From Piscinibacter sp. XHJ-5 (GTDB lineage Bacteria > Pseudomonadota > Gammaproteobacteria > Burkholderiales > Burkholderiaceae_C), in contig NZ_CP123228.1 in the NCBI RefSeq assembly GCF_029855045.1, forward strand, positions 310,001 through 374,000: 64,000 bases of DNA, written 5' to 3'. Positions 1 to 64,000 of the stretch are shown here, in pieces (position 1 is the first letter of the stretch; every line of letters starts with the position of its first letter). Position numbers and translations under genes: made by a program. Below the pieces are notes generated by a model. That model was not told the origin of the DNA and searched no databases. It saw only the letters and a list, made by a program, of their open reading frames with translations.

Positions 1-591
1 TACGGCGACCGCGTGAAGATGGCATTCGCCTTCGCCGAGCTCCTGAACCAGGAGGCGCTTGCACTGCAGGCCGACGGCGTCGACATCGTCCAGTTCGACG
101 AGCCGGCGTTCAACGTGTACCTCGACGAGGCCGCCGACTGGGGGGTGAAGGCACTGGAGCGCGCGGCCCAGGGCCTGAGCTGCACGACGGCCGTGCACAT
201 CTGCTACGGCTATGGCATCGCGGCCAACATCGAGTGGAAGAAGACGCTCGGCGAGCAGTGGCGGCAATACGAGAAGGTGTTTCCGGCACTGGCGGCCAGT
301 CGCATCGACCAGGTGAGCCTCGAGTGCATTCACTCGCACGTGCCTCCCGAGCTGATGGCGCTGCTGGCCGGAAAGGACGTGATGGTCGGCGTGATCGACG
401 TGGCGAGCGACAGTGTCGAGACGCCCGACGAAGTGGCCGACACGATAGGCCGCGCGCTGCAGTTCGTGCCGCGCGAGCGACTGGTGGCCTGCACCAACTG
501 CGGACTGGCGCCAATGCGCCGCGAAGTCGCCGAGGCCAAGCTGCGTGCGCTCGCGGCGGGCGCGGCGCTGGCGCGGCAACGACTCGGGTGA
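1..591 (+). CDS. MesD-like core methionine synthase (5' truncated)
   Basis: C-terminal 196 residues of a cobalamin-independent methionine synthase-type TIM barrel; the frame is open from base 1, so the gene begins before the window. The MetE zinc-site residues are visible: His and Cys in VHICYG, Glu in SLECIHSH, and the last Cys in CTNCGL. DEPAFN is the substrate-pocket motif. The segment closely resembles the single-domain core MetE proteins that sit beside DUF1852 (the MesD/MesX pair) and make methionine without the large MetE N-terminal domain. This is recalled family knowledge; the upstream partner is outside the window. The stop is 4 bases before the next gene's likely GTG start, so the two are probably cotranscribed. 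A full-length MetE is possible but the sequence resembles the short form more. Confidence 0.85.
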   Translation, partial: YGDRVKMAFAFAELLNQEALALQADGVDIVQFDEPAFNVYLDEAADWGVKALERAAQGLSCTTAVHICYGYGIAANIEWKKTLGEQWRQYEKVFPALAASRIDQVSLECIHSHVPPELMALLAGKDVMVGVIDVASDSVETPDEVADTIGRALQFVPRERLVACTNCGLAPMRREVAEAKLRALAAGAALARQRLG

Positions 592-595
592 CGCG

Positions 596-967
596 GTGGC
601 GTGGCAGGCGTCACCGCCCGCGCTGATCGCCCGCTTCGGCGAGCTGGTGCCGCACGATCCGCGCATCGAGCGCAGGAAGATGTTCGGCTATCCGGCCGCG
701 TTCGTGAATGGACACCTGTTCGCCAGCCTGTACCGGGCCGGCCTCGTGCTCAAGCTGCCGGCCGCCGATCGTGCACTGCTGCAATCCGGCGGACATGCCA
801 GGCCCTTCGAGCCGATGCCCGGCCGGGTCATGGGTGAGTTCGTCCTCATCCCCGGCAATACCTTGCCTCATGGGCCGGTGATGACGGCCTGGATGACGCG
901 GGCGCTCGAGCACGTGGCGTCATTGCCGCCGAAGGCGCCGCGCAAGAAGGCGGTGCGCGGCGGCTGA
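596..967 (+). CDS. TfoX N-terminal domain protein
   Basis: A 123-residue protein that is one TfoX N-terminal domain, with the diagnostic RRKMFGYPAAFVNGHLFASL stretch near residues 22-42 and a basic tail (KAPRKKAVRG). In TfoX/Sxy this domain goes with competence regulation, but stand-alone copies are common in proteobacteria and have no firm function. The GTG at 596 is chosen because the in-frame ATG at 545 lies deep inside the preceding methionine synthase gene. It probably shares that gene's transcript. It is followed by a convergent nuclease gene 24 bases away. Confidence 0.8.
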   Translation: MAWQASPPALIARFGELVPHDPRIERRKMFGYPAAFVNGHLFASLYRAGLVLKLPAADRALLQSGGHARPFEPMPGRVMGEFVLIPGNTLPHGPVMTAWMTRALEHVASLPPKAPRKKAVRGG

Positions 968-991
968 CGGGTCCACCGACGAGCTTCCGGC

Positions 992-1843
992 CTACGCCCA
1001 CTCCACCATCACCGCCTGGTGATCCGATGCATCGCTGGCGGCGTCGACCTGCACGTCGCGCAGCCGGGGCACCAGGTCCTCGCTCACGAAGACGAAGTCC
1101 CAGGTGAACGGCGGGCCCGGGAACTGGCTCCGGTCGTGGAGCGCCACGGTGGGTGCACGCGGCTTGCCGGGATGCAGGCATTCCCACGCATCGCGGTACG
1201 AGGTCGTCGTCGGATCGATCGGCGTCATCAGCCGCACGTGCTCGGGCGAATCGGGCATGAAGTTGAAGTCTCCGGCGAGCAGCGACGGCGCCGCGCGCGC
1301 GACGCGGTCGAAAGGCCCCTCGTCCGGCGTGCCGGGGCGCGGGCTGGCCGCGTGGGCGCACGCTTCCCGGTGCAGCTCGCGCAGCCGCTCCACCTGGGCG
1401 GCGCGCTGCCAGGCCGAGTAGTACTCGAGGTGGGTGGTCGTCACGCGCACCGGTCCCTGGGGCGTGTCGAGGTTCGACTCGAGCGCGATGCGCTGCATGC
1501 TCGGCACCGTGCTGTCCGCCGGCCACGGCAGCAGGTGGCGGAACACCTGGCGTACCGGCAGCCGCGAGAGCACCAGGTTGCCGAAGCGCCGCCGCCCGCC
1601 CGACGGATGCGGCGTGTCGGTGGCGACGCCGTCGATGCGCGTGAAGCCGGGAAAGCGCGCGGCCAGGGCCTCGAACTGATCGCTGCCGTCGCAGCCCGGG
1701 AGCTCGGGATAGCCGGCCGACACCTCTTGCAGGCACAGCACGTCGAAATCCGCGAAGCGACGCGCGTGCGCCGCGATGCGGTCGAGGTCGACGCGGCCGT
1801 CGACGCCTCGGCCCCATTGGATGTTCCATGTGACGAGCTTCAT
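992..1843 (-). CDS. endonuclease/exonuclease/phosphatase family protein
   Basis: A 283-residue metal-dependent phosphodiesterase of the EEP (DNase I/ExoIII-like) fold. Motifs in order: TWNIQWG (Asn), LCLQE (metal-binding Glu), THLEYY, AGDFNFMP (Asp/Asn pair) and the C-terminal SDHQAVMVEW (Asp-His). No signal peptide is seen, so it is probably cytoplasmic. The substrate (nucleic acid, phospholipid or another phosphodiester) cannot be told. The ATG at 1843 follows a good ribosome binding site (GGAGG, 6 bases upstream). It is divergent from the rep helicase, with an 87-base gap that must hold both promoters. Confidence 0.88.
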   Translation of the reverse strand: MKLVTWNIQWGRGVDGRVDLDRIAAHARRFADFDVLCLQEVSAGYPELPGCDGSDQFEALAARFPGFTRIDGVATDTPHPSGGRRRFGNLVLSRLPVRQVFRHLLPWPADSTVPSMQRIALESNLDTPQGPVRVTTTHLEYYSAWQRAAQVERLRELHREACAHAASPRPGTPDEGPFDRVARAAPSLLAGDFNFMPDSPEHVRLMTPIDPTTTSYRDAWECLHPGKPRAPTVALHDRSQFPGPPFTWDFVFVSEDLVPRLRDVQVDAASDASDHQAVMVEWA

Positions 1844-1930
1844 GAAGCACCTCCGGTGCTCGATGATCGGCCGCGTGGCACGGGGCTGCTTGGCTATCAT
1901 GGCGCGCCCTTCTTGCAGTGCGCCCTTTTC

Positions 1931-3979
1931 GTGTCGTCGTCGGCCCCTCCTTCGCTCAATCCCGCCCAGCTCGATGCCGTTCACCACCTCGGTGGCCCGT
2001 GCCTGGTCCTTGCGGGCGCCGGATCGGGCAAGACGCGCGTCATCACGCACAAGATCGCGCGGCTGCTGCAGGCCGGCTACGAGCCGGGTCATATCGCGGC
2101 GATCACCTTCACCAACAAGGCCGCCGCCGAGATGCGCGAGCGGGCCAGGCAGCTCGTCGGCCCGCGCGCGGCCAAGCAGCTCCTGATCAGCACCTTCCAT
2201 TCCCTGGGCGTGCGGCTGCTGCGCAGCGAAGGCGAACGGCTGGGGCTGAAGCCGCAGTTCAGCATCCTCGACAGCGACGACGTGCTGGGCATCCTGCGCG
2301 ACGCCGGCGGCAGCAGCGACAACGCGCTCGCGCGCCGCTGGCAGTGGGCGATCAGCCTGTGGAAGAACCAGGGGCTGAACAGCGAGCAGGCCGAAGCCGT
2401 TGCGGCAAACGACGACGAACGGGTCGCCGCTCGCGTGATGAAGCGCTACGAGGAGCGGCTGGCCGCCTATCAGGCAGTGGATTTCGACGATCTGATCGGT
2501 TTGCCGCAGCGCCTGCTCCAGCGCGACGCCGAATGCCGGGCCAAATGGCAGGACATGCTGCGCTACGTGCTGGTGGACGAATACCAGGACACCAATGCCA
2601 TCCAGTACGAGATGCTGAAGTCGCTGGTGGGCGAGCGCGCCATGTTCACCGCGGTCGGCGACGACGATCAGAGCATCTATGGCTGGCGCGGCGCCACCAT
2701 CGACAACCTGCGCCGCCTGCCGCAGGAGTTTCCGCAGCTCAAGGTGATCCCGCTGGAGCAGAACTACCGCTCCACCGGGCACATCCTGCGCGCCGCCAAT
2801 GCGGTGATCGGGCACAACCCGAAGCTGTTCGAGAAGAAGCTGTGGAGCGACTTCGGCGACGGCGAGCCGGTGCGCGTCGTCGAATGCGACGGCGAGGAGC
2901 ACGAGGCCGAGCGCGCCGTGGCGCGCATCCAGTCCCTGCGCGGGCAGGGCGGCGAGGTGCAGTTCAAGGATTTCGCCATCCTGTATCGCGCCAACCACCA
3001 GGCCAAGTCGTTCGAGAAGGCCCTTCGCCGCGCCAACCTGCCCTACAAGGTGTCCGGCGGCCAGAGCTTCTTCGACCGCGCCGAGATCAAGGACCTGTGC
3101 GCCTGGCTGCGTCTGCTGGTCAACAACGACGACGATCCCGCCTTCCTGCGCGCGGTGACCACGCCCAAGCGCGGCATCGGTCACCAGACGCTCGCAAGCC
3201 TCGGTGAGTTCGCCGGCAAGTGGCGGGTCAGCCTGTACGAGGCGCTGTTCGCCGACAGCCTGTCCACCGCGGTGAGCCCGCGCGCCATCGGCTCGCTGCA
3301 CGAGTTCGGCCGCTGCGTGAACGACCTCGAGTACCGCGCTCGCCACACCGTCGGTGCGGAGGATGCGAAGTCGTTCCTCATGGGCTGGCTGAAGGAGCTC
3401 GATTACGAGAAGCACCTGTACGAAGGCGAGGACAGCGAGAAGCTGGCCGCGGCGCGCTGGAGCAACGTCGTCGACTTCGTCGACTGGGTCGCTAGGCGAT
3501 GCGGCGGCGAGATCGAGAACGACGGCGGGCTCACGGTGGAGACCGAGAAGAAGAGCGTCCTCGATGTCGCGCAGACGATCTCGGTGATCATCAGCCTTGC
3601 CGAACGCGGCGACGAGCAGAACGTCATCACGCTGTCGACGCTGCATGCCGCCAAGGGCCTGGAGTGGCCGCACGTCGTGCTCGCGGGCGTCAACGAGGGG
3701 TTGCTGCCGTTTCGCAGCGAGGACGAGGAGATGACGGCGCAGCGGCTGGAGGAAGAGCGGCGGCTGATGTATGTGGGCATCACGCGTGCGCGCACCACGC
3801 TGGCCGTGAGCACGCTTCGTCGTCGCAAGCGCGGACGCGACACGGTGGCCGGCGTGCCGAGCCGCTTCATCAAGGAGATGAAGCTGGACGAGGTGACGGT
3901 GAAGGAGGATCCGCGGGAGAAGCTGAAGGCGTTGCGGGCCGCCGCGGCGGCACGGGCGGCAGCCGGCTCCGCGGGATGA
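1931..3979 (+). CDS. rep: ATP-dependent DNA helicase Rep (UvrD family)
   Basis: A 682-residue superfamily 1A 3'-5' helicase, close to the E. coli Rep length (673). All helicase motifs are present: Walker A AGAGSGKT, Ia TFTNKAAAEM, II VDEYQDTN, III VGDDDQSIYGWRGA, IV LEQNYRST, V STLHAAKGLEW, VI EERRLMYVGITRAR. The accessory 2B region lies between motifs IV and V. Rep removes protein roadblocks ahead of replication forks. UvrD is the alternative, but the short C-terminus and the sequence around motifs III-V fit Rep better. GTG at 1931 is preferred because it begins just before the conserved LNPAQLDAV; the ribosome binding site is weak. Confidence 0.92.
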   Translation: MSSSAPPSLNPAQLDAVHHLGGPCLVLAGAGSGKTRVITHKIARLLQAGYEPGHIAAITFTNKAAAEMRERARQLVGPRAAKQLLISTFHSLGVRLLRSEGERLGLKPQFSILDSDDVLGILRDAGGSSDNALARRWQWAISLWKNQGLNSEQAEAVAANDDERVAARVMKRYEERLAAYQAVDFDDLIGLPQRLLQRDAECRAKWQDMLRYVLVDEYQDTNAIQYEMLKSLVGERAMFTAVGDDDQSIYGWRGATIDNLRRLPQEFPQLKVIPLEQNYRSTGHILRAANAVIGHNPKLFEKKLWSDFGDGEPVRVVECDGEEHEAERAVARIQSLRGQGGEVQFKDFAILYRANHQAKSFEKALRRANLPYKVSGGQSFFDRAEIKDLCAWLRLLVNNDDDPAFLRAVTTPKRGIGHQTLASLGEFAGKWRVSLYEALFADSLSTAVSPRAIGSLHEFGRCVNDLEYRARHTVGAEDAKSFLMGWLKELDYEKHLYEGEDSEKLAAARWSNVVDFVDWVARRCGGEIENDGGLTVETEKKSVLDVAQTISVIISLAERGDEQNVITLSTLHAAKGLEWPHVVLAGVNEGLLPFRSEDEEMTAQRLEEERRLMYVGITRARTTLAVSTLRRRKRGRDTVAGVPSRFIKEMKLDEVTVKEDPREKLKALRAAAAARAAAGSAG

Positions 3980-4001
3980 TCGCGGGCATCGTCGCCTGCG
4001 C

Positions 4002-4904
4002 TCACTTTCCCCTGACCGGATCGAACCACATCTCGGGCCTGGTCTTCCTCGTCGCCTGCGTCTGCGGCGACAGGAAGGGGTTGTCGATGCGGAACGCCCG
4101 GCGCGTCGTCAGGTGCGCGCGTGCCATCAGCGGTCCCTTGCTCTTCAGGAAGTAGGCGTCGAAGCTGCCGTCCTTGATCATGCGGTTGAGTCCCGCTTCG
4201 ATCCGGTCCGCCAGCTGCTGGCCTTGCTCGCTTCGTTGCACGAAGAACAGCCGCGTCGTCGTGAAGTGCAGCAGCAGCCTGTCCTCGACGCGCATGTCGG
4301 GCAGCAGCTCGCGGCGCTCGTCGTACTCGCGGTACGCCTCGTCGGCGCTGCGCGAGAAGCAGTCGAAGCGCCTGGCCACCAGCATGCGAAACAAGCCCTC
4401 GTAGCTGTCGCCGGTCACGACGCGAAAGCCGGCTTCACGAAGGATGCGGGTGTCGGCCCAGGTCGCGAACGAGCCGACGCTGAAGCGGCGGAGCTCGTCG
4501 AGCGACTGCACCTCGGCGAAGCGCGGCTGCATGTCGTGGCGGATCAGGAACACGCGGTAGCTGATGAGGCCTTTGTCGATCGGGATGCGGATGGGCAGGA
4601 AGCGCTCCTCATGCTCCTGCGTCGCCGAGCGCGCGAAGACGTTGACCAGCCCGCTGCCCACCGCGATCTCGTCGCCCGCGCGCGCCTGGTTCATCGACGC
4701 GACCGACTGCCGAAGCACAAACGGGCCGTGGGTGGCGACGGTGGCTTCCAGCGCCTGGCGCAGCAGCTCGTAGTCGTAGGCGTATTGCGTGTCGACGGCC
4801 GATTCGGACCGCGGGTAGATGAGCACCATCGTCGCGGCGGTTGCGGCCATCCCGGCCAGGCAGGCTGCCAGCCCCATTCCAGCAACGACGCTGCGTCGCC
4901 TCAT
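4002..4904 (-). CDS. orphan periplasmic solute-binding protein (family 3-like)
   Basis: A 300-residue protein resembling the family 3 (amino-acid type) solute-binding fold. The N-terminus from the ATG at 4904 has an Arg-rich start and an Ala/Gly hydrophobic stretch, read as a signal peptide or anchor. The body has alternating beta/alpha segments typical of the two lobes, including a hinge-like SFATWADTRILREAGF and a C-terminal DGSFDAYFLKSKGPL. No transporter permease or ATPase is next to it, so it may be a sensor or part of an unlinked system. It converges on rep and is divergent from a GGDEF-EAL protein (202-base gap), so a partnership with c-di-GMP signalling is possible but unproven. A longer start at 5024 would lack a signal peptide at the N-terminus. 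Confidence 0.7.
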   Translation of the reverse strand: MRRRSVVAGMGLAACLAGMAATAATMVLIYPRSESAVDTQYAYDYELLRQALEATVATHGPFVLRQSVASMNQARAGDEIAVGSGLVNVFARSATQEHEERFLPIRIPIDKGLISYRVFLIRHDMQPRFAEVQSLDELRRFSVGSFATWADTRILREAGFRVVTGDSYEGLFRMLVARRFDCFSRSADEAYREYDERRELLPDMRVEDRLLLHFTTTRLFFVQRSEQGQQLADRIEAGLNRMIKDGSFDAYFLKSKGPLMARAHLTTRRAFRIDNPFLSPQTQATRKTRPEMWFDPVRGK

Positions 4905-5106
4905 CGCATCCCCGACGACGATGTTGACGCGCTGATTCTCGAACGTGATGTAGTGCCTCGGCATCGCGAGTTTCCCCAGAAGCGCTGGCAAAAAAGCGCT
5001 CTTCGTCACGGCCGGCACTGCCATACTGGATCAAGTCCCAGGGGAGGGATGCCGAGAAACGGCATGGAGCCAAAAGCCGTCGGAACCACCCGACGCCACG
5101 ACAACG

Positions 5107-7608
5107 ATGCTGCGCCAGGGGGCAAGAAACATCACCTTGAACCGACCACTGCCCGCCTTGGCGCGTTGGCTGGAGAAGGTCCGTCCGCGGCGGCTTGCGC
5201 CTCGCCTGCTCGCGGCCATCCTCGTGGCCAGCACGGCGCTCGCACTCGTGGCCACCGCCGTGCAGCTGTGGGCCGACTACCGCAGCGACCTGCGCGCCAT
5301 CGACGAGGAGCTCGCGCGGATCGAGCGCAGCACGCTCGACGCGCTGGCGCACAGCGTGTGGTCGTACAACGAGACGCAGATCAAGTTGACGCTGAACGGC
5401 CTGCTGCAGGTGCGCGACGTCCAGTATGTCGAGGTGCGTGCCGGACGCGACGAGCTGTTCTCCTCGGGGCAGCCGTCGCAAGGCAGCGTGCTGGACCGGA
5501 TGTACGAGCTGCGCGAGCCCACCGGACGCGGCGTGCAGCTGGGCACGCTGCACGTGCAGGTGTCGCTGGACGGCGTGCACCAGCGGCTGGTCGACCGCGC
5601 CGTGATCATCCTCGTCGCGGAGTCGACCAAGGCCTTCCTGATCGCGCTGATCATCCTCGTGCTGGTCAACCGGGGGGTCACCCGGCACCTCGAGCGCATG
5701 GCCGGCCACGCGCGAGAGCTGAGCCTGGACCGCCTGGGACGCGAGCCGCTGCAGCTGCAGCGTGCCGCGGGGGCCGGCGACGAGCTGGACCAGGTGGCCA
5801 CCGCGCTCAACGAGATGAGCGACGCGCTCGCCAAGGAGCTGGGCCGGCGCTTTGCCGCTGACGCCGAGCGCGAGCGGCTGTTCGATGCCTACGAGCAGAA
5901 CCGCTGGCTGCTGCAGTCCATCATCGACAACACCCCGGCGCTGGTCTTCGTGCGCGACCTCCAGTCGCGCTTTCTGCTCGTGAACCGCCGCTACCGCGCA
6001 GCCTTCACCGGCGGCGCGGACGTGGTCGGGCGGCACATGGAAGAGGTGGTGGGTCCGGCCGAAGCGGCCGGCTTGATCATCGAGGACCAGCGCGCCGTGC
6101 TGGCCGGAGGGCACAGCGAGCTGGAGGTGGAGGTCTCGCAGGGCGACGGCAAGCGCACCTACCTCACGCAGCGCTTCCCGTTGCGACGCGCCGACGGCGA
6201 GCTGTTCGCGATCGGCTGCGTCGCCACCGACATCACGGAGCGCAAGAGCCACGAGGAACGCATCCGGTACCTGGCACAGAACGACGTGCTCACCGGCCTG
6301 CCCAACCGCACCCTGTTCCGCGACCGCGTCGCGCAGGCCATCGCGCAGGCGCAGCGCAGCGGTGCGCATGTCGCGGTGATGTTCCTCGACCTCGACCACT
6401 TCAAGAACGTCAACGACTCGCTCGGCCACGAGACCGGCGACGAGCTGCTCAAGGCCGCGGCGAACCGGCTGCGCGGCTGCCTGCGCGCCGGTGACACGGC
6501 AGCGCGCCAGGGTGGCGACGAGTTCGTGATCTGCCTGCCCACGCTTGCCGAAGGCTCGCACGCGATCCCCATCGCCGAAAAGCTGCTCGAGGCGCTGCGC
6601 CAGCCGTTCTCCGTCGGTTCCAACGAGCTGCATGTGCGCGGCAGTGTCGGCATCAGCGTGTTCCCCGGCGACGGTGCCGACGCCGACGAGCTGATGCGCG
6701 CGGCGGACGCGGCGATGTACCACGCGAAGGAAAAGGGCCGCGACACCTTCCGCTTCTTCACTGCCGAGCTCAACAACACCGCGCAGCGCCGGCTGGCGCT
6801 GGCCAACCGCCTGTATGAAGCGCTGCAGCGGCGCGAATTCGTGCTGCACTACCAGCCCAAGGTTGAGCTGCAGACCGGACGCATCTTCGGCGCCGAGGCG
6901 CTGATCCGCTGGCCGCAGGTCGATGGCAGCTACATCGGGCCGCACGAGTTCGTCCGCGTGGCGGAGGAGACCGGCCAGATCGGCCCGCTGGGCGAGTGGA
7001 TCCTGCATGAGGCGTGCGCCGAGGCCGCGCGCTGGCATCGCCTGGGCCACCACGGCATCAGCGTGGCGGTGAACCTGTCGCCCCAGCAGTTGCTGCGTCC
7101 GGGCTTCCCCGAGTTCGCGCAGAGCGTGCTGCGCCAGACGGGCTTGCCGCCGCAATCGCTGGAGATCGAGATCACCGAGGGCGTGCTGATGGCGCGCAGC
7201 GCCGAAAACATGTCGGCGCTCGAAGCGCTGGCCGGCCTGGGCATCGGCCTGGCGATCGACGACTTCGGCACCGGCTATTCGAGCCTCGCGTACCTGCAGC
7301 GCTTTCCGGTGAGCGTGCTCAAGATCGACCGCAGCTTCACCGATGGCGTGGGCGTCGATGCGGGCGACACGGCCATCGTCACCGCGATCATCGCGATGGC
7401 GCACAGCCTGCGGCTGGACGTCGTCGCCGAGGGCGTCGAGACGATCGAGCAGGCCCAATTCCTGAAGGCCCACGGCTGCCGCGGAGCACAGGGCTTCCAT
7501 TTCAGCCGCCCGGTGCCGCCGGAACGATTTGTGCGGCTGCTGAGCGAGACCGGGGTCGACGCCGACGGGATCGCACCGCTGGCCGCGGTGGCCGGACGGG
7601 GAAGGTGA
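5107..7608 (+). CDS. membrane GGDEF-EAL (bifunctional c-di-GMP) protein with PAS domain
   Basis: An 833-residue inner-membrane protein. In order: TM1 near residues 33-53, a periplasmic sensor segment of about 110 residues, TM2 near 165-185 followed by a HAMP-like linker, a PAS domain near 275-385, a GGDEF domain and a C-terminal EAL domain. The cyclase active site is intact (GGDEF), with an inhibitory-site RAGD placed five residues before it. The phosphodiesterase residues are also intact: EALIRW, NLSPQQ, EIEITEG, DDFGTGYSS, LKIDRSF, EGVET and GAQGFHFSRP. Both activities are therefore possible and the direction cannot be predicted. Its stop overlaps the next gene by 4 bases (GTGA), so the YhhN gene is translationally coupled. 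Confidence 0.93.
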   Translation: MLRQGARNITLNRPLPALARWLEKVRPRRLAPRLLAAILVASTALALVATAVQLWADYRSDLRAIDEELARIERSTLDALAHSVWSYNETQIKLTLNGLLQVRDVQYVEVRAGRDELFSSGQPSQGSVLDRMYELREPTGRGVQLGTLHVQVSLDGVHQRLVDRAVIILVAESTKAFLIALIILVLVNRGVTRHLERMAGHARELSLDRLGREPLQLQRAAGAGDELDQVATALNEMSDALAKELGRRFAADAERERLFDAYEQNRWLLQSIIDNTPALVFVRDLQSRFLLVNRRYRAAFTGGADVVGRHMEEVVGPAEAAGLIIEDQRAVLAGGHSELEVEVSQGDGKRTYLTQRFPLRRADGELFAIGCVATDITERKSHEERIRYLAQNDVLTGLPNRTLFRDRVAQAIAQAQRSGAHVAVMFLDLDHFKNVNDSLGHETGDELLKAAANRLRGCLRAGDTAARQGGDEFVICLPTLAEGSHAIPIAEKLLEALRQPFSVGSNELHVRGSVGISVFPGDGADADELMRAADAAMYHAKEKGRDTFRFFTAELNNTAQRRLALANRLYEALQRREFVLHYQPKVELQTGRIFGAEALIRWPQVDGSYIGPHEFVRVAEETGQIGPLGEWILHEACAEAARWHRLGHHGISVAVNLSPQQLLRPGFPEFAQSVLRQTGLPPQSLEIEITEGVLMARSAENMSALEALAGLGIGLAIDDFGTGYSSLAYLQRFPVSVLKIDRSFTDGVGVDAGDTAIVTAIIAMAHSLRLDVVAEGVETIEQAQFLKAHGCRGAQGFHFSRPVPPERFVRLLSETGVDADGIAPLAAVAGRGR

Positions 7609-8267
7609 GCACCGCGCTGCTCGCGGGCGCCACGCTTGCCAGCGCGGTGCTGGCCATCGCGTCGGCGCTCGGTCTGCTGGCGCCGGGACTGCTCTTCGTC
7701 TTCAAGCCGCTCACCACGGCGCTGATCCTCTGTCATGCGGCGCGCGCCCGCGCTGAACGGCCTGCGCGCCGGTGGGTGATCGCCGGATTGGCGCTGTCGT
7801 GGTGCGGCGACGTCGCCCTGCTGTGGCCGCAGCGCGGATTCCTGCCGGGGCTGGTGTGCTTCCTGCTCGCCCATGTGGCCTACCTGGTGGCCTTCACGCG
7901 TCCGGTTCGCCTGGCCGCCCGTCCCGCGCCGTTCATCGTCTATGCCGCCGTGGCCGGAGGCGTCCTCGCACTGCTGTGGCCGGATGTGCCGGCCGGGCTC
8001 AAGCCGCCGGTCGCGGTCTACGTCGTCTTCCTGGCCGCGATGGCGGCGCAGGCGGCGGTGGTGTGGCGCACGGCGGCCGATGGGGGCGACCGGCCGGCGG
8101 GCGGGCTCGCGGCCGGCGGCGCGTTGTTCGTCTTGTCGGATGCGCTCCTTGCCACGAACAGGTTCCAGGCTGCGCTTCCGTGGGCCTCGCTGTGGATCCT
8201 CGCCAGCTACTGGGCGGCGCAGTGGTGCATCGCGTCTTGGGGAAAGCCCGCGCTTCGTCGCTCCTGA
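7605..8267 (+). CDS. YhhN/TMEM86-family membrane protein (lysoplasmalogenase-like)
   Basis: A 220-residue polytopic membrane protein with about seven or eight hydrophobic helices. Family features visible are an early FKPLTTALI helix, LALSWCGDVALLWP and, near the end, GGALFVLSDALLATNRF, whose polar Asp residues sit inside helices as in YhhN/TMEM86 proteins. Animal members hydrolyse lysoplasmalogen; the bacterial substrate is unclear. It starts with GTG, overlapping the stop of the GGDEF-EAL gene, which implies translational coupling. A functional tie to c-di-GMP signalling is not established. Confidence 0.85.
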   Translation: MSTALLAGATLASAVLAIASALGLLAPGLLFVFKPLTTALILCHAARARAERPARRWVIAGLALSWCGDVALLWPQRGFLPGLVCFLLAHVAYLVAFTRPVRLAARPAPFIVYAAVAGGVLALLWPDVPAGLKPPVAVYVVFLAAMAAQAAVVWRTAADGGDRPAGGLAAGGALFVLSDALLATNRFQAALPWASLWILASYWAAQWCIASWGKPALRRS

Positions 8268-8382
8268 GTGGAGATCCGTGCAATACGCACAGGCAGGAGA
8301 GCCGCCTTCCCACGTTCAGGGGCTGGGCGTCGCGTCGCCTGCGCCTTCCAATCCCTGCATGGGGGTTTGAGGGGACCTTTCG

Positions 8383-8886
8383 ATGACGCTGCGCCGCGTT
8401 CTTGCGCTGACCCTGCTCGCCTGCGCGCCGTTGGCCGTGCACGCGCAGCTGGCCGTGATCCTGGTGCGCCATGCCGAATTCCAGGGCGAGCCCCTGACGC
8501 CGCAGGCCGAGATCCCGCTGTCCAAGGCCGGGGAGGCGCGTGCCAAGCGGCTCGCCGCGATGTTCAAGAACGCCGGCATCGCGCAGATCTATGTCACCGA
8601 GTTCGTGCGCACGGCCAAGACGGCGGAGCCGCTGGCGCGCCAGATCGGCCGCAAGCCCACCGTGCTGCCCAAGGCCGACGTGGCGGGGCTGATCGACAAG
8701 CTGCGCACGACCCACCCTGGGCAGCGCGTGATGGTGATCGGCCACAACGACACGCTGCCCGACATCCTCAGCGCGCTGGGGCATCCCAAGCACATCCAGC
8801 TCAAGCCCTACGACTACGGCAACGTGTTCGTCGTGGTCCCGAACGGCAGGAATCCGCCCGCCGTGGTGAGGTTGCGCAGCGACTAG
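8383..8886 (+). CDS. secreted histidine phosphatase family protein
   Basis: A 167-residue protein of the phosphoglycerate-mutase-like (histidine phosphatase) superfamily. A signal peptide spans residues 1-20 (hydrophobic core, cleavage near VHA-QL). The catalytic motif ILVRHAE carries the phospho-accepting His. EFVRTAKTAEPLA supplies the second Arg, and IGHNDTLPD the second catalytic His. This puts a phosphatase in the periplasm; the substrate is not evident. It stands alone between the YhhN gene (115-base gap) and the convergent response regulator. Confidence 0.87.
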   Translation: MTLRRVLALTLLACAPLAVHAQLAVILVRHAEFQGEPLTPQAEIPLSKAGEARAKRLAAMFKNAGIAQIYVTEFVRTAKTAEPLARQIGRKPTVLPKADVAGLIDKLRTTHPGQRVMVIGHNDTLPDILSALGHPKHIQLKPYDYGNVFVVVPNGRNPPAVVRLRSD

Positions 8887-8926
8887 CGCACTGAACGGCC
8901 CTGGCCCGCCGCCGTGAACCTGCGGT

Positions 8927-9748
8927 TCACATCCCCTTGAACAAACCCGTGAAGCTGCGGCTCACCTCCAGCTTCTCGGGATGCCCCTTCACGCTGACCA
9001 GCTGCCTTCCCCGCAGATCACGGCTCACGCCCGCGATCGCCCGGATGTTGACCAGTGTCGAGCGGTGGATCTGCCAGAACAGGTTCATGTCGAGCTCTTC
9101 GATCAGCTCCTTGATCGGCTTGCGGATCAGCGCCTCCAGCGTGGCCGTCTGCACCCGTGTGTACTTCTCGTCGGAGATGAAGAAGAGCACGTCTTCCACC
9201 GGAATCATCTGGATTTGCTGACCGACGGTGGCCTGGATCCAGTTCAGCTTGGGGGCGGTGTTCGGATTGATCTGGGCCGCCAGCTTCTGCAGCAGCTGCT
9301 GCATGTCGGGCGTGTGCGCGGGCAGCGTCTGCGGCTCGGCGTCCGGCAATGCGCGCTCGCCGATGCGCTTCTTGATGCGCCCCACGGTCACCAGCAGCCG
9401 CTCGCGCTCGGCCGGCTTGAGCACGTAGTCGACGACGCCCTGCTCGAAGGCCTCGACCGCGTACTGGTCGTAGGCGGTGATGAAGACGATCTCGCAGCCG
9501 GGCCAGCCGCCGGCGTCTTCATCGGTGGGCAGCTGCGCGATCTGCCGCGCCGCGTCGACGCCCGTCATCCCCGGCATCCGGATGTCGAGGAACACCAGGT
9601 CGGGATGGTGCTTCTCGGTGAGCTCGACCGCCTCGAGGCCGTTCTTCGCCTCGGCGACGATCTCCAGCTCGGGCCACACCTCGCCCAGTCGCGAGCGCAG
9701 CTGCTCGCGCATCAGGCGTTCGTCATCGGCAATGAGGGCGCGCGTCAT
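8927..9748 (-). CDS. LytTR-family response regulator
   Basis: A 273-residue regulator. The N-terminal receiver has acidic residues DD at 8-9, phosphoacceptor Asp55 in FLDIRMPG, TAYD and Lys111 in LKPAE. The C-terminal LytTR DNA-binding domain spans about residues 165-270 (VEDVLFFISDEKYTRVQT, and FWQIHRSTLVNIRAI). It is the last gene of a three-gene unit: kinase, small membrane protein, regulator. The start ATG overlaps the preceding stop (ATGA). It should act as the output of the kinase encoded at 10173-11582. LytTR regulators bind paired direct repeats; targets cannot be named from this window. Confidence 0.93.
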   Translation of the reverse strand: MTRALIADDERLMREQLRSRLGEVWPELEIVAEAKNGLEAVELTEKHHPDLVFLDIRMPGMTGVDAARQIAQLPTDEDAGGWPGCEIVFITAYDQYAVEAFEQGVVDYVLKPAERERLLVTVGRIKKRIGERALPDAEPQTLPAHTPDMQQLLQKLAAQINPNTAPKLNWIQATVGQQIQMIPVEDVLFFISDEKYTRVQTATLEALIRKPIKELIEELDMNLFWQIHRSTLVNIRAIAGVSRDLRGRQLVSVKGHPEKLEVSRSFTGLFKGM

Positions 9749-10176
9749 GCGGCCATCTTAGAAGGCGGCGAAGCGCGGCGCCACAGCCACCAGGCGAAGG
9801 CAACCAGCAACAGCAGCGGCGACAGCGCGAGCAGCATCAGCAGCAGCCCGACCAGCAGCGGAACGCCGAGCCCGAACAGCAGCCCGATCGCCAGCGCCGC
9901 CAGCCCGACCACCAGGGCGACCGGCACGACGACGAGCACCACCAGCAGCGCGGCCAGCAGGCCGAGGACGATCGCGACCTTGTGGCCGTCGGTCAGCGTC
10001 GCCAGGTCGAAGCTCAGGGCCTCGCTGCCGTCGATGACGATGTGCACCGGTGTCATCTCGAAACCCGAGAGCCAGCCGACGACCGACACGGTGGCAAGCA
10101 GCGCGACCGCGAACAGCGCCACGATGGCCCACACCCAGCCGGGCGTGCGTGCGCGCCGGAGTGATCCCGTGTTCAT
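9745..10176 (-). CDS. small hydrophobic membrane protein of the Lyt operon
   Basis: A 143-residue protein that is mostly membrane: one helix near residues 15-36, a short polar segment with the hydrophilic GFEMTPVHIVIDGSEALSF, then two or three long Leu/Val/Gly-rich helices from about 67 to 130, ending in basic WRRASPPSK. I do not recognise a named family. Both ends overlap neighbours by 4 bases (ATGA), placing it translationally between the histidine kinase and the response regulator. This suggests a modulator or co-sensor of that system, or a target read first. The role is inferred from position only. Confidence 0.8.
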   Translation of the reverse strand: MNTGSLRRARTPGWVWAIVALFAVALLATVSVVGWLSGFEMTPVHIVIDGSEALSFDLATLTDGHKVAIVLGLLAALLVVLVVVPVALVVGLAALAIGLLFGLGVPLLVGLLLMLLALSPLLLLVAFAWWLWRRASPPSKMAA

Positions 10177-11582
10177 GCGGCTTCTCCTTGGTGGTGATGC
10201 ATGGTGTACGGCACGGTGATGGTGACCGCGGTGCCGCCGCCCGGGTTCTCGGCGACGGTGAGGCTGGCCTTGCTGCCGTACAGCAGCTGCAGGCGCTCGC
10301 GGATGTTGTTCAGGCCGATGCCGGTGCCCGCGGTCGGCGCCTTGCCGAAGCCCAGTCCGGTGTCGGCCACGGTGACGGCCAGCTTGCCGTGCACGATCTC
10401 GGCGCTGACGGTCAGCGTGCCGCCCTCGGCCTTGGGCTCCAACCCGTGCTTGATCGCGTTCTCGACCAGCCCCTGGAGCATCATCGGCGGGAAGTCCGCC
10501 GACAGCAGGCCGTCCGGCACGCGCACGTCGGTCCGCAGCCGCTCCTCCATGCGCACCTTCAGGATCTCGAGGTAGGGCCGGATCACCGCCAGCTCGCGGC
10601 CGAGGTCCCGCGTGCCCCGTGCGTTCGCCTCGCGCATCGTCGGCATCGAGGCGCGCAGCAGGGCGATGAGGTTCTTCTGCATGGTCGAGGCGCGCGCCGG
10701 GTCCGTCTCGATCAGGTGGTCGATGCTCGCCAGCGTGTTGAACAGGAAGTGCGGCTCGACCTGGGCCTGCATGGCCGCCATGCGGGCCTCGACGACCTGG
10801 CGCTTGAGCGCTTCCGATTCGGCGATCTCGGTGGCCTGCACCGCCTGCGCCTCGGCCTTGAAGCGGCCGGCAGCCATGATCTTCACGATGATGGAGAAGA
10901 AGATCCACAGCATCATCCAGCCGACCATGTGGTCGCCCAGGCGGAAGGCCCGGATGGTGCGCACCTTCGGCTTGGCGTCGGCGATGGCCTCCTCGACCTC
11001 GTTCTGCGCCTCGGCGATCTTTTCCTCGAGCTTGGCCTGGGCGTCTTCTATGGCCTGCTTGATCTCGTCGGTGGTGGCGTTCTTGGGCAGCTCTATCGTC
11101 ACGCCTTCCTTCGGCGTGACCGAGAGGCCGGGCGGCGGCGGTGCCGGTGGTGGTGGCACCACCGAGGCAGGCGGCGCCGGCGGTGACGGGACGCTGGGCA
11201 CGGCCTCCGGTGCGGCGGGCCCGTTCGGCGTGATGTGCACGCCGCTCTCGTCGATGCTGATCGAATACGACTTGCCATCGCGCTTGACACCCTCGATGTG
11301 GATGCCGTCCTTGCCGATCGACACGTTGTCGCGCTTGCCGTCGCCTTGGCCGGTCCGGATCTCGGTGCGGTCCTGTCCCCACGGCAGATTGAACGGCGGC
11401 AGCTCCGACAGGATGCCGGTGACGATGATGGCCAGCACCGACAGCAGGAAGAAGCGCATCCAGGTGATGCTGTCCAGCCAGCGAGCGTAGGCGATGAACG
11501 CCCGGCGAATCGCCGAGAAGAAGCTTGCGATGCCGCCGGCGGCCGATCGCGATGCCGAGGAAACGTCGAAGGTCGATGCCAT
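10173..11582 (-). CDS. LytS-type sensor histidine kinase
   Basis: A 469-residue kinase. Layout: a helix near residues 45-63, an external region of about 170 residues, a second helix near 238-260, the His_kinase domain with VEPHFLFNTLASIDHLIE carrying the phospho-accepting His, then HATPase_c with NAIKHG, DTGLGFG and GIGLNNIRERL. The external region is odd: a Gly/Asp-rich stretch, a Pro-rich run near 145-175, then a highly charged heptad-like segment near 185-225 that looks like a coiled coil. No known ligand-binding domain is recognisable. ATG at 11582 is preferred over an upstream in-frame start that would add 26 Arg-rich residues. It is first in the overlapping kinase/membrane protein/LytTR operon. 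Confidence 0.9.
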   Translation of the reverse strand: MASTFDVSSASRSAAGGIASFFSAIRRAFIAYARWLDSITWMRFFLLSVLAIIVTGILSELPPFNLPWGQDRTEIRTGQGDGKRDNVSIGKDGIHIEGVKRDGKSYSISIDESGVHITPNGPAAPEAVPSVPSPPAPPASVVPPPPAPPPPGLSVTPKEGVTIELPKNATTDEIKQAIEDAQAKLEEKIAEAQNEVEEAIADAKPKVRTIRAFRLGDHMVGWMMLWIFFSIIVKIMAAGRFKAEAQAVQATEIAESEALKRQVVEARMAAMQAQVEPHFLFNTLASIDHLIETDPARASTMQKNLIALLRASMPTMREANARGTRDLGRELAVIRPYLEILKVRMEERLRTDVRVPDGLLSADFPPMMLQGLVENAIKHGLEPKAEGGTLTVSAEIVHGKLAVTVADTGLGFGKAPTAGTGIGLNNIRERLQLLYGSKASLTVAENPGGGTAVTITVPYTMHHHQGEAA

Positions 11583-11691
11583 GCGGGCACTGTACGGCCG
11601 GCGGCGGGCGTGCCTCCAGGGCGACACGACGGATTGCACCGTGGTCCGGACAGGCTGCACGCTAGGCGGACAGCCGGTGCGGCAAACCCTG

Positions 11692-12021
11692 TCAAAGCGT
11701 TCCGCTGATCCGCAGGTGCTCCAGCCGCAAGGCGATCTGCTGCTGCAGATCCGCGAGTTCGCGCCGCAAGCCTTCGGCGGTGCCCGGATCGGCCGTCTCC
11801 GCCGCCCGCCTCAGGGCCGCGGCCCGGCGCATCATCTCCACTTCGTGCGGCACCATGCCCGCGTCCTTGAGAACCTTGAACGGCATGCGCAACTCGGGCG
11901 GCGTGTCGTCGTAGCCGTCGCCCAGGTCGAGCGGGCGGCCCCAGTCCCGCGCGCTGCGCAGTTCGCCCGACGCCAGGCTCTCCTGCAGATGGCGGGCGAT
12001 TTCTTCGTCGAGAGTCGGCAT
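11692..12021 (-). CDS. DUF1992 domain protein
   Basis: A 109-residue cytoplasmic protein matching the DUF1992 family (bacterial YhdN-like; also found in eukaryotic DNAJC28). Signatures are TLDEEIARHLQE at the start, SGELRSARDWGRPLDLGDGYDD, and PPELRMPFKVLKDAG in the middle, then a C-terminal helical segment with repeated Leu/Glu/Arg. No catalytic motif is known. It follows the TPR gene by 16 bases on the same strand and ends the eight-gene unit that starts with the dppB-like permease. Whether it belongs functionally to that unit is uncertain. Confidence 0.85.
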   Translation of the reverse strand: MPTLDEEIARHLQESLASGELRSARDWGRPLDLGDGYDDTPPELRMPFKVLKDAGMVPHEVEMMRRAAALRRAAETADPGTAEGLRRELADLQQQIALRLEHLRISGTL

Positions 12022-12037
12022 GGCGGCGTCTCCTGCG

Positions 12038-13378
12038 TCAGGCGTCACTGTCGCGCGATCCGCATTGCCGAGCCCAGTGCCCGGTCAATGGCGTGTGCGC
12101 CTTGTGCTGCCGGCGCTCGGCCAGCAGCGCGCGGCACAGTGCCGATTCACCGGCCCGCGCGGCGGCGGCCCACAAGGTTTGCGTGATCAGGTCGCGCTGG
12201 GCGTGGCTGCCGCCGAAGCGATGGGCCTGGCCCCGCACCGGGGCGATGTCGCGGACCGCGGCGGAGAAGTCGCCACGCTCGAAGGCGAGGAGGCCGCGCA
12301 TCAGCGGCAGTCCCACCTGGCGCGCCATCGCGGCGTTGTCGTCGCCGCCCGCCTGCGCCCGGTGCTCGGCCGCATCCAGCCAGGCCCGGGCCTCGGCCAG
12401 ACGGCCGCGGCCGAGCATCACCATCAGCGCATGCACGTCATTGAAGGCCGAATGGCCGACCGCGTGCGGCGCGCAGTCCCAGCCGACGGCGGCGTCTTCC
12501 CAGCGCGCACCGACGTCGGCGCCGAGCAGGTGCAGGCGCCACAGCAACGCCACGCCGTCGAGCCGCTGCAAGGTGAGCTGCACATTGGCGCTGCTCAGAT
12601 GCGTGTCGTAGGTGGCGAGCGCCCCGGCCAGGTCCAGGCCCTCGATCTGGAACAGCGCCGCATGCCACCAATGGTGACCGGCAAAGCCGTTGCCCTCGGC
12701 CCAATCGGCCTGTCGCTCCCGCAGCCAGTCGATGCCGTCCTCGAAGCGCCCCTGCATCTCCATCACGTGGGCCACGGCATGGGTGGCCCACGGCACTTTC
12801 GCCCGGCCGGCCACCGCCTCGCGGCCGGCCGCTTCCGCCTCGGCATAGGCGCCGCACTCCTCGAGGCCGAAGGCCTGCATGCCGAGCACGTAGGGCCGCA
12901 GCGGGTCGTCGTTCTCCCACGCCGGCAGCACGCGTTGCGGGCGGCGCCGCAACTGCGCCGCATCGCCGCGGTAGAAATCGAACAGATGCGCCCACTGCAG
13001 CGCGTGCAGGTCGCGCGGATGAGCGTGGAGCAGCGCGTCCCAGTCGCGGCAGGCGCCTTGCCAGTCGCCCGCGGCGCAACGTCGCGCGGCCGCAAGGTGG
13101 ATGCGCTCGCGGTGCGGTGCCTGCGCGACCAGCGTCTCGGCCCGATCGAGCGCCTCGCGCGCTTCGGGCAGCAGGCCGGGCTCGGTGAGCGTCAGCAGAA
13201 AATTCGCGCGCATCACGTGCGGCAGCATCCACCCCGGATCGGCGGCAATGGCGGCGTCGATGTCGGCGAGGGGAGCGTCGAAGAACGACGCCATGCGCCA
13301 CAGCGCCGTCTCGGCATGGGCCAGCGCTTGCGGCGAAGCCGTGCCGACGGGATTGCCGCGGGCGTCCTGCATGCCCAT
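12038..13378 (-). CDS. TPR-repeat protein (TTC38-like)
   Basis: A 446-residue soluble protein built of helical repeats, resembling the tetratricopeptide protein 38 family. Conserved stretches are LPHVMRANFLLTLTEPG, HLFDFYRGDA, RPYVLGMQAFGLEECG, WATHAVAHVMEMQGR and GFAGHHWWHAALFQIE. The His/Trp-rich HHWWH segment is typical of this family and could hold a metal or active site, but no activity is established. No signal peptide. It lies 21 bases after the amidase stop on the same strand, so it is probably made with the peptide/amide uptake system. Start ATG at 13378; the second ATG two codons later is possible. Confidence 0.85.
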   Translation of the reverse strand: MGMQDARGNPVGTASPQALAHAETALWRMASFFDAPLADIDAAIAADPGWMLPHVMRANFLLTLTEPGLLPEAREALDRAETLVAQAPHRERIHLAAARRCAAGDWQGACRDWDALLHAHPRDLHALQWAHLFDFYRGDAAQLRRRPQRVLPAWENDDPLRPYVLGMQAFGLEECGAYAEAEAAGREAVAGRAKVPWATHAVAHVMEMQGRFEDGIDWLRERQADWAEGNGFAGHHWWHAALFQIEGLDLAGALATYDTHLSSANVQLTLQRLDGVALLWRLHLLGADVGARWEDAAVGWDCAPHAVGHSAFNDVHALMVMLGRGRLAEARAWLDAAEHRAQAGGDDNAAMARQVGLPLMRGLLAFERGDFSAAVRDIAPVRGQAHRFGGSHAQRDLITQTLWAAAARAGESALCRALLAERRQHKAHTPLTGHWARQCGSRDSDA

Positions 13379-13399
13379 CGAGTGCGCCCCCGTGGTGGT

Positions 13400-14788
13400 T
13401 CAGTTCGGCTGGGGCCACGGGCGCTGCGCGGGGCGCAGGCCCTCCCAGGCGCGCGCGACCTGCAGGACGCCGAGGTCGTCGAATCGCTGGCCGGCGATCT
13501 GCAGGCCGATCGGCAGGCCGCTGGCCGTGTAGCCGCAGTTGATCGACGCGGCGGGCTGCTCGCTCATGTTGTACGGCAGCGTGAACGCGATGTGCTCCAG
13601 CGAGCGCGCCGGATCGTTGGTGGGTCCGGGCAGCTCGGCCTCGAAGGCGGAGATCGGCGCCACCGGCGACAGCACGTAGTCGAAGGGCGCGCAGGCGGCA
13701 ACCGCGGCCTCGCGCAAGGCGCCCATCTGGCTGTAGCCGTCGAACACCTGCTCGCCGGTCAGCCCCGCGCCGCCGCGTGCCCACTCGACGATGAAGGGCA
13801 GCACCTTGGCGCGCCGTTCCTCGGGCAGCGCGGAGAGATCGATCCACGAGCGCATGCGCCAGAAGCGGTCCATGCCGTCGGCCATCGCTCGGGTGGTGAA
13901 GGGGGCGACCGGCTCGACGATGGCACCGGCAGCCTCGAAGGCGCGCGCCGCGGCCTCGACGGCTGCGCGTACCTCGGCGTCCACCGGCAGGCCCCAGCCG
14001 GGATCGAGCTGCAGGCCGAGGCGCAAGCCGCGCACCTCGCGCTCGAGCCGGCCCCAGGCGATGTCCTGGTATGGCAGGCTCATCGTGTCGCGCGCGTCGG
14101 GGCGGCTCAGCACGCTCATCAGCAGCGCCGCGTCTTCGACGGTGCGTGTCATCGGCCCCGCCACGCGTCCTGCATACGGGGGGTGGATGGGGATGCGGCC
14201 GAGGCTCGGCTTGAGCGTGAAGATGCCGCACCAGCACGCCGGCAGGCGCACCGATCCGCCGATGTCGGTGCCGACATGCAGCGGGCCGTAGCCGGCGGCC
14301 ACGCCCGCGCCGGCGCCGGCGCTGCTGCCGCCGGGGCCGCGGCGCAGGTCCCAGGGATTGCGCGTCAGCGGATGGAAGCTCGACACGCCGGAGGACAACA
14401 TGCCGTAGTCGGGCATGGTCGTCTTGCCGAGGATGACGGCGCCGGCTTCGCGCAGCCGCGCCGCCGGCGGTGCATCCCGCTGCGCCGGCACCAGCACGGT
14501 GGCCGCGGTGCCCAGCGGCACGGGCACGCCGCGCGTCGCGATGTTCTCCTTGATCATCGCCGGCACGCCGTCGAGCGGGCCTTGTGGAGCGTCGCGCAGC
14601 CAACGCGCCTGCGATGCCTCGGCCTGCGCGATCGCCGCGTGCGGATCGAGCGCGTAGGTGGCCTGCAGGTGCGGCTCCCACGCCTCGATGCGGGCCAGGA
14701 TGGCCTGAGTGACCTCCACCGGGGACAGCGTCTTGCGGCGGTAGGCGTCGACCAGCTCGACGGCACTCAGGTCATGCAGCGCAGCCAT
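13400..14788 (-). CDS. amidase (amidase signature family)
   Basis: A 462-residue amidase. The Ser-Ser-Lys catalytic triad can be placed: Lys in PAMIKENIAT, cis-Ser in the Gly/Ser-rich GPGGSSAGAGAGVAAG, and the nucleophile Ser in GTDIGGSVRLPA. Length and motif order fit the GatA-like family, but no gatB or gatC is nearby and the signature is of the catabolic type. It probably hydrolyses an amide taken up by the adjacent Opp/Dpp-type transporter; the binding protein ends just 4 bases upstream. The cytoplasmic location follows from the lack of a signal peptide. The natural substrate is unknown. Confidence 0.9.
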   Translation of the reverse strand: MAALHDLSAVELVDAYRRKTLSPVEVTQAILARIEAWEPHLQATYALDPHAAIAQAEASQARWLRDAPQGPLDGVPAMIKENIATRGVPVPLGTAATVLVPAQRDAPPAARLREAGAVILGKTTMPDYGMLSSGVSSFHPLTRNPWDLRRGPGGSSAGAGAGVAAGYGPLHVGTDIGGSVRLPACWCGIFTLKPSLGRIPIHPPYAGRVAGPMTRTVEDAALLMSVLSRPDARDTMSLPYQDIAWGRLEREVRGLRLGLQLDPGWGLPVDAEVRAAVEAAARAFEAAGAIVEPVAPFTTRAMADGMDRFWRMRSWIDLSALPEERRAKVLPFIVEWARGGAGLTGEQVFDGYSQMGALREAAVAACAPFDYVLSPVAPISAFEAELPGPTNDPARSLEHIAFTLPYNMSEQPAASINCGYTASGLPIGLQIAGQRFDDLGVLQVARAWEGLRPAQRPWPQPN

Positions 14789-14792
14789 CGGC

Positions 14793-16280
14793 TCACTGCC
14801 AGCTCAGCGCCGCCAGATCGTTGGCGAAGATCGGCGAGCTGCTCCACAGTCCTTTCAGCTTCTTGTTGCCCACAGCGAACTGCGGCAGCTGGAACAGGTA
14901 CACGTTGGCCGCGTCGGTGGCCAGGTGCTTCTGGATGTCGCCCAGCAGCTTCAGCCGTCCCTTCGCGTCGGTGGTGCTGTTGTACTTGGCCAGCAGGTCG
15001 CGGTAGGCCTTGTTGTCGTAGCCCCAGTAGTAGCTCGGATCGCCGTAGCGGTCGAAGTCGAGCGGCTCCACGTGGCTGATGACCGTGAGGTCGAAGTTGC
15101 CCTTGAACGGCCCGGACAGCCATTGGGCCCACTCGACGTTCTCGATCTTCGCGTTGATGCCCACCTTAGCGAGCTGCGACGCGATGATCTCGCCGCCCTT
15201 GCGCGCGTACTGCGGCGGCGGCAAGGTCAGCGTGACGTTCAGCGGCGTGGCCACGCCGGCTTCCTTGAGCAGCGCCTTCGCCTTCTCCGGGTTGTACGGA
15301 TTGAGCGCGGTCAGGTCGACGTAGCCGGCGTCGCTGGGCACCATGTGGCTGCCGATCGGCGCGCCGAAGCCTTCCTGCGCGCCATCCATGATCGCCTTGC
15401 GGTCGATGGCCGCGGCCAGTGCGCGGCGAACGCGCACGTCGTCGAACGGCTTCTTCCTGTGGTTGATGCTGACGATGGTCTTGCCTTCGGTGCCGCCGAT
15501 GACCACCGCGAAGCGTGGATCGTCCTGGAACTGCTTGAGGCTCTGCGGCGCGCCGAAGCGCGGCATGCCGTCGATGTCGCCGGCGAGCAGCGCCGCCACC
15601 TGCGCCGCGGGATCGTTGATGAAGCGGAAGGTCACCTTCTTCATCTTCACCGCCGGCGCATTGCGATAGCCGTCCCACTTGCTCAGCGTGATCGCCGAGC
15701 CCTTGGCCCAGCTGTCGAACTTGAACGGCCCGGTGCCGACCGGCTTGGTGGCGGTGGTGGCCGCGCTCTTCGGGTCGAGGATCACCGCCGGGTTCTCGCC
15801 CATGCGGAACAGGAAGTTGCCGTCGGCGTTGTTCAGCACCACGATCACCGTGTGCGGGTCGGGCGTGTCGATGCGGCTGATGTTGTCGAACACCGCCTTC
15901 TTCATCTTGTTGGTGCTGCCTTCCGCCTTGGCGCGCTCGAAGCTGAACTTCACGTCGCTGGCGTCGAAGGCCTCGCCGTCGTGGTACTTCACGCCCTTGC
16001 GCAGCTTGAAGGTGTAGACCTTGCCGTCGGGGTCGATCGTCCAGCTTTCGGCCAGCAGAGGCACGATGCTGCCGTCCATGTTGATGCGGGTGAGGCCTTC
16101 CAGCACGTTGTAGTGGACCACCTCCCCGATCGCGGCCGCCGAGGCGGTGGTCGGATCGAGCCCGGGCGCCGGCTCGAGCACCATGGCGAGCACCACGCTG
16201 TCCTTGCGGGCCTGCGCCCCGGCCGCCAGCGCGACGGCGGAGAGCACCAGGGCGGCGATCAGGCTGTGGGACGTCTTCAT
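14793..16280 (-). CDS. ABC transporter substrate-binding protein (peptide/nickel type)
   Basis: A 495-residue periplasmic binding protein of the SBP_bac_5 (DppA/OppA) family. The signal peptide covers residues 1-24 (cleavage after AGAQA). Family landmarks are [20 protein letters not shown], the internal [17 protein letters not shown] and [11 protein letters not shown]. It follows an AGGAG ribosome binding site and lies 55 bases after the dppF-like gene, within the same transcriptional unit. With two permeases, two ATPases and an amidase it should capture the imported substrate (a short peptide, acylated amide or similar). No residue here settles the specificity. Confidence 0.92.
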
Positions 16281-16335
16281 CGTCGGTTTCTCCTGCAGCG
16301 AAAGGGTCGTTGGGACTCTACTGGAAGCGCCCGGC

Positions 16336-17165
<830 letters not shown>

Positions 17166-17169
<4 letters not shown>

Positions 17170-18140
17170 TGGATCGGAGGCTCCATGTTGAAGCAGCGCG
17201 CCTCATGCCCCGGCAGCACCGGAAATGCTGGCGGCGGCTCGCGGCACACGTCGAGCACGCGATGGCAGCGATCGGCGAAGGGGCAGCCTCGCGGCATGTC
17301 GACCAGCTCGGGCACGCGGCCGGGAATGGTCGCGAGCTTGGCTCCACGCGCCGCGCCCAGGCGAGGCCGTGCGCCGAACAGGCCTCGCGTGTACGGGTGC
17401 GCGAGCCGCTCGAAGACGCTGCCGGTGGGGCCGCTCTCGGCGACGGTGCCGCCGTACATCACCATCACGCGCTCGACGTTTCGCGCCATCACGCCCAGGT
17501 CGTGGCTGATCAGCAGCAGCGCCATGCCGCTGTCGGCCACCAGCTCGGCGATCAGGTCGAGGATCTCGGCCTGGATGGTCACGTCGAGCGCGGTGGTCGG
17601 CTCGTCGGCGATCAGCAGGTCGGGCCCGCAGGCCAGCGCGGCGGCGATCATCACGCGCTGCCGCTGGCCGCCGGAAAGCTGGTGCGGATAGGCGTCCAGC
17701 CGCTGCGCGGCCTGCGGCAGGCGCACCCGCTCGAGCAGGCGCAGCGCCTCGGCGCGGGCTTCGCGCGCGCCCATGCCCAGGTGCCGGCGCAGCGGCTCGG
17801 CCACCTGCGCGCCCACGGTGTGCAGCGGGTTCAGCGCCGTCATCGGCTCCTGGAAGATCATCGCGATGCGGCGTCCGCGCAGCTGGCCCATCTGCGCGTC
17901 GGGCAGGCCCACCAGCTCCTGGCCGTCGAAGCGGATGCTGCCGCTCGTCGCGGCGCCATCGGGCAGCAGGCCGATCAGCGCGAGCGCCGTCATCGACTTG
18001 CCGCAGCCGCTCTCGCCGATCAGCCCCACGGTCTCGCCGCGGGCGATGGTGAGGTCGATGCCGCGCAGCGCTTCGGCGGGACCGCGCGCGGTGTCCAGGC
18101 GAACGCGCAGACCCTGGACGGCCAGCAGCGGCCCGGTCAT
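17166..18140 (-). CDS. oligopeptide/dipeptide ABC transporter ATPase (DppD-like)
   Basis: A 324-residue ATPase: Walker [11 protein letters not shown]-loop [15 protein letters not shown], signature [15 protein letters not shown], Walker [13 protein letters not shown] and ISHDLG. The C-terminal oligo_HPY region has the Cys cluster ([15 protein letters not shown] and a later RCF) seen in DppD/OppD proteins, where it can hold an iron-sulfur cluster. Both ends overlap neighbours by 4 bases, giving an unbroken permease-ATPase-ATPase translational chain. Confidence 0.93.
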
Positions 18141-18976
18141 CTCGCCCTCGCCAGGCGCGGATCGAGCAGGTCGCGCAAGCCGTCGCCCATGAGGTTGAGT
18201 CCGAGCACGCTCAGCGCGATGGCGACCCCCGGCCAGACGGCGAGCTGCGGCGCCTGGAACAGCATCGTCTGCGCCTCGAACAGCATGCGCCCCCACGACG
18301 GCTGCGGCGGCTGGGTGCCGAGCCCGAGAAAGCTCAGCGCCGCCTCGGCGAGGATCGCGTTGGCGAACTGGATCGTGGCCTGCACGATGAGACCGCTCGC
18401 GATGTTGGGCAGCACATGCGCGAAGGTGATGTGCCAGGTGCCCCTGCCGCAGGCGCGGGCGGCGGTGACGTAGTCGCGTGTCCAGACGCCGTTGGCGGCG
18501 GCGCGGCTGATGCGAGCGAACACCGGGATGTTGAAGATGCCGATGGCGAGGATGGAGTTGAACAGTCCGCCCCCGTAGATGGCGGTCAGCATGATGGCGG
18601 TGACCAGCGCCGGGAACGCGAAGGTGAAGTCCGCCAGGCGCATCACCAGCTCCTCGACCCAGCCTCGGCGGGCCGCGGCGAGCAGGCCCAGCGAGACACC
18701 GAAGCCCATGCCGATGCCGACCGCGATGAGGCCCACCGCGATCGAGTTCTGCGAGCCGACGATGAGCTGCGAGACGATGTCGCGCCCGAGGCTGTCGGTG
18801 CCCAGCCAATGGGCGGCCGACGGGCCCTGCAGCTTGGACGACACGTCGATGTCGGTGGCCGGATGCGGCGTCCACACGAGCGAGAGCAGCGCGGCCAACG
18901 ACAGAAGCAAAACCAGCGCGCCGCCGATGACGAAGCTGGTGTGCCGCATGGCGCGGTCGGTGAAGGTGAAGCTCAT
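18137..18976 (-). CDS. ABC transporter permease (DppC-like)
   Basis: A 279-residue permease of the binding-protein-dependent family. There is an N-terminal helix near residues 17-38, the oligo_C segment HWLGTDSLGRDIVSQLIVG, then the core helices and the cytoplasmic coupling loop (EAA motif) in YVTAARACGRGTWHITFAHVLPN. It ends with [16 protein letters not shown], typical of DppC. The ATG overlaps the dppB-like stop by 4 bases, and its own stop overlaps the dppD-like start. It pairs with the dppB-like gene to form the membrane channel. Confidence 0.93.
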   Translation of the reverse strand: MSFTFTDRAMRHTSFVIGGALVLLLSLAALLSLVWTPHPATDIDVSSKLQGPSAAHWLGTDSLGRDIVSQLIVGSQNSIAVGLIAVGIGMGFGVSLGLLAAARRGWVEELVMRLADFTFAFPALVTAIMLTAIYGGGLFNSILAIGIFNIPVFARISRAAANGVWTRDYVTAARACGRGTWHITFAHVLPNIASGLIVQATIQFANAILAEAALSFLGLGTQPPQPSWGRMLFEAQTMLFQAPQLAVWPGVAIALSVLGLNLMGDGLRDLLDPRLARAR

Positions 18977-19923
18977 CGGTGTGCCGCCCTCAAGCGCGGA
19001 TCGATCACCGCATAGAGCACGTCGACGACGAAGTTGATGACGATGACTGCCGCCGCCAGCAGCATGACGATGTTGCGCACCACCACCAGATCGCGGTTGA
19101 GAATGGCCTGAAAGATGAGGCGGCCCAGTCCCGGCAGGCTGAACACGCTCTCGACGATGACAGTGCCGGCGAGCAGGTTGGCGAACTGCAGGCCCATGAT
19201 GGTCAGCACGGCGACGAAGGCGTTGCGCAGCACGTGGCGCCACAGCGTCTGGCGCCGGCTCAACCCCTTGGCGCGCGCGGTGCGCACGAAGTCCTCGCGC
19301 AGGACCTCGAGCACGGCAGAGCGGGTGATGCGCGTCAGGATGGCAGTCTGGAACACGGCCAGCGCGATGGTGGGCAGCAGCAGCGCCTTCACGCCTTCCC
19401 AGAGGCTGTCTTCCCAGCCCGGAAAGCCGCCCGCGGACACCCAGTGCAGCTTCACCGCGAACAGCCACACCAGCAGGATCGCGAACCAGAAGGTCGGCAC
19501 GGCGATGCCGAGCTGGCTCAGCACCATCACCCCGGCGTCGCCGGGCTTGTTGTGGCGCGACGCCGCGTAGACGCCGAGCGCCAGCGCCGCCACCGTCGTC
19601 AGCGCCATCGCCATGACGGCCAGCGGCAGCGTGACGGCCAGGCGCTCCTTCACCAGGTCGAGCACCGGCGTGTCGTAGGCCACGCTGGTGCCCATGTCGC
19701 CGCGCGCCAGGCCGGCCATCCAGTCGCCGTAGCGCGTGAGCGGTGGACGGTCCAGGCCCAGCCTGGCGCTGAGGGCTTTCATCGACTCGGGCGTGGCGCT
19801 TTCGCCGAGCATCACCTCCGCCACGTTGCCAGGCAGCACATCGAGCACCGCGAAGATCACCGCCGAGGCGGCCAGCAGCGTCGCGATGAAGGTGGCGAAG
19901 CGTTTGAGCAGGAAGAGGCTGAT
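18973..19923 (-). CDS. ABC transporter permease (DppB-like), non-canonical start
   Basis: A 316-residue permease as annotated here; about six helices, EAA-type loop in DFVRTARAKGLSRRQTLWRH and the DppB ending DVLYAVIDPRLR. The first canonical start in frame is GTG at 19860, but that would delete conserved TM1. The frame upstream encodes SLFLLKRFATFIATLLAAS, exactly what a DppB N-terminus should look like. An ATC at 19923 sits 6 bases after GGGGA on the minus strand, so ATC (as in rare AUC/AUU starts) is my best start; CTG at 19911 is the alternative. An in-frame TGA at about 19958 limits the frame. First gene of the eight-gene unit. Function is sure, start is not. Confidence 0.85.
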   Translation of the reverse strand: MSLFLLKRFATFIATLLAASAVIFAVLDVLPGNVAEVMLGESATPESMKALSARLGLDRPPLTRYGDWMAGLARGDMGTSVAYDTPVLDLVKERLAVTLPLAVMAMALTTVAALALGVYAASRHNKPGDAGVMVLSQLGIAVPTFWFAILLVWLFAVKLHWVSAGGFPGWEDSLWEGVKALLLPTIALAVFQTAILTRITRSAVLEVLREDFVRTARAKGLSRRQTLWRHVLRNAFVAVLTIMGLQFANLLAGTVIVESVFSLPGLGRLIFQAILNRDLVVVRNIVMLLAAAVIVINFVVDVLYAVIDPRLRAAHR

Positions 19924-19954
19924 GGGATGTCCCCGCGCGCACCATGCGCCGCTG

Positions 19955-19989
19955 GCTGAATATCATGGCCCAAATCACAGGAGACACGA
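19955..19989 (+). promoter_or_regulatory. promoter and ribosome binding region of the aldehyde dehydrogenase gene
   Basis: A TATCAT hexamer at 19961-19966 resembles a -10 element and is followed by a CAGGAG ribosome binding site 7 bases before the ATG at 19990. No clear -35 is seen. The divergent permease operon starts within about 70 bases, so a shared regulator could control both directions. Confidence 0.4.
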
Positions 19990-21450
19990 ATGGGCGCAGG
20001 CATTCCGTTCGACACGACCCAGGTGCTCGTCGGCGGCGAGTGGCGTGCGGCCCACGGCGGCCAGACGCTGACGCTGGTCAATCCGTCCGACGGCAGCCCG
20101 CTGGCGGACATCGCACGCGGCACGGCCAGCGACGTCGATGCGGCAGTCGAGGCCGCGCGCTCGGCACTCGAAGGCGGCGCCTGGGGACGCATGACGGCTG
20201 CCGAGCGCGGCCGCTTGCTGGGCGCCATCGGCCGGCGCGTGCTGGAGCAGGCCGACGAGCTGGCGCGGCTGGAAGCGCTGGACGTCGGCAAGCCGCTGAA
20301 GCAGGGGCGCGCCGACGCGCTGGCGCTGGCGCGCTACCTCGAGTTCTACGGTGGCGCGGCCGACAAGGTGCACGGCCAGACGCTGCCTTACCAGGCCGGT
20401 TTCACGGCGCTCACCTGGCGCGAGCCGCACGGCGTCACCGGGCACATCGTGCCCTGGAACTACCCGATGCAGATCGTCGGCCGCAGCGTGGGTGCGGCGC
20501 TGGCGATGGGCAACGCCTGCGTGCTCAAGCCGGCGGAGGAGGCCTGCCTCACGGTCCTGGCGTTCGCGCGCATCGCCCAGGAGGCCGGACTGCCGCCCGG
20601 CGCGCTCAATGTCGTGCCCGGGCTGGGCGAGGAAGCCGGGGCCGCGCTGTCGGCGCATCCGGGCGTCGACCACCTGTCGTTCACCGGCTCGGTCGCGACC
20701 GGATCGCTGGTGCAGGCGGCGGCCGCGAGGAACACGATCCCCGTGACGCTCGAGCTGGGCGGCAAGAGCCCGCAGGTGGTGTTCGCCGATGCGGACCTCG
20801 ATGCGGCACTGCCCTTCCTCGTCAACGCGGGCGTGCAGAACGCGGGCCAGACCTGCTCCGCGGCGTCGCGCATCCTGGTCGAGCGGCCGGTGTACGACAC
20901 CGTGCTTGCGCGCATGGCCGAGCGCTATCGCGCGCTGCGGGTCGGACCGGCCCTGAGCGACCTGGACGTCGGTCCGATGATTTCGCAGCGCCAGCACGAG
21001 ATCGTGTCGCACTACCTCGCCCTGGCGCGCGACAGCGGGCTGGCGATCGCGGCGCAGGCCGAGCTGGTGCGCGACGCGCCGGCGGGCGGCTACTACCTGC
21101 GTCCGGCGCTGGTGGCCGGCGTGCCCGACCGTCATGCGCTCGCGCAGGAGGAGATCTTCGGCCCGGTGCAGGTGCTCATTCCGTTCTCAGGCGAAGCCGA
21201 CGCCGTGCGCATCGCCAACGGCACGCCGTACGGGCTGGTGGCCGGCGTGTGGACCCGCGACGGCGGCCGGCAGCTGCGCATGGCACGGGCGCTGAAGTGC
21301 GGCCAGGTGTTCATCAACAACTACGGCGCCGGCGGCGGCGTGGAGCTGCCCTTCGGCGGCGTCAAGCGCTCGGGGCACGGGCGCGAGAAGGGCTTCGAGG
21401 CGCTGTACGGCTTCTCGAGTCTGAAGACGGTTGCCATCCACCACGGCTGA
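19990..21450 (+). CDS. NAD(P)-dependent aldehyde dehydrogenase
   Basis: A 486-residue member of the ALDH superfamily. The Rossmann and catalytic landmarks are intact: VPWNYPMQI, KPAEEACLT, FTGSVATG, the general-base Glu in TLELGGKSPQ, and catalytic Cys in NAGQTCSAASR; ALAQEEIFGPV and PFGGVKRSGHGREKG follow. The sequence has the flavour of betaine-aldehyde or gamma-aminobutyraldehyde dehydrogenases, but substrate cannot be fixed. It forms a two-gene unit with the SDR gene 11 bases downstream and is divergent from the amide/peptide importer-amidase unit, suggesting oxidation of a product of that pathway. Confidence 0.92.
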   Translation: MGAGIPFDTTQVLVGGEWRAAHGGQTLTLVNPSDGSPLADIARGTASDVDAAVEAARSALEGGAWGRMTAAERGRLLGAIGRRVLEQADELARLEALDVGKPLKQGRADALALARYLEFYGGAADKVHGQTLPYQAGFTALTWREPHGVTGHIVPWNYPMQIVGRSVGAALAMGNACVLKPAEEACLTVLAFARIAQEAGLPPGALNVVPGLGEEAGAALSAHPGVDHLSFTGSVATGSLVQAAAARNTIPVTLELGGKSPQVVFADADLDAALPFLVNAGVQNAGQTCSAASRILVERPVYDTVLARMAERYRALRVGPALSDLDVGPMISQRQHEIVSHYLALARDSGLAIAAQAELVRDAPAGGYYLRPALVAGVPDRHALAQEEIFGPVQVLIPFSGEADAVRIANGTPYGLVAGVWTRDGGRQLRMARALKCGQVFINNYGAGGGVELPFGGVKRSGHGREKGFEALYGFSSLKTVAIHHG

Positions 21451-21461
21451 AGGACCTTGCG

Positions 21462-22202
21462 ATGAGACTTCAAGGGAAATCCACCATCGTCACGGGCGGC
21501 GGCTCCGGCTTCGGCGAAGGCATCGTGCGCAAGTTCATCGCCGAAGGCGCGAAGGTGCTGATCGCCGACCGCGACGAGGCGAACGCGAGACGCGTCGCCG
21601 AGGCCACCGGCGCGCAATGGATCCGCACCGACGTCGCGCGCGCCGAAGACACCAGGTCGATGATCGACGCGGCCGTCGAGCGCTTCGGGGCGCTCGATGT
21701 CCTGGTCAACAACGCCGGCATCGGCCACCTGCCGCAGCCGCTGGAAGACCTGCCGGAGGACGAGTTCGACCGCATCCTGGCGGTCAACGTGAAGTCGATC
21801 TACCTCGCCGCGAAGGAAGCGGTGCCGCGCTTCAAGGCGCAGAAGAAGGGCGTGATCCTCAACATCGCCAGCACCGCCGGCGTGAGCCCGCGGCCCCGCC
21901 TGGCCTGGTACAACGCGAGCAAGGGCTGGGTCATCACGGCCACGCGGGCGATGGCGGTGGAGCTGGCGCCTTTCGGCATTCGCGTGAATGCGCTCAATCC
22001 GGTGGCGGGCGACACGCCGCTGCTGAAGACCTTTCTCGGCGAGGACACGCCGCAGATGCGCGCGAAGTTCCTGGCGACGATCCCCATCGGTCGGTTCTCG
22101 ACCCCGGAGGATCTGGGGAATGCGGCGTGCTTCCTGTGCAGCGACGAGGCGTCGATGATCACCGGCGTGGCGATGGAGGTCGACGGCGGACGCTGTATTT
22201 GA
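21462..22202 (+). CDS. SDR-family oxidoreductase (glucose/3-oxoacyl reductase-like)
   Basis: A 246-residue classical short-chain dehydrogenase. The cofactor motif is TGGGSGFGEGI, followed by LVNNAGIGH, the catalytic Ser in NIASTAG and the Tyr-Lys pair in WYNASKGW. The C-terminus ends GVAMEVDGGRCI, as in classical SDRs. The acidic residue after beta-2 (IADRDE) suggests NAD(H) preference. It lies 11 bases after the aldehyde dehydrogenase gene with a ribosome binding site (AAGGA), so the two are probably one operon, perhaps alcohol-to-aldehyde-to-acid oxidation. The substrate is unknown. Confidence 0.9.
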   Translation: MRLQGKSTIVTGGGSGFGEGIVRKFIAEGAKVLIADRDEANARRVAEATGAQWIRTDVARAEDTRSMIDAAVERFGALDVLVNNAGIGHLPQPLEDLPEDEFDRILAVNVKSIYLAAKEAVPRFKAQKKGVILNIASTAGVSPRPRLAWYNASKGWVITATRAMAVELAPFGIRVNALNPVAGDTPLLKTFLGEDTPQMRAKFLATIPIGRFSTPEDLGNAACFLCSDEASMITGVAMEVDGGRCI

Positions 22203-22220
22203 GGTGACGGTGGCGGCGGG

Positions 22221-23414
22221 CTAGGCCAGCACCGCCGCCATCGCGACCGCCGTCGCCTCGACATTCTTCGTGTTCAACCCCGCCACGCACATCCGCCCCG
22301 AGCGCACCAGGTACACGGCATGCTCCTCGCGGAGCCGGTCCACCTGCGTCGCCGTGAGCCCGGTGTAGCTGAACATTCCCCGCTGCGTGAGGAAGTAGTC
22401 GAAGTTGCGCGAGGGCAGCTTCGCGGTCAGCACCGCATGCAGGCTGCGTCGCATCGCGAGGATGCGAGCGCGCATGGCGGCCACGTCGGCTTCCCAGGCG
22501 GCGCGCAGGGCGGGCTCGGACAGCACCTTCGCGACCACCAGGCCGGCGTGGATCGGCGGGCTGGAGTAGTTGCGCCGCACCGTGGCCTTGAGCTGGCCGA
22601 GCACGAGCTCCGCTTCGTCGGCATTCGGGCACACCACGCTGAGCGCGCCGGCCCGCTCGCCATACAGGCTCATGCTCTTGGAGAACGAGTTGGCGATGAA
22701 GAACGACAGCCCGGCGCTGGCGAGCGAGCGCACGGCGAACGCGTCCTCGGCGATGCCGTCGCCGTAGCCCTGGTAGGCCAGGTCCAGGTAGGGCAGCAGC
22801 TCGCGCTCGCGCAGCACCGGGATCAGCTCTTCCCACTGGCGGCGGGTGAGATCCACGCCGGTGGGGTTGTGGCAGCAGGCGTGCAGCAGCACGATGCTGC
22901 CCGCCGGCAGGGTGCGCAGCGTGGCCAGCATTGCGTCGAACTTGAGGCCGCCGGTGGCGGCGTCGTAGTAAGGGTACGTGTGCACCTTGAGGCCGGCGCC
23001 TTCGAACATCGCACGGTGGTTGTCCCAGGTCGGATCGCTGACCCACACCTCGCTGGCCGCGAACCAGCGCTTGAGGAAGTCGGCGCCGACCTTGAGCCCG
23101 CCGCTGGAGCCGACCGTCTGCAAGGTGGCGATGCGGTTGCTCTTCACCGCTTCGTGGTCGTTGCCGAACAGCAGCTGCTGCACGGCCCGGCGGCACGCCG
23201 GCGCACCTTCGATCGGCAGGTACGGCTTGGCGGCGCCCTCGGCAAGCAGCTGCGCCTCGGCCTTGCGCACGCAGTCGAGCACCGGGATGTGCCCGGCATC
23301 GTCGAAGTAGATGCCGATCGACAGGTTGATCTTGTGGGGCCGCGGGTCGTTGCCGTAGGCCTCGTTCAGCGACAGGATGGGATCGCCGGCATAGGGCTCG
23401 AGGTGCTGGAACAT
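22221..23414 (-). CDS. aromatic amino acid aminotransferase (class I, TyrB/AspC type)
   Basis: A 397-residue PLP aminotransferase of subfamily I-alpha. Landmarks are INLSIGIYFDD, the active-site region CCHNPTGVD, YLDLAYQGYGDG (Asp/Tyr contacting PLP) and the PLP Lys in ANSFSKSMSLYGER, then the substrate-binding Arg in VRSGRMCVAGL. The length and motifs match aspartate/aromatic aminotransferases of proteobacteria, which make Phe and Tyr from their keto acids. ATG at 23414 is chosen; an upstream in-frame start lies inside the glutathione peroxidase gene, which ends 4 bases before it. The two may share a transcript. Confidence 0.92.
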   Translation of the reverse strand: MFQHLEPYAGDPILSLNEAYGNDPRPHKINLSIGIYFDDAGHIPVLDCVRKAEAQLLAEGAAKPYLPIEGAPACRRAVQQLLFGNDHEAVKSNRIATLQTVGSSGGLKVGADFLKRWFAASEVWVSDPTWDNHRAMFEGAGLKVHTYPYYDAATGGLKFDAMLATLRTLPAGSIVLLHACCHNPTGVDLTRRQWEELIPVLRERELLPYLDLAYQGYGDGIAEDAFAVRSLASAGLSFFIANSFSKSMSLYGERAGALSVVCPNADEAELVLGQLKATVRRNYSSPPIHAGLVVAKVLSEPALRAAWEADVAAMRARILAMRRSLHAVLTAKLPSRNFDYFLTQRGMFSYTGLTATQVDRLREEHAVYLVRSGRMCVAGLNTKNVEATAVAMAAVLA

Positions 23415-23418
23415 GCGC

Positions 23419-23913
23419 TCACGCCTTCTCGGCCAGGGCCGCTTCGATGTCTTTCCTGATCGACTCGGGCGTGTCGGTCGGGGCGTAGCGCTTGAGGACA
23501 CGGCCGTCGCGGCCGATGAGGAACTTGGTGAAGTTCCACTTGATGGCCTGGCTGCCGAGGAAACCGGGGGCTTCCGAGGTGAGCCACTTCCACAGCGGAT
23601 GCGCCTGGGCGCCGTTGACCTGGACCTTGCTCATCATCGGGAAGGTCACGCCGTAGTTGAGGCTGCAGAACGACGCGATCTGCTCGTCCGAGCCGGGATC
23701 CTGGCCGCCGAACTCGTTGCTCGGGAAACCCACGACCACCAGGCCGCGCTCGCGGTAGGTCTCCCACAGCGATTCCAGCCCGCCGAACTGCGGCGTGAAG
23801 CCGCATTCACTCGCCGTGTTGACGATCAGCAGCACTTTTCCACGCTGTGTAGAAAGGTGGGCGGGTTTGCCCTCGATCGAAAGGGCCTCGAAATCGTAGA
23901 CGCTGGTCGCCAT
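23419..23913 (-). CDS. glutathione peroxidase family protein
   Basis: A 164-residue thioredoxin-fold peroxidase. The active-site Cys replaces selenocysteine in NTASECGFTPQ. The Gln of the catalytic tetrad is in SNEFGGQDPG and the Trp/Asn in KWNFTKFLI. It reduces peroxides, in bacteria usually with thioredoxin rather than glutathione. No signal peptide. ATG at 23913 gives a standard length. Four bases separate its stop from the aminotransferase start, so they are probably cotranscribed. Confidence 0.93.
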   Translation of the reverse strand: MATSVYDFEALSIEGKPAHLSTQRGKVLLIVNTASECGFTPQFGGLESLWETYRERGLVVVGFPSNEFGGQDPGSDEQIASFCSLNYGVTFPMMSKVQVNGAQAHPLWKWLTSEAPGFLGSQAIKWNFTKFLIGRDGRVLKRYAPTDTPESIRKDIEAALAEKA

Positions 23914-24025
23914 GGCGTGCCTCGGGGTGGGACTGACCCGGCCATGGTAGCAAGCCGATGCTTGACGCCGCACGGTGCGCCCCCGACGATTTCCCCAAAC
24001 CATCTCGTACCGGAGATCCGCCCCG

Positions 24026-24868
24026 ATGGCCGTGCGCCCGTCCGAGCAGTACACCGTGGCCCTCCAGGGCTTCAGCACCTTCGAGCGCGGCGCGCTCGCC
24101 TCGTTCTTACGCCTGGCGGCACAGCGAACGCCGTCGTATGTGCAAGTCGACCGCCTCGACCGCTGCGACTTCGTCATCGCCGACGCCGACCATGCCCGCT
24201 CGGTGCAAGCCGTGCAGGCGGCGGGGCGCCTGTCCGACACGGTGTTCGTCGGCGCGCAATCGCCGCACGGCGCGATGGCGTGGCTCAAGCGACCCGTCGA
24301 TCCGATGCAGATCCTGCGCGAGCTGGATTCGCTGGTCGAGCAGCGCCACTCGTCGCCCGGCGAGCTGGAGGCCGCACGCGAGCCGGTCGGGGCGCCGCGA
24401 AACATGCCGGCGCTGGGCCGGCTCGACGTCGCGGGCGACGGCTCGCGGCGCGACGTGCTGGTCGTCGAGGACAGTGCGATCGCCCGGCGCTTCCTGCAGG
24501 TGCGGCTGCAGAAGCTGGGCTACCGGGTGCATCTCGCCGCGGAGGGCAAGGAGGCCCTCGAATTGCTGAGGCGCGAGCGCTTCGCGCTGGTCTTCCTCGA
24601 CGTGGGCCTGGGCCCGGCGGGCAGTCTGGACGGCTTGGCGGTGTGCCAGCAGCTCAAGCAGGACGTGGTCTTCGCCCGCCAGGGCGTGCCCAAGGTGGTG
24701 ATCGTCACCGGCCTGTCCGGGGAGACCGATCGGGTGCGCGGTTCGCTGGCCGGCTGCGACGCCTACCTCACCAAGCCGCTCACCGAGCCGCAGCTGCACG
24801 ACACGCTGCGCACGCTGGACCCCGGCTTCGCGGCACGCGAGAAGAGCCTGGCTCCGCCGGCGCCCTGA
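24026..24868 (+). CDS. tandem-receiver response regulator (first receiver degenerate)
   Basis: A 280-residue protein. Residues about 145-268 form a normal receiver: VVEDSAI with the acidic pair, phosphoacceptor Asp in VFLDVGLG, Thr in IVTGL, Lys in LTKPLTE. Residues about 6-108 resemble another receiver fold (beta strands at YTVALQG, CDFVIADA and DTVFVGAQ; an LKRPVDPMQIL end like the KP motif) but without a phosphoacceptor at the expected place. A Pro/Gly linker joins them. There is no output domain, so it probably acts through protein contacts. It stands alone, between divergent peroxidase and convergent EamA genes. ATG at 24026 is preferred over 23975. Confidence 0.85.
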   Translation: MAVRPSEQYTVALQGFSTFERGALASFLRLAAQRTPSYVQVDRLDRCDFVIADADHARSVQAVQAAGRLSDTVFVGAQSPHGAMAWLKRPVDPMQILRELDSLVEQRHSSPGELEAAREPVGAPRNMPALGRLDVAGDGSRRDVLVVEDSAIARRFLQVRLQKLGYRVHLAAEGKEALELLRRERFALVFLDVGLGPAGSLDGLAVCQQLKQDVVFARQGVPKVVIVTGLSGETDRVRGSLAGCDAYLTKPLTEPQLHDTLRTLDPGFAAREKSLAPPAP

Positions 24869-24872
24869 GGCG

Positions 24873-25766
24873 TCAGTGCGCTGCTGAAGCGCTTCGCGCC
24901 GACAGCAGCGCCGCGGCGACGATCAGCCCGCCGCCCACCAGCAGGGGCGCCGTGAGCCGCCCGCCGCCCAAGGCGATCGCCGAAACCGAGGCGAACACCA
25001 CCTCGCTCAACATCACCACCGAGGTGACGTTGGCCGGCAGGCGCGAGGCGCCGTACTGCAGCGACAGGTTGCTGAGCAGGAAGAGGAGGGACAGCCCGAA
25101 GGCGGCCACGATCCAGCCGGGCGCGGGCCCCGGCGGCCACGGCACGGCGGCGTGCGATGCCAGAGTCGTCGCCAGCGTCCCCGCCACCAGCACGCCGCCG
25201 ACGAACATCGCGAGCGCGCGTCCTTCCTCGGGGCGGCGGGCTTCGCGCCGCAGCATCACGTTGTTCAGCGCGAACGAGAAGCCGCCGAGCAGCCCGAGCC
25301 AATCGGCCAGCGAGCCGGGCAGGGGCAGGCCGCGGCCGGCGGGCCACAGCACGATCGCCGCTCCCGCCAGCGCCATCGCCACCCGGATGCCGGCCGCGGC
25401 CGTCAGCGGTTCGTGCAGCAGCAGCCGGGCCAGCAGCACCGTCCACAGCGGCATCAGATAGAACAAGAGCACGACGCGCACCACGTCGCCGATGACGACC
25501 GCCCAGTTGAAGCCGGCATTCGTGATGCCCGATGCCAGCATCAGGACCCACAGCGCCGGCGTCGTCGCGACCTGCACGAAGGCGCGCGGGCGCAGCACGC
25601 CGATCACGGCCACCGCCAGCACGTAGACGAACACCGTTGCCCACAGCGGATGCAGCGCCTGCGACTCGAGCAGGCGGAACGCCCACCACGAAGTGCCCCA
25701 CACGAGGGCGTTGAACATCAGGCAGACGATGGGGGCCAGCGAGCGGATCTTCGACACGGCGCGCAT
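24873..25766 (-). CDS. EamA/DMT-family transporter
   Basis: A 297-residue membrane protein of ten hydrophobic helices in two EamA repeats, of the drug/metabolite transporter superfamily. Each half begins with a typical pattern (FNALVWGTSWWAF in the first, LGGFSFALNNVMLRR in the second), and the end has ANVTSVVMLSEVVFASVSA. Members export amino acids or other small metabolites; the substrate is unknown. ATG at 25766 gives a short N-terminus before TM1. Converges on the tandem-receiver gene with a 4-base gap. Confidence 0.88.
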   Translation of the reverse strand: MRAVSKIRSLAPIVCLMFNALVWGTSWWAFRLLESQALHPLWATVFVYVLAVAVIGVLRPRAFVQVATTPALWVLMLASGITNAGFNWAVVIGDVVRVVLLFYLMPLWTVLLARLLLHEPLTAAAGIRVAMALAGAAIVLWPAGRGLPLPGSLADWLGLLGGFSFALNNVMLRREARRPEEGRALAMFVGGVLVAGTLATTLASHAAVPWPPGPAPGWIVAAFGLSLLFLLSNLSLQYGASRLPANVTSVVMLSEVVFASVSAIALGGGRLTAPLLVGGGLIVAAALLSARSASAAH

Positions 25767-25837
25767 TGTCGTTGTTTGGGGTTGCGGCACCCGTGCCGGC
25801 GGCCTATGGTCTCGCTCCACGGCAAAGGGGGTGCGGC

Positions 25838-26770
25838 ATGGCGAGGATCGAGGTCTTTCAACCGGGGCAGGTGTTTTCCAGCGAAGCGCCCGACCTCGGC
25901 GGCTTCGGCTTTCGCTTCCTGGCCGAAGGCGATTCGTGGTTCTCGATCGGCACGCTGAATCCGCTGAAGAACTCGAACCTGCTGTTCGAGATGGTGTTCC
26001 GCCGCAGCGCTTGCGCCGTCAATTGCGCGACGCCGGGCGACACGCTCAAGCGCATGTCGCAGATCGGCACCGATCCCAACTTCGTCGAGCTGCTGTGCGG
26101 GCGCCAGGCGCGCTTCTGGGACGCGATCCTGATGTCCTGCGGCGGCAACGACCTGATCGAGGCGGTGCAATCGCCCTCCGTCGATGCACAGGGCGAGCCG
26201 GTCCCGCCCGAGCGCCGGCTGCTGCTGACCGAGGCGGAACGGGGCCCACCCGAGCTGGGCGCCCAGCGCTATCTCAGCGATGCCGGCTGGCAGACCTTCT
26301 GCGGCTACGTGCAGGCCAACCTCGATCACCTGATCAAGCTGCGCGAGCAGGGGCCGTCGAAGGGACAGCCGGTGTTCCTGCACGGGTACGCCTTTCCGAC
26401 GCCGCGTCCGGCGGGCGCCGGCCTGGGAATCGGCCCCTGGCTGCTGCCGGCGCTCCAGGCCTACGCGGTGCCGGCCAACGACGGCATCGTCGTCGCCCGC
26501 GAGCTGCTGACGCGGCTGGGCGCGCTGCTGGCGGGATCGGCAGCCGACACGCTGCGCTTCCCGAACATGCACTTCTTCGACTCGACGGCGATCCCGGTCG
26601 ACGCCGCCTTGCCCGATGCGACCGGCGTCAGCGGCGATTGGGTCAACGAGATCCACCTGACGAAGGGCGGCTACCGCAAGATCGGCCGGGCCTGGAGCGC
26701 ATTCATCGAAAGCACTCTCGCAGGCGAGGTCCCCGTGCCCGCCGCCGCCGAGGAGACGGCACCGGCCTGA
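25838..26770 (+). CDS. SGNH/GDSL-type hydrolase
   Basis: A 310-residue protein with the SGNH blocks in order: GDSWFS (nucleophile Ser), Gly/Asn in SCGGNDLIE, and a terminal NEIHLTKGGYRKIG with the catalytic His. The spacing suits a lipase/esterase of this fold. It lacks an obvious signal peptide, so it is probably cytoplasmic. The insert between blocks II and III and the long middle region are unlike standard GDSL esterases, so the substrate is unknown. A GGGGG stretch before ATG 25838 serves as ribosome binding site. It is followed by the convergent lplT gene 7 bases away. Confidence 0.8.
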   Translation: MARIEVFQPGQVFSSEAPDLGGFGFRFLAEGDSWFSIGTLNPLKNSNLLFEMVFRRSACAVNCATPGDTLKRMSQIGTDPNFVELLCGRQARFWDAILMSCGGNDLIEAVQSPSVDAQGEPVPPERRLLLTEAERGPPELGAQRYLSDAGWQTFCGYVQANLDHLIKLREQGPSKGQPVFLHGYAFPTPRPAGAGLGIGPWLLPALQAYAVPANDGIVVARELLTRLGALLAGSAADTLRFPNMHFFDSTAIPVDAALPDATGVSGDWVNEIHLTKGGYRKIGRAWSAFIESTLAGEVPVPAAAEETAPA

Positions 26771-26777
26771 TCCGGGG

Positions 26778-28055
26778 TCAGTGCCTGTCGCTGCGGGCGA
26801 GCGCCAGCAGGTGCGCCACCTCGTCGGGATGCTTCACGAGGTTGCCCTCGTGCCAGCGCTTGATCAGCCACATGATGGCCGCGACGGCCAGGCCGAAGAT
26901 GGTGATCGCCCCGAAAGCCGACATGCCGAGCTTGGTCATGCCGGTGTAGAAGGCACCCAGCCCGAGGATGCAGGCCTGCTCGTTGAAGTTCTGCACCGCG
27001 ATGGAGCGGCCGGCACCCATCAGGTTGTGGCCGCGGTGCTGCAGCAGCGCATTCATCGGCACCACCAGGTAGCCGCCGATTGCGCCGAGCACGATCAGGA
27101 ACGGAGCGGCCATCCACACGTTGTGGATGAAGTTCATCGCAATGACCAGCACGCCCATCGCGATGCCCAGCGGGATCACGTTGGTCGCCTGGTCCAGCCG
27201 CATGCGCAGCGAGGCGACCACCGCGCCGACGGCGGTGCCGACGGCCACGACGCCGACCAGCGAGGAGGCCTGGGTCGTGCTGTAGCCGAGCGCAGCCGCC
27301 GCCCAGGCGAGCACGATGTAGCGCAGATTGCCCGAGACGCCCCAGAACAGCGTCGTGGTGGCAAGCGAGATCTGTCCCAGCTTGTCGTTCCACAGGCGCG
27401 CGTTGCAGTTGGAGAAGTCGCGCACCAGCGCGGCGGCGCTGTGGGCCAGCGGCTGCAGCGGCGCTTCGGTGCGCGGAATCTTCAGGTTGAACAGCGCCGC
27501 CAGCACGTACAGCAGGATGAGGGACGCGATCGCGGCTTCGGGCGGCGTGTCGATCCCCGTGTCGACCAGCGGCATCTCCAGCGACAGCAGGCGCGGCGCC
27601 ACGACGTGACCGACGAGCTGCCCGCCCAGCAGCACGCCCAGGATGATGGACGCGATGGTCAGGCCTTCGATCCAGCCGTTGGCCTTGACCAGCTGGGAAT
27701 TCGGCAGCAGCTCGGTCAGGATGCCGTACTTGGCGGGCGAATAGGCCGCGGCGCCCAGCCCGACGATGGCGTACGACAGCAGCGGATGCGTGCCGAACAG
27801 CATCATCAGGCAGCCGACCACCTTGACGAGGTTCGAGAAGAACATGACCTTGCCCTTGGGCACGGCGTCGGCGAAGGCGCCGACGAAGGGGGCGAGGATC
27901 ACATAGAACAGCGCGAACATCGGCACCAGCGCGGCGCGCTGCCACTCGGCCTGACCGGAAGTCTTGAGCAGTTCGACGGCGGCGACGAACAGGGCGTTGT
28001 CGGCGAGCGAGCTGAAGAACTGCGCCGACATGATGGTGTAGAAGCCTTTTTTCAT
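26778..28055 (-). CDS. lplT: lysophospholipid transporter LplT
   Basis: A 425-residue major-facilitator protein with about twelve helices. It resembles LplT: FYTIMSAQFFSSLADNALF at the start, FVGAFADAVPKGKVMF and AAAYSPAKYGILTELL in the N-terminal half, and GRSIAVQNFNEQACILGLG near the end. LplT flips lysophospholipids across the inner membrane for re-acylation. In enterobacteria it pairs with aas; here it is divergent from alr, as in other Burkholderiales. The 177-base gap to alr contains both promoters. No aas gene is visible nearby. Confidence 0.9.
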   Translation of the reverse strand: MKKGFYTIMSAQFFSSLADNALFVAAVELLKTSGQAEWQRAALVPMFALFYVILAPFVGAFADAVPKGKVMFFSNLVKVVGCLMMLFGTHPLLSYAIVGLGAAAYSPAKYGILTELLPNSQLVKANGWIEGLTIASIILGVLLGGQLVGHVVAPRLLSLEMPLVDTGIDTPPEAAIASLILLYVLAALFNLKIPRTEAPLQPLAHSAAALVRDFSNCNARLWNDKLGQISLATTTLFWGVSGNLRYIVLAWAAAALGYSTTQASSLVGVVAVGTAVGAVVASLRMRLDQATNVIPLGIAMGVLVIAMNFIHNVWMAAPFLIVLGAIGGYLVVPMNALLQHRGHNLMGAGRSIAVQNFNEQACILGLGAFYTGMTKLGMSAFGAITIFGLAVAAIMWLIKRWHEGNLVKHPDEVAHLLALARSDRH

Positions 28056-28195
28056 TCGCCCGAAGCGCTGCGCCTCTTTCCCCAGGATCTGTTCGGTTGT
28101 CTCTCCCGCGGCGCGGGTTATAGCACGCGGGTCATGGCAGTCCGCCAGGCGCAGGGCACGCAGTCACGGGCACGCAGATGAGGGGCGGGTGGCGT

Positions 28196-28211
28196 GCGGC
28201 AGAATTGCCGC
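28196..28211 (+). repeat. inverted repeat upstream of alr
   Basis: GCGGCA at 28196-28201 and TGCCGC at 28206-28211 are perfect inverted halves separated by four bases, 22 bases before the alr start. It could be a small hairpin in the leader or an operator; the short arms make chance possible. Confidence 0.3.
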
Positions 28212-28232
28212 ATCCCCGTTCAGCCCCGTCAG

Positions 28233-29330
28233 ATGCCCCGTCCGATCGAAGCCCTGATCCATCCCGACGCGCTCGCACACAACCTGCAACGGGCGCGCCG
28301 GGCGGCGCCGGATGCCAAGGTCTGGGCGGTGGTCAAGGCCAACGCGTATGGGCATGGCATCGAGCGCGCCTACCCCGGACTGCAAGCGGCCGACGGCTTC
28401 GCGCTGCTCGACCTGGCCGAAGCGGAGCGGGTGCGCGCCCTCGGCTGGCGCGGGCCCATCCTGCTGCTCGAAGGCTGCTTCGAGCCCCGCGACCTCGAGC
28501 TGTGCTCCCGGCTGGACCTGTGGCACACGGTGCACCGCGAGGCGCAGATCGACTGGCTGGCGGCGCACAAGACGCAGAAGCCGCACCAGGTCTTCCTCAA
28601 GCTGAACAGCGGCATGAACCGGCTCGGCTTCTCGCCGGCCGCGTTTCGCGCGGCCTGGCGGCGGCTGTCGGGACTGACGCAGGTCGACTCGATCTCCCTC
28701 ATGACGCACTTTTCCGACGCCGACGGCGCGCGGGGCATCACCGACGCGCTGGCCGTTTTCGAGGCCGCGACGCACGACCTGCCCGGCGAGCGGTCGATGT
28801 GCAACAGCGCCGCGACGCTGCGATTCGCACCTGGTTCAGCGGCCGTGCGAGGCGACTGGATTCGTCCCGGCATCATGGTCTACGGCTCGTCGCCGGACTT
28901 TCCGGCGCACGACATCGCTCACTGGGAGCTGCAGCCGACCATGACCTTGCGCGCGCGGCTCATCGCGACGCAGGAGCTCACGCCGGGCGGCACGGTCGGC
29001 TACGGCAGCACGTTCCGCGCCGACGCCACGATGCGCATCGGCGTGGTCGCCTGCGGCTATGCCGACGGCTACCCGCGGCTCGCGCCGACGGGGACGCCGG
29101 TGCTGGTCGACGGCGTGCGCACGCGCCTGGTCGGTCGGGTGTCGATGGACATGGTGACCGTCGACCTCACGCCCGTGCCTCGGGCCCAGCCGGGCAGCGA
29201 GGTGACGCTCTGGGGCTGCGGGCCGAACGGCAGCTTCCTGCCCATCGACGAAGTGGCGCATGCGGCGGGCACCATCGGTTATGAGCTGATGTGCGCGGTG
29301 GCCCCGCGCGTGCCGGTGTCCGTGGCGTAA
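28233..29330 (+). CDS. alr: alanine racemase
   Basis: A 365-residue PLP enzyme that interconverts L- and D-alanine for peptidoglycan. PLP-binding Lys35 lies in [10 protein letters not shown]. The barrel has NSGMNRLGF. The second-base Tyr is in [11 protein letters not shown], and [11 protein letters not shown] is the conserved C-terminal motif. ATG at 28233 places the PLP Lys at the usual distance from the N-terminus. It could be alr or dadX; the closeness of dadA is not conclusive because that gene is more than 30 kb away. Divergent from lplT. Confidence 0.94.
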
Positions 29331-29342
29331 CGCCCGACTCTC

Positions 29343-30818
29343 CTAGAGGTACGCCGGCTCCGGCCGTTGTCGCGCGACCGAGGCCTCGGCCAGCCGCGTC
29401 ACGATCTGCCCCAGCTTCTTCAGCGACGCATCCATCTTCGCGGACCACGGATCGCCGTATTGCAGGCGGATGAAGTGGTCGAAGCGCCGGCTGATGCTGA
29501 AGGCCGCGCCCGGCGCGACGCCGATGTGCTCCAGCCGTGCCAGCGCGAACACCTCGCGCGAGTCGACGTGCCGGGGAAGCTCGATCCACAGCAGCAGCCC
29601 GCCCTGCGGCAGGCTGAGGCGGCAGCCCATCGGAAAGTAGCGGGCCACCGCGTCGGCCATCTGGTGGGCCTGCGTCTTCAGCGCGGCGCGCAGCTTGCGC
29701 AGATGGTGGTCGTAGCCGCCGTCGCGCATGAACTCGGCCAGCACCTCCTGCTGCAGCATGGGGCACGCCAGCGAGGTGCGGATCTTCAGCGCCTGCGTCT
29801 TGAGGAAGTGGCGCCCCGGCGCCACCCAGCCGATGCGGTAGCCGGGCGCTACCGTCTTCGTGAACGCCGAGCACAGGATGACGTCGTTGCGGGTGTCGAA
29901 GCTCTTCAGCACCGGCGGGCGCTGCTCGCCGAAATAGAGCTCGCCGTAGATGTCGCTTTCGATCAGGGTGATGCCGCGCTCGGCGGCCAGCTCGACGAGG
30001 CGGCGCTTGTGCTCCACCGGCATCAGGCTGCCGCCGGGATTGGGGAAATGGGGCAGCAGCACGCAGGCCTTCACCGCGCCGGGCGTCTGCGTGGCGAAGT
30101 CGAGCGCCTCCAGCGACATGCCCACGCGCGGGTGGCTGGGGATCTCGAGCGCGCGCATGCCCAGGCTTTCGATCGACTGCAGCAGGTGAAAGTACGTCGG
30201 CGATTCCAGCGCGATGGTGTCGCCGGGACCGGCCACGGACTTCAGCGCCAGGTACATCGCCTCCATGCCGCCGTTGGTGATGACGATTTCCTCCGGCCGC
30301 AGCTGCACGCCCGAGCCGACGGCGCGGCGTGCGATCTGCTGGCGCAGCGCGAGGCTGCCGGCCATGTGGTACTTGGTCGCGTACTCCGGATGGCGGCGGT
30401 TCACGCTCGCCAGGATGTGCTGCAGCTTGGCCTCGGGCAGCAGCTCGCGCGCCGGCGCCGCGTTGAACGACGGCAGCGCCTGCGGATCGTCGACCATCAG
30501 CAGGAACTCGTGCAGCACATGGTCCATGCTGACGAAGCTCGCGCCGTCGACGCGCAGGTCGAACTGCGGCTCCGGCAGCGCCGGCGCACGCGGCACGACG
30601 AAGTAGCCGGATTTCGGACGGGCCTGCACCAGGCCGCGGTTCTCCAGGCATCGGTAAGCCTGCAGCGCGGTGGTCATGCTGACGCCGTGCTGGTGGCTCA
30701 ACTGGCGTACCGAAGGCAACCGGGTGCCGGCGCCCAGTGCGCCGCTGCCGACCGCCCGCTCGATCTCGTCCGCGATGCGCTGGTACAGAGGCGTTCGCGA
30801 ATCGGCGGAGGCGTCCAT
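29343..30818 (-). CDS. MocR-type transcriptional regulator (GntR HTH with aminotransferase domain)
   Basis: A 491-residue fusion. The N-terminal GntR winged helix (residues about 10-75) contains RLPSVRQLSHQHGVSMTTALQAY. The rest is a class I aminotransferase-like domain: NGGMEAMYLALKS, LESPTYFHLLQ, FPNPGGSLMP, ESDIYGELYF and the PLP Lys in SAFTKTVAPGYRIGW. MocR proteins use PLP as an effector-sensing cofactor and commonly control the divergent neighbour. Here that is the DUF2917 gene, and two CTGT...ACAG palindromes lie in the gap. A CACAAT hexamer ends six bases before the ATG at 30818, hinting at a very short or absent leader. Confidence 0.9.
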   Translation of the reverse strand: MDASADSRTPLYQRIADEIERAVGSGALGAGTRLPSVRQLSHQHGVSMTTALQAYRCLENRGLVQARPKSGYFVVPRAPALPEPQFDLRVDGASFVSMDHVLHEFLLMVDDPQALPSFNAAPARELLPEAKLQHILASVNRRHPEYATKYHMAGSLALRQQIARRAVGSGVQLRPEEIVITNGGMEAMYLALKSVAGPGDTIALESPTYFHLLQSIESLGMRALEIPSHPRVGMSLEALDFATQTPGAVKACVLLPHFPNPGGSLMPVEHKRRLVELAAERGITLIESDIYGELYFGEQRPPVLKSFDTRNDVILCSAFTKTVAPGYRIGWVAPGRHFLKTQALKIRTSLACPMLQQEVLAEFMRDGGYDHHLRKLRAALKTQAHQMADAVARYFPMGCRLSLPQGGLLLWIELPRHVDSREVFALARLEHIGVAPGAAFSISRRFDHFIRLQYGDPWSAKMDASLKKLGQIVTRLAEASVARQRPEPAYL

Positions 30819-30824
30819 CGGCCT

Positions 30825-30885
30825 ATTGTGGACAGTTCGCCCGCGGCTGTACCGGCACAGAAGTGCCCATCTGTTGCCGATACAG
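30825..30885. promoter_or_regulatory. paired CTGT/ACAG palindromes between mocR and DUF2917
   Basis: Two palindromes, CTGT-ACCGGC-ACAG at 30847-30860 and CTGT-TGCCGAT-ACAG at 30871-30885, have starts 24 bases apart (about two helical turns). The first overlaps the expected -35 region for the mocR promoter, whose -10-like hexamer (CACAAT, minus strand) is at 30830-30825. The layout suits autoregulation plus control of the DUF2917 gene by MocR. This is inferred from sequence only. Confidence 0.6.
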
Positions 30886-30988
30886 ACGCCCGTGCCGCGG
30901 GCTCTGTGCTGCTGCACTTTGGCCGGTGCTGGGTCTGTCGCCGCGGCGGCCGCGTGCCGACACTGGGTTCCCATCGAAGGAGAGCCCC

Positions 30989-31306
30989 ATGTCGGATCGT
31001 GACCACCCCATCGTCCCCATCCACCTGCGCGACGGCGAACTGCTGCGTTGTGCCGACCGGCGTGATGCATGGGTCACCGTCGTGCGCGGGCGCGTGTGGA
31101 TCACGCAGGCCGGCGACCCGGACGACCATTTCCTCGATGCGGGCCAGGCGATGCACCTTGCCGCGGGGTCGCAGTCGCTCGTGGGCGCCGAAGGCGCGGC
31201 GCGCATCATGGTGATGCAGGGCCCGGACCGGCCCGCCCCCCCGCGGCACCGCACAATCACGCAGGAGTTCCGAGCCACCCCCACCCATGAGCTTGCCGAA
31301 AGTTGA
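30989..31306 (+). CDS. DUF2917 domain protein
   Basis: A 105-residue protein with the DUF2917 core: [38 protein letters not shown], here spanning about residues 13-50. It looks like a small cupin-like beta fold. No metal or active-site residues are evident. It follows an AAGGAG ribosome binding site. It is divergent from a MocR regulator, an arrangement often seen in Burkholderiales, and so is its likely target. Its last 20 bases overlap the arfB start in another frame, suggesting coupled translation. Function unknown. Confidence 0.88.
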
Positions 31307-31685
31307 TCCGGACGAGGTCGAGTGGACCGCGATCCGCGCGCAGGGCGCTGGCGGACAGAACGTCAACAAGGTGTCGAGCGCCGTGCACCTTCGGTTCGAC
31401 ATCGCGGCGTCATCGCTGCCGCAGGCGGTGAAGGCGCGGCTGGCGGCATTGAACGACCAGCGCATCACCGCCGACGGCGTGGTCGTCATCAAGGCACAGA
31501 CACACCGCAGCCAGGAAAAGAACCGCGCCGAGGCACTGCAGCGCCTGCAGGAGCTGGTGGACGGTGTCGCGACGCCGCCGCGGCTGCGCAAGCCGACCAA
31601 GCCGACGCGCGCGTCCAAGGAGCGCCGGCTGGAGGGCAAGAGCCAGCGCAGCCAGGTGAAGGCGGCGCGCGCGAAGGTCGTCTAG
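31287..31685 (+). CDS. arfB: alternative ribosome-rescue peptidyl-tRNA hydrolase ArfB
   Basis: A 132-residue YaeJ/ArfB protein. The catalytic GGQ motif is in [19 protein letters not shown], and the C-terminal tail is basic ([20 protein letters not shown]), which in this family enters the empty mRNA channel of stalled ribosomes. It releases peptides from non-stop ribosomes without a stop codon. The size matches E. coli ArfB (140) and excludes RF1/RF2. It starts inside the 3' end of the DUF2917 gene by 20 bases. Confidence 0.94.
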
Positions 31686-31705
31686 GGCCGCGCGGCGAAG
31701 ACCGC

Positions 31706-32332
31706 CTAAGCCGCGCGCTTGAACGTCGCCAGCAGCACGCCGACGCTGACGAACAGCGCGCCGAACACGCGGTTCAGCAGCTTCATCTGCGCCGGCTTCT
31801 TCAGCAGGCTCAGCACCCGCGACGCCAGCGCGGTGTAGGCGCCCATCACGACCAGGTCGGTGAAGGCGAGCGTCGCGCCGATGGTCACGTACTGCGGCCC
31901 CAGTGCCTGCGACAGGTCGAGGAACTGCGGCATCACCGCCAGCAGGAACACCGTGCCCTTGGGATTCACCGCGTTGACCAGCCAGCCGCGCAGCACCAGC
32001 GTGCGCCGCGGCAGACGTGCCTGGGCTTGCTCGGCGACCAGCGGCGCGGCCGGCGCGCGCCACTGCCTGATGCCCAGCCAGAGGAGATAGGCCACGCCCA
32101 GCCACTTGATGACCGTGAACGCGATGCTCGACGCCGCGATCAGCGCGCCCAGCCCCAGCGCGACCACCAGCACCTGGGTGAGGATGCCGGCGATCAGTCC
32201 GAAGCTCATGAAGTAGCCGCGGGCGAATCCCTGGTTCAGGCCCGCGCTCATCGCGGCGATGGCGCCGGCGCCTGGCGAGATGCTGATGGCCCAGGACGCG
32301 GCGAAGAAGGCGAGCCAGGTGGACAGTTCCAT
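31706..32332 (-). CDS. LysE-family amino acid exporter
   Basis: A 208-residue protein with six hydrophobic helices of the LysE/RhtB translocator family. Landmarks are the N-terminal SISPGAGAIAAMSAGLNQG, WLGVAYLLWLGIRQWR and AVNPKGTVFLLAVMPQFL. Family members export amino acids or homoserine lactone; the substrate is not determined. ATG at 32332 gives a start just before TM1. Convergent with arfB (20-base gap), divergent from radA (112 bases). Confidence 0.9.
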   Translation of the reverse strand: MELSTWLAFFAASWAISISPGAGAIAAMSAGLNQGFARGYFMSFGLIAGILTQVLVVALGLGALIAASSIAFTVIKWLGVAYLLWLGIRQWRAPAAPLVAEQAQARLPRRTLVLRGWLVNAVNPKGTVFLLAVMPQFLDLSQALGPQYVTIGATLAFTDLVVMGAYTALASRVLSLLKKPAQMKLLNRVFGALFVSVGVLLATFKRAA

Positions 32333-32444
32333 GGTGCGAGGGTGCTGGACACGGGAGCGGTCGGTTCTAACACGAGTGCGCCGGGCCGCGCACGCACGGT
32401 TCATTTCAAATGAAGCAGAGCCGTTGACGGCGACAATCGTCCGC

Positions 32445-33800
32445 ATGGCCAAGGACAAGTCGATCTACATCTGCAGCGAGTGCGGCGGCACCTCCCCTAA
32501 ATGGCTGGGCAAGTGCCCCGCCTGCGGTGCCTGGAACACGCTGGTCGAATCGGTCGCAGAAGCGCCGGCGAAGAATCGCTACCAATCGCTCGCAAGAAGC
32601 CAGCCGGTGGCCACGCTGTCCGACATCGAAGCCAGCGAGGTCGAGCGCCAGCCCACCGGCATCGACGAGCTCGACCGGGTGCTCGGCGGGGGCATCGTCG
32701 CCGGCGGGGTCGTGCTGATCGGCGGCGATCCGGGCATCGGCAAGTCCACGCTGCTGCTGCAGGCGCTCGACTCGCTGTCGCGCACCATGCCCGCGCTCTA
32801 CGTCACGGGGGAAGAGTCGGGCGCCCAGGTCGCGCTGCGATCACGCCGGCTGGGGCTCGACGGCTCGAAGGTGCGGGTGCTGGCCGAGATCAACCTGGAG
32901 AAGATCGTCGCCACCCTCGATGCCGAGCAGCCGGCGGTGTGCGTCATCGACTCGATCCAGACCGTCTACAGCGAGCAGCTCAGCTCCGCGCCGGGCTCGG
33001 TCGCGCAGGTGCGCGAATGCGCGGCGCAGCTCACACGCACCGCCAAGAGCAGCGGCACGACCATCGTGCTGGTGGGGCACGTCACCAAGGAAGGCGCGCT
33101 GGCCGGGCCCCGAGTGCTGGAGCACATCGTCGACACCGTGCTGTACTTCGAAGGCGACACGCATTCCAGCTTCCGCCTGGTGCGCGCCATCAAGAACCGC
33201 TTCGGCGCCGTCAACGAGATCGGCGTCTTCGCCATGACCGAGAAGGGCCTGAAGGGCGTCGCCAACCCGAGCGCCATCTTCCTGTCGACGCACGGCGAGC
33301 CGGTTCCCGGCTCCTGCGTGCTGGTCACCCTGGAGGGCACCCGGCCCATGCTGGTGGAAGTGCAGGCGCTGGTCGACAGCGGCGGGCCGAGCCCGCGCCG
33401 GCTGAGCGTCGGCCTGGAGCGCGACCGCCTGGCGATGATGCTGGCGGTGCTGCACCGCCATGCGGGCATCGCGTCGTTCGACCAGGACGTGTTCGTCAAT
33501 GCCGTCGGCGGTGTGCGCATCAGCGAGCCGGCCGCCGATCTCGCGGTGATGCTGGCCATCCAGAGCAGCCTGCGCGGCAGGCCCTTGCCGCGCGGCTTCA
33601 TCGCCTTCGGCGAAGTGGGACTGGCCGGCGAAGCGCGGCCGGCGCCTCGCGGACAGGAAAGGCTGAAGGAAGCCGCCAAGCTCGGCTTCTCGGTGGCGCT
33701 CGTGCCCAAGGCCAACGCCCCCAAGAAACCCATCGAAGGCCTGACGATCCACGCGATCGAGCGGATCGAGCAGGCGATCGACCTCGCAAGGAGCCTGTGA
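32445..33800 (+). CDS. radA: DNA repair protein RadA
   Basis: A 451-residue protein (E. coli RadA 460). N-terminal C4 zinc finger (CSECGG and CPACGAW), RecA-like ATPase with Walker A GGDPGIGKST, the RadA-specific KNRFG motif and a C-terminal Lon-protease-like domain without protease activity. It promotes branch migration in recombinational repair. ATG at 32445 lies seven bases after a -10-like GACAAT, so the mRNA may be nearly leaderless. Its stop overlaps the next start by 1 base (TGATG), so the downstream monooxygenase-like gene is coupled. Confidence 0.95.
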   Translation: MAKDKSIYICSECGGTSPKWLGKCPACGAWNTLVESVAEAPAKNRYQSLARSQPVATLSDIEASEVERQPTGIDELDRVLGGGIVAGGVVLIGGDPGIGKSTLLLQALDSLSRTMPALYVTGEESGAQVALRSRRLGLDGSKVRVLAEINLEKIVATLDAEQPAVCVIDSIQTVYSEQLSSAPGSVAQVRECAAQLTRTAKSSGTTIVLVGHVTKEGALAGPRVLEHIVDTVLYFEGDTHSSFRLVRAIKNRFGAVNEIGVFAMTEKGLKGVANPSAIFLSTHGEPVPGSCVLVTLEGTRPMLVEVQALVDSGGPSPRRLSVGLERDRLAMMLAVLHRHAGIASFDQDVFVNAVGGVRISEPAADLAVMLAIQSSLRGRPLPRGFIAFGEVGLAGEARPAPRGQERLKEAAKLGFSVALVPKANAPKKPIEGLTIHAIERIEQAIDLARSL

Positions 33801-34135
33801 TGACGACCCCCTTCGCGAAAACCCCGCCGCCTCCGTACTACGCCGTCATCTTCTCGTCGCAGCGCACAGAAGGCGAACAGGGCTACGGCGCGATGGCCGA
33901 CCGCATGGTGGAGCTGGCCGCGCAGCAGCCGGGCTTTCTCGGCATCGAGAGCACGCGCGATGAACACGGATTCGGCATCACCGTGTCGTACTTCGACACC
34001 CTGGAGCACATCGCGGCCTGGAAGGCCCACGCCGAGCACCTGCAGGCGCAGGCCCTGGGACACCGCGTGTGGTACCAGCACTTCGAGTTGCGCATCGCCA
34101 AGGTCGAGCGCGCCTACTCGAAGACCTCGCGATGA
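33800..34135 (+). CDS. ABM-domain (antibiotic biosynthesis monooxygenase-like) protein
   Basis: A 111-residue protein with the dimeric alpha/beta barrel ABM fold: YYAVIFSSQRTE, RMVELAAQQPGFLGIEST, GITVSYFDTLEHIAAWKAH and a final beta strand. Despite the family name, such small single-domain proteins usually have no proven monooxygenase role. It overlaps radA by one base and the following metallophosphoesterase by 4 bases (ATGA), forming a three-gene translational unit. Confidence 0.85.
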   Translation: MTTPFAKTPPPPYYAVIFSSQRTEGEQGYGAMADRMVELAAQQPGFLGIESTRDEHGFGITVSYFDTLEHIAAWKAHAEHLQAQALGHRVWYQHFELRIAKVERAYSKTSR

Positions 34136-34911
34136 AGATCGCCGTCGTCTCCGACATCCACGGCAACCTGGCGGCGCTGGACGCGGTGCTGGCCGACATC
34201 GACGAGGCGGGCGCGGATGTCACCGTCAATCTCGGCGACATCCTCTCCGGTCCGCTGTGGGTGGCCGAGACCGCCGAGCGGCTGATGGCGCTGGAGCTGC
34301 CGACGATCGCCGGCAATCACGAGCGCCAGCTGCTCGAGCTGCCGCGCGAGCGCATGGGTGCGTCCGACGCGCATGCGGCGGCCCAGCTGGACGACCGTCG
34401 CCGCGCCTGGCTGGCCTGGCTGCCGAAGACGCTGCGCCTGACCGACGAGGTGCTGTGCTGCCACGGCACGCCCACCCACGACCTGGTCTATTTCCTCGAG
34501 ACGGTGGTGGCACAGCCCGACGGGCCGGGCATCCGTGCGGCCACGCCGGCCGAGGCGCGCGAGCGCGCCGGCACGGCGATGGCCGGCGTGCCGCACGCGG
34601 TGATCCTGTGCGGCCACAGCCATGTACCGCGCGTTCTGCGGCTCGCCGACGGCCGGCTCATCGTCAATCCGGGCAGCGTCGGGCTGCAGGCCTATGACGA
34701 CGGGCCCGCGCATCCGCACGTCGTCGAGAACGGCTCCCCGCATGCCCGTTACGCGATGCTGCGGCGTCGCGAGGCCGGCTGGCAGGTGGAGCTGCGCAGC
34801 GTGCCCTACGACGCCGAGGCAGCGGCGCGCCTGGCGGAGTCGAATCACCGCCCCGATTGGGCAGACGCGTTGCGCACCGGTTTCGTCGGCCGGCGGGCGG
34901 GCGTCGCCTGA
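34132..34911 (+). CDS. metallophosphoesterase (YfcE/calcineurin-like)
   Basis: A 259-residue phosphoesterase. Metal ligands: DIHG (Asp, His) at residues about 8-11, GDILSG (Asp), GNHER (Asn, His), the His in CCHGTP and the paired His in CGHSHVPR. The arrangement is of the small calcineurin-like group, including phosphodiesterases and diadenosine tetraphosphatases; substrate unknown. ATG overlaps the stop of the ABM gene. Probably cytoplasmic. Confidence 0.9.
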   Translation: MKIAVVSDIHGNLAALDAVLADIDEAGADVTVNLGDILSGPLWVAETAERLMALELPTIAGNHERQLLELPRERMGASDAHAAAQLDDRRRAWLAWLPKTLRLTDEVLCCHGTPTHDLVYFLETVVAQPDGPGIRAATPAEARERAGTAMAGVPHAVILCGHSHVPRVLRLADGRLIVNPGSVGLQAYDDGPAHPHVVENGSPHARYAMLRRREAGWQVELRSVPYDAEAAARLAESNHRPDWADALRTGFVGRRAGVA

Positions 34912-34963
34912 GTTGTGGGAACTCCGCAGCGGCGCGTCGCCAGCCGCCCGTAGCATTGCCGGC

Positions 34964-35347
34964 ATGAATCCCGTTCTTGGTTGGACGCTTGCCGCGCTGC
35001 TCGTCGCGGCGGCATGGCGGCAGTACGGCTGGCAGGGAGTGCTGTTCGCACTCACGGTGGTCGTCTTCTGGCTGCTGCTGCAGTTCAATCGCAGCATCCG
35101 GGTGATGAAGAACGCCTCGCACGAGCCTGTGGGCCGTGTCGGCAGCGCGGTGATGCTGCATTCGAAGCTGAAGCCCGGCGTCACGCTGCTGCAAGTGATC
35201 ACCCTGACCAAGAGCCTGGGCCGCAAGGTGTCCGACAAGCCCGAGCGCTACGAATGGGCCGACGACGCGGGCTCCAGGGTGCTGATGACCTTCGAGAAGG
35301 GACGCTGCACCGCGTGGGAGCTGCAGCGGCCGGACGACGCCGGGTAA
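34964..35347 (+). CDS. conserved membrane-anchored protein of unknown function
   Basis: A 127-residue protein with a hydrophobic N-terminal half (two helices, residues about 5-15 and 25-41 with Trp/Phe/Leu), then a soluble segment with VMKNASHEPVGRVGSAVMLHSKL and KSLGRKVSDKPERYEWAD. It resembles short hypothetical proteins of Burkholderiales that I cannot name further. A TAGCAT hexamer at 34951-34956 ends 7 bases before the ATG, so a leaderless transcript is possible. It is followed by a terminator that faces the minus strand. Confidence 0.75.
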   Translation: MNPVLGWTLAALLVAAAWRQYGWQGVLFALTVVVFWLLLQFNRSIRVMKNASHEPVGRVGSAVMLHSKLKPGVTLLQVITLTKSLGRKVSDKPERYEWADDAGSRVLMTFEKGRCTAWELQRPDDAG

Positions 35348-35373
35348 AAAAAAGGCCTCGCTGCGCGAGGCCT
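35346..35373 (-). terminator. Rho-independent terminator of the PEP-CTERM gene
   Basis: Stem AGGCCTCG (35353-35360) pairs with CGAGGCCT (35366-35373) around a 5-base loop; on the minus strand it is followed by a run of T (35352-35346). It lies 18 bases after the PEP-CTERM stop, so it ends that transcript. Confidence 0.85.
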
Positions 35374-35390
35374 CTGAGCCGCTCGGCCGT

Positions 35391-35996
35391 TCAGGCCCGG
35401 CGACGCGAGCCCCAGGCCACGATACCGAAGCCCAGCAGCATCATCGCGTAGGTCTCGGGCTCGGGCACCGGCGTCACCACCGTACCCGACGTCGAGACCA
35501 GGCTGGCGCCGGCCGTCACGAGGCTGCGCACGTGCACGCCCGCGAGGAAGTCGCCCACGTCCACCGCCTGCTCGAGGCTGCTCAGGATGCGGAACGTCGC
35601 GCTCTCGCCGAAGTTGATGCCGTGAGTCGGCTGGCCCTGCCCGTCCGAGTCGAAGGCCTGGTCCGTCACGAACCCGACGCCGCCGCCGCCGGGCAGGCTG
35701 CCGGGACTGGCGCCCTGCACGAAGTGGACGTCGCCGACGCCACTGAGGAAGTTCGCCGACAGCTCGTCCGTCGAGAAGGAGAAGTAGACCTCCGAGACGT
35801 AGCCGGAGCCGTTGTTGGCGATCGTGAAATCAAGGCCGTTCCAGGCCCACGACAGCGTCGACTCGGCCAGGCCGCAATCAGCGGAGGTGCCGTTGATGCA
35901 GCTGAAGCTGCCGGTCTCCGCTTGTGCCAGTGCGGCGGCGCCCGCGAGCGCGGCGCCGACAAGGACGCGCCGCAGTGGGGATGTTCTGAGCTTCAA
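35391..35996 (-). CDS. PEP-CTERM sorting domain protein
   Basis: A 201-residue exported protein. TTG at 35996 is chosen because GGAG precedes it and the sequence at once gives a signal peptide (basic residues, then a long Ala/Leu stretch cleaved near ALAQA-ET). The C-terminus carries the sorting signal: VPEPETYAMMLLGFG followed by a hydrophobic helix and RRRA. Such proteins are cut and exported by EpsH-type exosortases, and often belong to extracellular matrix biosynthesis. Two early Cys residues (SCINGT, DCGLAE) may form a disulfide. No exosortase is in the window. Its own terminator follows the stop. Confidence 0.88.
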   Translation of the reverse strand: MKLRTSPLRRVLVGAALAGAAALAQAETGSFSCINGTSADCGLAESTLSWAWNGLDFTIANNGSGYVSEVYFSFSTDELSANFLSGVGDVHFVQGASPGSLPGGGGVGFVTDQAFDSDGQGQPTHGINFGESATFRILSSLEQAVDVGDFLAGVHVRSLVTAGASLVSTSGTVVTPVPEPETYAMMLLGFGIVAWGSRRRA

Positions 35997-36170
35997 GTGC
36001 GTTCTCCGTTGTTGACCCCTTCGAGGGTGCCGGATTGTGATGTGAATCATGTCGGCGCCGCACCCCGCGGATGCGGGGAGCAGCGGCGCTCCACGGGCAC
36101 CACCCGCCTCAATGAGGGGGGCGCAGGCACCGCCCGTAAAATCGATGCTTTGGACCAACGAGGAACCTCC

Positions 36171-37094
36171 ATGTCGATGGAAGACCGGGACGGGAAGATC
36201 TGGATGGACGGGGCGCTGGTCGACTGGCGCGACGCGAAGATCCACGTGCTCACACACACGCTTCACTACGGCTGCGGGGCTTTCGAAGGAGTGCGTGCCT
36301 ACAACACCGTCGCCGGCACGGCGATCTTCCGGCTGCGCGAGCACACCGAGCGGCTGTTCAACAGCGCCAAGATCCTGCGCATGAAGATCCCGTTCTCGTT
36401 CGACGAAGTGTTCGAGGCGCAGCGCACCGTGGTGCGCGAAAACAAGCTGGAAAGCTGCTACCTGCGCCCGCTCACCTGGATCGGCTCCGAGAAGCTCGGC
36501 GTCAGTCCCAAGGGCAACAAGATCCACCTGATGATCGCCGCCTGGCCATGGGGCGCCTACCTGGGCGAGGAAGGCCTCAAGCGCGGCATCCGCGTCAAGA
36601 CCTCCAGCTTCACGCGGCACCACGTCAATATCACGATGACGCAGGCGAAGGCGGTCAGCAACTACAGCAACTCGATCCTCGCCAACATGGAGGCCACCGA
36701 CGACGGCTACGACGAGGCGCTTCTGCTCGACGCGTCCGGCTTCGTCAGCGAAGGCGCTGGCGAGAACCTGTTCATTGTGAAGAACGGCGTGGTGTACACG
36801 CCCGACCTGTCGGCCGGTGCCCTGAACGGCATCACCCGCAACACCGTCTTCGCGATCTGCCAGGACCTCGGCCTCAAGCTGGTGGAGAAGCGCGTCACGC
36901 GCGACGAGATCTACATCTGCGACGAGGCCTTCTTCACCGGCACCGCCGCCGAGGTCACGCCCATCCGCGAGCTCGACCGCATCGAGCTGGGCAAGGGCTC
37001 GCGCGGGCCGGTCACCGAGAAGATCCAGAACGCGTTCTTCGACATCGTCAACGGCCGCAATCCGAAGTACGCCGAGTGGCTCACCAAGGTCTGA
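36171..37094 (+). CDS. ilvE: branched-chain amino acid aminotransferase
   Basis: A 307-residue fold IV PLP aminotransferase that makes leucine, isoleucine and valine from their keto acids. The PLP Lys is in MTQAKAVSNYSNS; HTLHYGCGAFEGVRAY, SEGAGENLFIVK, GITRNTVF and FFTGTAAEVTPI are standard IlvE motifs. Its ATG follows GAGGAAC. The 174-base gap before it includes a TAAAAT -10-like element. It is followed 7 bases later by a zinc-finger gene, then waaF. Confidence 0.95.
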   Translation: MSMEDRDGKIWMDGALVDWRDAKIHVLTHTLHYGCGAFEGVRAYNTVAGTAIFRLREHTERLFNSAKILRMKIPFSFDEVFEAQRTVVRENKLESCYLRPLTWIGSEKLGVSPKGNKIHLMIAAWPWGAYLGEEGLKRGIRVKTSSFTRHHVNITMTQAKAVSNYSNSILANMEATDDGYDEALLLDASGFVSEGAGENLFIVKNGVVYTPDLSAGALNGITRNTVFAICQDLGLKLVEKRVTRDEIYICDEAFFTGTAAEVTPIRELDRIELGKGSRGPVTEKIQNAFFDIVNGRNPKYAEWLTKV

Positions 37095-37101
37095 TGCGCA
37101 T

Positions 37102-37308
37102 ATGAGCGAAGCCAAGGCAACGGTCGAGGTGACCGCAAAAGACCTGCAGGGACCCGGCGTGGTCTTCTGCCCGAACCCGAAGATGCCGCTGTGGAGCGGC
37201 CATCCGCGGGTCTTCATCGACGTGGCGAGCACCGGCCAGGGCAAGTGCCCGTACTGCGGCACGGTGTATCGCCTCAAGGCCGGCGAAGTCGTCGGTCACG
37301 CGCACTGA
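37102..37308 (+). CDS. zinc-finger (zf-CHCC/NDUFS6-type) protein
   Basis: A 68-residue protein whose CHCC zinc-site pattern is FCP, GHPRVFID, and the closing CPYCGTVYRL. In mitochondria the related NDUFS6 is a complex I subunit; the bacterial copies are of unknown role. It sits between ilvE (7-base gap) and waaF on one strand, an order I recall from other betaproteobacteria. Its TGA overlaps the proposed CTG start of waaF. Confidence 0.93.
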   Translation: MSEAKATVEVTAKDLQGPGVVFCPNPKMPLWSGHPRVFIDVASTGQGKCPYCGTVYRLKAGEVVGHAH

Positions 37309-38306
37309 GCTCGGCCCTTCGCTCGCTGGTCATCGCGCCGCAGTGGATCGGCGACGCGGTGATGAGCGAGCCGCTGCTGGCGCGCCTTGCGGCGCGTGGC
37401 GAGCAGCTCACCGTCGCAGCCTTGCCGTGGGTGGCGCCGGTGTACCGCGCGATGCCGCAAGTGCGCGACGTCATCGATCTGCCATTCGCACACGGCCGGC
37501 TCGACTGGACAGGCCGGCGGCGCCTCGCGGCCGAGCTGCGCGGGCGCTTCGATTCGGCCTATGTGCTGCCCAACTCGATCAAGTCGGCGCTGCTGCCGTT
37601 CCTGGCGCGCATCCCGCGGCGCGTGGGGTATCGCGGAGAAGGCCGCTTCGGCCTTCTCAACGAGCGGCTGCCCAATCCTGCAGGGCGGCCGCCGATGGTG
37701 GCCTTCTACAGCGCGCTCGCGGGTCGACCCGACGCGCACGAGCGGCCGGCGCTTCGCTTCGCCGATCACACGCTGCGTGCGGCCACCCAGGCCGCCGGCG
37801 TCGAGCGGGACGGCTACTTCGCCTTCGCCCCGGGCGCCGAATACGGTCCGGCGAAGTGCTGGCCGGCGGCGCACTATGCCGAGCTCGCGCGTTCGCTGCA
37901 CGCCGCGCACGGCATGCCCATCGTGCTGCTGGGTTCGCCCAAGGAAGCCGCGCTGTGCGAAGCCATCGCCGCCGAGGCGCCCGGCGCCTGCCGCGTGCTG
38001 GCGGGCAAGACGTCGCTGCTCGACGCCATGGCGTTGATCGCGGCTTCGCGCGGCATGGTCAGCAACGACTCCGGCTTGATGCATGTCGCGGCGGCCTTCG
38101 GCTTGCCGCAGGTCGCCGTGTTCGGCTCGACCAGCCCCGAGCACACTCCGCCGCTGAACCCCAAGGCACGGGTCTTGTGGCTGAAGGACGAACTGGAGCT
38201 GGATTGCATGCCTTGCTTCGATCGCACCTGCCGCTACGGACACTACCGGTGTCTGGTGGAGGTGGCGCCGGGCCGCGTCGAGCAAGCCCTGGAGCAGTCC
38301 TTGTAG
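37305..38306 (+). CDS. waaF: lipopolysaccharide heptosyltransferase II, likely CTG start
   Basis: A 333-residue GT9 glycosyltransferase that adds the second heptose to the LPS inner core. Conserved stretches are LVIAPQWIGDAVMSEPLL, VLPNSIKSALLP, RVGYRGEGRFGLLN, FAPGAEYGPAKCWP, SNDSGLMHVAAAFG and FGSTSPEHTPPL. The start is a problem: no ATG, GTG or TTG lies just before the conserved region. CTG at 37305 overlaps the upstream stop (CTGA, like the usual ATGA) and gives the expected seven residues before LVIAP. Canonical alternatives are GTG 37245 and ATG 37191, both deep in the zinc-finger gene. Identity is firm. Confidence 0.9.
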   Translation: MSSALRSLVIAPQWIGDAVMSEPLLARLAARGEQLTVAALPWVAPVYRAMPQVRDVIDLPFAHGRLDWTGRRRLAAELRGRFDSAYVLPNSIKSALLPFLARIPRRVGYRGEGRFGLLNERLPNPAGRPPMVAFYSALAGRPDAHERPALRFADHTLRAATQAAGVERDGYFAFAPGAEYGPAKCWPAAHYAELARSLHAAHGMPIVLLGSPKEAALCEAIAAEAPGACRVLAGKTSLLDAMALIAASRGMVSNDSGLMHVAAAFGLPQVAVFGSTSPEHTPPLNPKARVLWLKDELELDCMPCFDRTCRYGHYRCLVEVAPGRVEQALEQSL

Positions 38307-38336
38307 GTGGCCGTCGGCTGCCGGTCGGCGACCGCT

Positions 38337-39044
38337 CTACGACGTCAATTTTCCGGCCCACAGCACGGGCCCGGTCGGCGCGCCGGTCGGCGAGCCACCC
38401 GGCGGCTCCAGGCTCACGGCCAGTGCCGCGGTGTTGTCCAGCACGCGGCCCTTCTTCACGATGGTCGTTCCCTGCGCCGAGATCAGCCCCAGCGAGCGCG
38501 GTGCGCCTTGCGGCGGCACGGCCCACAGCTCCAGCGCGCGGTCGGCCTGCAGGCTGACCTGCGTCAGCGGTTTGGTGACGAGCGCTCGGCCGTCGCCGCT
38601 GATGCTGGCGACGAAGCTGGCGGGCTGGATGGCGCCCTCGACCGGTGTGCCGGTGGAGCTCAGCACGACCACGATCGGCGCCTGGGCCGGCCCCGGCATC
38701 CCCAGCAGCAGCGAGAGGCTGATCGCCGCGACCGTGGCAAACGCGGTCAGGCCACGCCACACGGCGAGCTCGCTCCACCAGCGCCTGCGCGGCGGGGACG
38801 GCGCTGCGCTTGCGCCGCCGCCGATCCGCGCCTCGATGCGCTGCCACACCGCGGCCGGTGGCTTCTCGGGTGCGACGCTGGTGGTCAGCGGCATCAGGCG
38901 CATCTGCCATTCGCGCACCGCCGTGCGCAGCAGGGGGTGTGCGGGCAGCAGGGATTCGAAGCGGCGGCGCGCGGGTCCGCGCAAGGTCCCGGTCACGTAG
39001 TCGGCGGCCAGGCGATCGGCGAGGTCCGGGTGGCTGTAGTCCAT
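38337..39044 (-). CDS. anti-sigma factor (RskA-type)
   Basis: A 235-residue inner-membrane anti-sigma factor. Cytoplasmic N-terminal residues about 1-90 (DRLAADYVTGTLRGPARRRFE, then VWQRIEARI) resemble the anti-sigma-K cytoplasmic domain. A TM helix near 95-115 is followed by a periplasmic RskA C-terminal domain with WAVPPQGAPRSLGLI and VVKKG-like strands. Its start is 1 base before the sigma factor stop on the minus strand, so it is the second gene of the pair. It probably sequesters the ECF sigma encoded at 39046-39681. A similar pair lies at 60541-61856. Confidence 0.88.
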   Translation of the reverse strand: MDYSHPDLADRLAADYVTGTLRGPARRRFESLLPAHPLLRTAVREWQMRLMPLTTSVAPEKPPAAVWQRIEARIGGGASAAPSPPRRRWWSELAVWRGLTAFATVAAISLSLLLGMPGPAQAPIVVVLSSTGTPVEGAIQPASFVASISGDGRALVTKPLTQVSLQADRALELWAVPPQGAPRSLGLISAQGTTIVKKGRVLDNTAALAVSLEPPGGSPTGAPTGPVLWAGKLTS

Positions 39045-39045
39045 C

Positions 39046-39681
39046 TCAGGATCCTCTGGTCGCGCCGTCGCGCGCCACCGCGCGTTCCAGGCAGCTCTTC
39101 AGCGACAGCAGCGCGCGCCGCACCCAGCTCTTCACCGTGCCCAGCGGCTGGCCCATCTTCTCGGCCACTTCGGCGTGGCTGAGTCCGTCGTAGAAGGCGA
39201 GGGCCACGCTCTGCCGCTGCGGCGCGGTGAGGTCGCGCATGCAGTCCGACAAGGCGCGGGCATCCGAGGCGCGGCCCAGCAGATCGAGCGGGCCCGGGGT
39301 GTCATCGGCGGTCTCGTCGTACACGTCGCTGTCCTCGTCGCCGGATGATGTGATGGTGCTCTGGAATTGCGGTTGCGTCTGGGCGCGACGCAGGCTGTCG
39401 ATGGCCCGATTGCGCGCAATGCTGGTCAACCAGGTGAGCGGTTGGCTTTGCGCGGCATCGAAGCCGCTCGCAGCGCGCCAGACGTTGACATACACCTCCT
39501 GGAGGATGTCCTCGGCTTGAGCCCTGTCCCGACAGATACGCAGCACCACCGCGAACAGATGCGCGCTGCTCTTGTCGTAGAGCGCTGCGAAGGCGGCGCG
39601 GTCGCCCATGCCGGCCCGTGCGAGCAGCTGCGACAAGTCGCGGCTGCGTTCGGACCAGTCCTGGCTGGGGGCAGGGGGCAT
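39046..39681 (-). CDS. ECF RNA polymerase sigma factor (sigK-like)
   Basis: A 211-residue ECF sigma. The region 2 motif RDRAQAEDILQEVYVNVWRAA recognises the -10 and core; region 4 LTAPQRQSVALAFYDGLSHAEVAEKMGQPLGTVKSWVRRAL is the -35 helix-turn-helix. The low-complexity linker between regions is Asp/Thr-rich (DEDSDVYDETADD). The ATG at 39681 gives a normal start; the in-frame ATG at 39732 is possible. It is divergent from purU with 59 bases between. It pairs with the following anti-sigma gene. Confidence 0.9.
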   Translation of the reverse strand: MPPAPSQDWSERSRDLSQLLARAGMGDRAAFAALYDKSSAHLFAVVLRICRDRAQAEDILQEVYVNVWRAASGFDAAQSQPLTWLTSIARNRAIDSLRRAQTQPQFQSTITSSGDEDSDVYDETADDTPGPLDLLGRASDARALSDCMRDLTAPQRQSVALAFYDGLSHAEVAEKMGQPLGTVKSWVRRALLSLKSCLERAVARDGATRGS

Positions 39682-39727
39682 GACTCGCGATGCTCGTTCT
39701 TGGGCCGCGATTATGAAACCCCCTTCG

Positions 39728-39733
39728 TACAAT
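39728..39733 (+). promoter_or_regulatory. -10-like element of purU (possible leaderless)
   Basis: TACAAT ends 7 bases before the purU ATG at 39741, so transcription would start at or next to the start codon. No good -35 is visible at the standard distance. No ribosome binding site is seen in the interval. Confidence 0.35.
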
Positions 39734-39740
39734 CGCCACC

Positions 39741-40625
39741 ATGCCCTCGCCCAACGAGTTCGTCCTCACGCTGTCGTGTCCCGATACCAAGGGCATCGTC
39801 TATGCAGTGTCGGGACTGCTCTACCAGGCAGGCTGCAACATCGTCGACTCGCAACAGTTCGGTGACGTGCAAAGCGAGGGTGGCACGGGGCTGTTCTTCA
39901 TGCGGGTGCACTTCGAGGCGCCGCCGCATCTCGCCGGCCCGGGCACGCTGGAGCAGCTCTTCACCCACGTGCGCGAGCAATTCCGCATGGACGCCACCTT
40001 CCATGCGCTCGCGCGCCGGCCGCGGCTGATGCTGATGGTCAGCAAGCACGGTCACTGCCTCAACGACCTGCTCTTTCGCGCGCATTCCGGTCAGCTCGAC
40101 GCTGACGTCGCGGCCATCGTGTCCAACCATCCCGATTTCGCCGAGCTGGCCGCCAGCTATCGCATCGCGTTCCACCACCTGCCGCTGGCGCCGGGCGCCG
40201 ATGCGCAGGCCAAGCGTGCGCAGGAGCTGCAGGTCCAGTCGCTGATCGAAGACGCGCGCATCGACCTGGTCGTGCTCGCACGCTACATGCAGATCCTCAG
40301 CCCCGAGTTCTGCGCGTACCTGCGGGGCCGCGCGATCAACATCCACCACAGCTTCCTGCCGAGCTTCAAGGGCGCCAAGCCGTACTACCAGGCGCATGAC
40401 CGCGGCGTGAAGCTGATCGGCGCGACCGCGCACTACGTGACCGCCGACCTCGACGAAGGGCCGATCATCGAGCAGGACGTCGAGCGCGTGGACCACTCGC
40501 TGGGCCCGGACGAGATCACCGCGGTCGGCCGCGACGTCGAGAGCGTGGTCCTGGCGCGCGCCGTGCGCTGGCACGTGCAGCACCGCGTGCTGATGAACGG
40601 ACACAAGACGGTGGTGTTCGCATGA
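39741..40625 (+). CDS. purU: formyltetrahydrofolate deformylase
   Basis: A 294-residue enzyme that releases formate from 10-formyl-THF, balancing one-carbon pools. N-terminal ACT domain (residues about 6-90, with CPDTKGIVYAVSGLLYQ and CNIVDSQQF), then the formyltransferase catalytic domain: KHGHCLNDLLFR, LARYMQILSPEFC, the Asn-His motif in INIHHSFLPSFKGAKPY and the Asp in GATAHYVTADLDEGPII. It starts the run purU / NTF2-like / YheT, with 4-base and 1-base overlaps that imply coupled translation. Confidence 0.95.
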   Translation: MPSPNEFVLTLSCPDTKGIVYAVSGLLYQAGCNIVDSQQFGDVQSEGGTGLFFMRVHFEAPPHLAGPGTLEQLFTHVREQFRMDATFHALARRPRLMLMVSKHGHCLNDLLFRAHSGQLDADVAAIVSNHPDFAELAASYRIAFHHLPLAPGADAQAKRAQELQVQSLIEDARIDLVVLARYMQILSPEFCAYLRGRAINIHHSFLPSFKGAKPYYQAHDRGVKLIGATAHYVTADLDEGPIIEQDVERVDHSLGPDEITAVGRDVESVVLARAVRWHVQHRVLMNGHKTVVFA

Positions 40626-41068
40626 CCCGCATCAAGCCGCCGCAGGCGCTGCTCGGCAGTCCCGACGAAATCGAAGCCCAGTTCTACGAAGCGCTGCAGC
40701 GCGGCGACATCGACCGGCTGATGGCCGTGTGGTCCGACGACGACGACATCGTCTGCGTGCATCCGGGCGGTCCGCGGCTGGTCGGCGCCGCCGCCATCCG
40801 CGGCAGCTTCGAGACGCTCTTCGCCAACGGTTCGGTCGATGCCCAGCCCGAGAAAGTGCGCCGCGTGCTCAGCCACTCGAGCGCCGTGCACAACGTGCTC
40901 GAGCGGGTGCAGGTGATGGGCAGCGACGGGCCGCAGGCGGCCTGGGTCATCGCAACCAACGTCTACCTGAAGGGCGCGCAAGGCTGGCGCCTGGTCTGCC
41001 ATCACGCCAGCCCGGGCACGCCGCGCGAGCTGCAGGAAGTCATCGAGACCGCGACGACGCTGCATTGA
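40622..41068 (+). CDS. NTF2-like (SnoaL-type) protein
   Basis: A 148-residue NTF2-fold protein, with the typical helical lid and cone pattern: IEAQFYEALQRGDIDRLMAVWSDDDDIVCVHPGG, then IRGSFETLF and a C-terminal beta sheet with WRLVCHHAS. Many such proteins are small enzymes or binding subunits; no catalytic pair can be named, though Asp/His residues line the expected pocket (DDDDIVCVH, CHHAS). It overlaps purU by 4 bases and YheT by 1 base. Confidence 0.85.
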   Translation: MTRIKPPQALLGSPDEIEAQFYEALQRGDIDRLMAVWSDDDDIVCVHPGGPRLVGAAAIRGSFETLFANGSVDAQPEKVRRVLSHSSAVHNVLERVQVMGSDGPQAAWVIATNVYLKGAQGWRLVCHHASPGTPRELQEVIETATTLH

Positions 41069-42039
41069 TGGAAGGCTATCGGGCTCCGCCATGGCTGCCG
41101 GGCGGCAACGCCCAGACGATCTGGCCGGCCTTGTTCGCGCGGCGCTTCGAGGGCTCGGCGCCGGCGTTCCGGCGCGAGCGCTGGACGACGCCCGACGGCG
41201 ACTTCATCGATGTCGATTGGGGCACGCCCGACGTGTCGGTCGACGCTCCGCTGCTCGTCCTATTCCACGGTCTCGAGGGCTCGTCGCAAAGTCACTACGC
41301 CCAGGCCTTCGCGCATTGGTCGCGGGCGAACGGCTGGCGCTTTGCCGTCCCGCACTTCCGCGGCTGCTCGGGCGAGATCAACCTGGCGCCGCGGGCCTAT
41401 CACTCCGGCGACTACGAAGAGGTCGGCTGGATGCTCGCCGGCCTGCGCGCGCGCCATGCGGGCACCATGGTCGCGGTCGGTGTCTCTCTGGGCGGCAATG
41501 CGCTGCTGCGCTGGGCGCAGGAAGCCGGCGACTCTGCGGCGCAGACCCTGTGCGCCGTGGCGGCCGTCTGCTCCCCGATCGACCTGGCGGCCGGCGGCCG
41601 CGCCATCGGGCGCGGCTTCAACCGGCTGGTCTACACGCGCATGTTTCTGCGCACCATGATCCCGAAGGCCTTGCGCAAGCTGGCGCAGCACCCGGGGCTG
41701 TTCGATCGCGACCGGCTGCTTGCGGCACGCGACCTCTACGAGTTCGACGACGTCTTCACCGCGCCGCTGCACGGCTACTCGGGCACCGACGACTACTGGA
41801 GCCGCGGTTCGGCCAAGCCGCATCTGCACCGCATCCGCATCCCGGCGCTGGTGCTCAATGCACGCAACGATCCCTTCGTGCCGGCCGATTGCCTGCCGCC
41901 GCCCCACGAGTCGAAGCCGCCGGTGACGCTGTGGCAGCCGGCGCACGGCGGCCATGTCGGCTTTCCGGCCGGCAGCTTTCCCGGCCACGTACTTGCGATG
42001 CCGCAAGGGGTGATGGCTTGGATGGCGGCTCACCTCTGA
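41068..42039 (+). CDS. YheT-family alpha/beta hydrolase
   Basis: A 323-residue alpha/beta hydrolase of the YheT/ABHD1 group. The oxyanion region is LFHGLEGSSQSHY; the nucleophile Ser is in GVSLGGNALLRW, the Asp in NARNDPFVP, and the His in HGGHVGFP. FRGCSGEINLAPRAYHSGD is a family signature. The presumed substrate is an ester or acyl compound, but none is established. ATG overlaps the NTF2-like gene's stop (TGATG). Confidence 0.92.
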   Translation: MEGYRAPPWLPGGNAQTIWPALFARRFEGSAPAFRRERWTTPDGDFIDVDWGTPDVSVDAPLLVLFHGLEGSSQSHYAQAFAHWSRANGWRFAVPHFRGCSGEINLAPRAYHSGDYEEVGWMLAGLRARHAGTMVAVGVSLGGNALLRWAQEAGDSAAQTLCAVAAVCSPIDLAAGGRAIGRGFNRLVYTRMFLRTMIPKALRKLAQHPGLFDRDRLLAARDLYEFDDVFTAPLHGYSGTDDYWSRGSAKPHLHRIRIPALVLNARNDPFVPADCLPPPHESKPPVTLWQPAHGGHVGFPAGSFPGHVLAMPQGVMAWMAAHL

Positions 42040-42052
42040 GCGAACATGCGGC

Positions 42053-42613
42053 ATGGACGAGATCGTCAAGGCGGCGCTGAAGAAGTGGCCCAACGTACCG
42101 CACTGCTACGGCTGGCTGGCGCTGGATGCTCGCGGTGACTGGTACATGCGCGACGACCGCACGCAGGCGGCCGGGCCGTTCCCGCAGGTCAAGGGCAGCC
42201 GCATCCTGCATGACAAGCTGCGCGAGTTCATCCAGCGCAACTATGCAGGCGACGAGGCCGGCTGCTGGTTCTTCCAGAACGGCCCGCAGCGGGTCTACGT
42301 GGAGCTCGAGGCGGCGCCGTGGATCTGGCGGCTGCAGCAGCAGGACGAGGAGATCGTGGTGCGCAGCCACACGGGTCATCTGGCGCGCGTGGACACGGCA
42401 TGGCTCGATGAAGGCGGCCGGCTGTTCCTCGACACCGACCAGGGCTTCGGCATCGTGCACACGCTCGACATGGAGATTGCGTCGCGCGCCGTCGAGCGGG
42501 GCCTCTGGCAGCCGGTCGATACGCGCTTCGCGGAGTTGCCGGCGCGGCACGGCTATCAGCTCAGTCCCGCCGCCACGGGTGCACCGGCGCGCAGCGGCGC
42601 TCGGACGCCCTGA
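42053..42613 (+). CDS. conserved hypothetical protein (possibly DUF2946 family)
   Basis: A 186-residue cytoplasmic protein with a strongly conserved opening, KKWPNVPHCYGWLALDARGDWYMRDD, and a segment REFIQRNYAGDEAGCWFFQNGPQRVYVELE, both rich in Trp/Tyr. I recall similar proteins in Burkholderiales under the name DUF2946, but am not sure of that label. No catalytic or membrane motif is seen. It follows YheT by 13 bases and may share its transcript. A bidirectional terminator is just downstream. Confidence 0.75.
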   Translation: MDEIVKAALKKWPNVPHCYGWLALDARGDWYMRDDRTQAAGPFPQVKGSRILHDKLREFIQRNYAGDEAGCWFFQNGPQRVYVELEAAPWIWRLQQQDEEIVVRSHTGHLARVDTAWLDEGGRLFLDTDQGFGIVHTLDMEIASRAVERGLWQPVDTRFAELPARHGYQLSPAATGAPARSGARTP

Positions 42614-42658
42614 GAAGACGCAGGTCGCGCCACGGAGGGCTGCTCGGACGCGGACAAC

Positions 42659-42687
42659 AAAAAGGCCGACCAAGGGTCGGCCTTTTT
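42659..42687. terminator. bidirectional Rho-independent terminator
   Basis: Stem GGCCGAC (42664-42670) pairs with GTCGGCC (42676-42682) around a short loop, with A5 (42659-42663) before and T5 (42683-42687) after. It can end both the plus-strand YheT/42053 transcript and the minus-strand cytochrome c transcript, which finish on either side. Confidence 0.88.
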
Positions 42688-42703
42688 GTTCGAGGGGCGA
42701 CGC

Positions 42704-43588
42704 TTACTTGGAAGCGTTGACCATGTAGCTGACGGCGGTCTTGATGTCGGCGTCGCTGGCGGTGGTGCCACCCTTGGGCGGCATGGCGCCCTTGCCCTTG
42801 ATGACGCTGGCCGTCAGCGCGTCGATGCCCTGGCCGACGCGCGGCGCCCAGGCTGCCTTGTCGCCCACCTTGGGCGCACCGGCGACGCCGGCGATGTGGC
42901 AGGCCGAGCACGCCTGGGTGTAGAGCGCCGGCGCCGCACCGGTGGCCGCGGCGGCCTGCGGTGCTGCCGTCGTGGTGGCCGCGGGCGCCGGCGTGGCGGC
43001 GGCCGCCGGAGCGGCTGCCGTCGTGGTCGCAGGTGCTGCGGGAGCCGCTGCGGCAGCGGCCGAGCCGGCTGCGGGCGCCTTCGGCTCTTCGAACTTGGCG
43101 CCCCCCTGGTTCGCCATGTAGACCACCGCACGCGCGATCTCGAGATCGGCGAAGTCGCCGCCGCCCTGGGCGGGCATGGCGCCCTTGCCCTTGAGCGCGC
43201 TGGTCAGCAGCTTGTCGAAGCCTTGGGTGATGCGCGGGCCCCAGGCGCCGGCATCGCCGAACTTGGGCGCGTTGAGCGTGCCGGTGGCGTGGCAGGCGGC
43301 GCAAACCGCGGTGTAGACCTGGTCGCCCGACTTCAATGCCGACGGATCGGAGACGTCCTTGACCTGCACCGAGCCGATCGGACGGATGCGCTCGTCCGTG
43401 GCCTTTGCTGTGTGCGCGTCGCTGCCGGCGGCCGATTGCTTCTCGGCGGCCACGAAGCTCACCAGCAGGATGATGGCGATGATGGGCACGACGAAGGCGA
43501 AGAACACCGCGAGGACGAGTTGCTTGGGGGTCCGGATGGGGCCGTGGTGGGGGCCGGCTTCGTCATGCGGGTGGTTGACTTCGCTCAT
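42704..43588 (-). CDS. membrane-anchored double-haem cytochrome c (c5-type)
   Basis: A 294-residue protein. An N-terminal cytoplasmic His/Pro segment precedes a signal-anchor helix at about 28-48. Then come two cytochrome c domains, each with a haem-binding motif (CAACH and CSACH) and a distal Met in GKGAMPAQGG and GKGAMPPKGG. They are joined by an Ala/Pro/Thr-rich linker about 50 residues long. It is a periplasmic electron carrier, perhaps between bc1 and oxidases or denitrification enzymes; the partner is not known. The minus-strand promoter shows a perfect TATAAT at 43679-43674. ATG at 43588. Confidence 0.9.
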   Translation of the reverse strand: MSEVNHPHDEAGPHHGPIRTPKQLVLAVFFAFVVPIIAIILLVSFVAAEKQSAAGSDAHTAKATDERIRPIGSVQVKDVSDPSALKSGDQVYTAVCAACHATGTLNAPKFGDAGAWGPRITQGFDKLLTSALKGKGAMPAQGGGDFADLEIARAVVYMANQGGAKFEEPKAPAAGSAAAAAAPAAPATTTAAAPAAAATPAPAATTTAAPQAAAATGAAPALYTQACSACHIAGVAGAPKVGDKAAWAPRVGQGIDALTASVIKGKGAMPPKGGTTASDADIKTAVSYMVNASK

Positions 43589-43673
43589 GGAGTCCTCGGT
43601 ATCGCTGGGGTCGTGCGGGGGTTGCGCAAAGATGAAGCAGCCCACCGGGAGGCGGGCGACGCAAAACCTGTCG

Positions 43674-43679
43674 ATTATA
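43674..43679 (-). promoter_or_regulatory. -10 element of the cytochrome c gene
   Basis: A perfect TATAAT on the minus strand (plus-strand ATTATA) lies 86 bases before the cytochrome c ATG. No convincing -35 can be named. Confidence 0.55.
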
Positions 43680-43732
43680 GAGGGCCGGTCGCTGACCGAA
43701 CCTGACGCCCGACCGGCCGCATCGAGCGATGC

Positions 43733-43738
43733 GATAAT
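43733..43738 (+). promoter_or_regulatory. -10-like element of tRNA-Arg
   Basis: GATAAT ends 9 bases before the first base of the tRNA gene, a normal distance for a tRNA promoter. No clear -35 hexamer is seen 16-18 bases upstream. Confidence 0.5.
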
Positions 43739-43747
43739 CCGCGCTTC

Positions 43748-43823
43748 GCGCCCGTAGCTCAATGGATAGAGTACTGCCCTCCGAAGGCAGGGGTTGCTGG
43801 TTCGATCCCAGCCGGGCGCGCCA
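43748..43823 (+). tRNA. tRNA-Arg (anticodon CCG)
   Basis: A 76-base tRNA. The acceptor stem GCGCCCG (43748-43754) pairs with CGGGCGC (43813-43819), then discriminator G and encoded CCA (43821-43823). The anticodon loop CTCCGAA between CTGCC and GGCAG puts anticodon CCG at 43781-43783, reading CGG Arg codons. The T-arm GCTGG-TTCGATC-CCAGC is perfect. It stands alone, with a GATAAT -10-like element 9 bases upstream. Confidence 0.97.
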
Positions 43824-43978
43824 CTTCCGGGCCATCGCGCCGTTCGTGGTCATCGGTCACACCCCAGGCGCTTGCGTCGCTGCGCGCTGACCGAAGCCCC
43901 GGTGCCCCTGCGTATCATTCGCCGACTTCCACAGCCCCGGACCGGGCCGCCCCGCGGCAGCAGGTCTGCCCCCAACGC

Positions 43979-44971
43979 ATGCTGATCGCGTCCCGTGGGC
44001 GTCGTTCGTTGTGTCAGGTTGTCCTGTGGCTCGTGCTGGCACTGCTGGCCGGCTGCGGTTCGGCGCCGTCCCGGCCTCCCGGATCGGCGACGACCGCGGT
44101 CACGCCGCGTGCCGGCCCGGCGCCCGCGGGCGAGCGCGACGGGGCGGAGGCCCGCGTCCCGCCCGATCTCGCCAACGTGCCGGATGCCGAGCCCCGCGTC
44201 GAGCCCATCCGCAATGGCGGGCCCAACAAGCCGTACGAGATGCTGGGCCGCGACTACGTGCCGATCACCGAGGACCGGCCGTTCACCGAGCGTGGCTTGG
44301 CATCGTGGTACGGCAAGAAATTCCACGGACGCAAGACCGCCAGCGGCGAGCCCTACAACATGTACGCGATGACGGCGGCGCATCCCACCCTGCCGATTCC
44401 GAGCTATGTGCGCGTGATTAACCCGGCCAACAAGCGCGAGGTGGTCGTGCGCGTCAACGACCGGGGCCCCTTCCACCGCGGCCGCGTCATCGACCTGAGC
44501 TACACCGCGGCGATGAAGCTGGGGGTGCTCAACGGCGTGGCGCCGGTCGAGCTGACCCGTATCACCTTCGACGAGATCCGCACCGGGGCGTGGCGGCGCA
44601 ACGGGGCGGTGCCGGAGCCGGAGCGTCCGGCCACCGATGTCGCGGCGGCGCCGCCGCCCGCGGCCTCGGAGGCGGAGACACCGCCGTCGGGCGGCAACGA
44701 GGCGATCGCCGCCGCGGCGACGGTGGCAAAGCCGGCCCCGGGTTTCTGGGTGCAGATCGGGGTCTTCCGCCAGCGCGAAGGCGCCGACGGCTTCCATCGG
44801 CGCGTCATCGCCGACCTGGACTGGCTCGCTCCGCTGCTGGCGGTGTTCAGCGAGTCGAGCTCGTACCGCCTGCAAGCCGGGCCCTATCGCAGCCGCGACG
44901 AGGCGCAAGGAGCGGCTGCGCGCGTGCGCGAAGCGCTGAACCTGGTGCCGGTGATCGTCGAGCGGCGCTGA
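43979..44971 (+). CDS. rlpA: septal ring lytic transglycosylase RlpA (lipoprotein)
   Basis: A 330-residue lipoprotein: signal peptide with lipobox LLAGC (Cys26), a Pro/Ala-rich spacer, then the double-psi beta-barrel domain near residues 100-195 (GLASWYGKKFHGRKTASGE, MTAAHPTLP, VRVNDRGPFHRGRVIDLS). The C-terminal SPOR domain near residues 255-328 (FWVQIGVFRQREGADGF) binds septal peptidoglycan. RlpA cleaves denuded glycan strands at division sites. Nothing in the window pairs with it. The 155-base stretch before it holds only possible promoter elements. Confidence 0.93.
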   Translation: MLIASRGRRSLCQVVLWLVLALLAGCGSAPSRPPGSATTAVTPRAGPAPAGERDGAEARVPPDLANVPDAEPRVEPIRNGGPNKPYEMLGRDYVPITEDRPFTERGLASWYGKKFHGRKTASGEPYNMYAMTAAHPTLPIPSYVRVINPANKREVVVRVNDRGPFHRGRVIDLSYTAAMKLGVLNGVAPVELTRITFDEIRTGAWRRNGAVPEPERPATDVAAAPPPAASEAETPPSGGNEAIAAAATVAKPAPGFWVQIGVFRQREGADGFHRRVIADLDWLAPLLAVFSESSSYRLQAGPYRSRDEAQGAAARVREALNLVPVIVERR

Positions 44972-44972
44972 G

Positions 44973-45731
44973 CTAGCGTCCGCCGCCGACGTCGAGCAGC
45001 GCGCCAGTCGTGTAGCTGGCCTCGTCCGACAGCAGCCAGACGATGGCCTGGGCCACCTCGTCGGCTCGTCCGGGGCGCTGCATCGGGACCTGCGGTGCGA
45101 GCTCGGTGGCGCGGTCGGGCTGGCCCCCGGAGCCATGGATCTCGGTGTCGATGATGCCCGGCCGCACCGCGTTGACGCGTATGCCTTCGGCCGCCACTTC
45201 CTTGGCGAGGCCGACGGTGAAGGTGTCGATCGCCGCCTTGCTCGCGGCGTAGTCGACGTACTGCGCAGGAGAGCCCAGGCGCGCCGCGGCCGACGACACG
45301 TTGACGATGGCGCCGCCGCTGCCGCCGTGGCGGGTCGACATGCGCCGCACGGCTTCACGCGCGCAGAGAAAGCTGCCGACGACGTTGACGGCGAACATGC
45401 GTTGCAGGCGTGCCGCGCTCATGCCGTCGACACGCGCGGCGACATCGACGATGCCGGCGTTGTTGACCAGCGCGCCCAGCGGCGGCAGCTCGGCGTCGAT
45501 GCGCGTGAACATCGCCAGGAGCTGCGCCTCGTCGGCCACGTCGGCCCGGATCGCCAGCGCCGTGCCGCCGGCACCGCGGATGCGCTCGACCATGGCCTGT
45601 GCCGCGGCCGTGTCGCGGGTGCAGTTCACGGCCACCGCCCAGCCGCGTTGCGCACAAAGCCACGCGACGGCCGCGCCGATGCCGCGACTGCCGCCGGTCA
45701 CCAGCGCCGTGCGAACGGGATCACTCTTCAT
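44973..45731 (-). CDS. SDR-family oxidoreductase
   Basis: A 252-residue classical SDR: TGGSRGIGAAV cofactor motif, LVNNAGIVD, catalytic Ser in NVSSAAARLG and the Tyr-Lys in YVDYAASKAA, then the C-terminal GALLDVGGGR. No acidic residue at the end of beta-2 (VNCTRD) suggests NADP(H) preference. Its start overlaps the FHA gene by 11 bases on the same strand, which makes it the third gene of a protease-FHA-SDR unit. The substrate is unknown and the link to the other two genes is not obvious. Confidence 0.9.
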   Translation of the reverse strand: MKSDPVRTALVTGGSRGIGAAVAWLCAQRGWAVAVNCTRDTAAAQAMVERIRGAGGTALAIRADVADEAQLLAMFTRIDAELPPLGALVNNAGIVDVAARVDGMSAARLQRMFAVNVVGSFLCAREAVRRMSTRHGGSGGAIVNVSSAAARLGSPAQYVDYAASKAAIDTFTVGLAKEVAAEGIRVNAVRPGIIDTEIHGSGGQPDRATELAPQVPMQRPGRADEVAQAIVWLLSDEASYTTGALLDVGGGR

Positions 45732-46716
45732 CGCTGGCGGCTTCGTCGCTGTTGCCGGTGTCGCGCTTCTTCGCCTTCGCGTCGAGCCTGGCCTGCAGCG
45801 GCGCGAGCTCACCGACGAAGCGCGCCGTGTCGACCGGGCGTGCGAGGCGCAGCGCCGGCGGGAACAGATGATTCATGTAGAGCTCCTCGCCGAGCTGGTC
45901 GCGATTCTGGTAGTTGAACCAGATGCTCAAGCCCACGCCCGCGACGAAGATGCCGATGGCGACCTGTCGCATGCGCGCCGGTTGGCGTGGCTCGACGCCC
46001 AGCGCATGGAAGTACAGCATCGCGGCGGCGACGGCGTAGGTGGGCACGAACGAGAAGTCGCTCGCGGCGGGCCACGACAGCGCAAAGGCGAGCAGCCGCG
46101 CCGCCGCGCCCGCCACGTCGATGGCGAGCACGCCCAGCAGCAGCACCCGCACATGCCACCAGAAGTGACTGCGACGAGTGAAGATCTTCGAGACCAGCGA
46201 CCAGGCGGCGCACCACGCGAGACCGGCCGTCAGCACCGCCACCAGCGTGCTGGCCATCGCGCGCGTCCACTCGTCGGGATCGGTGTCCAGCCAGGTGCCG
46301 AACAGCAGGGCGGCCATCACCAGCACGAAGGCGGCGAGCGTCGGCCCCACCGCATGCCAGACATTGCGCGGCGTGCGCAGCGGCAGCTCCGCAGCGATGG
46401 GATGCTCGGCCAGCCGCAGGCAGAGGTGCGAGTCGCCGACGTCCAGTCTCAGCGGCGCCGCGCCGACCCGGATGCGCTCGCCGGCGCCATGCCGTCGCCC
46501 GTCGGCACGCAGGCCGTTGACGGTGTCGCCGACCTGCACGAACACGCCGGCCTCGTCGGCATCGATGCGGAAGTGCTGAGCCGCGATGTGCGGGTCGTCG
46601 AGCACCAGGTGGTTGTCGAGCGCCCGACCGGCGGTCACGGGCCAGCCGGCCACCGGCAGGTAGTACCGCACGTGGTCGTCGCGGTCCAGCACTTCGAGCA
46701 GCGCCAAGGCGGTCAT
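45721..46716 (-). CDS. FHA-domain membrane protein
   Basis: A 331-residue protein. The N-terminal FHA-like domain (residues about 20-90) has AGRALDNHLVLDDPHIAAQHFRI, with Arg and His at phosphothreonine-binding places, then NGLRADGRR. About five membrane helices follow between residues 115 and 275, and a charged cytoplasmic tail (AKKRDTGNSDEAASDEE). No catalytic domain is seen. FHA domains recognise phosphothreonine, so it may recruit a phosphorylated partner to the membrane. It overlaps the trypsin-like protease gene by 4 bases and the SDR gene by 11 bases. Confidence 0.8.
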   Translation of the reverse strand: MTALALLEVLDRDDHVRYYLPVAGWPVTAGRALDNHLVLDDPHIAAQHFRIDADEAGVFVQVGDTVNGLRADGRRHGAGERIRVGAAPLRLDVGDSHLCLRLAEHPIAAELPLRTPRNVWHAVGPTLAAFVLVMAALLFGTWLDTDPDEWTRAMASTLVAVLTAGLAWCAAWSLVSKIFTRRSHFWWHVRVLLLGVLAIDVAGAAARLLAFALSWPAASDFSFVPTYAVAAAMLYFHALGVEPRQPARMRQVAIGIFVAGVGLSIWFNYQNRDQLGEELYMNHLFPPALRLARPVDTARFVGELAPLQARLDAKAKKRDTGNSDEAASDEE

Positions 46717-48044
46717 GGGGTGTGCAGGCCGTAGCCCTCGAGGTAGTGCTGGCTCAGCTTGATCGCGTTGGCGAAGCTGAAGCCCTGCGCGTCGAAGCGT
46801 CCCTGGACGCCGCCCTGGTTCTGGTCGAGCGTGGCGACGAGCACCGCCACGTCGTAGAGCTGCGGCAGCTTCTTGTAGGCTCGCAGGCACACCACGGCGC
46901 GCAGCGGCAGGCCTTCGCGCTGCACGAAGTTCTCGTGGCACTGCGGCTTGGTCATCTGGTCGCCGCGCAGGCGCCGGAAGCTTTCGTTGCGAAAGCTCTG
47001 CGAATAGCGCGAGGCGAAGCGCAGCGTGCCGAGCTTGCTGCCGTCGTAGCTCTCGTGACGCACGCTGATCGCACCGGTGGTGTATTGGCCGACGAAGATG
47101 CGCGTGTCCATCACGCAGTCGGAGCGCTCGAAGTCCAGGCCGCCCGTGCGCGACTGCTCGGTCGATCCCCAGCAGCGCATGAAGCGGTCGGGCGGCACCG
47201 GCACCTTGTAGCGCGTGTGCGTCGCGGTCTTCCAGCCCTGCGACACGAAGCGCTCGGTGAGCAATGCCTGGTGCTCCGTCAGCTGGCGCGTGATCTCGGC
47301 ATGTGCCGGGCCTTTCATCGGCGGCGCATTGCGGCCGCGCTCGAGCAGCGCCGCCGCGAAGGCGCCGGGCACGAGAAAGCTCACCTGCTCGCCGTCGACG
47401 CGGCGCGCCACGTTGACGCCGATGACGCGGCCTTCCTGGTCGAGCGCGGGACCTCCGCTCATGCCGGCCGACAGCGAGCCCGAGAAGAAGATCTGCGGGT
47501 AGAAGCTGCGCTCGACGAGGCCGTTGTAGTTGCCTTCGATGACGGCGAAGCCGACGTCCAGCGGGTTGCCCAGCGAGTACATGCGCTCGCCTTGCGCCAG
47601 CGTGAGGTTGGCCGGGCGAAAGCCGAGCGCATCGAGGTGCGGCGGCGCATCCTTCGACGGCGCGATCTTCAGCAGGGCCAGGTCGTGCAGCACGTCGAGC
47701 ATCAGGATGGTGAGCGGCGCCTCGCGGCCGTCCGCGGTCACGTAGACGAGGTCGTGCGTGCCCGGCTCCAGCGCCACCTCGCTCACCACGTGGAAGTTGG
47801 TGACGATGTGGCCTTCCTTCGAGACGATGAAGCCCGAGCCGACCGAGGTCTGGCTGGCACGCCCCTTGAGCACCGTGCGGATCTGCAGCAACTGCGAGCG
47901 TGCCTGCTCGTAGACCTTGCGCGCCGACAGCGAGACGGCCGGCGCGCTCGCGGCTTCGGCCGGCCCGGCTGGATCGTTGGCGGCCCAGGCGGCCGGCGCG
48001 AGGATGCCCGCCAGGACGAGCGCGAGCGAACGAAGCATTCTCAT
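46713..48044 (-). CDS. trypsin-like serine protease (DegP/S1C family) with unusual C-terminal region
   Basis: A 443-residue exported protease: signal peptide residues 1-22 (cleaved near AWAA-ND), then a trypsin-like domain to about residue 230 with catalytic His in TNFHVV, Asp in LHDLALLKI, and Ser in SAGMSGGPALD. There is no clear PDZ domain; instead about 200 residues with Cys-rich motifs (RCWGSTEQ, SDCVMDTR, PQCHENF, VVCLRAYK) form an unknown region. ATG at 48044 is used. It overlaps the FHA gene and so belongs to the three-gene unit. Divergent from an ABC substrate-binding gene (82-base gap). Confidence 0.88.
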   Translation of the reverse strand: MRMLRSLALVLAGILAPAAWAANDPAGPAEAASAPAVSLSARKVYEQARSQLLQIRTVLKGRASQTSVGSGFIVSKEGHIVTNFHVVSEVALEPGTHDLVYVTADGREAPLTILMLDVLHDLALLKIAPSKDAPPHLDALGFRPANLTLAQGERMYSLGNPLDVGFAVIEGNYNGLVERSFYPQIFFSGSLSAGMSGGPALDQEGRVIGVNVARRVDGEQVSFLVPGAFAAALLERGRNAPPMKGPAHAEITRQLTEHQALLTERFVSQGWKTATHTRYKVPVPPDRFMRCWGSTEQSRTGGLDFERSDCVMDTRIFVGQYTTGAISVRHESYDGSKLGTLRFASRYSQSFRNESFRRLRGDQMTKPQCHENFVQREGLPLRAVVCLRAYKKLPQLYDVAVLVATLDQNQGGVQGRFDAQGFSFANAIKLSQHYLEGYGLHTP

Positions 48045-48126
48045 CGTGGTCGATTCTACGGACTTGCCCCAGCAGCCCCGCACTCCGCGCTCGGTACAGT
48101 CGGTCCCTTCCTTCCGGAGAGCCTCG

Positions 48127-49152
48127 ATGCACAGACGCGGATTTGTCCTGGCCGGCGCGGCCAGCCTGGCGTTGCCTTCGCTGGTGCGCGCGCAAGCGCT
48201 CGAGAAGCCCAAGCCGACCATCGCGGTGGGCGGCAAGAACCTGCTGTACTACCTGCCGCTGACCATCGCCGAGAGCCTCGGCTACTTCAAGGCAGAAGGG
48301 CTGGAGCCGACCATCGTCGATTTCGCCGGCGGCTCGCGCGCGCTGCAGGCGGTGATCGGCGGCAGCGCGGACGTGGTGTCCGGCGCGTTCGAGCACACGC
48401 TGAACATGCAGGCCAAGGGTCAGCGGCTGCGCGCCTTCGTGCTGCAGGGCCGCGCGCCGCAGATCGTGCTGGGCGTCAATCCGAAGACGATGCCGAACTT
48501 CAAGTCGGTGGCCGACCTCAAGGGCAAGAAGATCGGCGTGACCGCGCCGGGCTCGTCGACCAACGTGATGGCGAACTTCGTGCTCGCGAAGGCGGGACTC
48601 AAGCCGAGCGACGTCTCCATCATCGGCGTCGGCGCGGCCAACGGGGCCGTCGCGGCGATGCGCTCCGGCCAGATCGACGCGATCAGCAACCTCGACCCGG
48701 TGATCACGCTGCTGCAGCGAAGCGGCGACCTGAAGATCGTCTCCGACACGCGCATCGTCGCCGAGGCCGACAAGGTGTTCGGCGGCCCCATGCCAGCGGG
48801 CTGCCTGTATGCGCCGCAAGCCTTCATCGACAAGAACCCCGCGACGACGCAGGCGCTGGCCAACGCGCTGGTGCGCGCCGACAAGTGGATCCAGGCCGCC
48901 GGGGCAGGCGACATCATCAAGGCCGTGCCCGAGAGCTACCTGCTCGGCGACCGCGCGGTCTATGTCGATGCCTTCCTCGCCAGCAAAGGCGCGCTGTCGC
49001 CCGATGGCACGATCCCCGAGGCCGGCGCAGCCACCGCCATCCGTGCCTTGCAAAGCATCGACGAATCTCTGAAGGGCGTGAAATTCGATCCGGCGGCCGC
49101 CTTCACGAACGACTTCGTCAAGCGCGCCAACCAGAAGCACGCCAGGGCCTGA
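48127..49152 (+). CDS. ABC transporter substrate-binding protein (nitrate/sulfonate type)
   Basis: A 341-residue periplasmic binding protein of the NMT1/SsuA group: an Arg-Arg N-terminus and hydrophobic signal to about residue 23 (VRA-QA), FKAEGLEPTIVDFAGGSRALQAVIGG, LKGKKIGVTAPGSSTNVMANFVL and NLDPVITLL. It captures a small organic anion or a pyrimidine precursor; specificity cannot be read. ATG at 48127 follows an AGAG ribosome binding site. It overlaps the ATPase gene by 1 base, starting a three-gene importer operon. Confidence 0.9.
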   Translation: MHRRGFVLAGAASLALPSLVRAQALEKPKPTIAVGGKNLLYYLPLTIAESLGYFKAEGLEPTIVDFAGGSRALQAVIGGSADVVSGAFEHTLNMQAKGQRLRAFVLQGRAPQIVLGVNPKTMPNFKSVADLKGKKIGVTAPGSSTNVMANFVLAKAGLKPSDVSIIGVGAANGAVAAMRSGQIDAISNLDPVITLLQRSGDLKIVSDTRIVAEADKVFGGPMPAGCLYAPQAFIDKNPATTQALANALVRADKWIQAAGAGDIIKAVPESYLLGDRAVYVDAFLASKGALSPDGTIPEAGAATAIRALQSIDESLKGVKFDPAAAFTNDFVKRANQKHARA

Positions 49153-49961
49153 TGGCTTCGCACGAACCCGCGCTGGCGCTCGACGACGTCACCTGCACCT
49201 TCGTCTCCAAGAACGACCCCGGCCAGCGCTACACCGCCGTGCGCGACGTCACGCTGACCGTCGCGCCCGGCGAGTTCGTGTCCGTCGTGGGACCCACCGG
49301 CTGCGGCAAGAGCACTTTGCTCAACATGGCCGCCGGCCTGCTGACCCCCAGCAGCGGACAGGTGCGGGTGTTCGGCCAGCCGTTGGCCGGCGTCAACGCA
49401 CGCGCCGGGTACATGTTCCAGGCCGAGAGCCTGATGCCCTGGCGGACGGCGGCACAGAACGTGATGGCGGGGCTCGAGTTCCGCGGCGCCGCCAAAGCAC
49501 GCGCGCAGGCCGAGGAGTGGCTGCGCCGCGTCGGCCTGGGCGGCTTCGGGGACCGCTATCCGCACCAGCTGTCCGGCGGCATGCGCAAGCGCACGAGCCT
49601 GGCGCAAACACTGGCGCTGGACCCCGACATCATCCTGATGGACGAGCCGTTCTCGGCGCTCGACATCCAGACGCGCCAGCTGATGGAGAACGAGGTCCTG
49701 GAGCTGTGGGCGGCCCGCAGGAAGGCGGTGCTCTTCATCACCCACGACCTCGACGAGGCGATCGCGATGAGCGACCGCGTCATCGTGCTGTCCGCCGGGC
49801 CCGCGTCGCGGCCCATCGGCGAATTCCGCGTCGACCTCGAGCGGCCGCGCGACGTCGCCGAGGTGCGCACCGCGCCACGCTTCATCGAGCTCCACCAGGC
49901 CATCTGGGATGTGCTGCGCGAGGAAGTGCTCAAGGGCTACAAGCAGCAGCTGGCCGCCTGA
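49152..49961 (+). CDS. ABC transporter ATPase (SsuB/TauB type)
   Basis: A 269-residue ATPase: Walker A GPTGCGKSTLL, Q-loop MFQAESLMPW, signature LSGGMRKRTSLAQTL, Walker B IILMDEPFSALD, and His in FITHDLDEA. The sequence pattern is that of the nitrate/sulfonate/taurine subfamily. It overlaps the binding-protein gene by 1 base and precedes the permease by 4 bases. Confidence 0.93.
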   Translation: MASHEPALALDDVTCTFVSKNDPGQRYTAVRDVTLTVAPGEFVSVVGPTGCGKSTLLNMAAGLLTPSSGQVRVFGQPLAGVNARAGYMFQAESLMPWRTAAQNVMAGLEFRGAAKARAQAEEWLRRVGLGGFGDRYPHQLSGGMRKRTSLAQTLALDPDIILMDEPFSALDIQTRQLMENEVLELWAARRKAVLFITHDLDEAIAMSDRVIVLSAGPASRPIGEFRVDLERPRDVAEVRTAPRFIELHQAIWDVLREEVLKGYKQQLAA

Positions 49962-49965
49962 CGCC

Positions 49966-51994
<2,029 letters not shown>

Positions 51995-52067
51995 CCACCC
52001 CCCGGTGGACCGGCGCAGCCGGATCCGCGGCAGCCGCTTGAGGAGTCGGCCCCTGCGCCTGCGCCGG

Positions 52068-53702
52068 CTATGCCACCGCGACGCGGTTTCGGCCACCTTG
52101 CTTGGCGCGGTACATCGCGCGGTCGGCCTGGTCGAACAGCGTCGCGATGTCGTAGGGCGGCGCGTGGGCGATGCCCACGCTCAGCGTGACCTGCAGGCCG
52201 GGCGCGAGTGTAGCCCAGTCGTGGGCGGCGACACGCGCGCGCAGGCGCTGGCAGACCTCGACGGCCTGCGCTTCCGGCATGTCCGCGAACACCACCAGGA
52301 ACTCCTCGCCGCCGATGCGCGCCAGCACGTCGCTGCTGCGGGTGTTCTCGCGCAACTGGTGCGCCATCTCGACCAGGACCTTGTCGCCGACGGCGTGGCC
52401 GAAGCGGTCGTTGATCTGCTTGAAGTGGTCGAGATCGATGAGCGCCACGGTGAGCGGCAGGCCCTGCGAGCGCGCCGCATGCAGCAGAAGCGGCATCCGC
52501 TCGTCCAGGTGGCGCCGGTTGCCCAGGCCGGTGAGCTGGTCACGCTGCGCGTCGGCGCGAAAGCCCGCGGCGCGCGAGCGTTCGAGCTGCGCTTCGCGCC
52601 GCGCCCGTTCCGCCTGCACGCGGGCCTGCTCGGCCTCGACCCGCGTGACGAAGAGCTGCGACTGCGCCTTCAGCTGGCTGGTGGCGCGCCTGCGCTCGAG
52701 GCGATCGTGCTGCTCGAAGTGGGCGAGTGCCTCTTCGATGAGGCCGAGGTCGCGGCTGGCGCGGTACAGCGCGTGGTGGACGCGGATGAGGGTCGAACGC
52801 GGGTCGGCGCCGGCCATGTCGTGCAGCAGTCCGTTCAGCGCGCCATGCGCCTCGCTGGCCTGTCCCTGGGCCAGCATCAGCTCGCAGATGGAGCAGCGGA
52901 TGCGCCAGACCTGCGCCTCGTAGCCGTGCTCCAGACCGCGCTGCAGGGCGCCGTCGAGCAGCGTGCGCGCCTCCTGCGTGTTGCCCAGGTGCAGCAGCAC
53001 CTCGCCGAGGTTGCCCTCGACGAAGACCGCAAAGAAGGGATCGTCGAACTGATGCAGCAGCGAATGGGCCTCGCGTGCGTGCACGAGCGCCCGCCTCAGT
53101 GCGGCGATCGCCTCCGCCGGCTCGTCGCCGCCGCGCAGCACGTAGAACGCGCCGGTGCACACCGCGCACAGGTTGTTCAGCGTCACCAGCTGCGCGAAGG
53201 GATCGCCCACCTCGTGCGCCACGCGCAGGGCATCGTCCATCAGGCGCTCGGCCTGCCAGGGATCGCCCATGCGCTCGAAGCAGGCGCCGAGGGCCGTCAG
53301 CGACAGCGCGAGCTGGCGCTGGTCGCCGATGTCGTGCGCCAGCGTGCAGGCCTCGTTGGCGTGCTGCATCGCGCGATCGAAGCGGCCGGTCTCGCAGCCG
53401 GCGAGCGTCATCCAGCGCAGCAGGTCGATGCGGGTCGCGCGCCGGGCCGGCGCAGCCAGCGCGCCCAGGACCTCATCGCCGATGTCGAGCAGGGCGGCGA
53501 GAGCGCCGAGGCGGTAGTTGAACAGGCACAGCAGGTGACCGGCCTCGGCGCGCTGGTCCTCGGATCCCGACTGCAGCGCCAGCGCCCACGCTCGCTCCGC
53601 GAGCTGCCGGCCTTCGGTCAGCGACGATGCGTCGCGCGCTGCGCGCGCGGCCTGCAGAAGGTCGGCAAGGGAGGAGCGGGAGTCGGCTGGCGGTGTCTGC
53701 AT
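52068..53702 (-). CDS. TPR-repeat diguanylate cyclase (GGDEF)
   Basis: A 544-residue soluble protein. The N-terminal part (residues about 20-340) consists of tetratricopeptide-like helical repeats with recurring patterns such as AERAWALAL, ALSLTALGACFERMGDPWQAE and LVTLNNLCAV. A coiled linker rich in Arg/Glu/Ala follows (VQAERARREAQLERSRAAG). The C-terminal GGDEF domain has GGEEF intact, with an inhibitory-site RSSD five residues before it. It should make c-di-GMP in response to protein contacts. It is divergent from the small double-glycine-leader peptide gene (190 bases). Confidence 0.92.
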   Translation of the reverse strand: MQTPPADSRSSLADLLQAARAARDASSLTEGRQLAERAWALALQSGSEDQRAEAGHLLCLFNYRLGALAALLDIGDEVLGALAAPARRATRIDLLRWMTLAGCETGRFDRAMQHANEACTLAHDIGDQRQLALSLTALGACFERMGDPWQAERLMDDALRVAHEVGDPFAQLVTLNNLCAVCTGAFYVLRGGDEPAEAIAALRRALVHAREAHSLLHQFDDPFFAVFVEGNLGEVLLHLGNTQEARTLLDGALQRGLEHGYEAQVWRIRCSICELMLAQGQASEAHGALNGLLHDMAGADPRSTLIRVHHALYRASRDLGLIEEALAHFEQHDRLERRRATSQLKAQSQLFVTRVEAEQARVQAERARREAQLERSRAAGFRADAQRDQLTGLGNRRHLDERMPLLLHAARSQGLPLTVALIDLDHFKQINDRFGHAVGDKVLVEMAHQLRENTRSSDVLARIGGEEFLVVFADMPEAQAVEVCQRLRARVAAHDWATLAPGLQVTLSVGIAHAPPYDIATLFDQADRAMYRAKQGGRNRVAVA

Positions 53703-53892
53703 GTGGCGCGGCGAGCGCAATGGGCTGGAAAACGGCGACTTCGCGATCATGCGCCAGCCGGGCGAGATGTCGGAACTTGGGCCCCGTCGCTACACCAATT
53801 TTTTCGACGTCCTCGCGACGAATGGTCATCGGCGAATGCCGCCATGCCGCGGCTATGGTGCTTCCCATCCGCCGTGCGGCGTGGGAGATGCG

Positions 53893-54045
53893 ATGAACTT
53901 GACCGAAGAAAGCGTCGGTATGCGTGACGAACAGGCTGAGCCCCCGCCTGCACCGCGGGAGCTCACCGAAGACGAGCTCAAGCGCGCGTCCGGCGGCAAG
54001 TGGTGCCTCTTCCAGTGGGTCGAGGGCGAACTCGTCGTCGGCTAG
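53893..54045 (+). CDS. small double-glycine-leader peptide
   Basis: A 50-residue open reading frame. The N-terminal part is acidic and Pro-rich, followed by ELTEDELKRASGG, which matches the double-glycine leaders of exported peptides (bacteriocin and signalling-peptide type), where export proteases cut after GG. The predicted product is the 15-residue KWCLFQWVEGELVVG, with two Trp and one Cys. A GGGAG ribosome binding site precedes the ATG, and a TATGGT hexamer at 53854-53859 could be the -10. No C39 peptidase, ABC exporter, immunity gene or modification enzyme lies in the window. It is divergent from a GGDEF protein. Its function is unknown; the leader assignment is inference. Confidence 0.6.
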   Translation: MNLTEESVGMRDEQAEPPPAPRELTEDELKRASGGKWCLFQWVEGELVVG

Positions 54046-54125
54046 ACCCAGTCGCTCCGGACCGGTCTCGCCCCGCCTCGCCACCGCCAGAAGATCCGGT
54101 GGCTTGCGACCCTCCGCCAGACCGG

Positions 54126-55646
54126 TTACTTCGCGGTCGGCATGGCGAACTCGGCACCCTTGGCCGTGCTTTCCGGCCAGCGCTGCATGATCGATTTCTG
54201 CTTCGTGTAGAAGCGCACGCCCTCTTCGCCGTAAGCGTGCATGTCGCCGAAGAGGCTGCGCTTCCAGCCGCCGAAGCCATGCCAGGCCATGGGCACCGGG
54301 ATCGGCACGTTGATGCCGACCATGCCCACCTGGATGCGGCGCGCGAATTCACGTGCAATGTGGCCGTCGCGCGTGTAGCACGCGACGCCATTTCCGAACT
54401 CGTGGTCGTTGACGAGCTGCACCGCTTCGGCAAAGTCGTGAGCGCGCACGCATGACAGCACCGGCCCGAAGATTTCCTCGCGGTAGATGCGCATGTCGGG
54501 CTTCACGTGGTCGAACAGCGTGCCGCCGGTGAAGAAGCCCTCCTCGTGGCCCTGCACCTTGAGCCCGCGGCCATCGACGACCAGCGTGGCGCCTTCCTGG
54601 ACGCCGACACCGATGTAGCCCTCGATGCGCTCCAGCGCCTGGCGGGTCACGATGGGGCCCATTTCGGCGTCGAGCTCCATGCCGTTCTTGATCTTCAGCG
54701 TCTTCGCACGCTCGGCCAGCATCGGCATGATGCGATCGCCCACGTCGCCCACCAGCACCGCCACGCTGATCGCCATGCATCGCTCTCCGGCCGAGCCGTA
54801 GGCGGCGCCCACCAGGGCGTCGACGGCCTGTTCGAGGTCGGCATCGGGCATCACCACCATGTGGTTCTTGGCGCCGCCCAGCGCCTGCACGCGCTTGCCG
54901 TGGTGCGCGCCGGTCTCGTAGATGTACTGCGCGATCGGTGTCGATCCGACGAAGCTGAGCGCCTTCACGTCGGGGTGCGTCAGCAGGGCATCGACGACGA
55001 TCTTGTCGCCCTGCACGACGTTGAACACGCCATCGGGCAGGCCGGCCTGCTTCAGCAGCTCGGCCATGAACAGCGAGGCCGATGGGTCGCGCTCGCTCGG
55101 CTTGAGCACGAAAGTGTTGCCGCAGGCCAGCGCCAGCGGGAACATCCAGCACGGAACCATGCACGGGAAATTGAACGGCGTGATGCCGGCCACGACGCCC
55201 AGCGGCTGGCGCAGCGTCCAGTTGTCGATGCCGGTGGAGACCTGGTCGGTGTAGTCGCCCTTCAGCAGCTGCGGCACGCCGCAGGCGAACTCGACGATGT
55301 CGATGCCGCGCGTCACCTCGCCCTGCGCATCGGTGAACACCTTGCCGTGTTCGGCGGTGATCATGGCGGCGAGCGTGTCCTTGTGCTGGTTCAGCAGCGC
55401 AAGGAAGTTGTTCAGGATGCGCGCGCGGCGGATCGGCGGCGTGTCGGCCCAGGCAGGGAAGGCCGCCTTGGCCGCCGCGACGGCGGCCGCCGCCTCGTCG
55501 GCAGTGCCCAGCGCCACCTGGCGCGCGACCGTGCCGTGGGCCGGGTTGTAGACCGGCTGGCGGCGCCCGCCGGTGCTGGGAACGACGCGGCCGCCGATGT
55601 AGTGGCCGACTTCGGTCGTGGCAGTGAAGGATTCGGGGGCGCCCAT
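54126..55646 (-). CDS. mmsA: methylmalonate-semialdehyde dehydrogenase (CoA-acylating)
   Basis: A 506-residue CoA-dependent aldehyde dehydrogenase for valine and thymine/inositol catabolism, giving propionyl-CoA or acetyl-CoA. Motifs: [32 protein letters not shown], the catalytic Cys in [26 protein letters not shown], and [12 protein letters not shown] typical of MmsA. Length and motifs are full. It is divergent from a LysR-type gene, with a 100-base gap that contains a perfect inverted repeat, so control by that regulator is probable. Confidence 0.94.
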
Positions 55647-55714
55647 CGTGTGTCTCCTGTCAGAGCGGGTGTTTCATCCAGTCTAGGCTGCCGACCCCGG
55701 GCTGCCAATCCGCC

Positions 55715-55749
55715 TACACTGATTTCATTGTTCACGGGTGCGAACAATG
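55715..55749. promoter_or_regulatory. inverted repeat at the lysR start, between mmsA and lysR
   Basis: CATTGTTC at 55726-55733 and GAACAATG at 55742-55749 are perfect 8-base inverted halves with an 8-base spacer. The right half covers the regulator's ATG (55747-55749). The core has the T-N11-A form of LysR sites (T 55731, A 55743). A TACACT -10-like element is at 55715-55720. It fits autorepression and control of mmsA. Confidence 0.6.
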
Positions 55750-56715
55750 CCCACCGACCGAAATCGTACAAACCGATCCTCCGCCGAGCGCGCCGAGCTG
55801 CTGTGGCCGCACATCCACCTGCTGACCGTCATCGCGCAGACGGGCAGCTTCACGCAGGCGGCGCAGCGGCTCACGCTCAGCAAGGCGGCTGTCAGCCAGC
55901 GCATCGCCGAGCTGGAGCGAGTCGTCGGACTGACGCTGGTGCAGCGCACCACGCGCTCGGTGCGGCTCACCGACGCTGGCCAGCGCCTGGTCGACGACAC
56001 GGTCGAGTCATTCGCCCACATCGCGCGCAGCCTGGGCGGCGTGCGCGACCTCGCCGGTCAGCCGCGCGGACTGGTGCGGGTGTCGGCACCCGTGGCGCTC
56101 GGCCGACAGCAGATCGCGCCCACGCTGGAAACGTTCTTCCGCCGCCATCCGGAGGTGCGCGTCGAGCTGGAGCTTTCCGACCGCGTCGCCAACCTGGCGC
56201 ACGAAGGCTTCGATCTGGCGGTGCGGCACACCAGCGCGCCGCCCGACAACCACGTCGCCTGGAAGCTCTGCGAGACGCGCACGCTGCTCGTGGCCGGCGC
56301 AAGCTACCTGCGGCGCCGCGGCATGCCCGAGCATCCTTCCGACCTGGCGACCCACGACTGCCTGGCCTACCTGCGCAGCGGGCCGGCGATGTGGTGGTTC
56401 GAGCAACGCGAGCGCGCGCGCGGCGCGCGCGAGCCCGAGCGGGTCAGCGTCGCGGTGCAGGGGCCGCTGCGCGCCAACAACTCCGAGCTCCTGCGCGACG
56501 CCGTGCTGTCGGGCCTGGGCATCGCGCAGGTCCCCGACTTCAGCGCCGGCGCGGCAGTGCGCGCGGGACGGCTGCGAGAGGTGCTCCCCGGCTGGCGCCC
56601 GGTGGGATTCTTCGGCGACGCGGTCTACGCCATCCGGCCATGGAGCCCGGTCACCCCGCGCGCCGTGCAGGTGCTGGTGGAGCATCTGCGCGAGCAACTG
56701 GCCGCGGGTTTCTGA
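55747..56715 (+). CDS. LysR-family transcriptional regulator
   Basis: A 322-residue LysR regulator: N-terminal winged helix at residues about 20-80 (QTGSFTQAAQRLTLSKAAVSQRIAELERVVG), followed by the effector-binding domain (VRVSAPVALGRQQIAPTLETFF and FDLAVRHTSAPPDNHVAWKL). The N-terminus is preceded by about 18 polar residues. It is divergent from mmsA and probably regulates it in response to a valine-pathway intermediate; that is inference from position. The GTG at 55738 would add three residues; the ATG at 55747 is preferred. Confidence 0.92.
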   Translation: MPTDRNRTNRSSAERAELLWPHIHLLTVIAQTGSFTQAAQRLTLSKAAVSQRIAELERVVGLTLVQRTTRSVRLTDAGQRLVDDTVESFAHIARSLGGVRDLAGQPRGLVRVSAPVALGRQQIAPTLETFFRRHPEVRVELELSDRVANLAHEGFDLAVRHTSAPPDNHVAWKLCETRTLLVAGASYLRRRGMPEHPSDLATHDCLAYLRSGPAMWWFEQRERARGAREPERVSVAVQGPLRANNSELLRDAVLSGLGIAQVPDFSAGAAVRAGRLREVLPGWRPVGFFGDAVYAIRPWSPVTPRAVQVLVEHLREQLAAGF

Positions 56716-56716
56716 G

Positions 56717-57502
56717 TCACGGCGCGGCCTGGTGCCTCTGCAGCATCGCCGGCAGGCGCTGCTCCCGCTGCAGCCGGGCGAGGCCCCCGTTGATGGCGTT
56801 GATCAAGGGCTGCGCATGTTCGTACTGGCGCGACACGATGAAGTGGATCCGCAGCGGCTTCACTTCCGGCAGCGCGGCGCTCGCCAGCAGCGCGCCACTC
56901 AACTCGGGCGTTCCCAGCAGCCGGAAGCCGTTGATCACCTCCTGGCCCTCCACGAAAGCGTCGCACCGGCGCGCCTGCAGCATGCGCACCAGTGCGGCGT
57001 AGTCGGCGGCGCCGGTGTAGACCTTGTCGGCCACCGGGCCGAGGTGGGCGTAGCTGATGCCGTTGAGCCCGCACAGCCGATAGGCGCCGAGGTCGTTCAG
57101 GGACGACAGCGCCAGGCCCTTCGGCCACTCGGCTGCAAGGAAGTACACCCTCGGCACGAGCGCCAGGTAGGACTCGCTGTAGAGAAACGACTGCGTGCGC
57201 TGGGCGTTGTGGAACGCGGCCATCACGATGTGCATCTGCTGTCCGGCGCGCGCTTCCGCGAGGCAGCGTGCGAACGGCAGCAGCGTCACCTCGGCCTTGA
57301 ACCGGCTGCCCTGCAGGGCCGCGGCGAGCACATCCGGAGAGAAGCCGGCGACGTCGCCGGTCACACGCCCATCGCGGCGCAGGAAGTAGGAAGAGGGCGG
57401 CCATTCGTTGGCGCCCCCGCAGGCACGCACCTCCAGCGGCGAGGCCTGCGCCGGCATCCATGCCAGCACGAGCAGCGCAACCGCCCACAACATTCGCTTC
57501 AA
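56717..57502 (-). CDS. orphan periplasmic solute-binding protein
   Basis: A 261-residue family 3-like binding protein. TTG at 57502 after GGGAG (7-base spacing) gives a signal peptide with a basic start (KRMLW), cleaved near PAQA-SP; the first ATG is 57493. Body motifs are EVRACGGANEWPPSSYF, VAGFSPDVLAAAL, FLYSESYLALVPRVYFL and LINAINGGLARLQREQRLP. No permease or ATPase adjoins it. The product resembles the one at 4002-4904 in being a lone family 3-like protein. Convergent with the LysR gene, 1 base apart. Confidence 0.78.
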   Translation of the reverse strand: MKRMLWAVALLVLAWMPAQASPLEVRACGGANEWPPSSYFLRRDGRVTGDVAGFSPDVLAAALQGSRFKAEVTLLPFARCLAEARAGQQMHIVMAAFHNAQRTQSFLYSESYLALVPRVYFLAAEWPKGLALSSLNDLGAYRLCGLNGISYAHLGPVADKVYTGAADYAALVRMLQARRCDAFVEGQEVINGFRLLGTPELSGALLASAALPEVKPLRIHFIVSRQYEHAQPLINAINGGLARLQREQRLPAMLQRHQAAP

Positions 57503-57670
57503 ACTGCCACTCCCGATTGCGCGGACGTCGTGCACCGCGTCGGCTGCCGATTGTGGGACGCCGGTGACGGCTCGACAAGTCGGTGCTCGCCTCGCCGCGG
57601 CAGCAAGCGTGTGCAGGGCATCACGGCCCGCGGTTGGCTATGCTCACGATGCCATCGCCGGAGACCTCCC

Positions 57671-58084
57671 ATGCTCAGACCGCAAGCCACCGCGCAGTAT
57701 TTCAATTCGTTCCAGGCCGGCAGCCTGCCCGACCGCTACGGCTTGCGCGTGACCGAAGTGGCCGAAGGTCGCGTTTGCGCCGAAATGGAACTGCAGCCGT
57801 GGATGCACGCCCCCAACGGCTACCTGCATGCGGCCAGCGTGATCCTGCTGGCCGACACCTGCGCCGGCTACGCCACCGTCGCGCATTTGCCGGACGGTGC
57901 GAAGAACTTCACCACCATCGAGCTGAAGAGCAACTTTCTGGGCACGGCCAAGGAAGGCGTGATCCGCTGCGAGGCAGTCGGTGAACACCTCGGCCGCACC
58001 ACGCATATCTGGTCCGCCACCGTGTTCGGCCCGCAGGGGAAAAAGATCGCACTCTTCCGCTGCACCCAGATGATCCTCAGCTAG
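57671..58084 (+). CDS. PaaI-family hotdog thioesterase
   Basis: A 137-residue hotdog-fold thioesterase. The catalytic region is MHAPNGYLHAASVILLADTCAGYAT, with the Asp and Asn/Gly at the usual places. NFTTIELKSNFLGTA and GRTTHIWSATVFGPQGK fit the PaaI/YbgC-like group. It hydrolyses acyl-CoA; the substrate is unknown. ATG at 57671 follows a GAGACC stretch. It is followed by a 371-base stretch with no obvious gene, described separately. Confidence 0.9.
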   Translation: MLRPQATAQYFNSFQAGSLPDRYGLRVTEVAEGRVCAEMELQPWMHAPNGYLHAASVILLADTCAGYATVAHLPDGAKNFTTIELKSNFLGTAKEGVIRCEAVGEHLGRTTHIWSATVFGPQGKKIALFRCTQMILS

Positions 58085-58455
58085 GGCGGAAATCAGCCGG
58101 CCCCAAGCCGGCTCGTCCATCAAGCTGGAGCCCCTCCCGCAGGGGTTGGGGTGCTGTCACCCATGGGCATGCTTTGGCCTCACCAAGTCAGGCCAAAAAA
58201 AAAGCCCACCCGCGTTGGCAGGTGGGCTGTGTCAAGTCCTCAAAAAAGGACGTCGTTGGGACGGTTGCTCGGTCGGGCACCCTGTGATGGGTTCTTCTTC
58301 TCTTGCGGGTGTTGCGACCTTGACGCGTGGGCTCTGAACCCCGTGTGACAGCGATGGGGGGACTGTAGGGGGCGGCCTGGAGGAGGGATATCCCCAATAC
58401 GAGGGAGAACTGGGGCAACGAATTGTGGCAAGCGTATGTCCACGACAATCCTGCG
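58085..58455. other. 371-base intergenic stretch with hairpins and a minus-strand terminator
   Basis: No convincing gene is seen here. From left to right: a hairpin AGCCGGC/GCCGGCT (58095-58101 with 58107-58113) after the thioesterase stop, without a T run; a GC-rich palindromic run near 58129-58148; a perfect 8-base stem TTTGGCCT/AGGCCAAA (58173-58180 with 58190-58197); a minus-strand terminator; a small GTCCT/AGGAC stem (58236-58240 with 58247-58251). Small minus-strand open frames here show no family features. The right end should hold the UPF0149 promoter. Confidence 0.6.
58195..58228 (-). terminator. orphan minus-strand Rho-independent terminator
   Basis: On the minus strand AGCCCACC (58228-58221) pairs with GGTGGGCT (58210-58203), then a run of nine T (58203-58195). 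No recognised minus-strand gene lies upstream: the next genes on that side are on the plus strand. It could end a small RNA starting near 58350-58400. Confidence 0.75.
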
Positions 58456-59163
58456 ATGCCTCACTCGTCGCGCCCTCGTCCGCCAGCGTCATCCCCGGGC
58501 GTGGAGGTTCGCCCTCTCGACGAGGGCGAGCTCGACGAGCTGCAACGGCTGCTCGACAGCGTGCCGGCGCCGCTCGAGCCCCTCGACGTGAGCATGCTCG
58601 ATGGCTTCCTTTGCGGCGTGCTGGTGCAGCCGCAGCGGGTGCCCGAATCGCGCTGGCTGCCGCATGTCACGGATGCCGACGGCCGAGCCCTTCCGCCGCG
58701 CTTCGATGCGTCGCGGCTGCAAGTGCTGGCGCGGCGCCGCCATGCCGAGCTTGACCAGGCGATCGGGCGGCGGCAATGGTTCGATCCGTGGGTGTTCGAG
58801 CTCGCCGGCGACGGCCACGATGCGCCCGCCGACGAGGACCAGGCGCCGCCCGAAGTCGATGCGGTGTATCCCTGGGTGGCGGGATTCGCCACCGCGATGG
58901 AGCTCTTCCCGGCGTTGATGCAGCACGACGCCGCTGCGTTGACGGAACCGCTCGCCTTGCTGTATCGCCACCTCGATCCCGACGATCTGGAAGATGCCGA
59001 CGATCTGCTGGCCGCGATCGAATTGCTCGAGCCGCCCACCGATCTGACCGAAGCGGTCGAGGAGCTGGTGCGCGCGACCCTGTTGCTCGCCGACGTCGGC
59101 CGTCCGCTCGCGGTTGCGGCGCGGCCGGGCCCGCGCCGACCGCCTCCGCGGCCGCGCCGCTAG
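58456..59163 (+). CDS. UPF0149 (YecA/YgfB-like) family protein
   Basis: A 235-residue protein with the UPF0149 pattern: LDELQRLLDSV, LDVSMLDGFLCGVLVQP, and a C-terminal helical DAVYPWVAGFATAMELFPALM followed by an Asp/Leu-rich segment and a Pro/Arg tail (RPPPRPRR). In E. coli relatives include YecA and YgfB; the role is unclear. ATG at 58456 is preferred; 58423 would add 11 residues. Its stop overlaps the convergent Hsp70 gene by 4 bases. Confidence 0.88.
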   Translation: MPHSSRPRPPASSPGVEVRPLDEGELDELQRLLDSVPAPLEPLDVSMLDGFLCGVLVQPQRVPESRWLPHVTDADGRALPPRFDASRLQVLARRRHAELDQAIGRRQWFDPWVFELAGDGHDAPADEDQAPPEVDAVYPWVAGFATAMELFPALMQHDAAALTEPLALLYRHLDPDDLEDADDLLAAIELLEPPTDLTEAVEELVRATLLLADVGRPLAVAARPGPRRPPPRPRR

Positions 59164-60440
59164 CCGAACCAGCGCTGTGCGTGCAGGCCGAGTCCCGTGG
59201 CGACGCTGGCGAAGCGATCGCCGCGCACCGGCCGCGCCGCCGGAAACGCCGCGGCGATGCGCGTGGCGAGCAGCCGCAGGCCGGTCGAGCCGCCGGTGAA
59301 GTAAAGCGTCGCGATGCGCTCCGGCGCGATTCCGGCCTGTGCCGCGGTGGCGCGGGCCGCATCCACGATGCGCGACAGGTCCGCCTCGATGGCCTGCACG
59401 GCAGCGCGCTCGGTGAGGGGTACTCGCAGACCGCGCTCGACATGGCCCAGGTCGATGACCGTGTCGCCGCCGTCGGCCACCTCGATCTTCGCCTGCTCGG
59501 CCCGCGCCGCCAGCTCGTGCCCGAGGCGCTCGGTGACGACCGTCATCAGCCGCTGGTGGTGCAGCGGGTCGGCGTAGAACACCTTCATCTGGCGCAGCTC
59601 GGCGACACGCTGCGGCGTGTACACCGTGTTGATGAGATGCCACGTGGCGAGATCGAAGTACACGCCGCTGGGCACTTCGCGCGCCGGGGCGCCGTTGATG
59701 CTGGGGCCGTAGGCGCCATAGCCGAGCTCGCGCAGGATGCCGGCCAGCTCGATGCGCCGGTCGAAGTCGGTGCCGGCGATGTGCACGCCATGGTTGGCGA
59801 GGATGTCGTCCTTGCGGTCGGGGCGCGGCGCACGCTGCGGGCCGACGCGCACGACGGAGAAGTCGGACGTGCCGCCGCCGATATCGGCGACCAGCACGAT
59901 CTCTTCGCGCTGCACGTGGCGCTCGTGGTCGAACGCAGCGGCGATCGGCTCGTACTGGAACTGCAGCTCGTCGAAGCCGACAGAGCGTGCCGCCGACTCG
60001 AGCGCCGCCTGCGCCTGCGCGTCGCGCGCGGGATCGTCGTCGACGAAGAACACCGGTCGCCCGAGGATGGCCCGGCGTATGGGCGCGGCGGCCTGCCCTT
60101 CGGCCTTGGCCTTCAGGTGGCGCAGGTAGCCGGCGATGACATCGAGGTACTTCACGCCGCGTCCGCCGCCGACGTCGGTGGTCTGGTCGACCAGGCTGGA
60201 GCCGAGGATGCTCTTCATCGAGCGCATCAGGCGCCCGTCAATGCCGTCGACATAGGCCGCCACGGCGGCGCGGCCGAAGGCCCGAGGCGGTTCCGGGCGA
60301 TGAGCGCCGTCGGCGAAATAGAACACCGCGGTGGGCATGGTGCGCTGCCCGGGCTCCAGTTCGACGAGCTGCATCTGCGTGGCGCCGGCCGGAATCGCGA
60401 TCGCGGAGTTGGAGGTGCCGAAGTCGATCGCGCAGTACAT
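59160..60440 (-). CDS. Hsp70-family chaperone (YegD-like)
   Basis: A 426-residue DnaK-family protein, near the E. coli YegD length (450). ATPase motifs: phosphate-1 AIDFGTSNSAIAI, phosphate-2 LVADIGGGTSDFSVV, and adenosine motif YFTGGSTGLRLL. It lacks a DnaK substrate-binding domain, as YegD does. The function is not known beyond chaperone-like. It begins with MYCAIDFG and faces away from the second ECF sigma gene (100-base gap). Confidence 0.92.
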   Translation of the reverse strand: MYCAIDFGTSNSAIAIPAGATQMQLVELEPGQRTMPTAVFYFADGAHRPEPPRAFGRAAVAAYVDGIDGRLMRSMKSILGSSLVDQTTDVGGGRGVKYLDVIAGYLRHLKAKAEGQAAAPIRRAILGRPVFFVDDDPARDAQAQAALESAARSVGFDELQFQYEPIAAAFDHERHVQREEIVLVADIGGGTSDFSVVRVGPQRAPRPDRKDDILANHGVHIAGTDFDRRIELAGILRELGYGAYGPSINGAPAREVPSGVYFDLATWHLINTVYTPQRVAELRQMKVFYADPLHHQRLMTVVTERLGHELAARAEQAKIEVADGGDTVIDLGHVERGLRVPLTERAAVQAIEADLSRIVDAARATAAQAGIAPERIATLYFTGGSTGLRLLATRIAAAFPAARPVRGDRFASVATGLGLHAQRWFG

Positions 60441-60540
60441 GGAAACCCTCTTCGCAAGGCCAATGCAGGGGGGCGCGATTGTAGGTTCCTGTCCACGCGC
60501 GCGGCATACTCTGCGCCGAACTGTCGAGGGGAGGTCACCC

Positions 60541-61113
60541 ATGTCCGCCGCCGAAGACCTGCCGCAACTCATGTCGCGCGTGGCGCTGCGCGACCGTGTC
60601 GCCTTCGAGCGGCTGTACCGCGCCACCTGTGCGCATCTTTTGGGCGTCGCGTTCCGTATATTGAACAACCGCGACCGCGCCGAAGAGGTGCTGCAGGAAG
60701 CTTTCATGAACGTCTGGCACAACGCCGCCGGGTACAACCCCGCGGTCGCCTCCCCGATGACCTGGCTCATCAACATCGTCCGCAACAAGGCGATCGACGC
60801 CGTGCGTTCGGGCAAGACCGAGCGCAGCGCCACCGTGGCGCTGGACGACGAAGGCATGGACGTGGCCGCCGACGATTCGCTGCAGCCGCAGCAACTGCTG
60901 GACGACAGCCTGCTGAAGGTCAAGATCGATCGCTGCATGGGCGAGCTCAACGCCTCGCAGCGTCAGGCGCTGGCGCTCGCGTATTACCGCGGCATGGTTC
61001 ACACCGACATCGCCGAGGCGCTGAACGCACCGCTGGGCACCGCGAAGGCCTGGGTCCGGCGCGGCCTGGACAAGCTGAAGAGCTGTCTCGAGGCGGCGGG
61101 AGTCGCGGCATGA
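60541..61113 (+). CDS. ECF RNA polymerase sigma factor (second sigK-like)
   Basis: A 190-residue ECF sigma: region 2 has RDRAEEVLQEAFMNVWHNAAGYN and region 4 NASQRQALALAYYRGMVHTDIAEALNAPLGTAKAWVRRGLDKLKS. The ATG follows GGGGAGG. It overlaps the anti-sigma gene by 4 bases. It is a paralogue in type of the sigma at 39046-39681, sharing the region 4 PLGT-K-WVRR pattern. An extracytoplasmic stress signal is implied but not named. Confidence 0.93.
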   Translation: MSAAEDLPQLMSRVALRDRVAFERLYRATCAHLLGVAFRILNNRDRAEEVLQEAFMNVWHNAAGYNPAVASPMTWLINIVRNKAIDAVRSGKTERSATVALDDEGMDVAADDSLQPQQLLDDSLLKVKIDRCMGELNASQRQALALAYYRGMVHTDIAEALNAPLGTAKAWVRRGLDKLKSCLEAAGVAA

Positions 61114-61856
61114 ACTACCTGCAGCCCGAGCGGCTCGACCGTCTCGCGCGGGAGTACGTCCTGGGCACGCTGACCGGCGCGGCGCGACGGCGCTTCGAGC
61201 GGCTGCTGCGCCAGACACCCGCCGCGATGCTGGCGGTGAGCGCCTGGCAGGAGCGCTTCAGCGTGCTGGCCGCCGGTGTGCCGCCCCTGCAGCCGCGCGA
61301 AGGCGTCTGGCAGGGGCTGGAGCACCGGCTCTTTCCCGGCGCCAGGGACGCTGCGCCCGCGCCGGCCCGTCCCCTGCAATGGCTGTGGAACCTCCTCTCC
61401 GCGAAGACCCTTGCCGGCGCCCTCGCCGGCGTGCTGCTGTGCGCGGTCGTGCTGCGAGTGCAGCCGGGGCTGATCGGGCTCGAGACCCAGACCGACGCGT
61501 TGCCCGCGAGCTACGTCGGCCTGCTGCTGGACACCGCCGGCAAGCCCAGCTTGCTGGCCAACTCGCGCCGCCACGGCAGGCAGCTCACCGTGAAGGTGCT
61601 GCAGCCGGTGGCCGTGCCGGCCGGCCAGATCGCGCAGCTCTGGGCGGTCACCAAGGACGGCGATCCGTTCCCGGTGGCGGCGTTGCCGCCGCTGCCGGCG
61701 AGGGGCTCCATCACATTGACGATGCCCGACACCTCGGAGAAGCTGTTCTCCAACGTTCCGCGGCTGGTGGTGACACTGCAGGCTGCGCCCGCGCAGCCGG
61801 GCGACAAGCCAGCGGTCGATCCGGTGCTTGCCGGCCACTGCGTGAAATTGTGGTGA
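61110..61856 (+). CDS. anti-sigma factor (RskA-type, second)
   Basis: A 248-residue membrane anti-sigma factor. Cytoplasmic part residues about 1-90 (RLDRLAREYVLGTLTGAARRRFERLL), one TM helix near 100-118 and an RskA C-terminal domain (AQLWAVTKDGDPFPVAALPPLP, VTLQAAPAQPGDKP). The opening is strongly like the anti-sigma at 38337-39044 (RLA.(D/E)YV.GTL.G.ARRRFE). It overlaps the sigma gene by 4 bases and should hold it inactive until periplasmic signalling. Confidence 0.9.
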   Translation: MNYLQPERLDRLAREYVLGTLTGAARRRFERLLRQTPAAMLAVSAWQERFSVLAAGVPPLQPREGVWQGLEHRLFPGARDAAPAPARPLQWLWNLLSAKTLAGALAGVLLCAVVLRVQPGLIGLETQTDALPASYVGLLLDTAGKPSLLANSRRHGRQLTVKVLQPVAVPAGQIAQLWAVTKDGDPFPVAALPPLPARGSITLTMPDTSEKLFSNVPRLVVTLQAAPAQPGDKPAVDPVLAGHCVKLW

Positions 61857-61963
61857 GCGCTTTTCGAGTTTCTTGCGCGGCATCGGCGTCCAGGCCGTCC
61901 CGTCCTTCGTAAGTCGGCCCAAGACACCGCATCCCGTCGGTGTCTGCAACCTGAGGAACCACC

Positions 61964-62434
61964 ATGACGTCCACTCTCTCCCGCATCCTTGCCGCCGGTG
62001 CGCTGGCTTTCACCTTCCACGCCGCGTACGCCGCCGACACCGAGCCCGTCGCCAACGACAAGCTGTCGCCGGTGCGCGCGCAGATCGCCGCCAAGCAGTG
62101 GCGCGGCGCGATCGACGAGCTGAAGAAGATCAACGACACCGGCAGCGCCGACTGGAACAACCTGATGGGCTACAGCCTGCGCAAGGCCAAGACGCCCGAC
62201 TACGAAGGCGCCGAGAAGTACTACAGCGAAGCGCTGCGCATCGATCCCAAGCACCGCGGCGCGCTGGAGTATTCGGGCGAGCTGTACCTGATCAAGGGCG
62301 ACCTGCCGAAGGCCGAGGAGCGATTGGCCGCGCTCGACAAGATCTGCCGCCTCCCGTGCGAGGAGTACACCGACCTGAAGAAGGCGATCGCCGCCTACAA
62401 GGCCAACGGCAACAAGTACGCCGCCAAGGACTGA
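61964..62434 (+). CDS. secreted TPR protein
   Basis: A 156-residue protein with a signal peptide (residues 1-24, cleaved near AAYAA-DT) and two or three TPR-like repeats (WNNLMGYSLRKAKTPDYEGAEKYYSEALRIDP and ALEYSGELYLIKGDLPKAEERLA), ending with a CRLPCEEY Cys pair and a Lys-rich tail. It follows the sigma/anti-sigma pair by 107 bases on the same strand, which suggests it may be in the sigma's regulon. The function is unknown. Confidence 0.82.
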   Translation: MTSTLSRILAAGALAFTFHAAYAADTEPVANDKLSPVRAQIAAKQWRGAIDELKKINDTGSADWNNLMGYSLRKAKTPDYEGAEKYYSEALRIDPKHRGALEYSGELYLIKGDLPKAEERLAALDKICRLPCEEYTDLKKAIAAYKANGNKYAAKD

Positions 62435-63742
62435 TCAGGCCGCCGCCATCCGCGGCTGCGGTGCCGGGCCCGCTTCGCCATGGAAGCCGAAGCCGATGCG
62501 CGGACGCCGTCCCGCCATCAGCTCGGCCAGCGCCCGGCCGGAGCCCGCGCCATGGGTCCAGCCCAGCGTGCCGTGGCCCGCGTTGATCCAGAGGTTGTGC
62601 ACACGGCTGCGGCCGATGATCGGGATGTTGCTCGGCGTGCTGGGCCGCAGGCCCGCCCAGAAGTTCGGCTCGCTCGTGTCGGCCACGCCCGGGAACAGCT
62701 CCTCGTAGCGAGCAACCAGCGCCGCGCAGCGGCGGCGCGAGGTGCGGCTGTCGATGGAGGCGTCGTAGCCGGCCATCTCGGCGGTGCCCGCGACGCGGAT
62801 GTGATCGCCCAGCCGGCTGATGGCGATCTTGCGGGCGTCGTCGATCATGCTGACCACGCTCGCATCCTGCGGGCGCTTCAGCTTCATCGTGGCCGAATAG
62901 CCCTTGGCCGGATAGATGGGCAGGCGGATTCCCAGCGGCCGCAGCAGCGGCGCGGTGAAGCTGCCCATCGCCGCCACATAGGCGTCGGCCTTCAGCACCG
63001 CCACGCGGCCGCTGGCGCGCTCGCGCACCTGCACGGCGTCGAGCAGGCGGCCGCCCGTTTCGAAGCCGAGCACATCGTGGCCGTAGAGGAAGGTGGCGCC
63101 CTGCTGCGCGCAGCGCCGGGCCAGCGCTTGGGTGAACACGCGCGCGTCGCCTGATTCATCGCTGGCCGTGAAGGTGCCGCCGAAGATGCGGTCGGCGAAG
63201 TGCCGCAGCGCAGGCTCGACCTTCAGCACTTCCTCGCGCGACAGCACGCGCCGGTCGACGCCATGACGGCGCATCAGCTCGGCGCCTGCGGCGCCGGCAT
63301 CGAGCTCCTGCTGGCTCGAGAAGAAATGCAGGATGCCGCGCTCGAGGCGCTGGTACTCGATGCCGGTCTGCGCGACCATGCCCTTCAGTGTCTCGTGGCT
63401 GTAGCGGCCCAGCGCGACGAGCTGTGCCACGTTGCGCTCGAACGCAGCGTCGTTGCACTGCGCGAGGAACGCAAGACCCCAGCGCCATTGATGCGGATCG
63501 AGGCGGGGGCGAAACAGCAGCGGCGAGTCGTCGCGCAGCAGCCACCTGGCCACCTTGAACGGCGCCTGTGCGTTCGCCCAGGGCTCGCAGAAGCTGACCG
63601 AGATCTGCGCGCCGTTGGCGAAGCTGGTCTCCATCGCCGCATCGGGCTGGCGGTCGATGACCGTCACGCGGTGGCCTTGCTCGAGCAGGTGCCAGGCGGT
63701 GCTGATGCCGATGATGCCGGCGCCCATGACGATCACGTTCAT
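62435..63742 (-). CDS. dadA: D-amino acid dehydrogenase small subunit
   Basis: A 435-residue FAD enzyme that oxidises D-amino acids, mainly D-alanine, feeding electrons to the respiratory chain. The N-terminal dinucleotide motif is GAGIIGISTAWHLLEQGHRVTVID, with an SPE-like conserved stretch later and NAGHGTLGWTHGAGSGRALAE near the end (FAD contact). It ends with the stop adjacent to the secreted TPR gene (convergent). It complements the alanine racemase at 28233, though far away. Function is firm. Confidence 0.93.
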   Translation of the reverse strand: MNVIVMGAGIIGISTAWHLLEQGHRVTVIDRQPDAAMETSFANGAQISVSFCEPWANAQAPFKVARWLLRDDSPLLFRPRLDPHQWRWGLAFLAQCNDAAFERNVAQLVALGRYSHETLKGMVAQTGIEYQRLERGILHFFSSQQELDAGAAGAELMRRHGVDRRVLSREEVLKVEPALRHFADRIFGGTFTASDESGDARVFTQALARRCAQQGATFLYGHDVLGFETGGRLLDAVQVRERASGRVAVLKADAYVAAMGSFTAPLLRPLGIRLPIYPAKGYSATMKLKRPQDASVVSMIDDARKIAISRLGDHIRVAGTAEMAGYDASIDSRTSRRRCAALVARYEELFPGVADTSEPNFWAGLRPSTPSNIPIIGRSRVHNLWINAGHGTLGWTHGAGSGRALAELMAGRRPRIGFGFHGEAGPAPQPRMAAA

Positions 63743-63764
63743 GCGATGGAGACTCTCGGTGTGT

Positions 63765-64000
63765 TCAAAGCGGATTCGAAAGCAGCTGCGCGGCGACGAC
63801 GAACATCACCCCCGCCACGCTGGCGTCGATGACGCGCCACGCGGCCGGACGCCGAAGCAGCTGCGATGCCGCCGCTGCGCCGAAGCCGAGCGTGCTGAAC
63901 CACATCAGCGACGCAAGTCCCGCGCCGGCGGCGAAGGCCGCACGGCCAGCCCCGGGCTGCTGTGCGCCCACGCTGCCGAGCAGCACGACGGTGTCCAGGT
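63765..64000 (-). CDS. ArgO/LysE-family amino acid exporter (N-terminal part beyond window)
   Basis: The last 77 residues of a LysE-type exporter; the gene runs past 64000. The sequence LDTVVLLGSVGAQQPG matches the ArgO (YggA) segment after NPH in the central helix, followed by two hydrophobic helices (ASLMWFSTLGFGAAAAS and IDASVAGVMFVVAAQLL). It precedes dadA by 22 bases on the same strand, so it may be cotranscribed with it. Confidence 0.8.
   Translation of the reverse strand, partial: LDTVVLLGSVGAQQPGAGRAAFAAGAGLASLMWFSTLGFGAAAASQLLRRPAAWRVIDASVAGVMFVVAAQLLSNPL

Follow-up and report, generated by a model that had tools for sequence, protein, structure and literature searches.

A candidate orphan double-glycine-leader peptide in Piscinibacter sp. 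XHJ-5 and a conserved luxR-precursor-exporter module with a similar leader

Peptides with double-glycine (GG) leaders, orphan ones included, are a kind already known, and Gram-negative bacteria were reportedly screened for them by Dirix et al. in 2004. According to PMC7018657, GG leaders are recognized through positions -4, -7, -12, and -15, and pneumococcal substrates carry a hydrophobic residue at -15. The peptide described here resembles the GG peptides of peptidase-containing ABC transporters (bacteriocins and pheromones) treated there in its GG end and its hydrophobic residues at -12 and -7. However, its exporter is not adjacent, and positions -15 and -4 are occupied by Pro and Ala, respectively. 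In PMC4997328, EbfG1-4 of Synechococcus are small secreted GG proteins for biofilm formation that need the cysteine of a C39 exporter; the likeness to our peptide is one of description. In a literature search with most subscription journals outside its reach, we met no description of a dispersed set of precursors with a shared leader or of a luxR-precursor-exporter module.

The open reading frame (ORF) lies in a 64-kb window, the whole stretch of DNA that was analyzed. The features at and around it are the following.

53893..54045, plus strand: orphan double-glycine-leader precursor ORF, 50 amino acids plus stop (translation, composition, profile match)
53893..53997, plus strand: leader, 35 amino acids, C-terminal end APRELTEDELKRASGG (translation, position counts from 62 precursors, leader HMM)
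53998..54042, plus strand: predicted mature peptide KWCLFQWVEGELVVG, 15 amino acids (translation; homologue searches empty)
53883..53887, plus strand: Shine-Dalgarno-like GGGAG, 5 nt 5' of the ATG (sequence)
52068..53750, minus strand: diguanylate cyclase gene (TPR-GGDEF), with 53750 and 53702 as alternative starts (hits to PF00990 and TPR models; L038 and L039 hold orthologues)
54126..55646, minus strand: aldehyde dehydrogenase family gene, mmsA-like (PF00171; orthologues about 90% identical)
53703..54125 (counted from a GGDEF start at 53702), no strand: stretch between the TPR-GGDEF and mmsA-like genes, which holds the ORF (congener comparison)

Translation of 53893-54045 on the plus strand gives MNLTEESVGMRDEQAEPPPAPRELTEDELKRASGGKWCLFQWVEGELVVG followed by the stop codon, with no internal stop or frame break. 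This confirmed the 50-residue frame with a Gly-Gly leader and a core of two Trp and one Cys proposed by a sequence-only reading of the DNA; the core is also free of Pro and of Ser and Thr. The leader carries Glu at -13 and Gly at -2 and -1. It has the Gly-Gly, Leu -7, and Leu -12 expected of a C39 substrate, but Ala at -4 and Pro at -15. The ribosome binding site claimed in that reading is present as GGGAG at 53883-53887, whereas its -10-like element was not recovered: a crude scan found no sigma-70-like promoter, and no terminator, at the ORF. GC content at codon positions 1, 2, and 3 is 0.71/0.43/0.80 for the whole ORF. The first 22 codons (0.73/0.50/0.64) are not coding-like, and the part from codon 23 (position 53959) to the end (0.69/0.38/0.93) is. 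A frameshifted core was set aside because the coding-like composition continues in the given frame. The codon log-odds of the ORF is +12.5, a score matched by between 1 and 5% of off-frame pieces (95th and 99th percentiles, 10.5 and 17.6); the 5th percentile of true genes is 13.1. An RNA family scan of the locus returned only a chance snoRNA match. The bacteriocin-type signal model TIGR01847 does not match the peptide and passes its cut-off in the genome only at P0003, the precursor beside exporter 1 (below), and the lactococcin G-beta/enterocin 1071B model NF038034 gives the peptide 14.2 bits (E 0.037), below the curated cut-off of 37 bits.

No full-length homologue of the peptide was found in any set searched. 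A database of 5.8 billion proteins returned the window's own protein as the sole match, genome contigs and viral contigs returned no relative, and plasmids gave one chance match (E 0.9). Weak matches besides the own genome occurred in 1 of 59 relatives and in 12 of 398 family genomes (E <= 0.05), and none of them, when read back, had a convincing GG leader; in this read-back one reading is valid for plus-strand places only, and for L028, L034, and L037 the best piece is not the reported piece. Two matches (L009 and L030) have Gly-Gly at the aligned place without Leu -7, and the first of these lies inside a 228-residue frame. The check suggested in the sequence-only reading, for homologues that conserve GG and core, came back empty among the 59 relatives, the 398 family genomes, and the databases. 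That reading would also have abandoned the peptide if the frame was not conserved in close relatives. Conservation is indeed lacking, but the congeners G001 and G002 give no test of it because most of the intergenic stretch is absent there.

The ORF and the TPR-GGDEF gene are divergent, as had been claimed, with the gene on the minus strand and the ORF on the plus strand. The gene retains an intact GGEEF motif and may begin at 53702 rather than 53750, since G002 has an ATG at roughly the corresponding position. The gene on the other side is mmsA-like. In G002 (L038) and G001 (L039), the mmsA-like gene (90% identity) is followed or preceded directly by the TPR-GGDEF gene (75%) in the same orientation, the gap between them is much shorter, and the ORF is absent. 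The remaining congeners, G003 and G004, have no clear GGDEF orthologue (G003 reaches 40% identity at best, and G004 gives no match), and both were left out. Thus, the ORF sits in DNA that is present in its own species and missing from two congeners. Compared with the own genome and 59 relatives for known repeats, the DNA of 53703-54125 gave short, chance-type matches of at most about 50 bases, with a best E of 1.7e-4 among those listed. Because G001 and G002 hold the GGDEF gene without the peptide, the peptide has no lasting tie to it. We rejected a link between the two, and the diguanylate cyclase tie implied earlier falls with it; nor do G001 and G002 show the conserved linkage of peptide and TPR gene expected of a TPR receptor and secreted peptide pair. 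Judged from these genomes, the GGDEF neighbor is unrelated to the peptide, and this holds for the comparison with EbfG1-4 too: the c-di-GMP gene beside the ORF is an unrelated neighbor.

We scanned the own genome for C39 exporters, as the sequence-only reading had advised. PF03412 gave six matches, two of them above the cut-off, and all six lie outside the 64-kb window, in agreement with the earlier claim that no C39 exporter is nearby. Both matches above the cut-off are full C39-ABC exporters elsewhere in the genome, each paired with an HlyD, and both keep what we take to be the Cys, His, and Asp motifs of C39.

C1:100054-102192: exporter 2 (C39-ABC), with HlyD from 98745, 262 kb from the window ORF
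C1:5361091 on: exporter 1 (C39-ABC), in the ATP-grasp peptide cluster
G000:C1:5359841-5365682 (L040 7842-13683): ATP-grasp peptide cluster, outside the window

Exporter 2 has orthologues of 88 to 91% identity in the other four congeners, the copy in G001 ending at the contig end. The cluster of exporter 1 consists of HlyD, C39-ABC, the precursor P0003, an MvdD-like ATP-grasp enzyme, and a PpiC-like protein. The ATP-grasp enzyme resembles TIGR04184/TIGR04187 (below the cut-offs), and the PpiC-like protein exceeds the cut-off of TIGR04500, a family named among the genes near ATP-grasp loci in PMC8939145. P0003 has the leader LTEQELQAVSGA, of GG/GA type, and the core RMSVSWTCGSLQRADEWTL. It is like the window ORF in having a leader of this type in the same genome and unlike it in having its own ATP-grasp and PpiC-like partners and a lower best-domain score on the exporter-2 leader model.

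Exporter 2 belongs to a conserved module with the gene order luxR, lux-type box, GG-leader precursor, HlyD, C39-ABC. In the own genome it occupies G000:C1:87755-102195 (L300 4756-19196), outside the window, and matches come from records of Rhizobacter, Albitalea, Piscinibacter, Rubrivivax, Paucibacter, and Ideonella, among others. At E <= 1e-280, exporter 2 has matches in 31 of 150 family genomes, the own genome included. We collected 113 loci: 5 from the genus, 28 from family genomes (G131, a partial match, was left out), and 80 from genome contigs, which are the best 80 of 576; the organisms partly overlap. Sixteen loci were dropped (13 with less than 400 nt before HlyD and 3 without HlyD just upstream), which left 97. 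A precursor was defined as a GG-leader peptide within 1,000 nt before HlyD whose core has Trp at its end or within 4 residues of it. Such a precursor was present in 73 of the 97 loci, a CTGT-N9-CAG box in the same stretch in 84, and both in 71. The 24 loci without a precursor include the own genome, G002, and G004, where it is displaced, as well as several loci whose GG peptides have some other ending than Trp. The typical box is CTGTAAGAGTTGACAG, and the distance from its start to the start codon is 82 to 102 nt in 69 of 71 loci and 43 and 63 nt in the other two. In all 70 loci where the precursor is preceded by 900 nt or more of sequence, the next gene upstream, in the same orientation, encodes a LuxR homologue.

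Among the 62 distinct precursors, leader length ranges from 30 to 53 residues and core length from 6 to 47. P-x(1-3)-W occurs in 61 of the 62; the selection demanded a Trp close to the end but made no demand for Pro. The motif is repeated in 21 of the 62, with a maximum of five GPNGGW units. In the precursors of L182/L228, L253, and L269, 3 to 5 tandem units (GPNGGW, LPKGTW, LPRGTW) follow the GG site, an arrangement that, by analogy, is reminiscent of multicopy pheromone precursors. Four module variants (L234, L235, L241, and L245) have core units of the LPRVS or LPRVG type without Trp.

Loss of the exporter-2 precursor from the own genome was rejected, since the genome carries it displaced at C1:88590, with leader MSQQQIPAVPQQQAKTSTTPTAPLPIDLTLLSKICGG, core TATSTPTPTW, a luxR (C1:87755-88468), and a box at -90. 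The LuxR of this module has PF03472 and PF00196 domains. About 10 kb separate this precursor from HlyD, and the corresponding distance in G002 is about 13 kb; in the own genome, HlyD is itself preceded by a box-like CTG-N10-CAG. The DNA between precursor and HlyD (L300 5591-15746) holds a second LuxR-type gene, a gene for a phosphonate-binding-type protein, and a gene that we take to be cytochrome c peroxidase-like. LuxR regulators are usually paired with acyl-homoserine lactones (AHLs). We found no match to an AHL synthase in the five congeners, but the control likewise matched nowhere, so this search was blind. From its sequence, the luxR-peptide-exporter module is a candidate peptide quorum or bacteriocin system, and it is a more interesting find than the window ORF.

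The leader of the window ORF resembles those of the module. Profile A1, built from 28 exporter-2 precursors with the window peptide left out, was used to scan all five congeners. With 150 of 260 first-look candidates of the own genome scored, it found there the precursor at C1:88590 (E 7.9e-8), then the window ORF (E 0.0014, profile positions 17-42, leader only), and a third match at E 0.11; the window leader thus matches the profile of the exporter-2 family, but with Ala at -4. An HMM of 61 distinct leaders ranked the window ORF 1st of 11,587 frames of at least 25 residues from 20% of the genome (E 4.6e-4) and P0003 second (E 0.0065), with best domains of 19.1 and 10.0 bits. The precursors share with the window leader Pro -15 (52 of 62), Glu -13 (32 of 62), Leu -12 (55 of 62), and Leu -7 (59 of 62). 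At -4, all 62 have Val or Ile, although the search pattern also permitted Ala, the residue of the window ORF; from sequence, this Ala may weaken recognition of the leader by the exporter. Direct alignment of the window peptide to its nearest leaders is weak: the best tblastn matches (L207, L250, and L211) are 60, 52, and 50% identical, at E 0.026 to 0.062 over those loci. Because the ORF was originally picked for its GG leader, its rank is partly circular, and the fresh evidence in the similarity lies mainly in the part before -12. In the protein database, A1 returned 65 proteins, unnamed or hypothetical except for one UniRef record named Bacteriocin, and the window peptide was absent among them.

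The window ORF is thus like the exporter-2 precursors in leader length, in the residues at -15, -13, -12, and -7, in Gly-Gly, and in having the exporter in its genome. Apart from the Ala at -4, it differs from them in three ways: its core lacks P-x(1-3)-W, its upstream neighbor is the oppositely oriented TPR-GGDEF gene and not luxR, and there is no lux-type box CTG-N10-CAG in 53600-53900. The nearest box-like stretch has 3 mismatches and lies inside the core on the opposite strand.

Precursors away from exporter 2 were observed in other genomes. Over 150 family genomes, apparently the same draw as that used for exporter 2, A1 matched 34 at E <= 0.01, of which 28 belong to the 31 exporter-2 genomes and 6 do not; this overlap is partly by construction because most A1 rows come from exporter-2 loci. 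Outside the own genome, thirteen A1 matches lie away from exporter 2. We examined eleven, leaving out two in frames of 2,099 and 376 residues, and found no relative of exporter 2 in the 2.5 to 10 kb around each. Ten of the eleven look like short GG-leader precursors, and the other (L341) is a long frame. Val or Ile stands at -4 in all ten; the core is Trp-ended in three (L335, L336, and L339) and of another kind in seven. Ideonella paludis (G104) has two such precursors of the same leader type away from exporter 2 (L331 and L337): one is MTTANPCAPRELSLSELSHVAGG-AAESLEGFVLSEGFVLSESVTPVVGTEGFVLSE, with an EGFVLSE core, and the second has a core with WEVFPFV/WESFPFV repeats. Another, from G170, ends in GRPRELSAAELLAVSGG-TKTRKTIRWVSPSDEQSAPF. 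Dispersed precursors with a common leader and other cores are thus a pattern seen elsewhere, and the window ORF fits it except at -4.

We consider it somewhat better than an even chance that the window ORF encodes an orphan precursor for which exporter 2 acts in trans. The suggestion of a GG-leader peptide exported in trans thereby gains from the two C39-ABC/HlyD pairs and from the likeness of the leader to exporter-2 precursors, to the extent that sequence can tell. We counted in its favor the A1 and leader HMM ranks, Pro -15, the C39 motifs, the orphans elsewhere, and the coding-like composition. Against it we counted Ala -4, the missing lux-type box, promoter match, conservation, P-x(1-3)-W, and TIGR01847 match, the first 22 codons that are not coding-like, and the absence among the 65 A1 proteins. 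Several of the latter points suit a relic, in which the copy of an exporter-2 precursor is decaying, its lux box, Val/Ile -4, and Trp-ended core already gone: Ala stands where all 62 precursors have Val/Ile, P-x(1-3)-W is missing from the core, no box lies upstream, relatives hold no homologue, and codons 1 to 22 are not coding-like. However, the frame is unbroken, the ribosome binding site is good, the composition from codon 23 on is that of a gene, and a Trp-ended core is also missing from 7 of the 10 orphan precursors. We regard decay as rather unlikely.

An untranslated frame that is open by chance would account for the missing homologues and promoter match, for a codon score that off-frame pieces can reach, and even for the leader. 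The strict motif [LIMV][STN]xx[ED][LMI]xx[AVIMLT]xGG, defined with the ORF already in view, with a start at most 50 residues from the GG end and 8 to 100 residues after it, was counted 25 times across 70 Mb of Markov-3 sequence, which corresponds to 0.023 per 64 kb. The motif alone is suggestive and not decisive because this null gives about 2.4 per 6.65-Mb genome. Yet the 1.317 Mb of the real genome that were scanned (20%) contain the motif once, at the window ORF, and the count is the same in any context in six frames. Leader motif, ribosome binding site, coding-like second part, intergenic position, and the extra similarity in the upstream part of the leader jointly make chance improbable. 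A real GG-leader peptide could instead be handled by exporter 1 at C1:5361091, perhaps as its second substrate; that exporter has a C39 domain with its motifs, and the leader of its own precursor P0003 is related. The exporter-2 leader model speaks against this: it fits the window leader better than P0003 (19.1 versus 10.0 bits). P0003 also lacks Pro at -15, and a core without Ser or Thr would offer little substrate to an ester-forming ATP-grasp ligase. We judge export by exporter 1 to be very unlikely.

If exporter 2 does handle the peptide, the precursor would be expressed under some control, and its 35-residue leader would address it to the C39 domain of exporter 2, where it would dock. That domain would cut after Gly-Gly, and the 15-residue core would pass out of the cell by way of exporter 2, its HlyD, and a channel in the outer membrane. 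The window ORF would then belong to the scattered orphan set of the clade, with leaders of the exporter-2 type and mostly other cores. It is probably one of several scattered peptides, messages or weapons, that share one exporter, and by analogy the role of the core is most likely antibacterial or signaling.

Finding the exporter of an orphan GG peptide is difficult, and the common leader offers a testable assignment in trans here. Tracing the window leader led to a conserved module of luxR, lux-type box, short peptide, and C39 exporter. It is possible, though we hold it only tentatively, that a LuxR regulator for which no AHL synthase was found drives the Trp-ended peptides and the C39 exporter through the lux-type box, and that the exporter also releases scattered orphan cargo such as the window peptide, which would give this Gram-negative a signaling network based on peptides. 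If this is true, the common leader would serve a dispersed secretome as its address label. That LuxR responds to an exported peptide is a bold reading; if it does, the module would achieve peptide quorum sensing with a type of regulator that usually goes with acyl-homoserine lactones.
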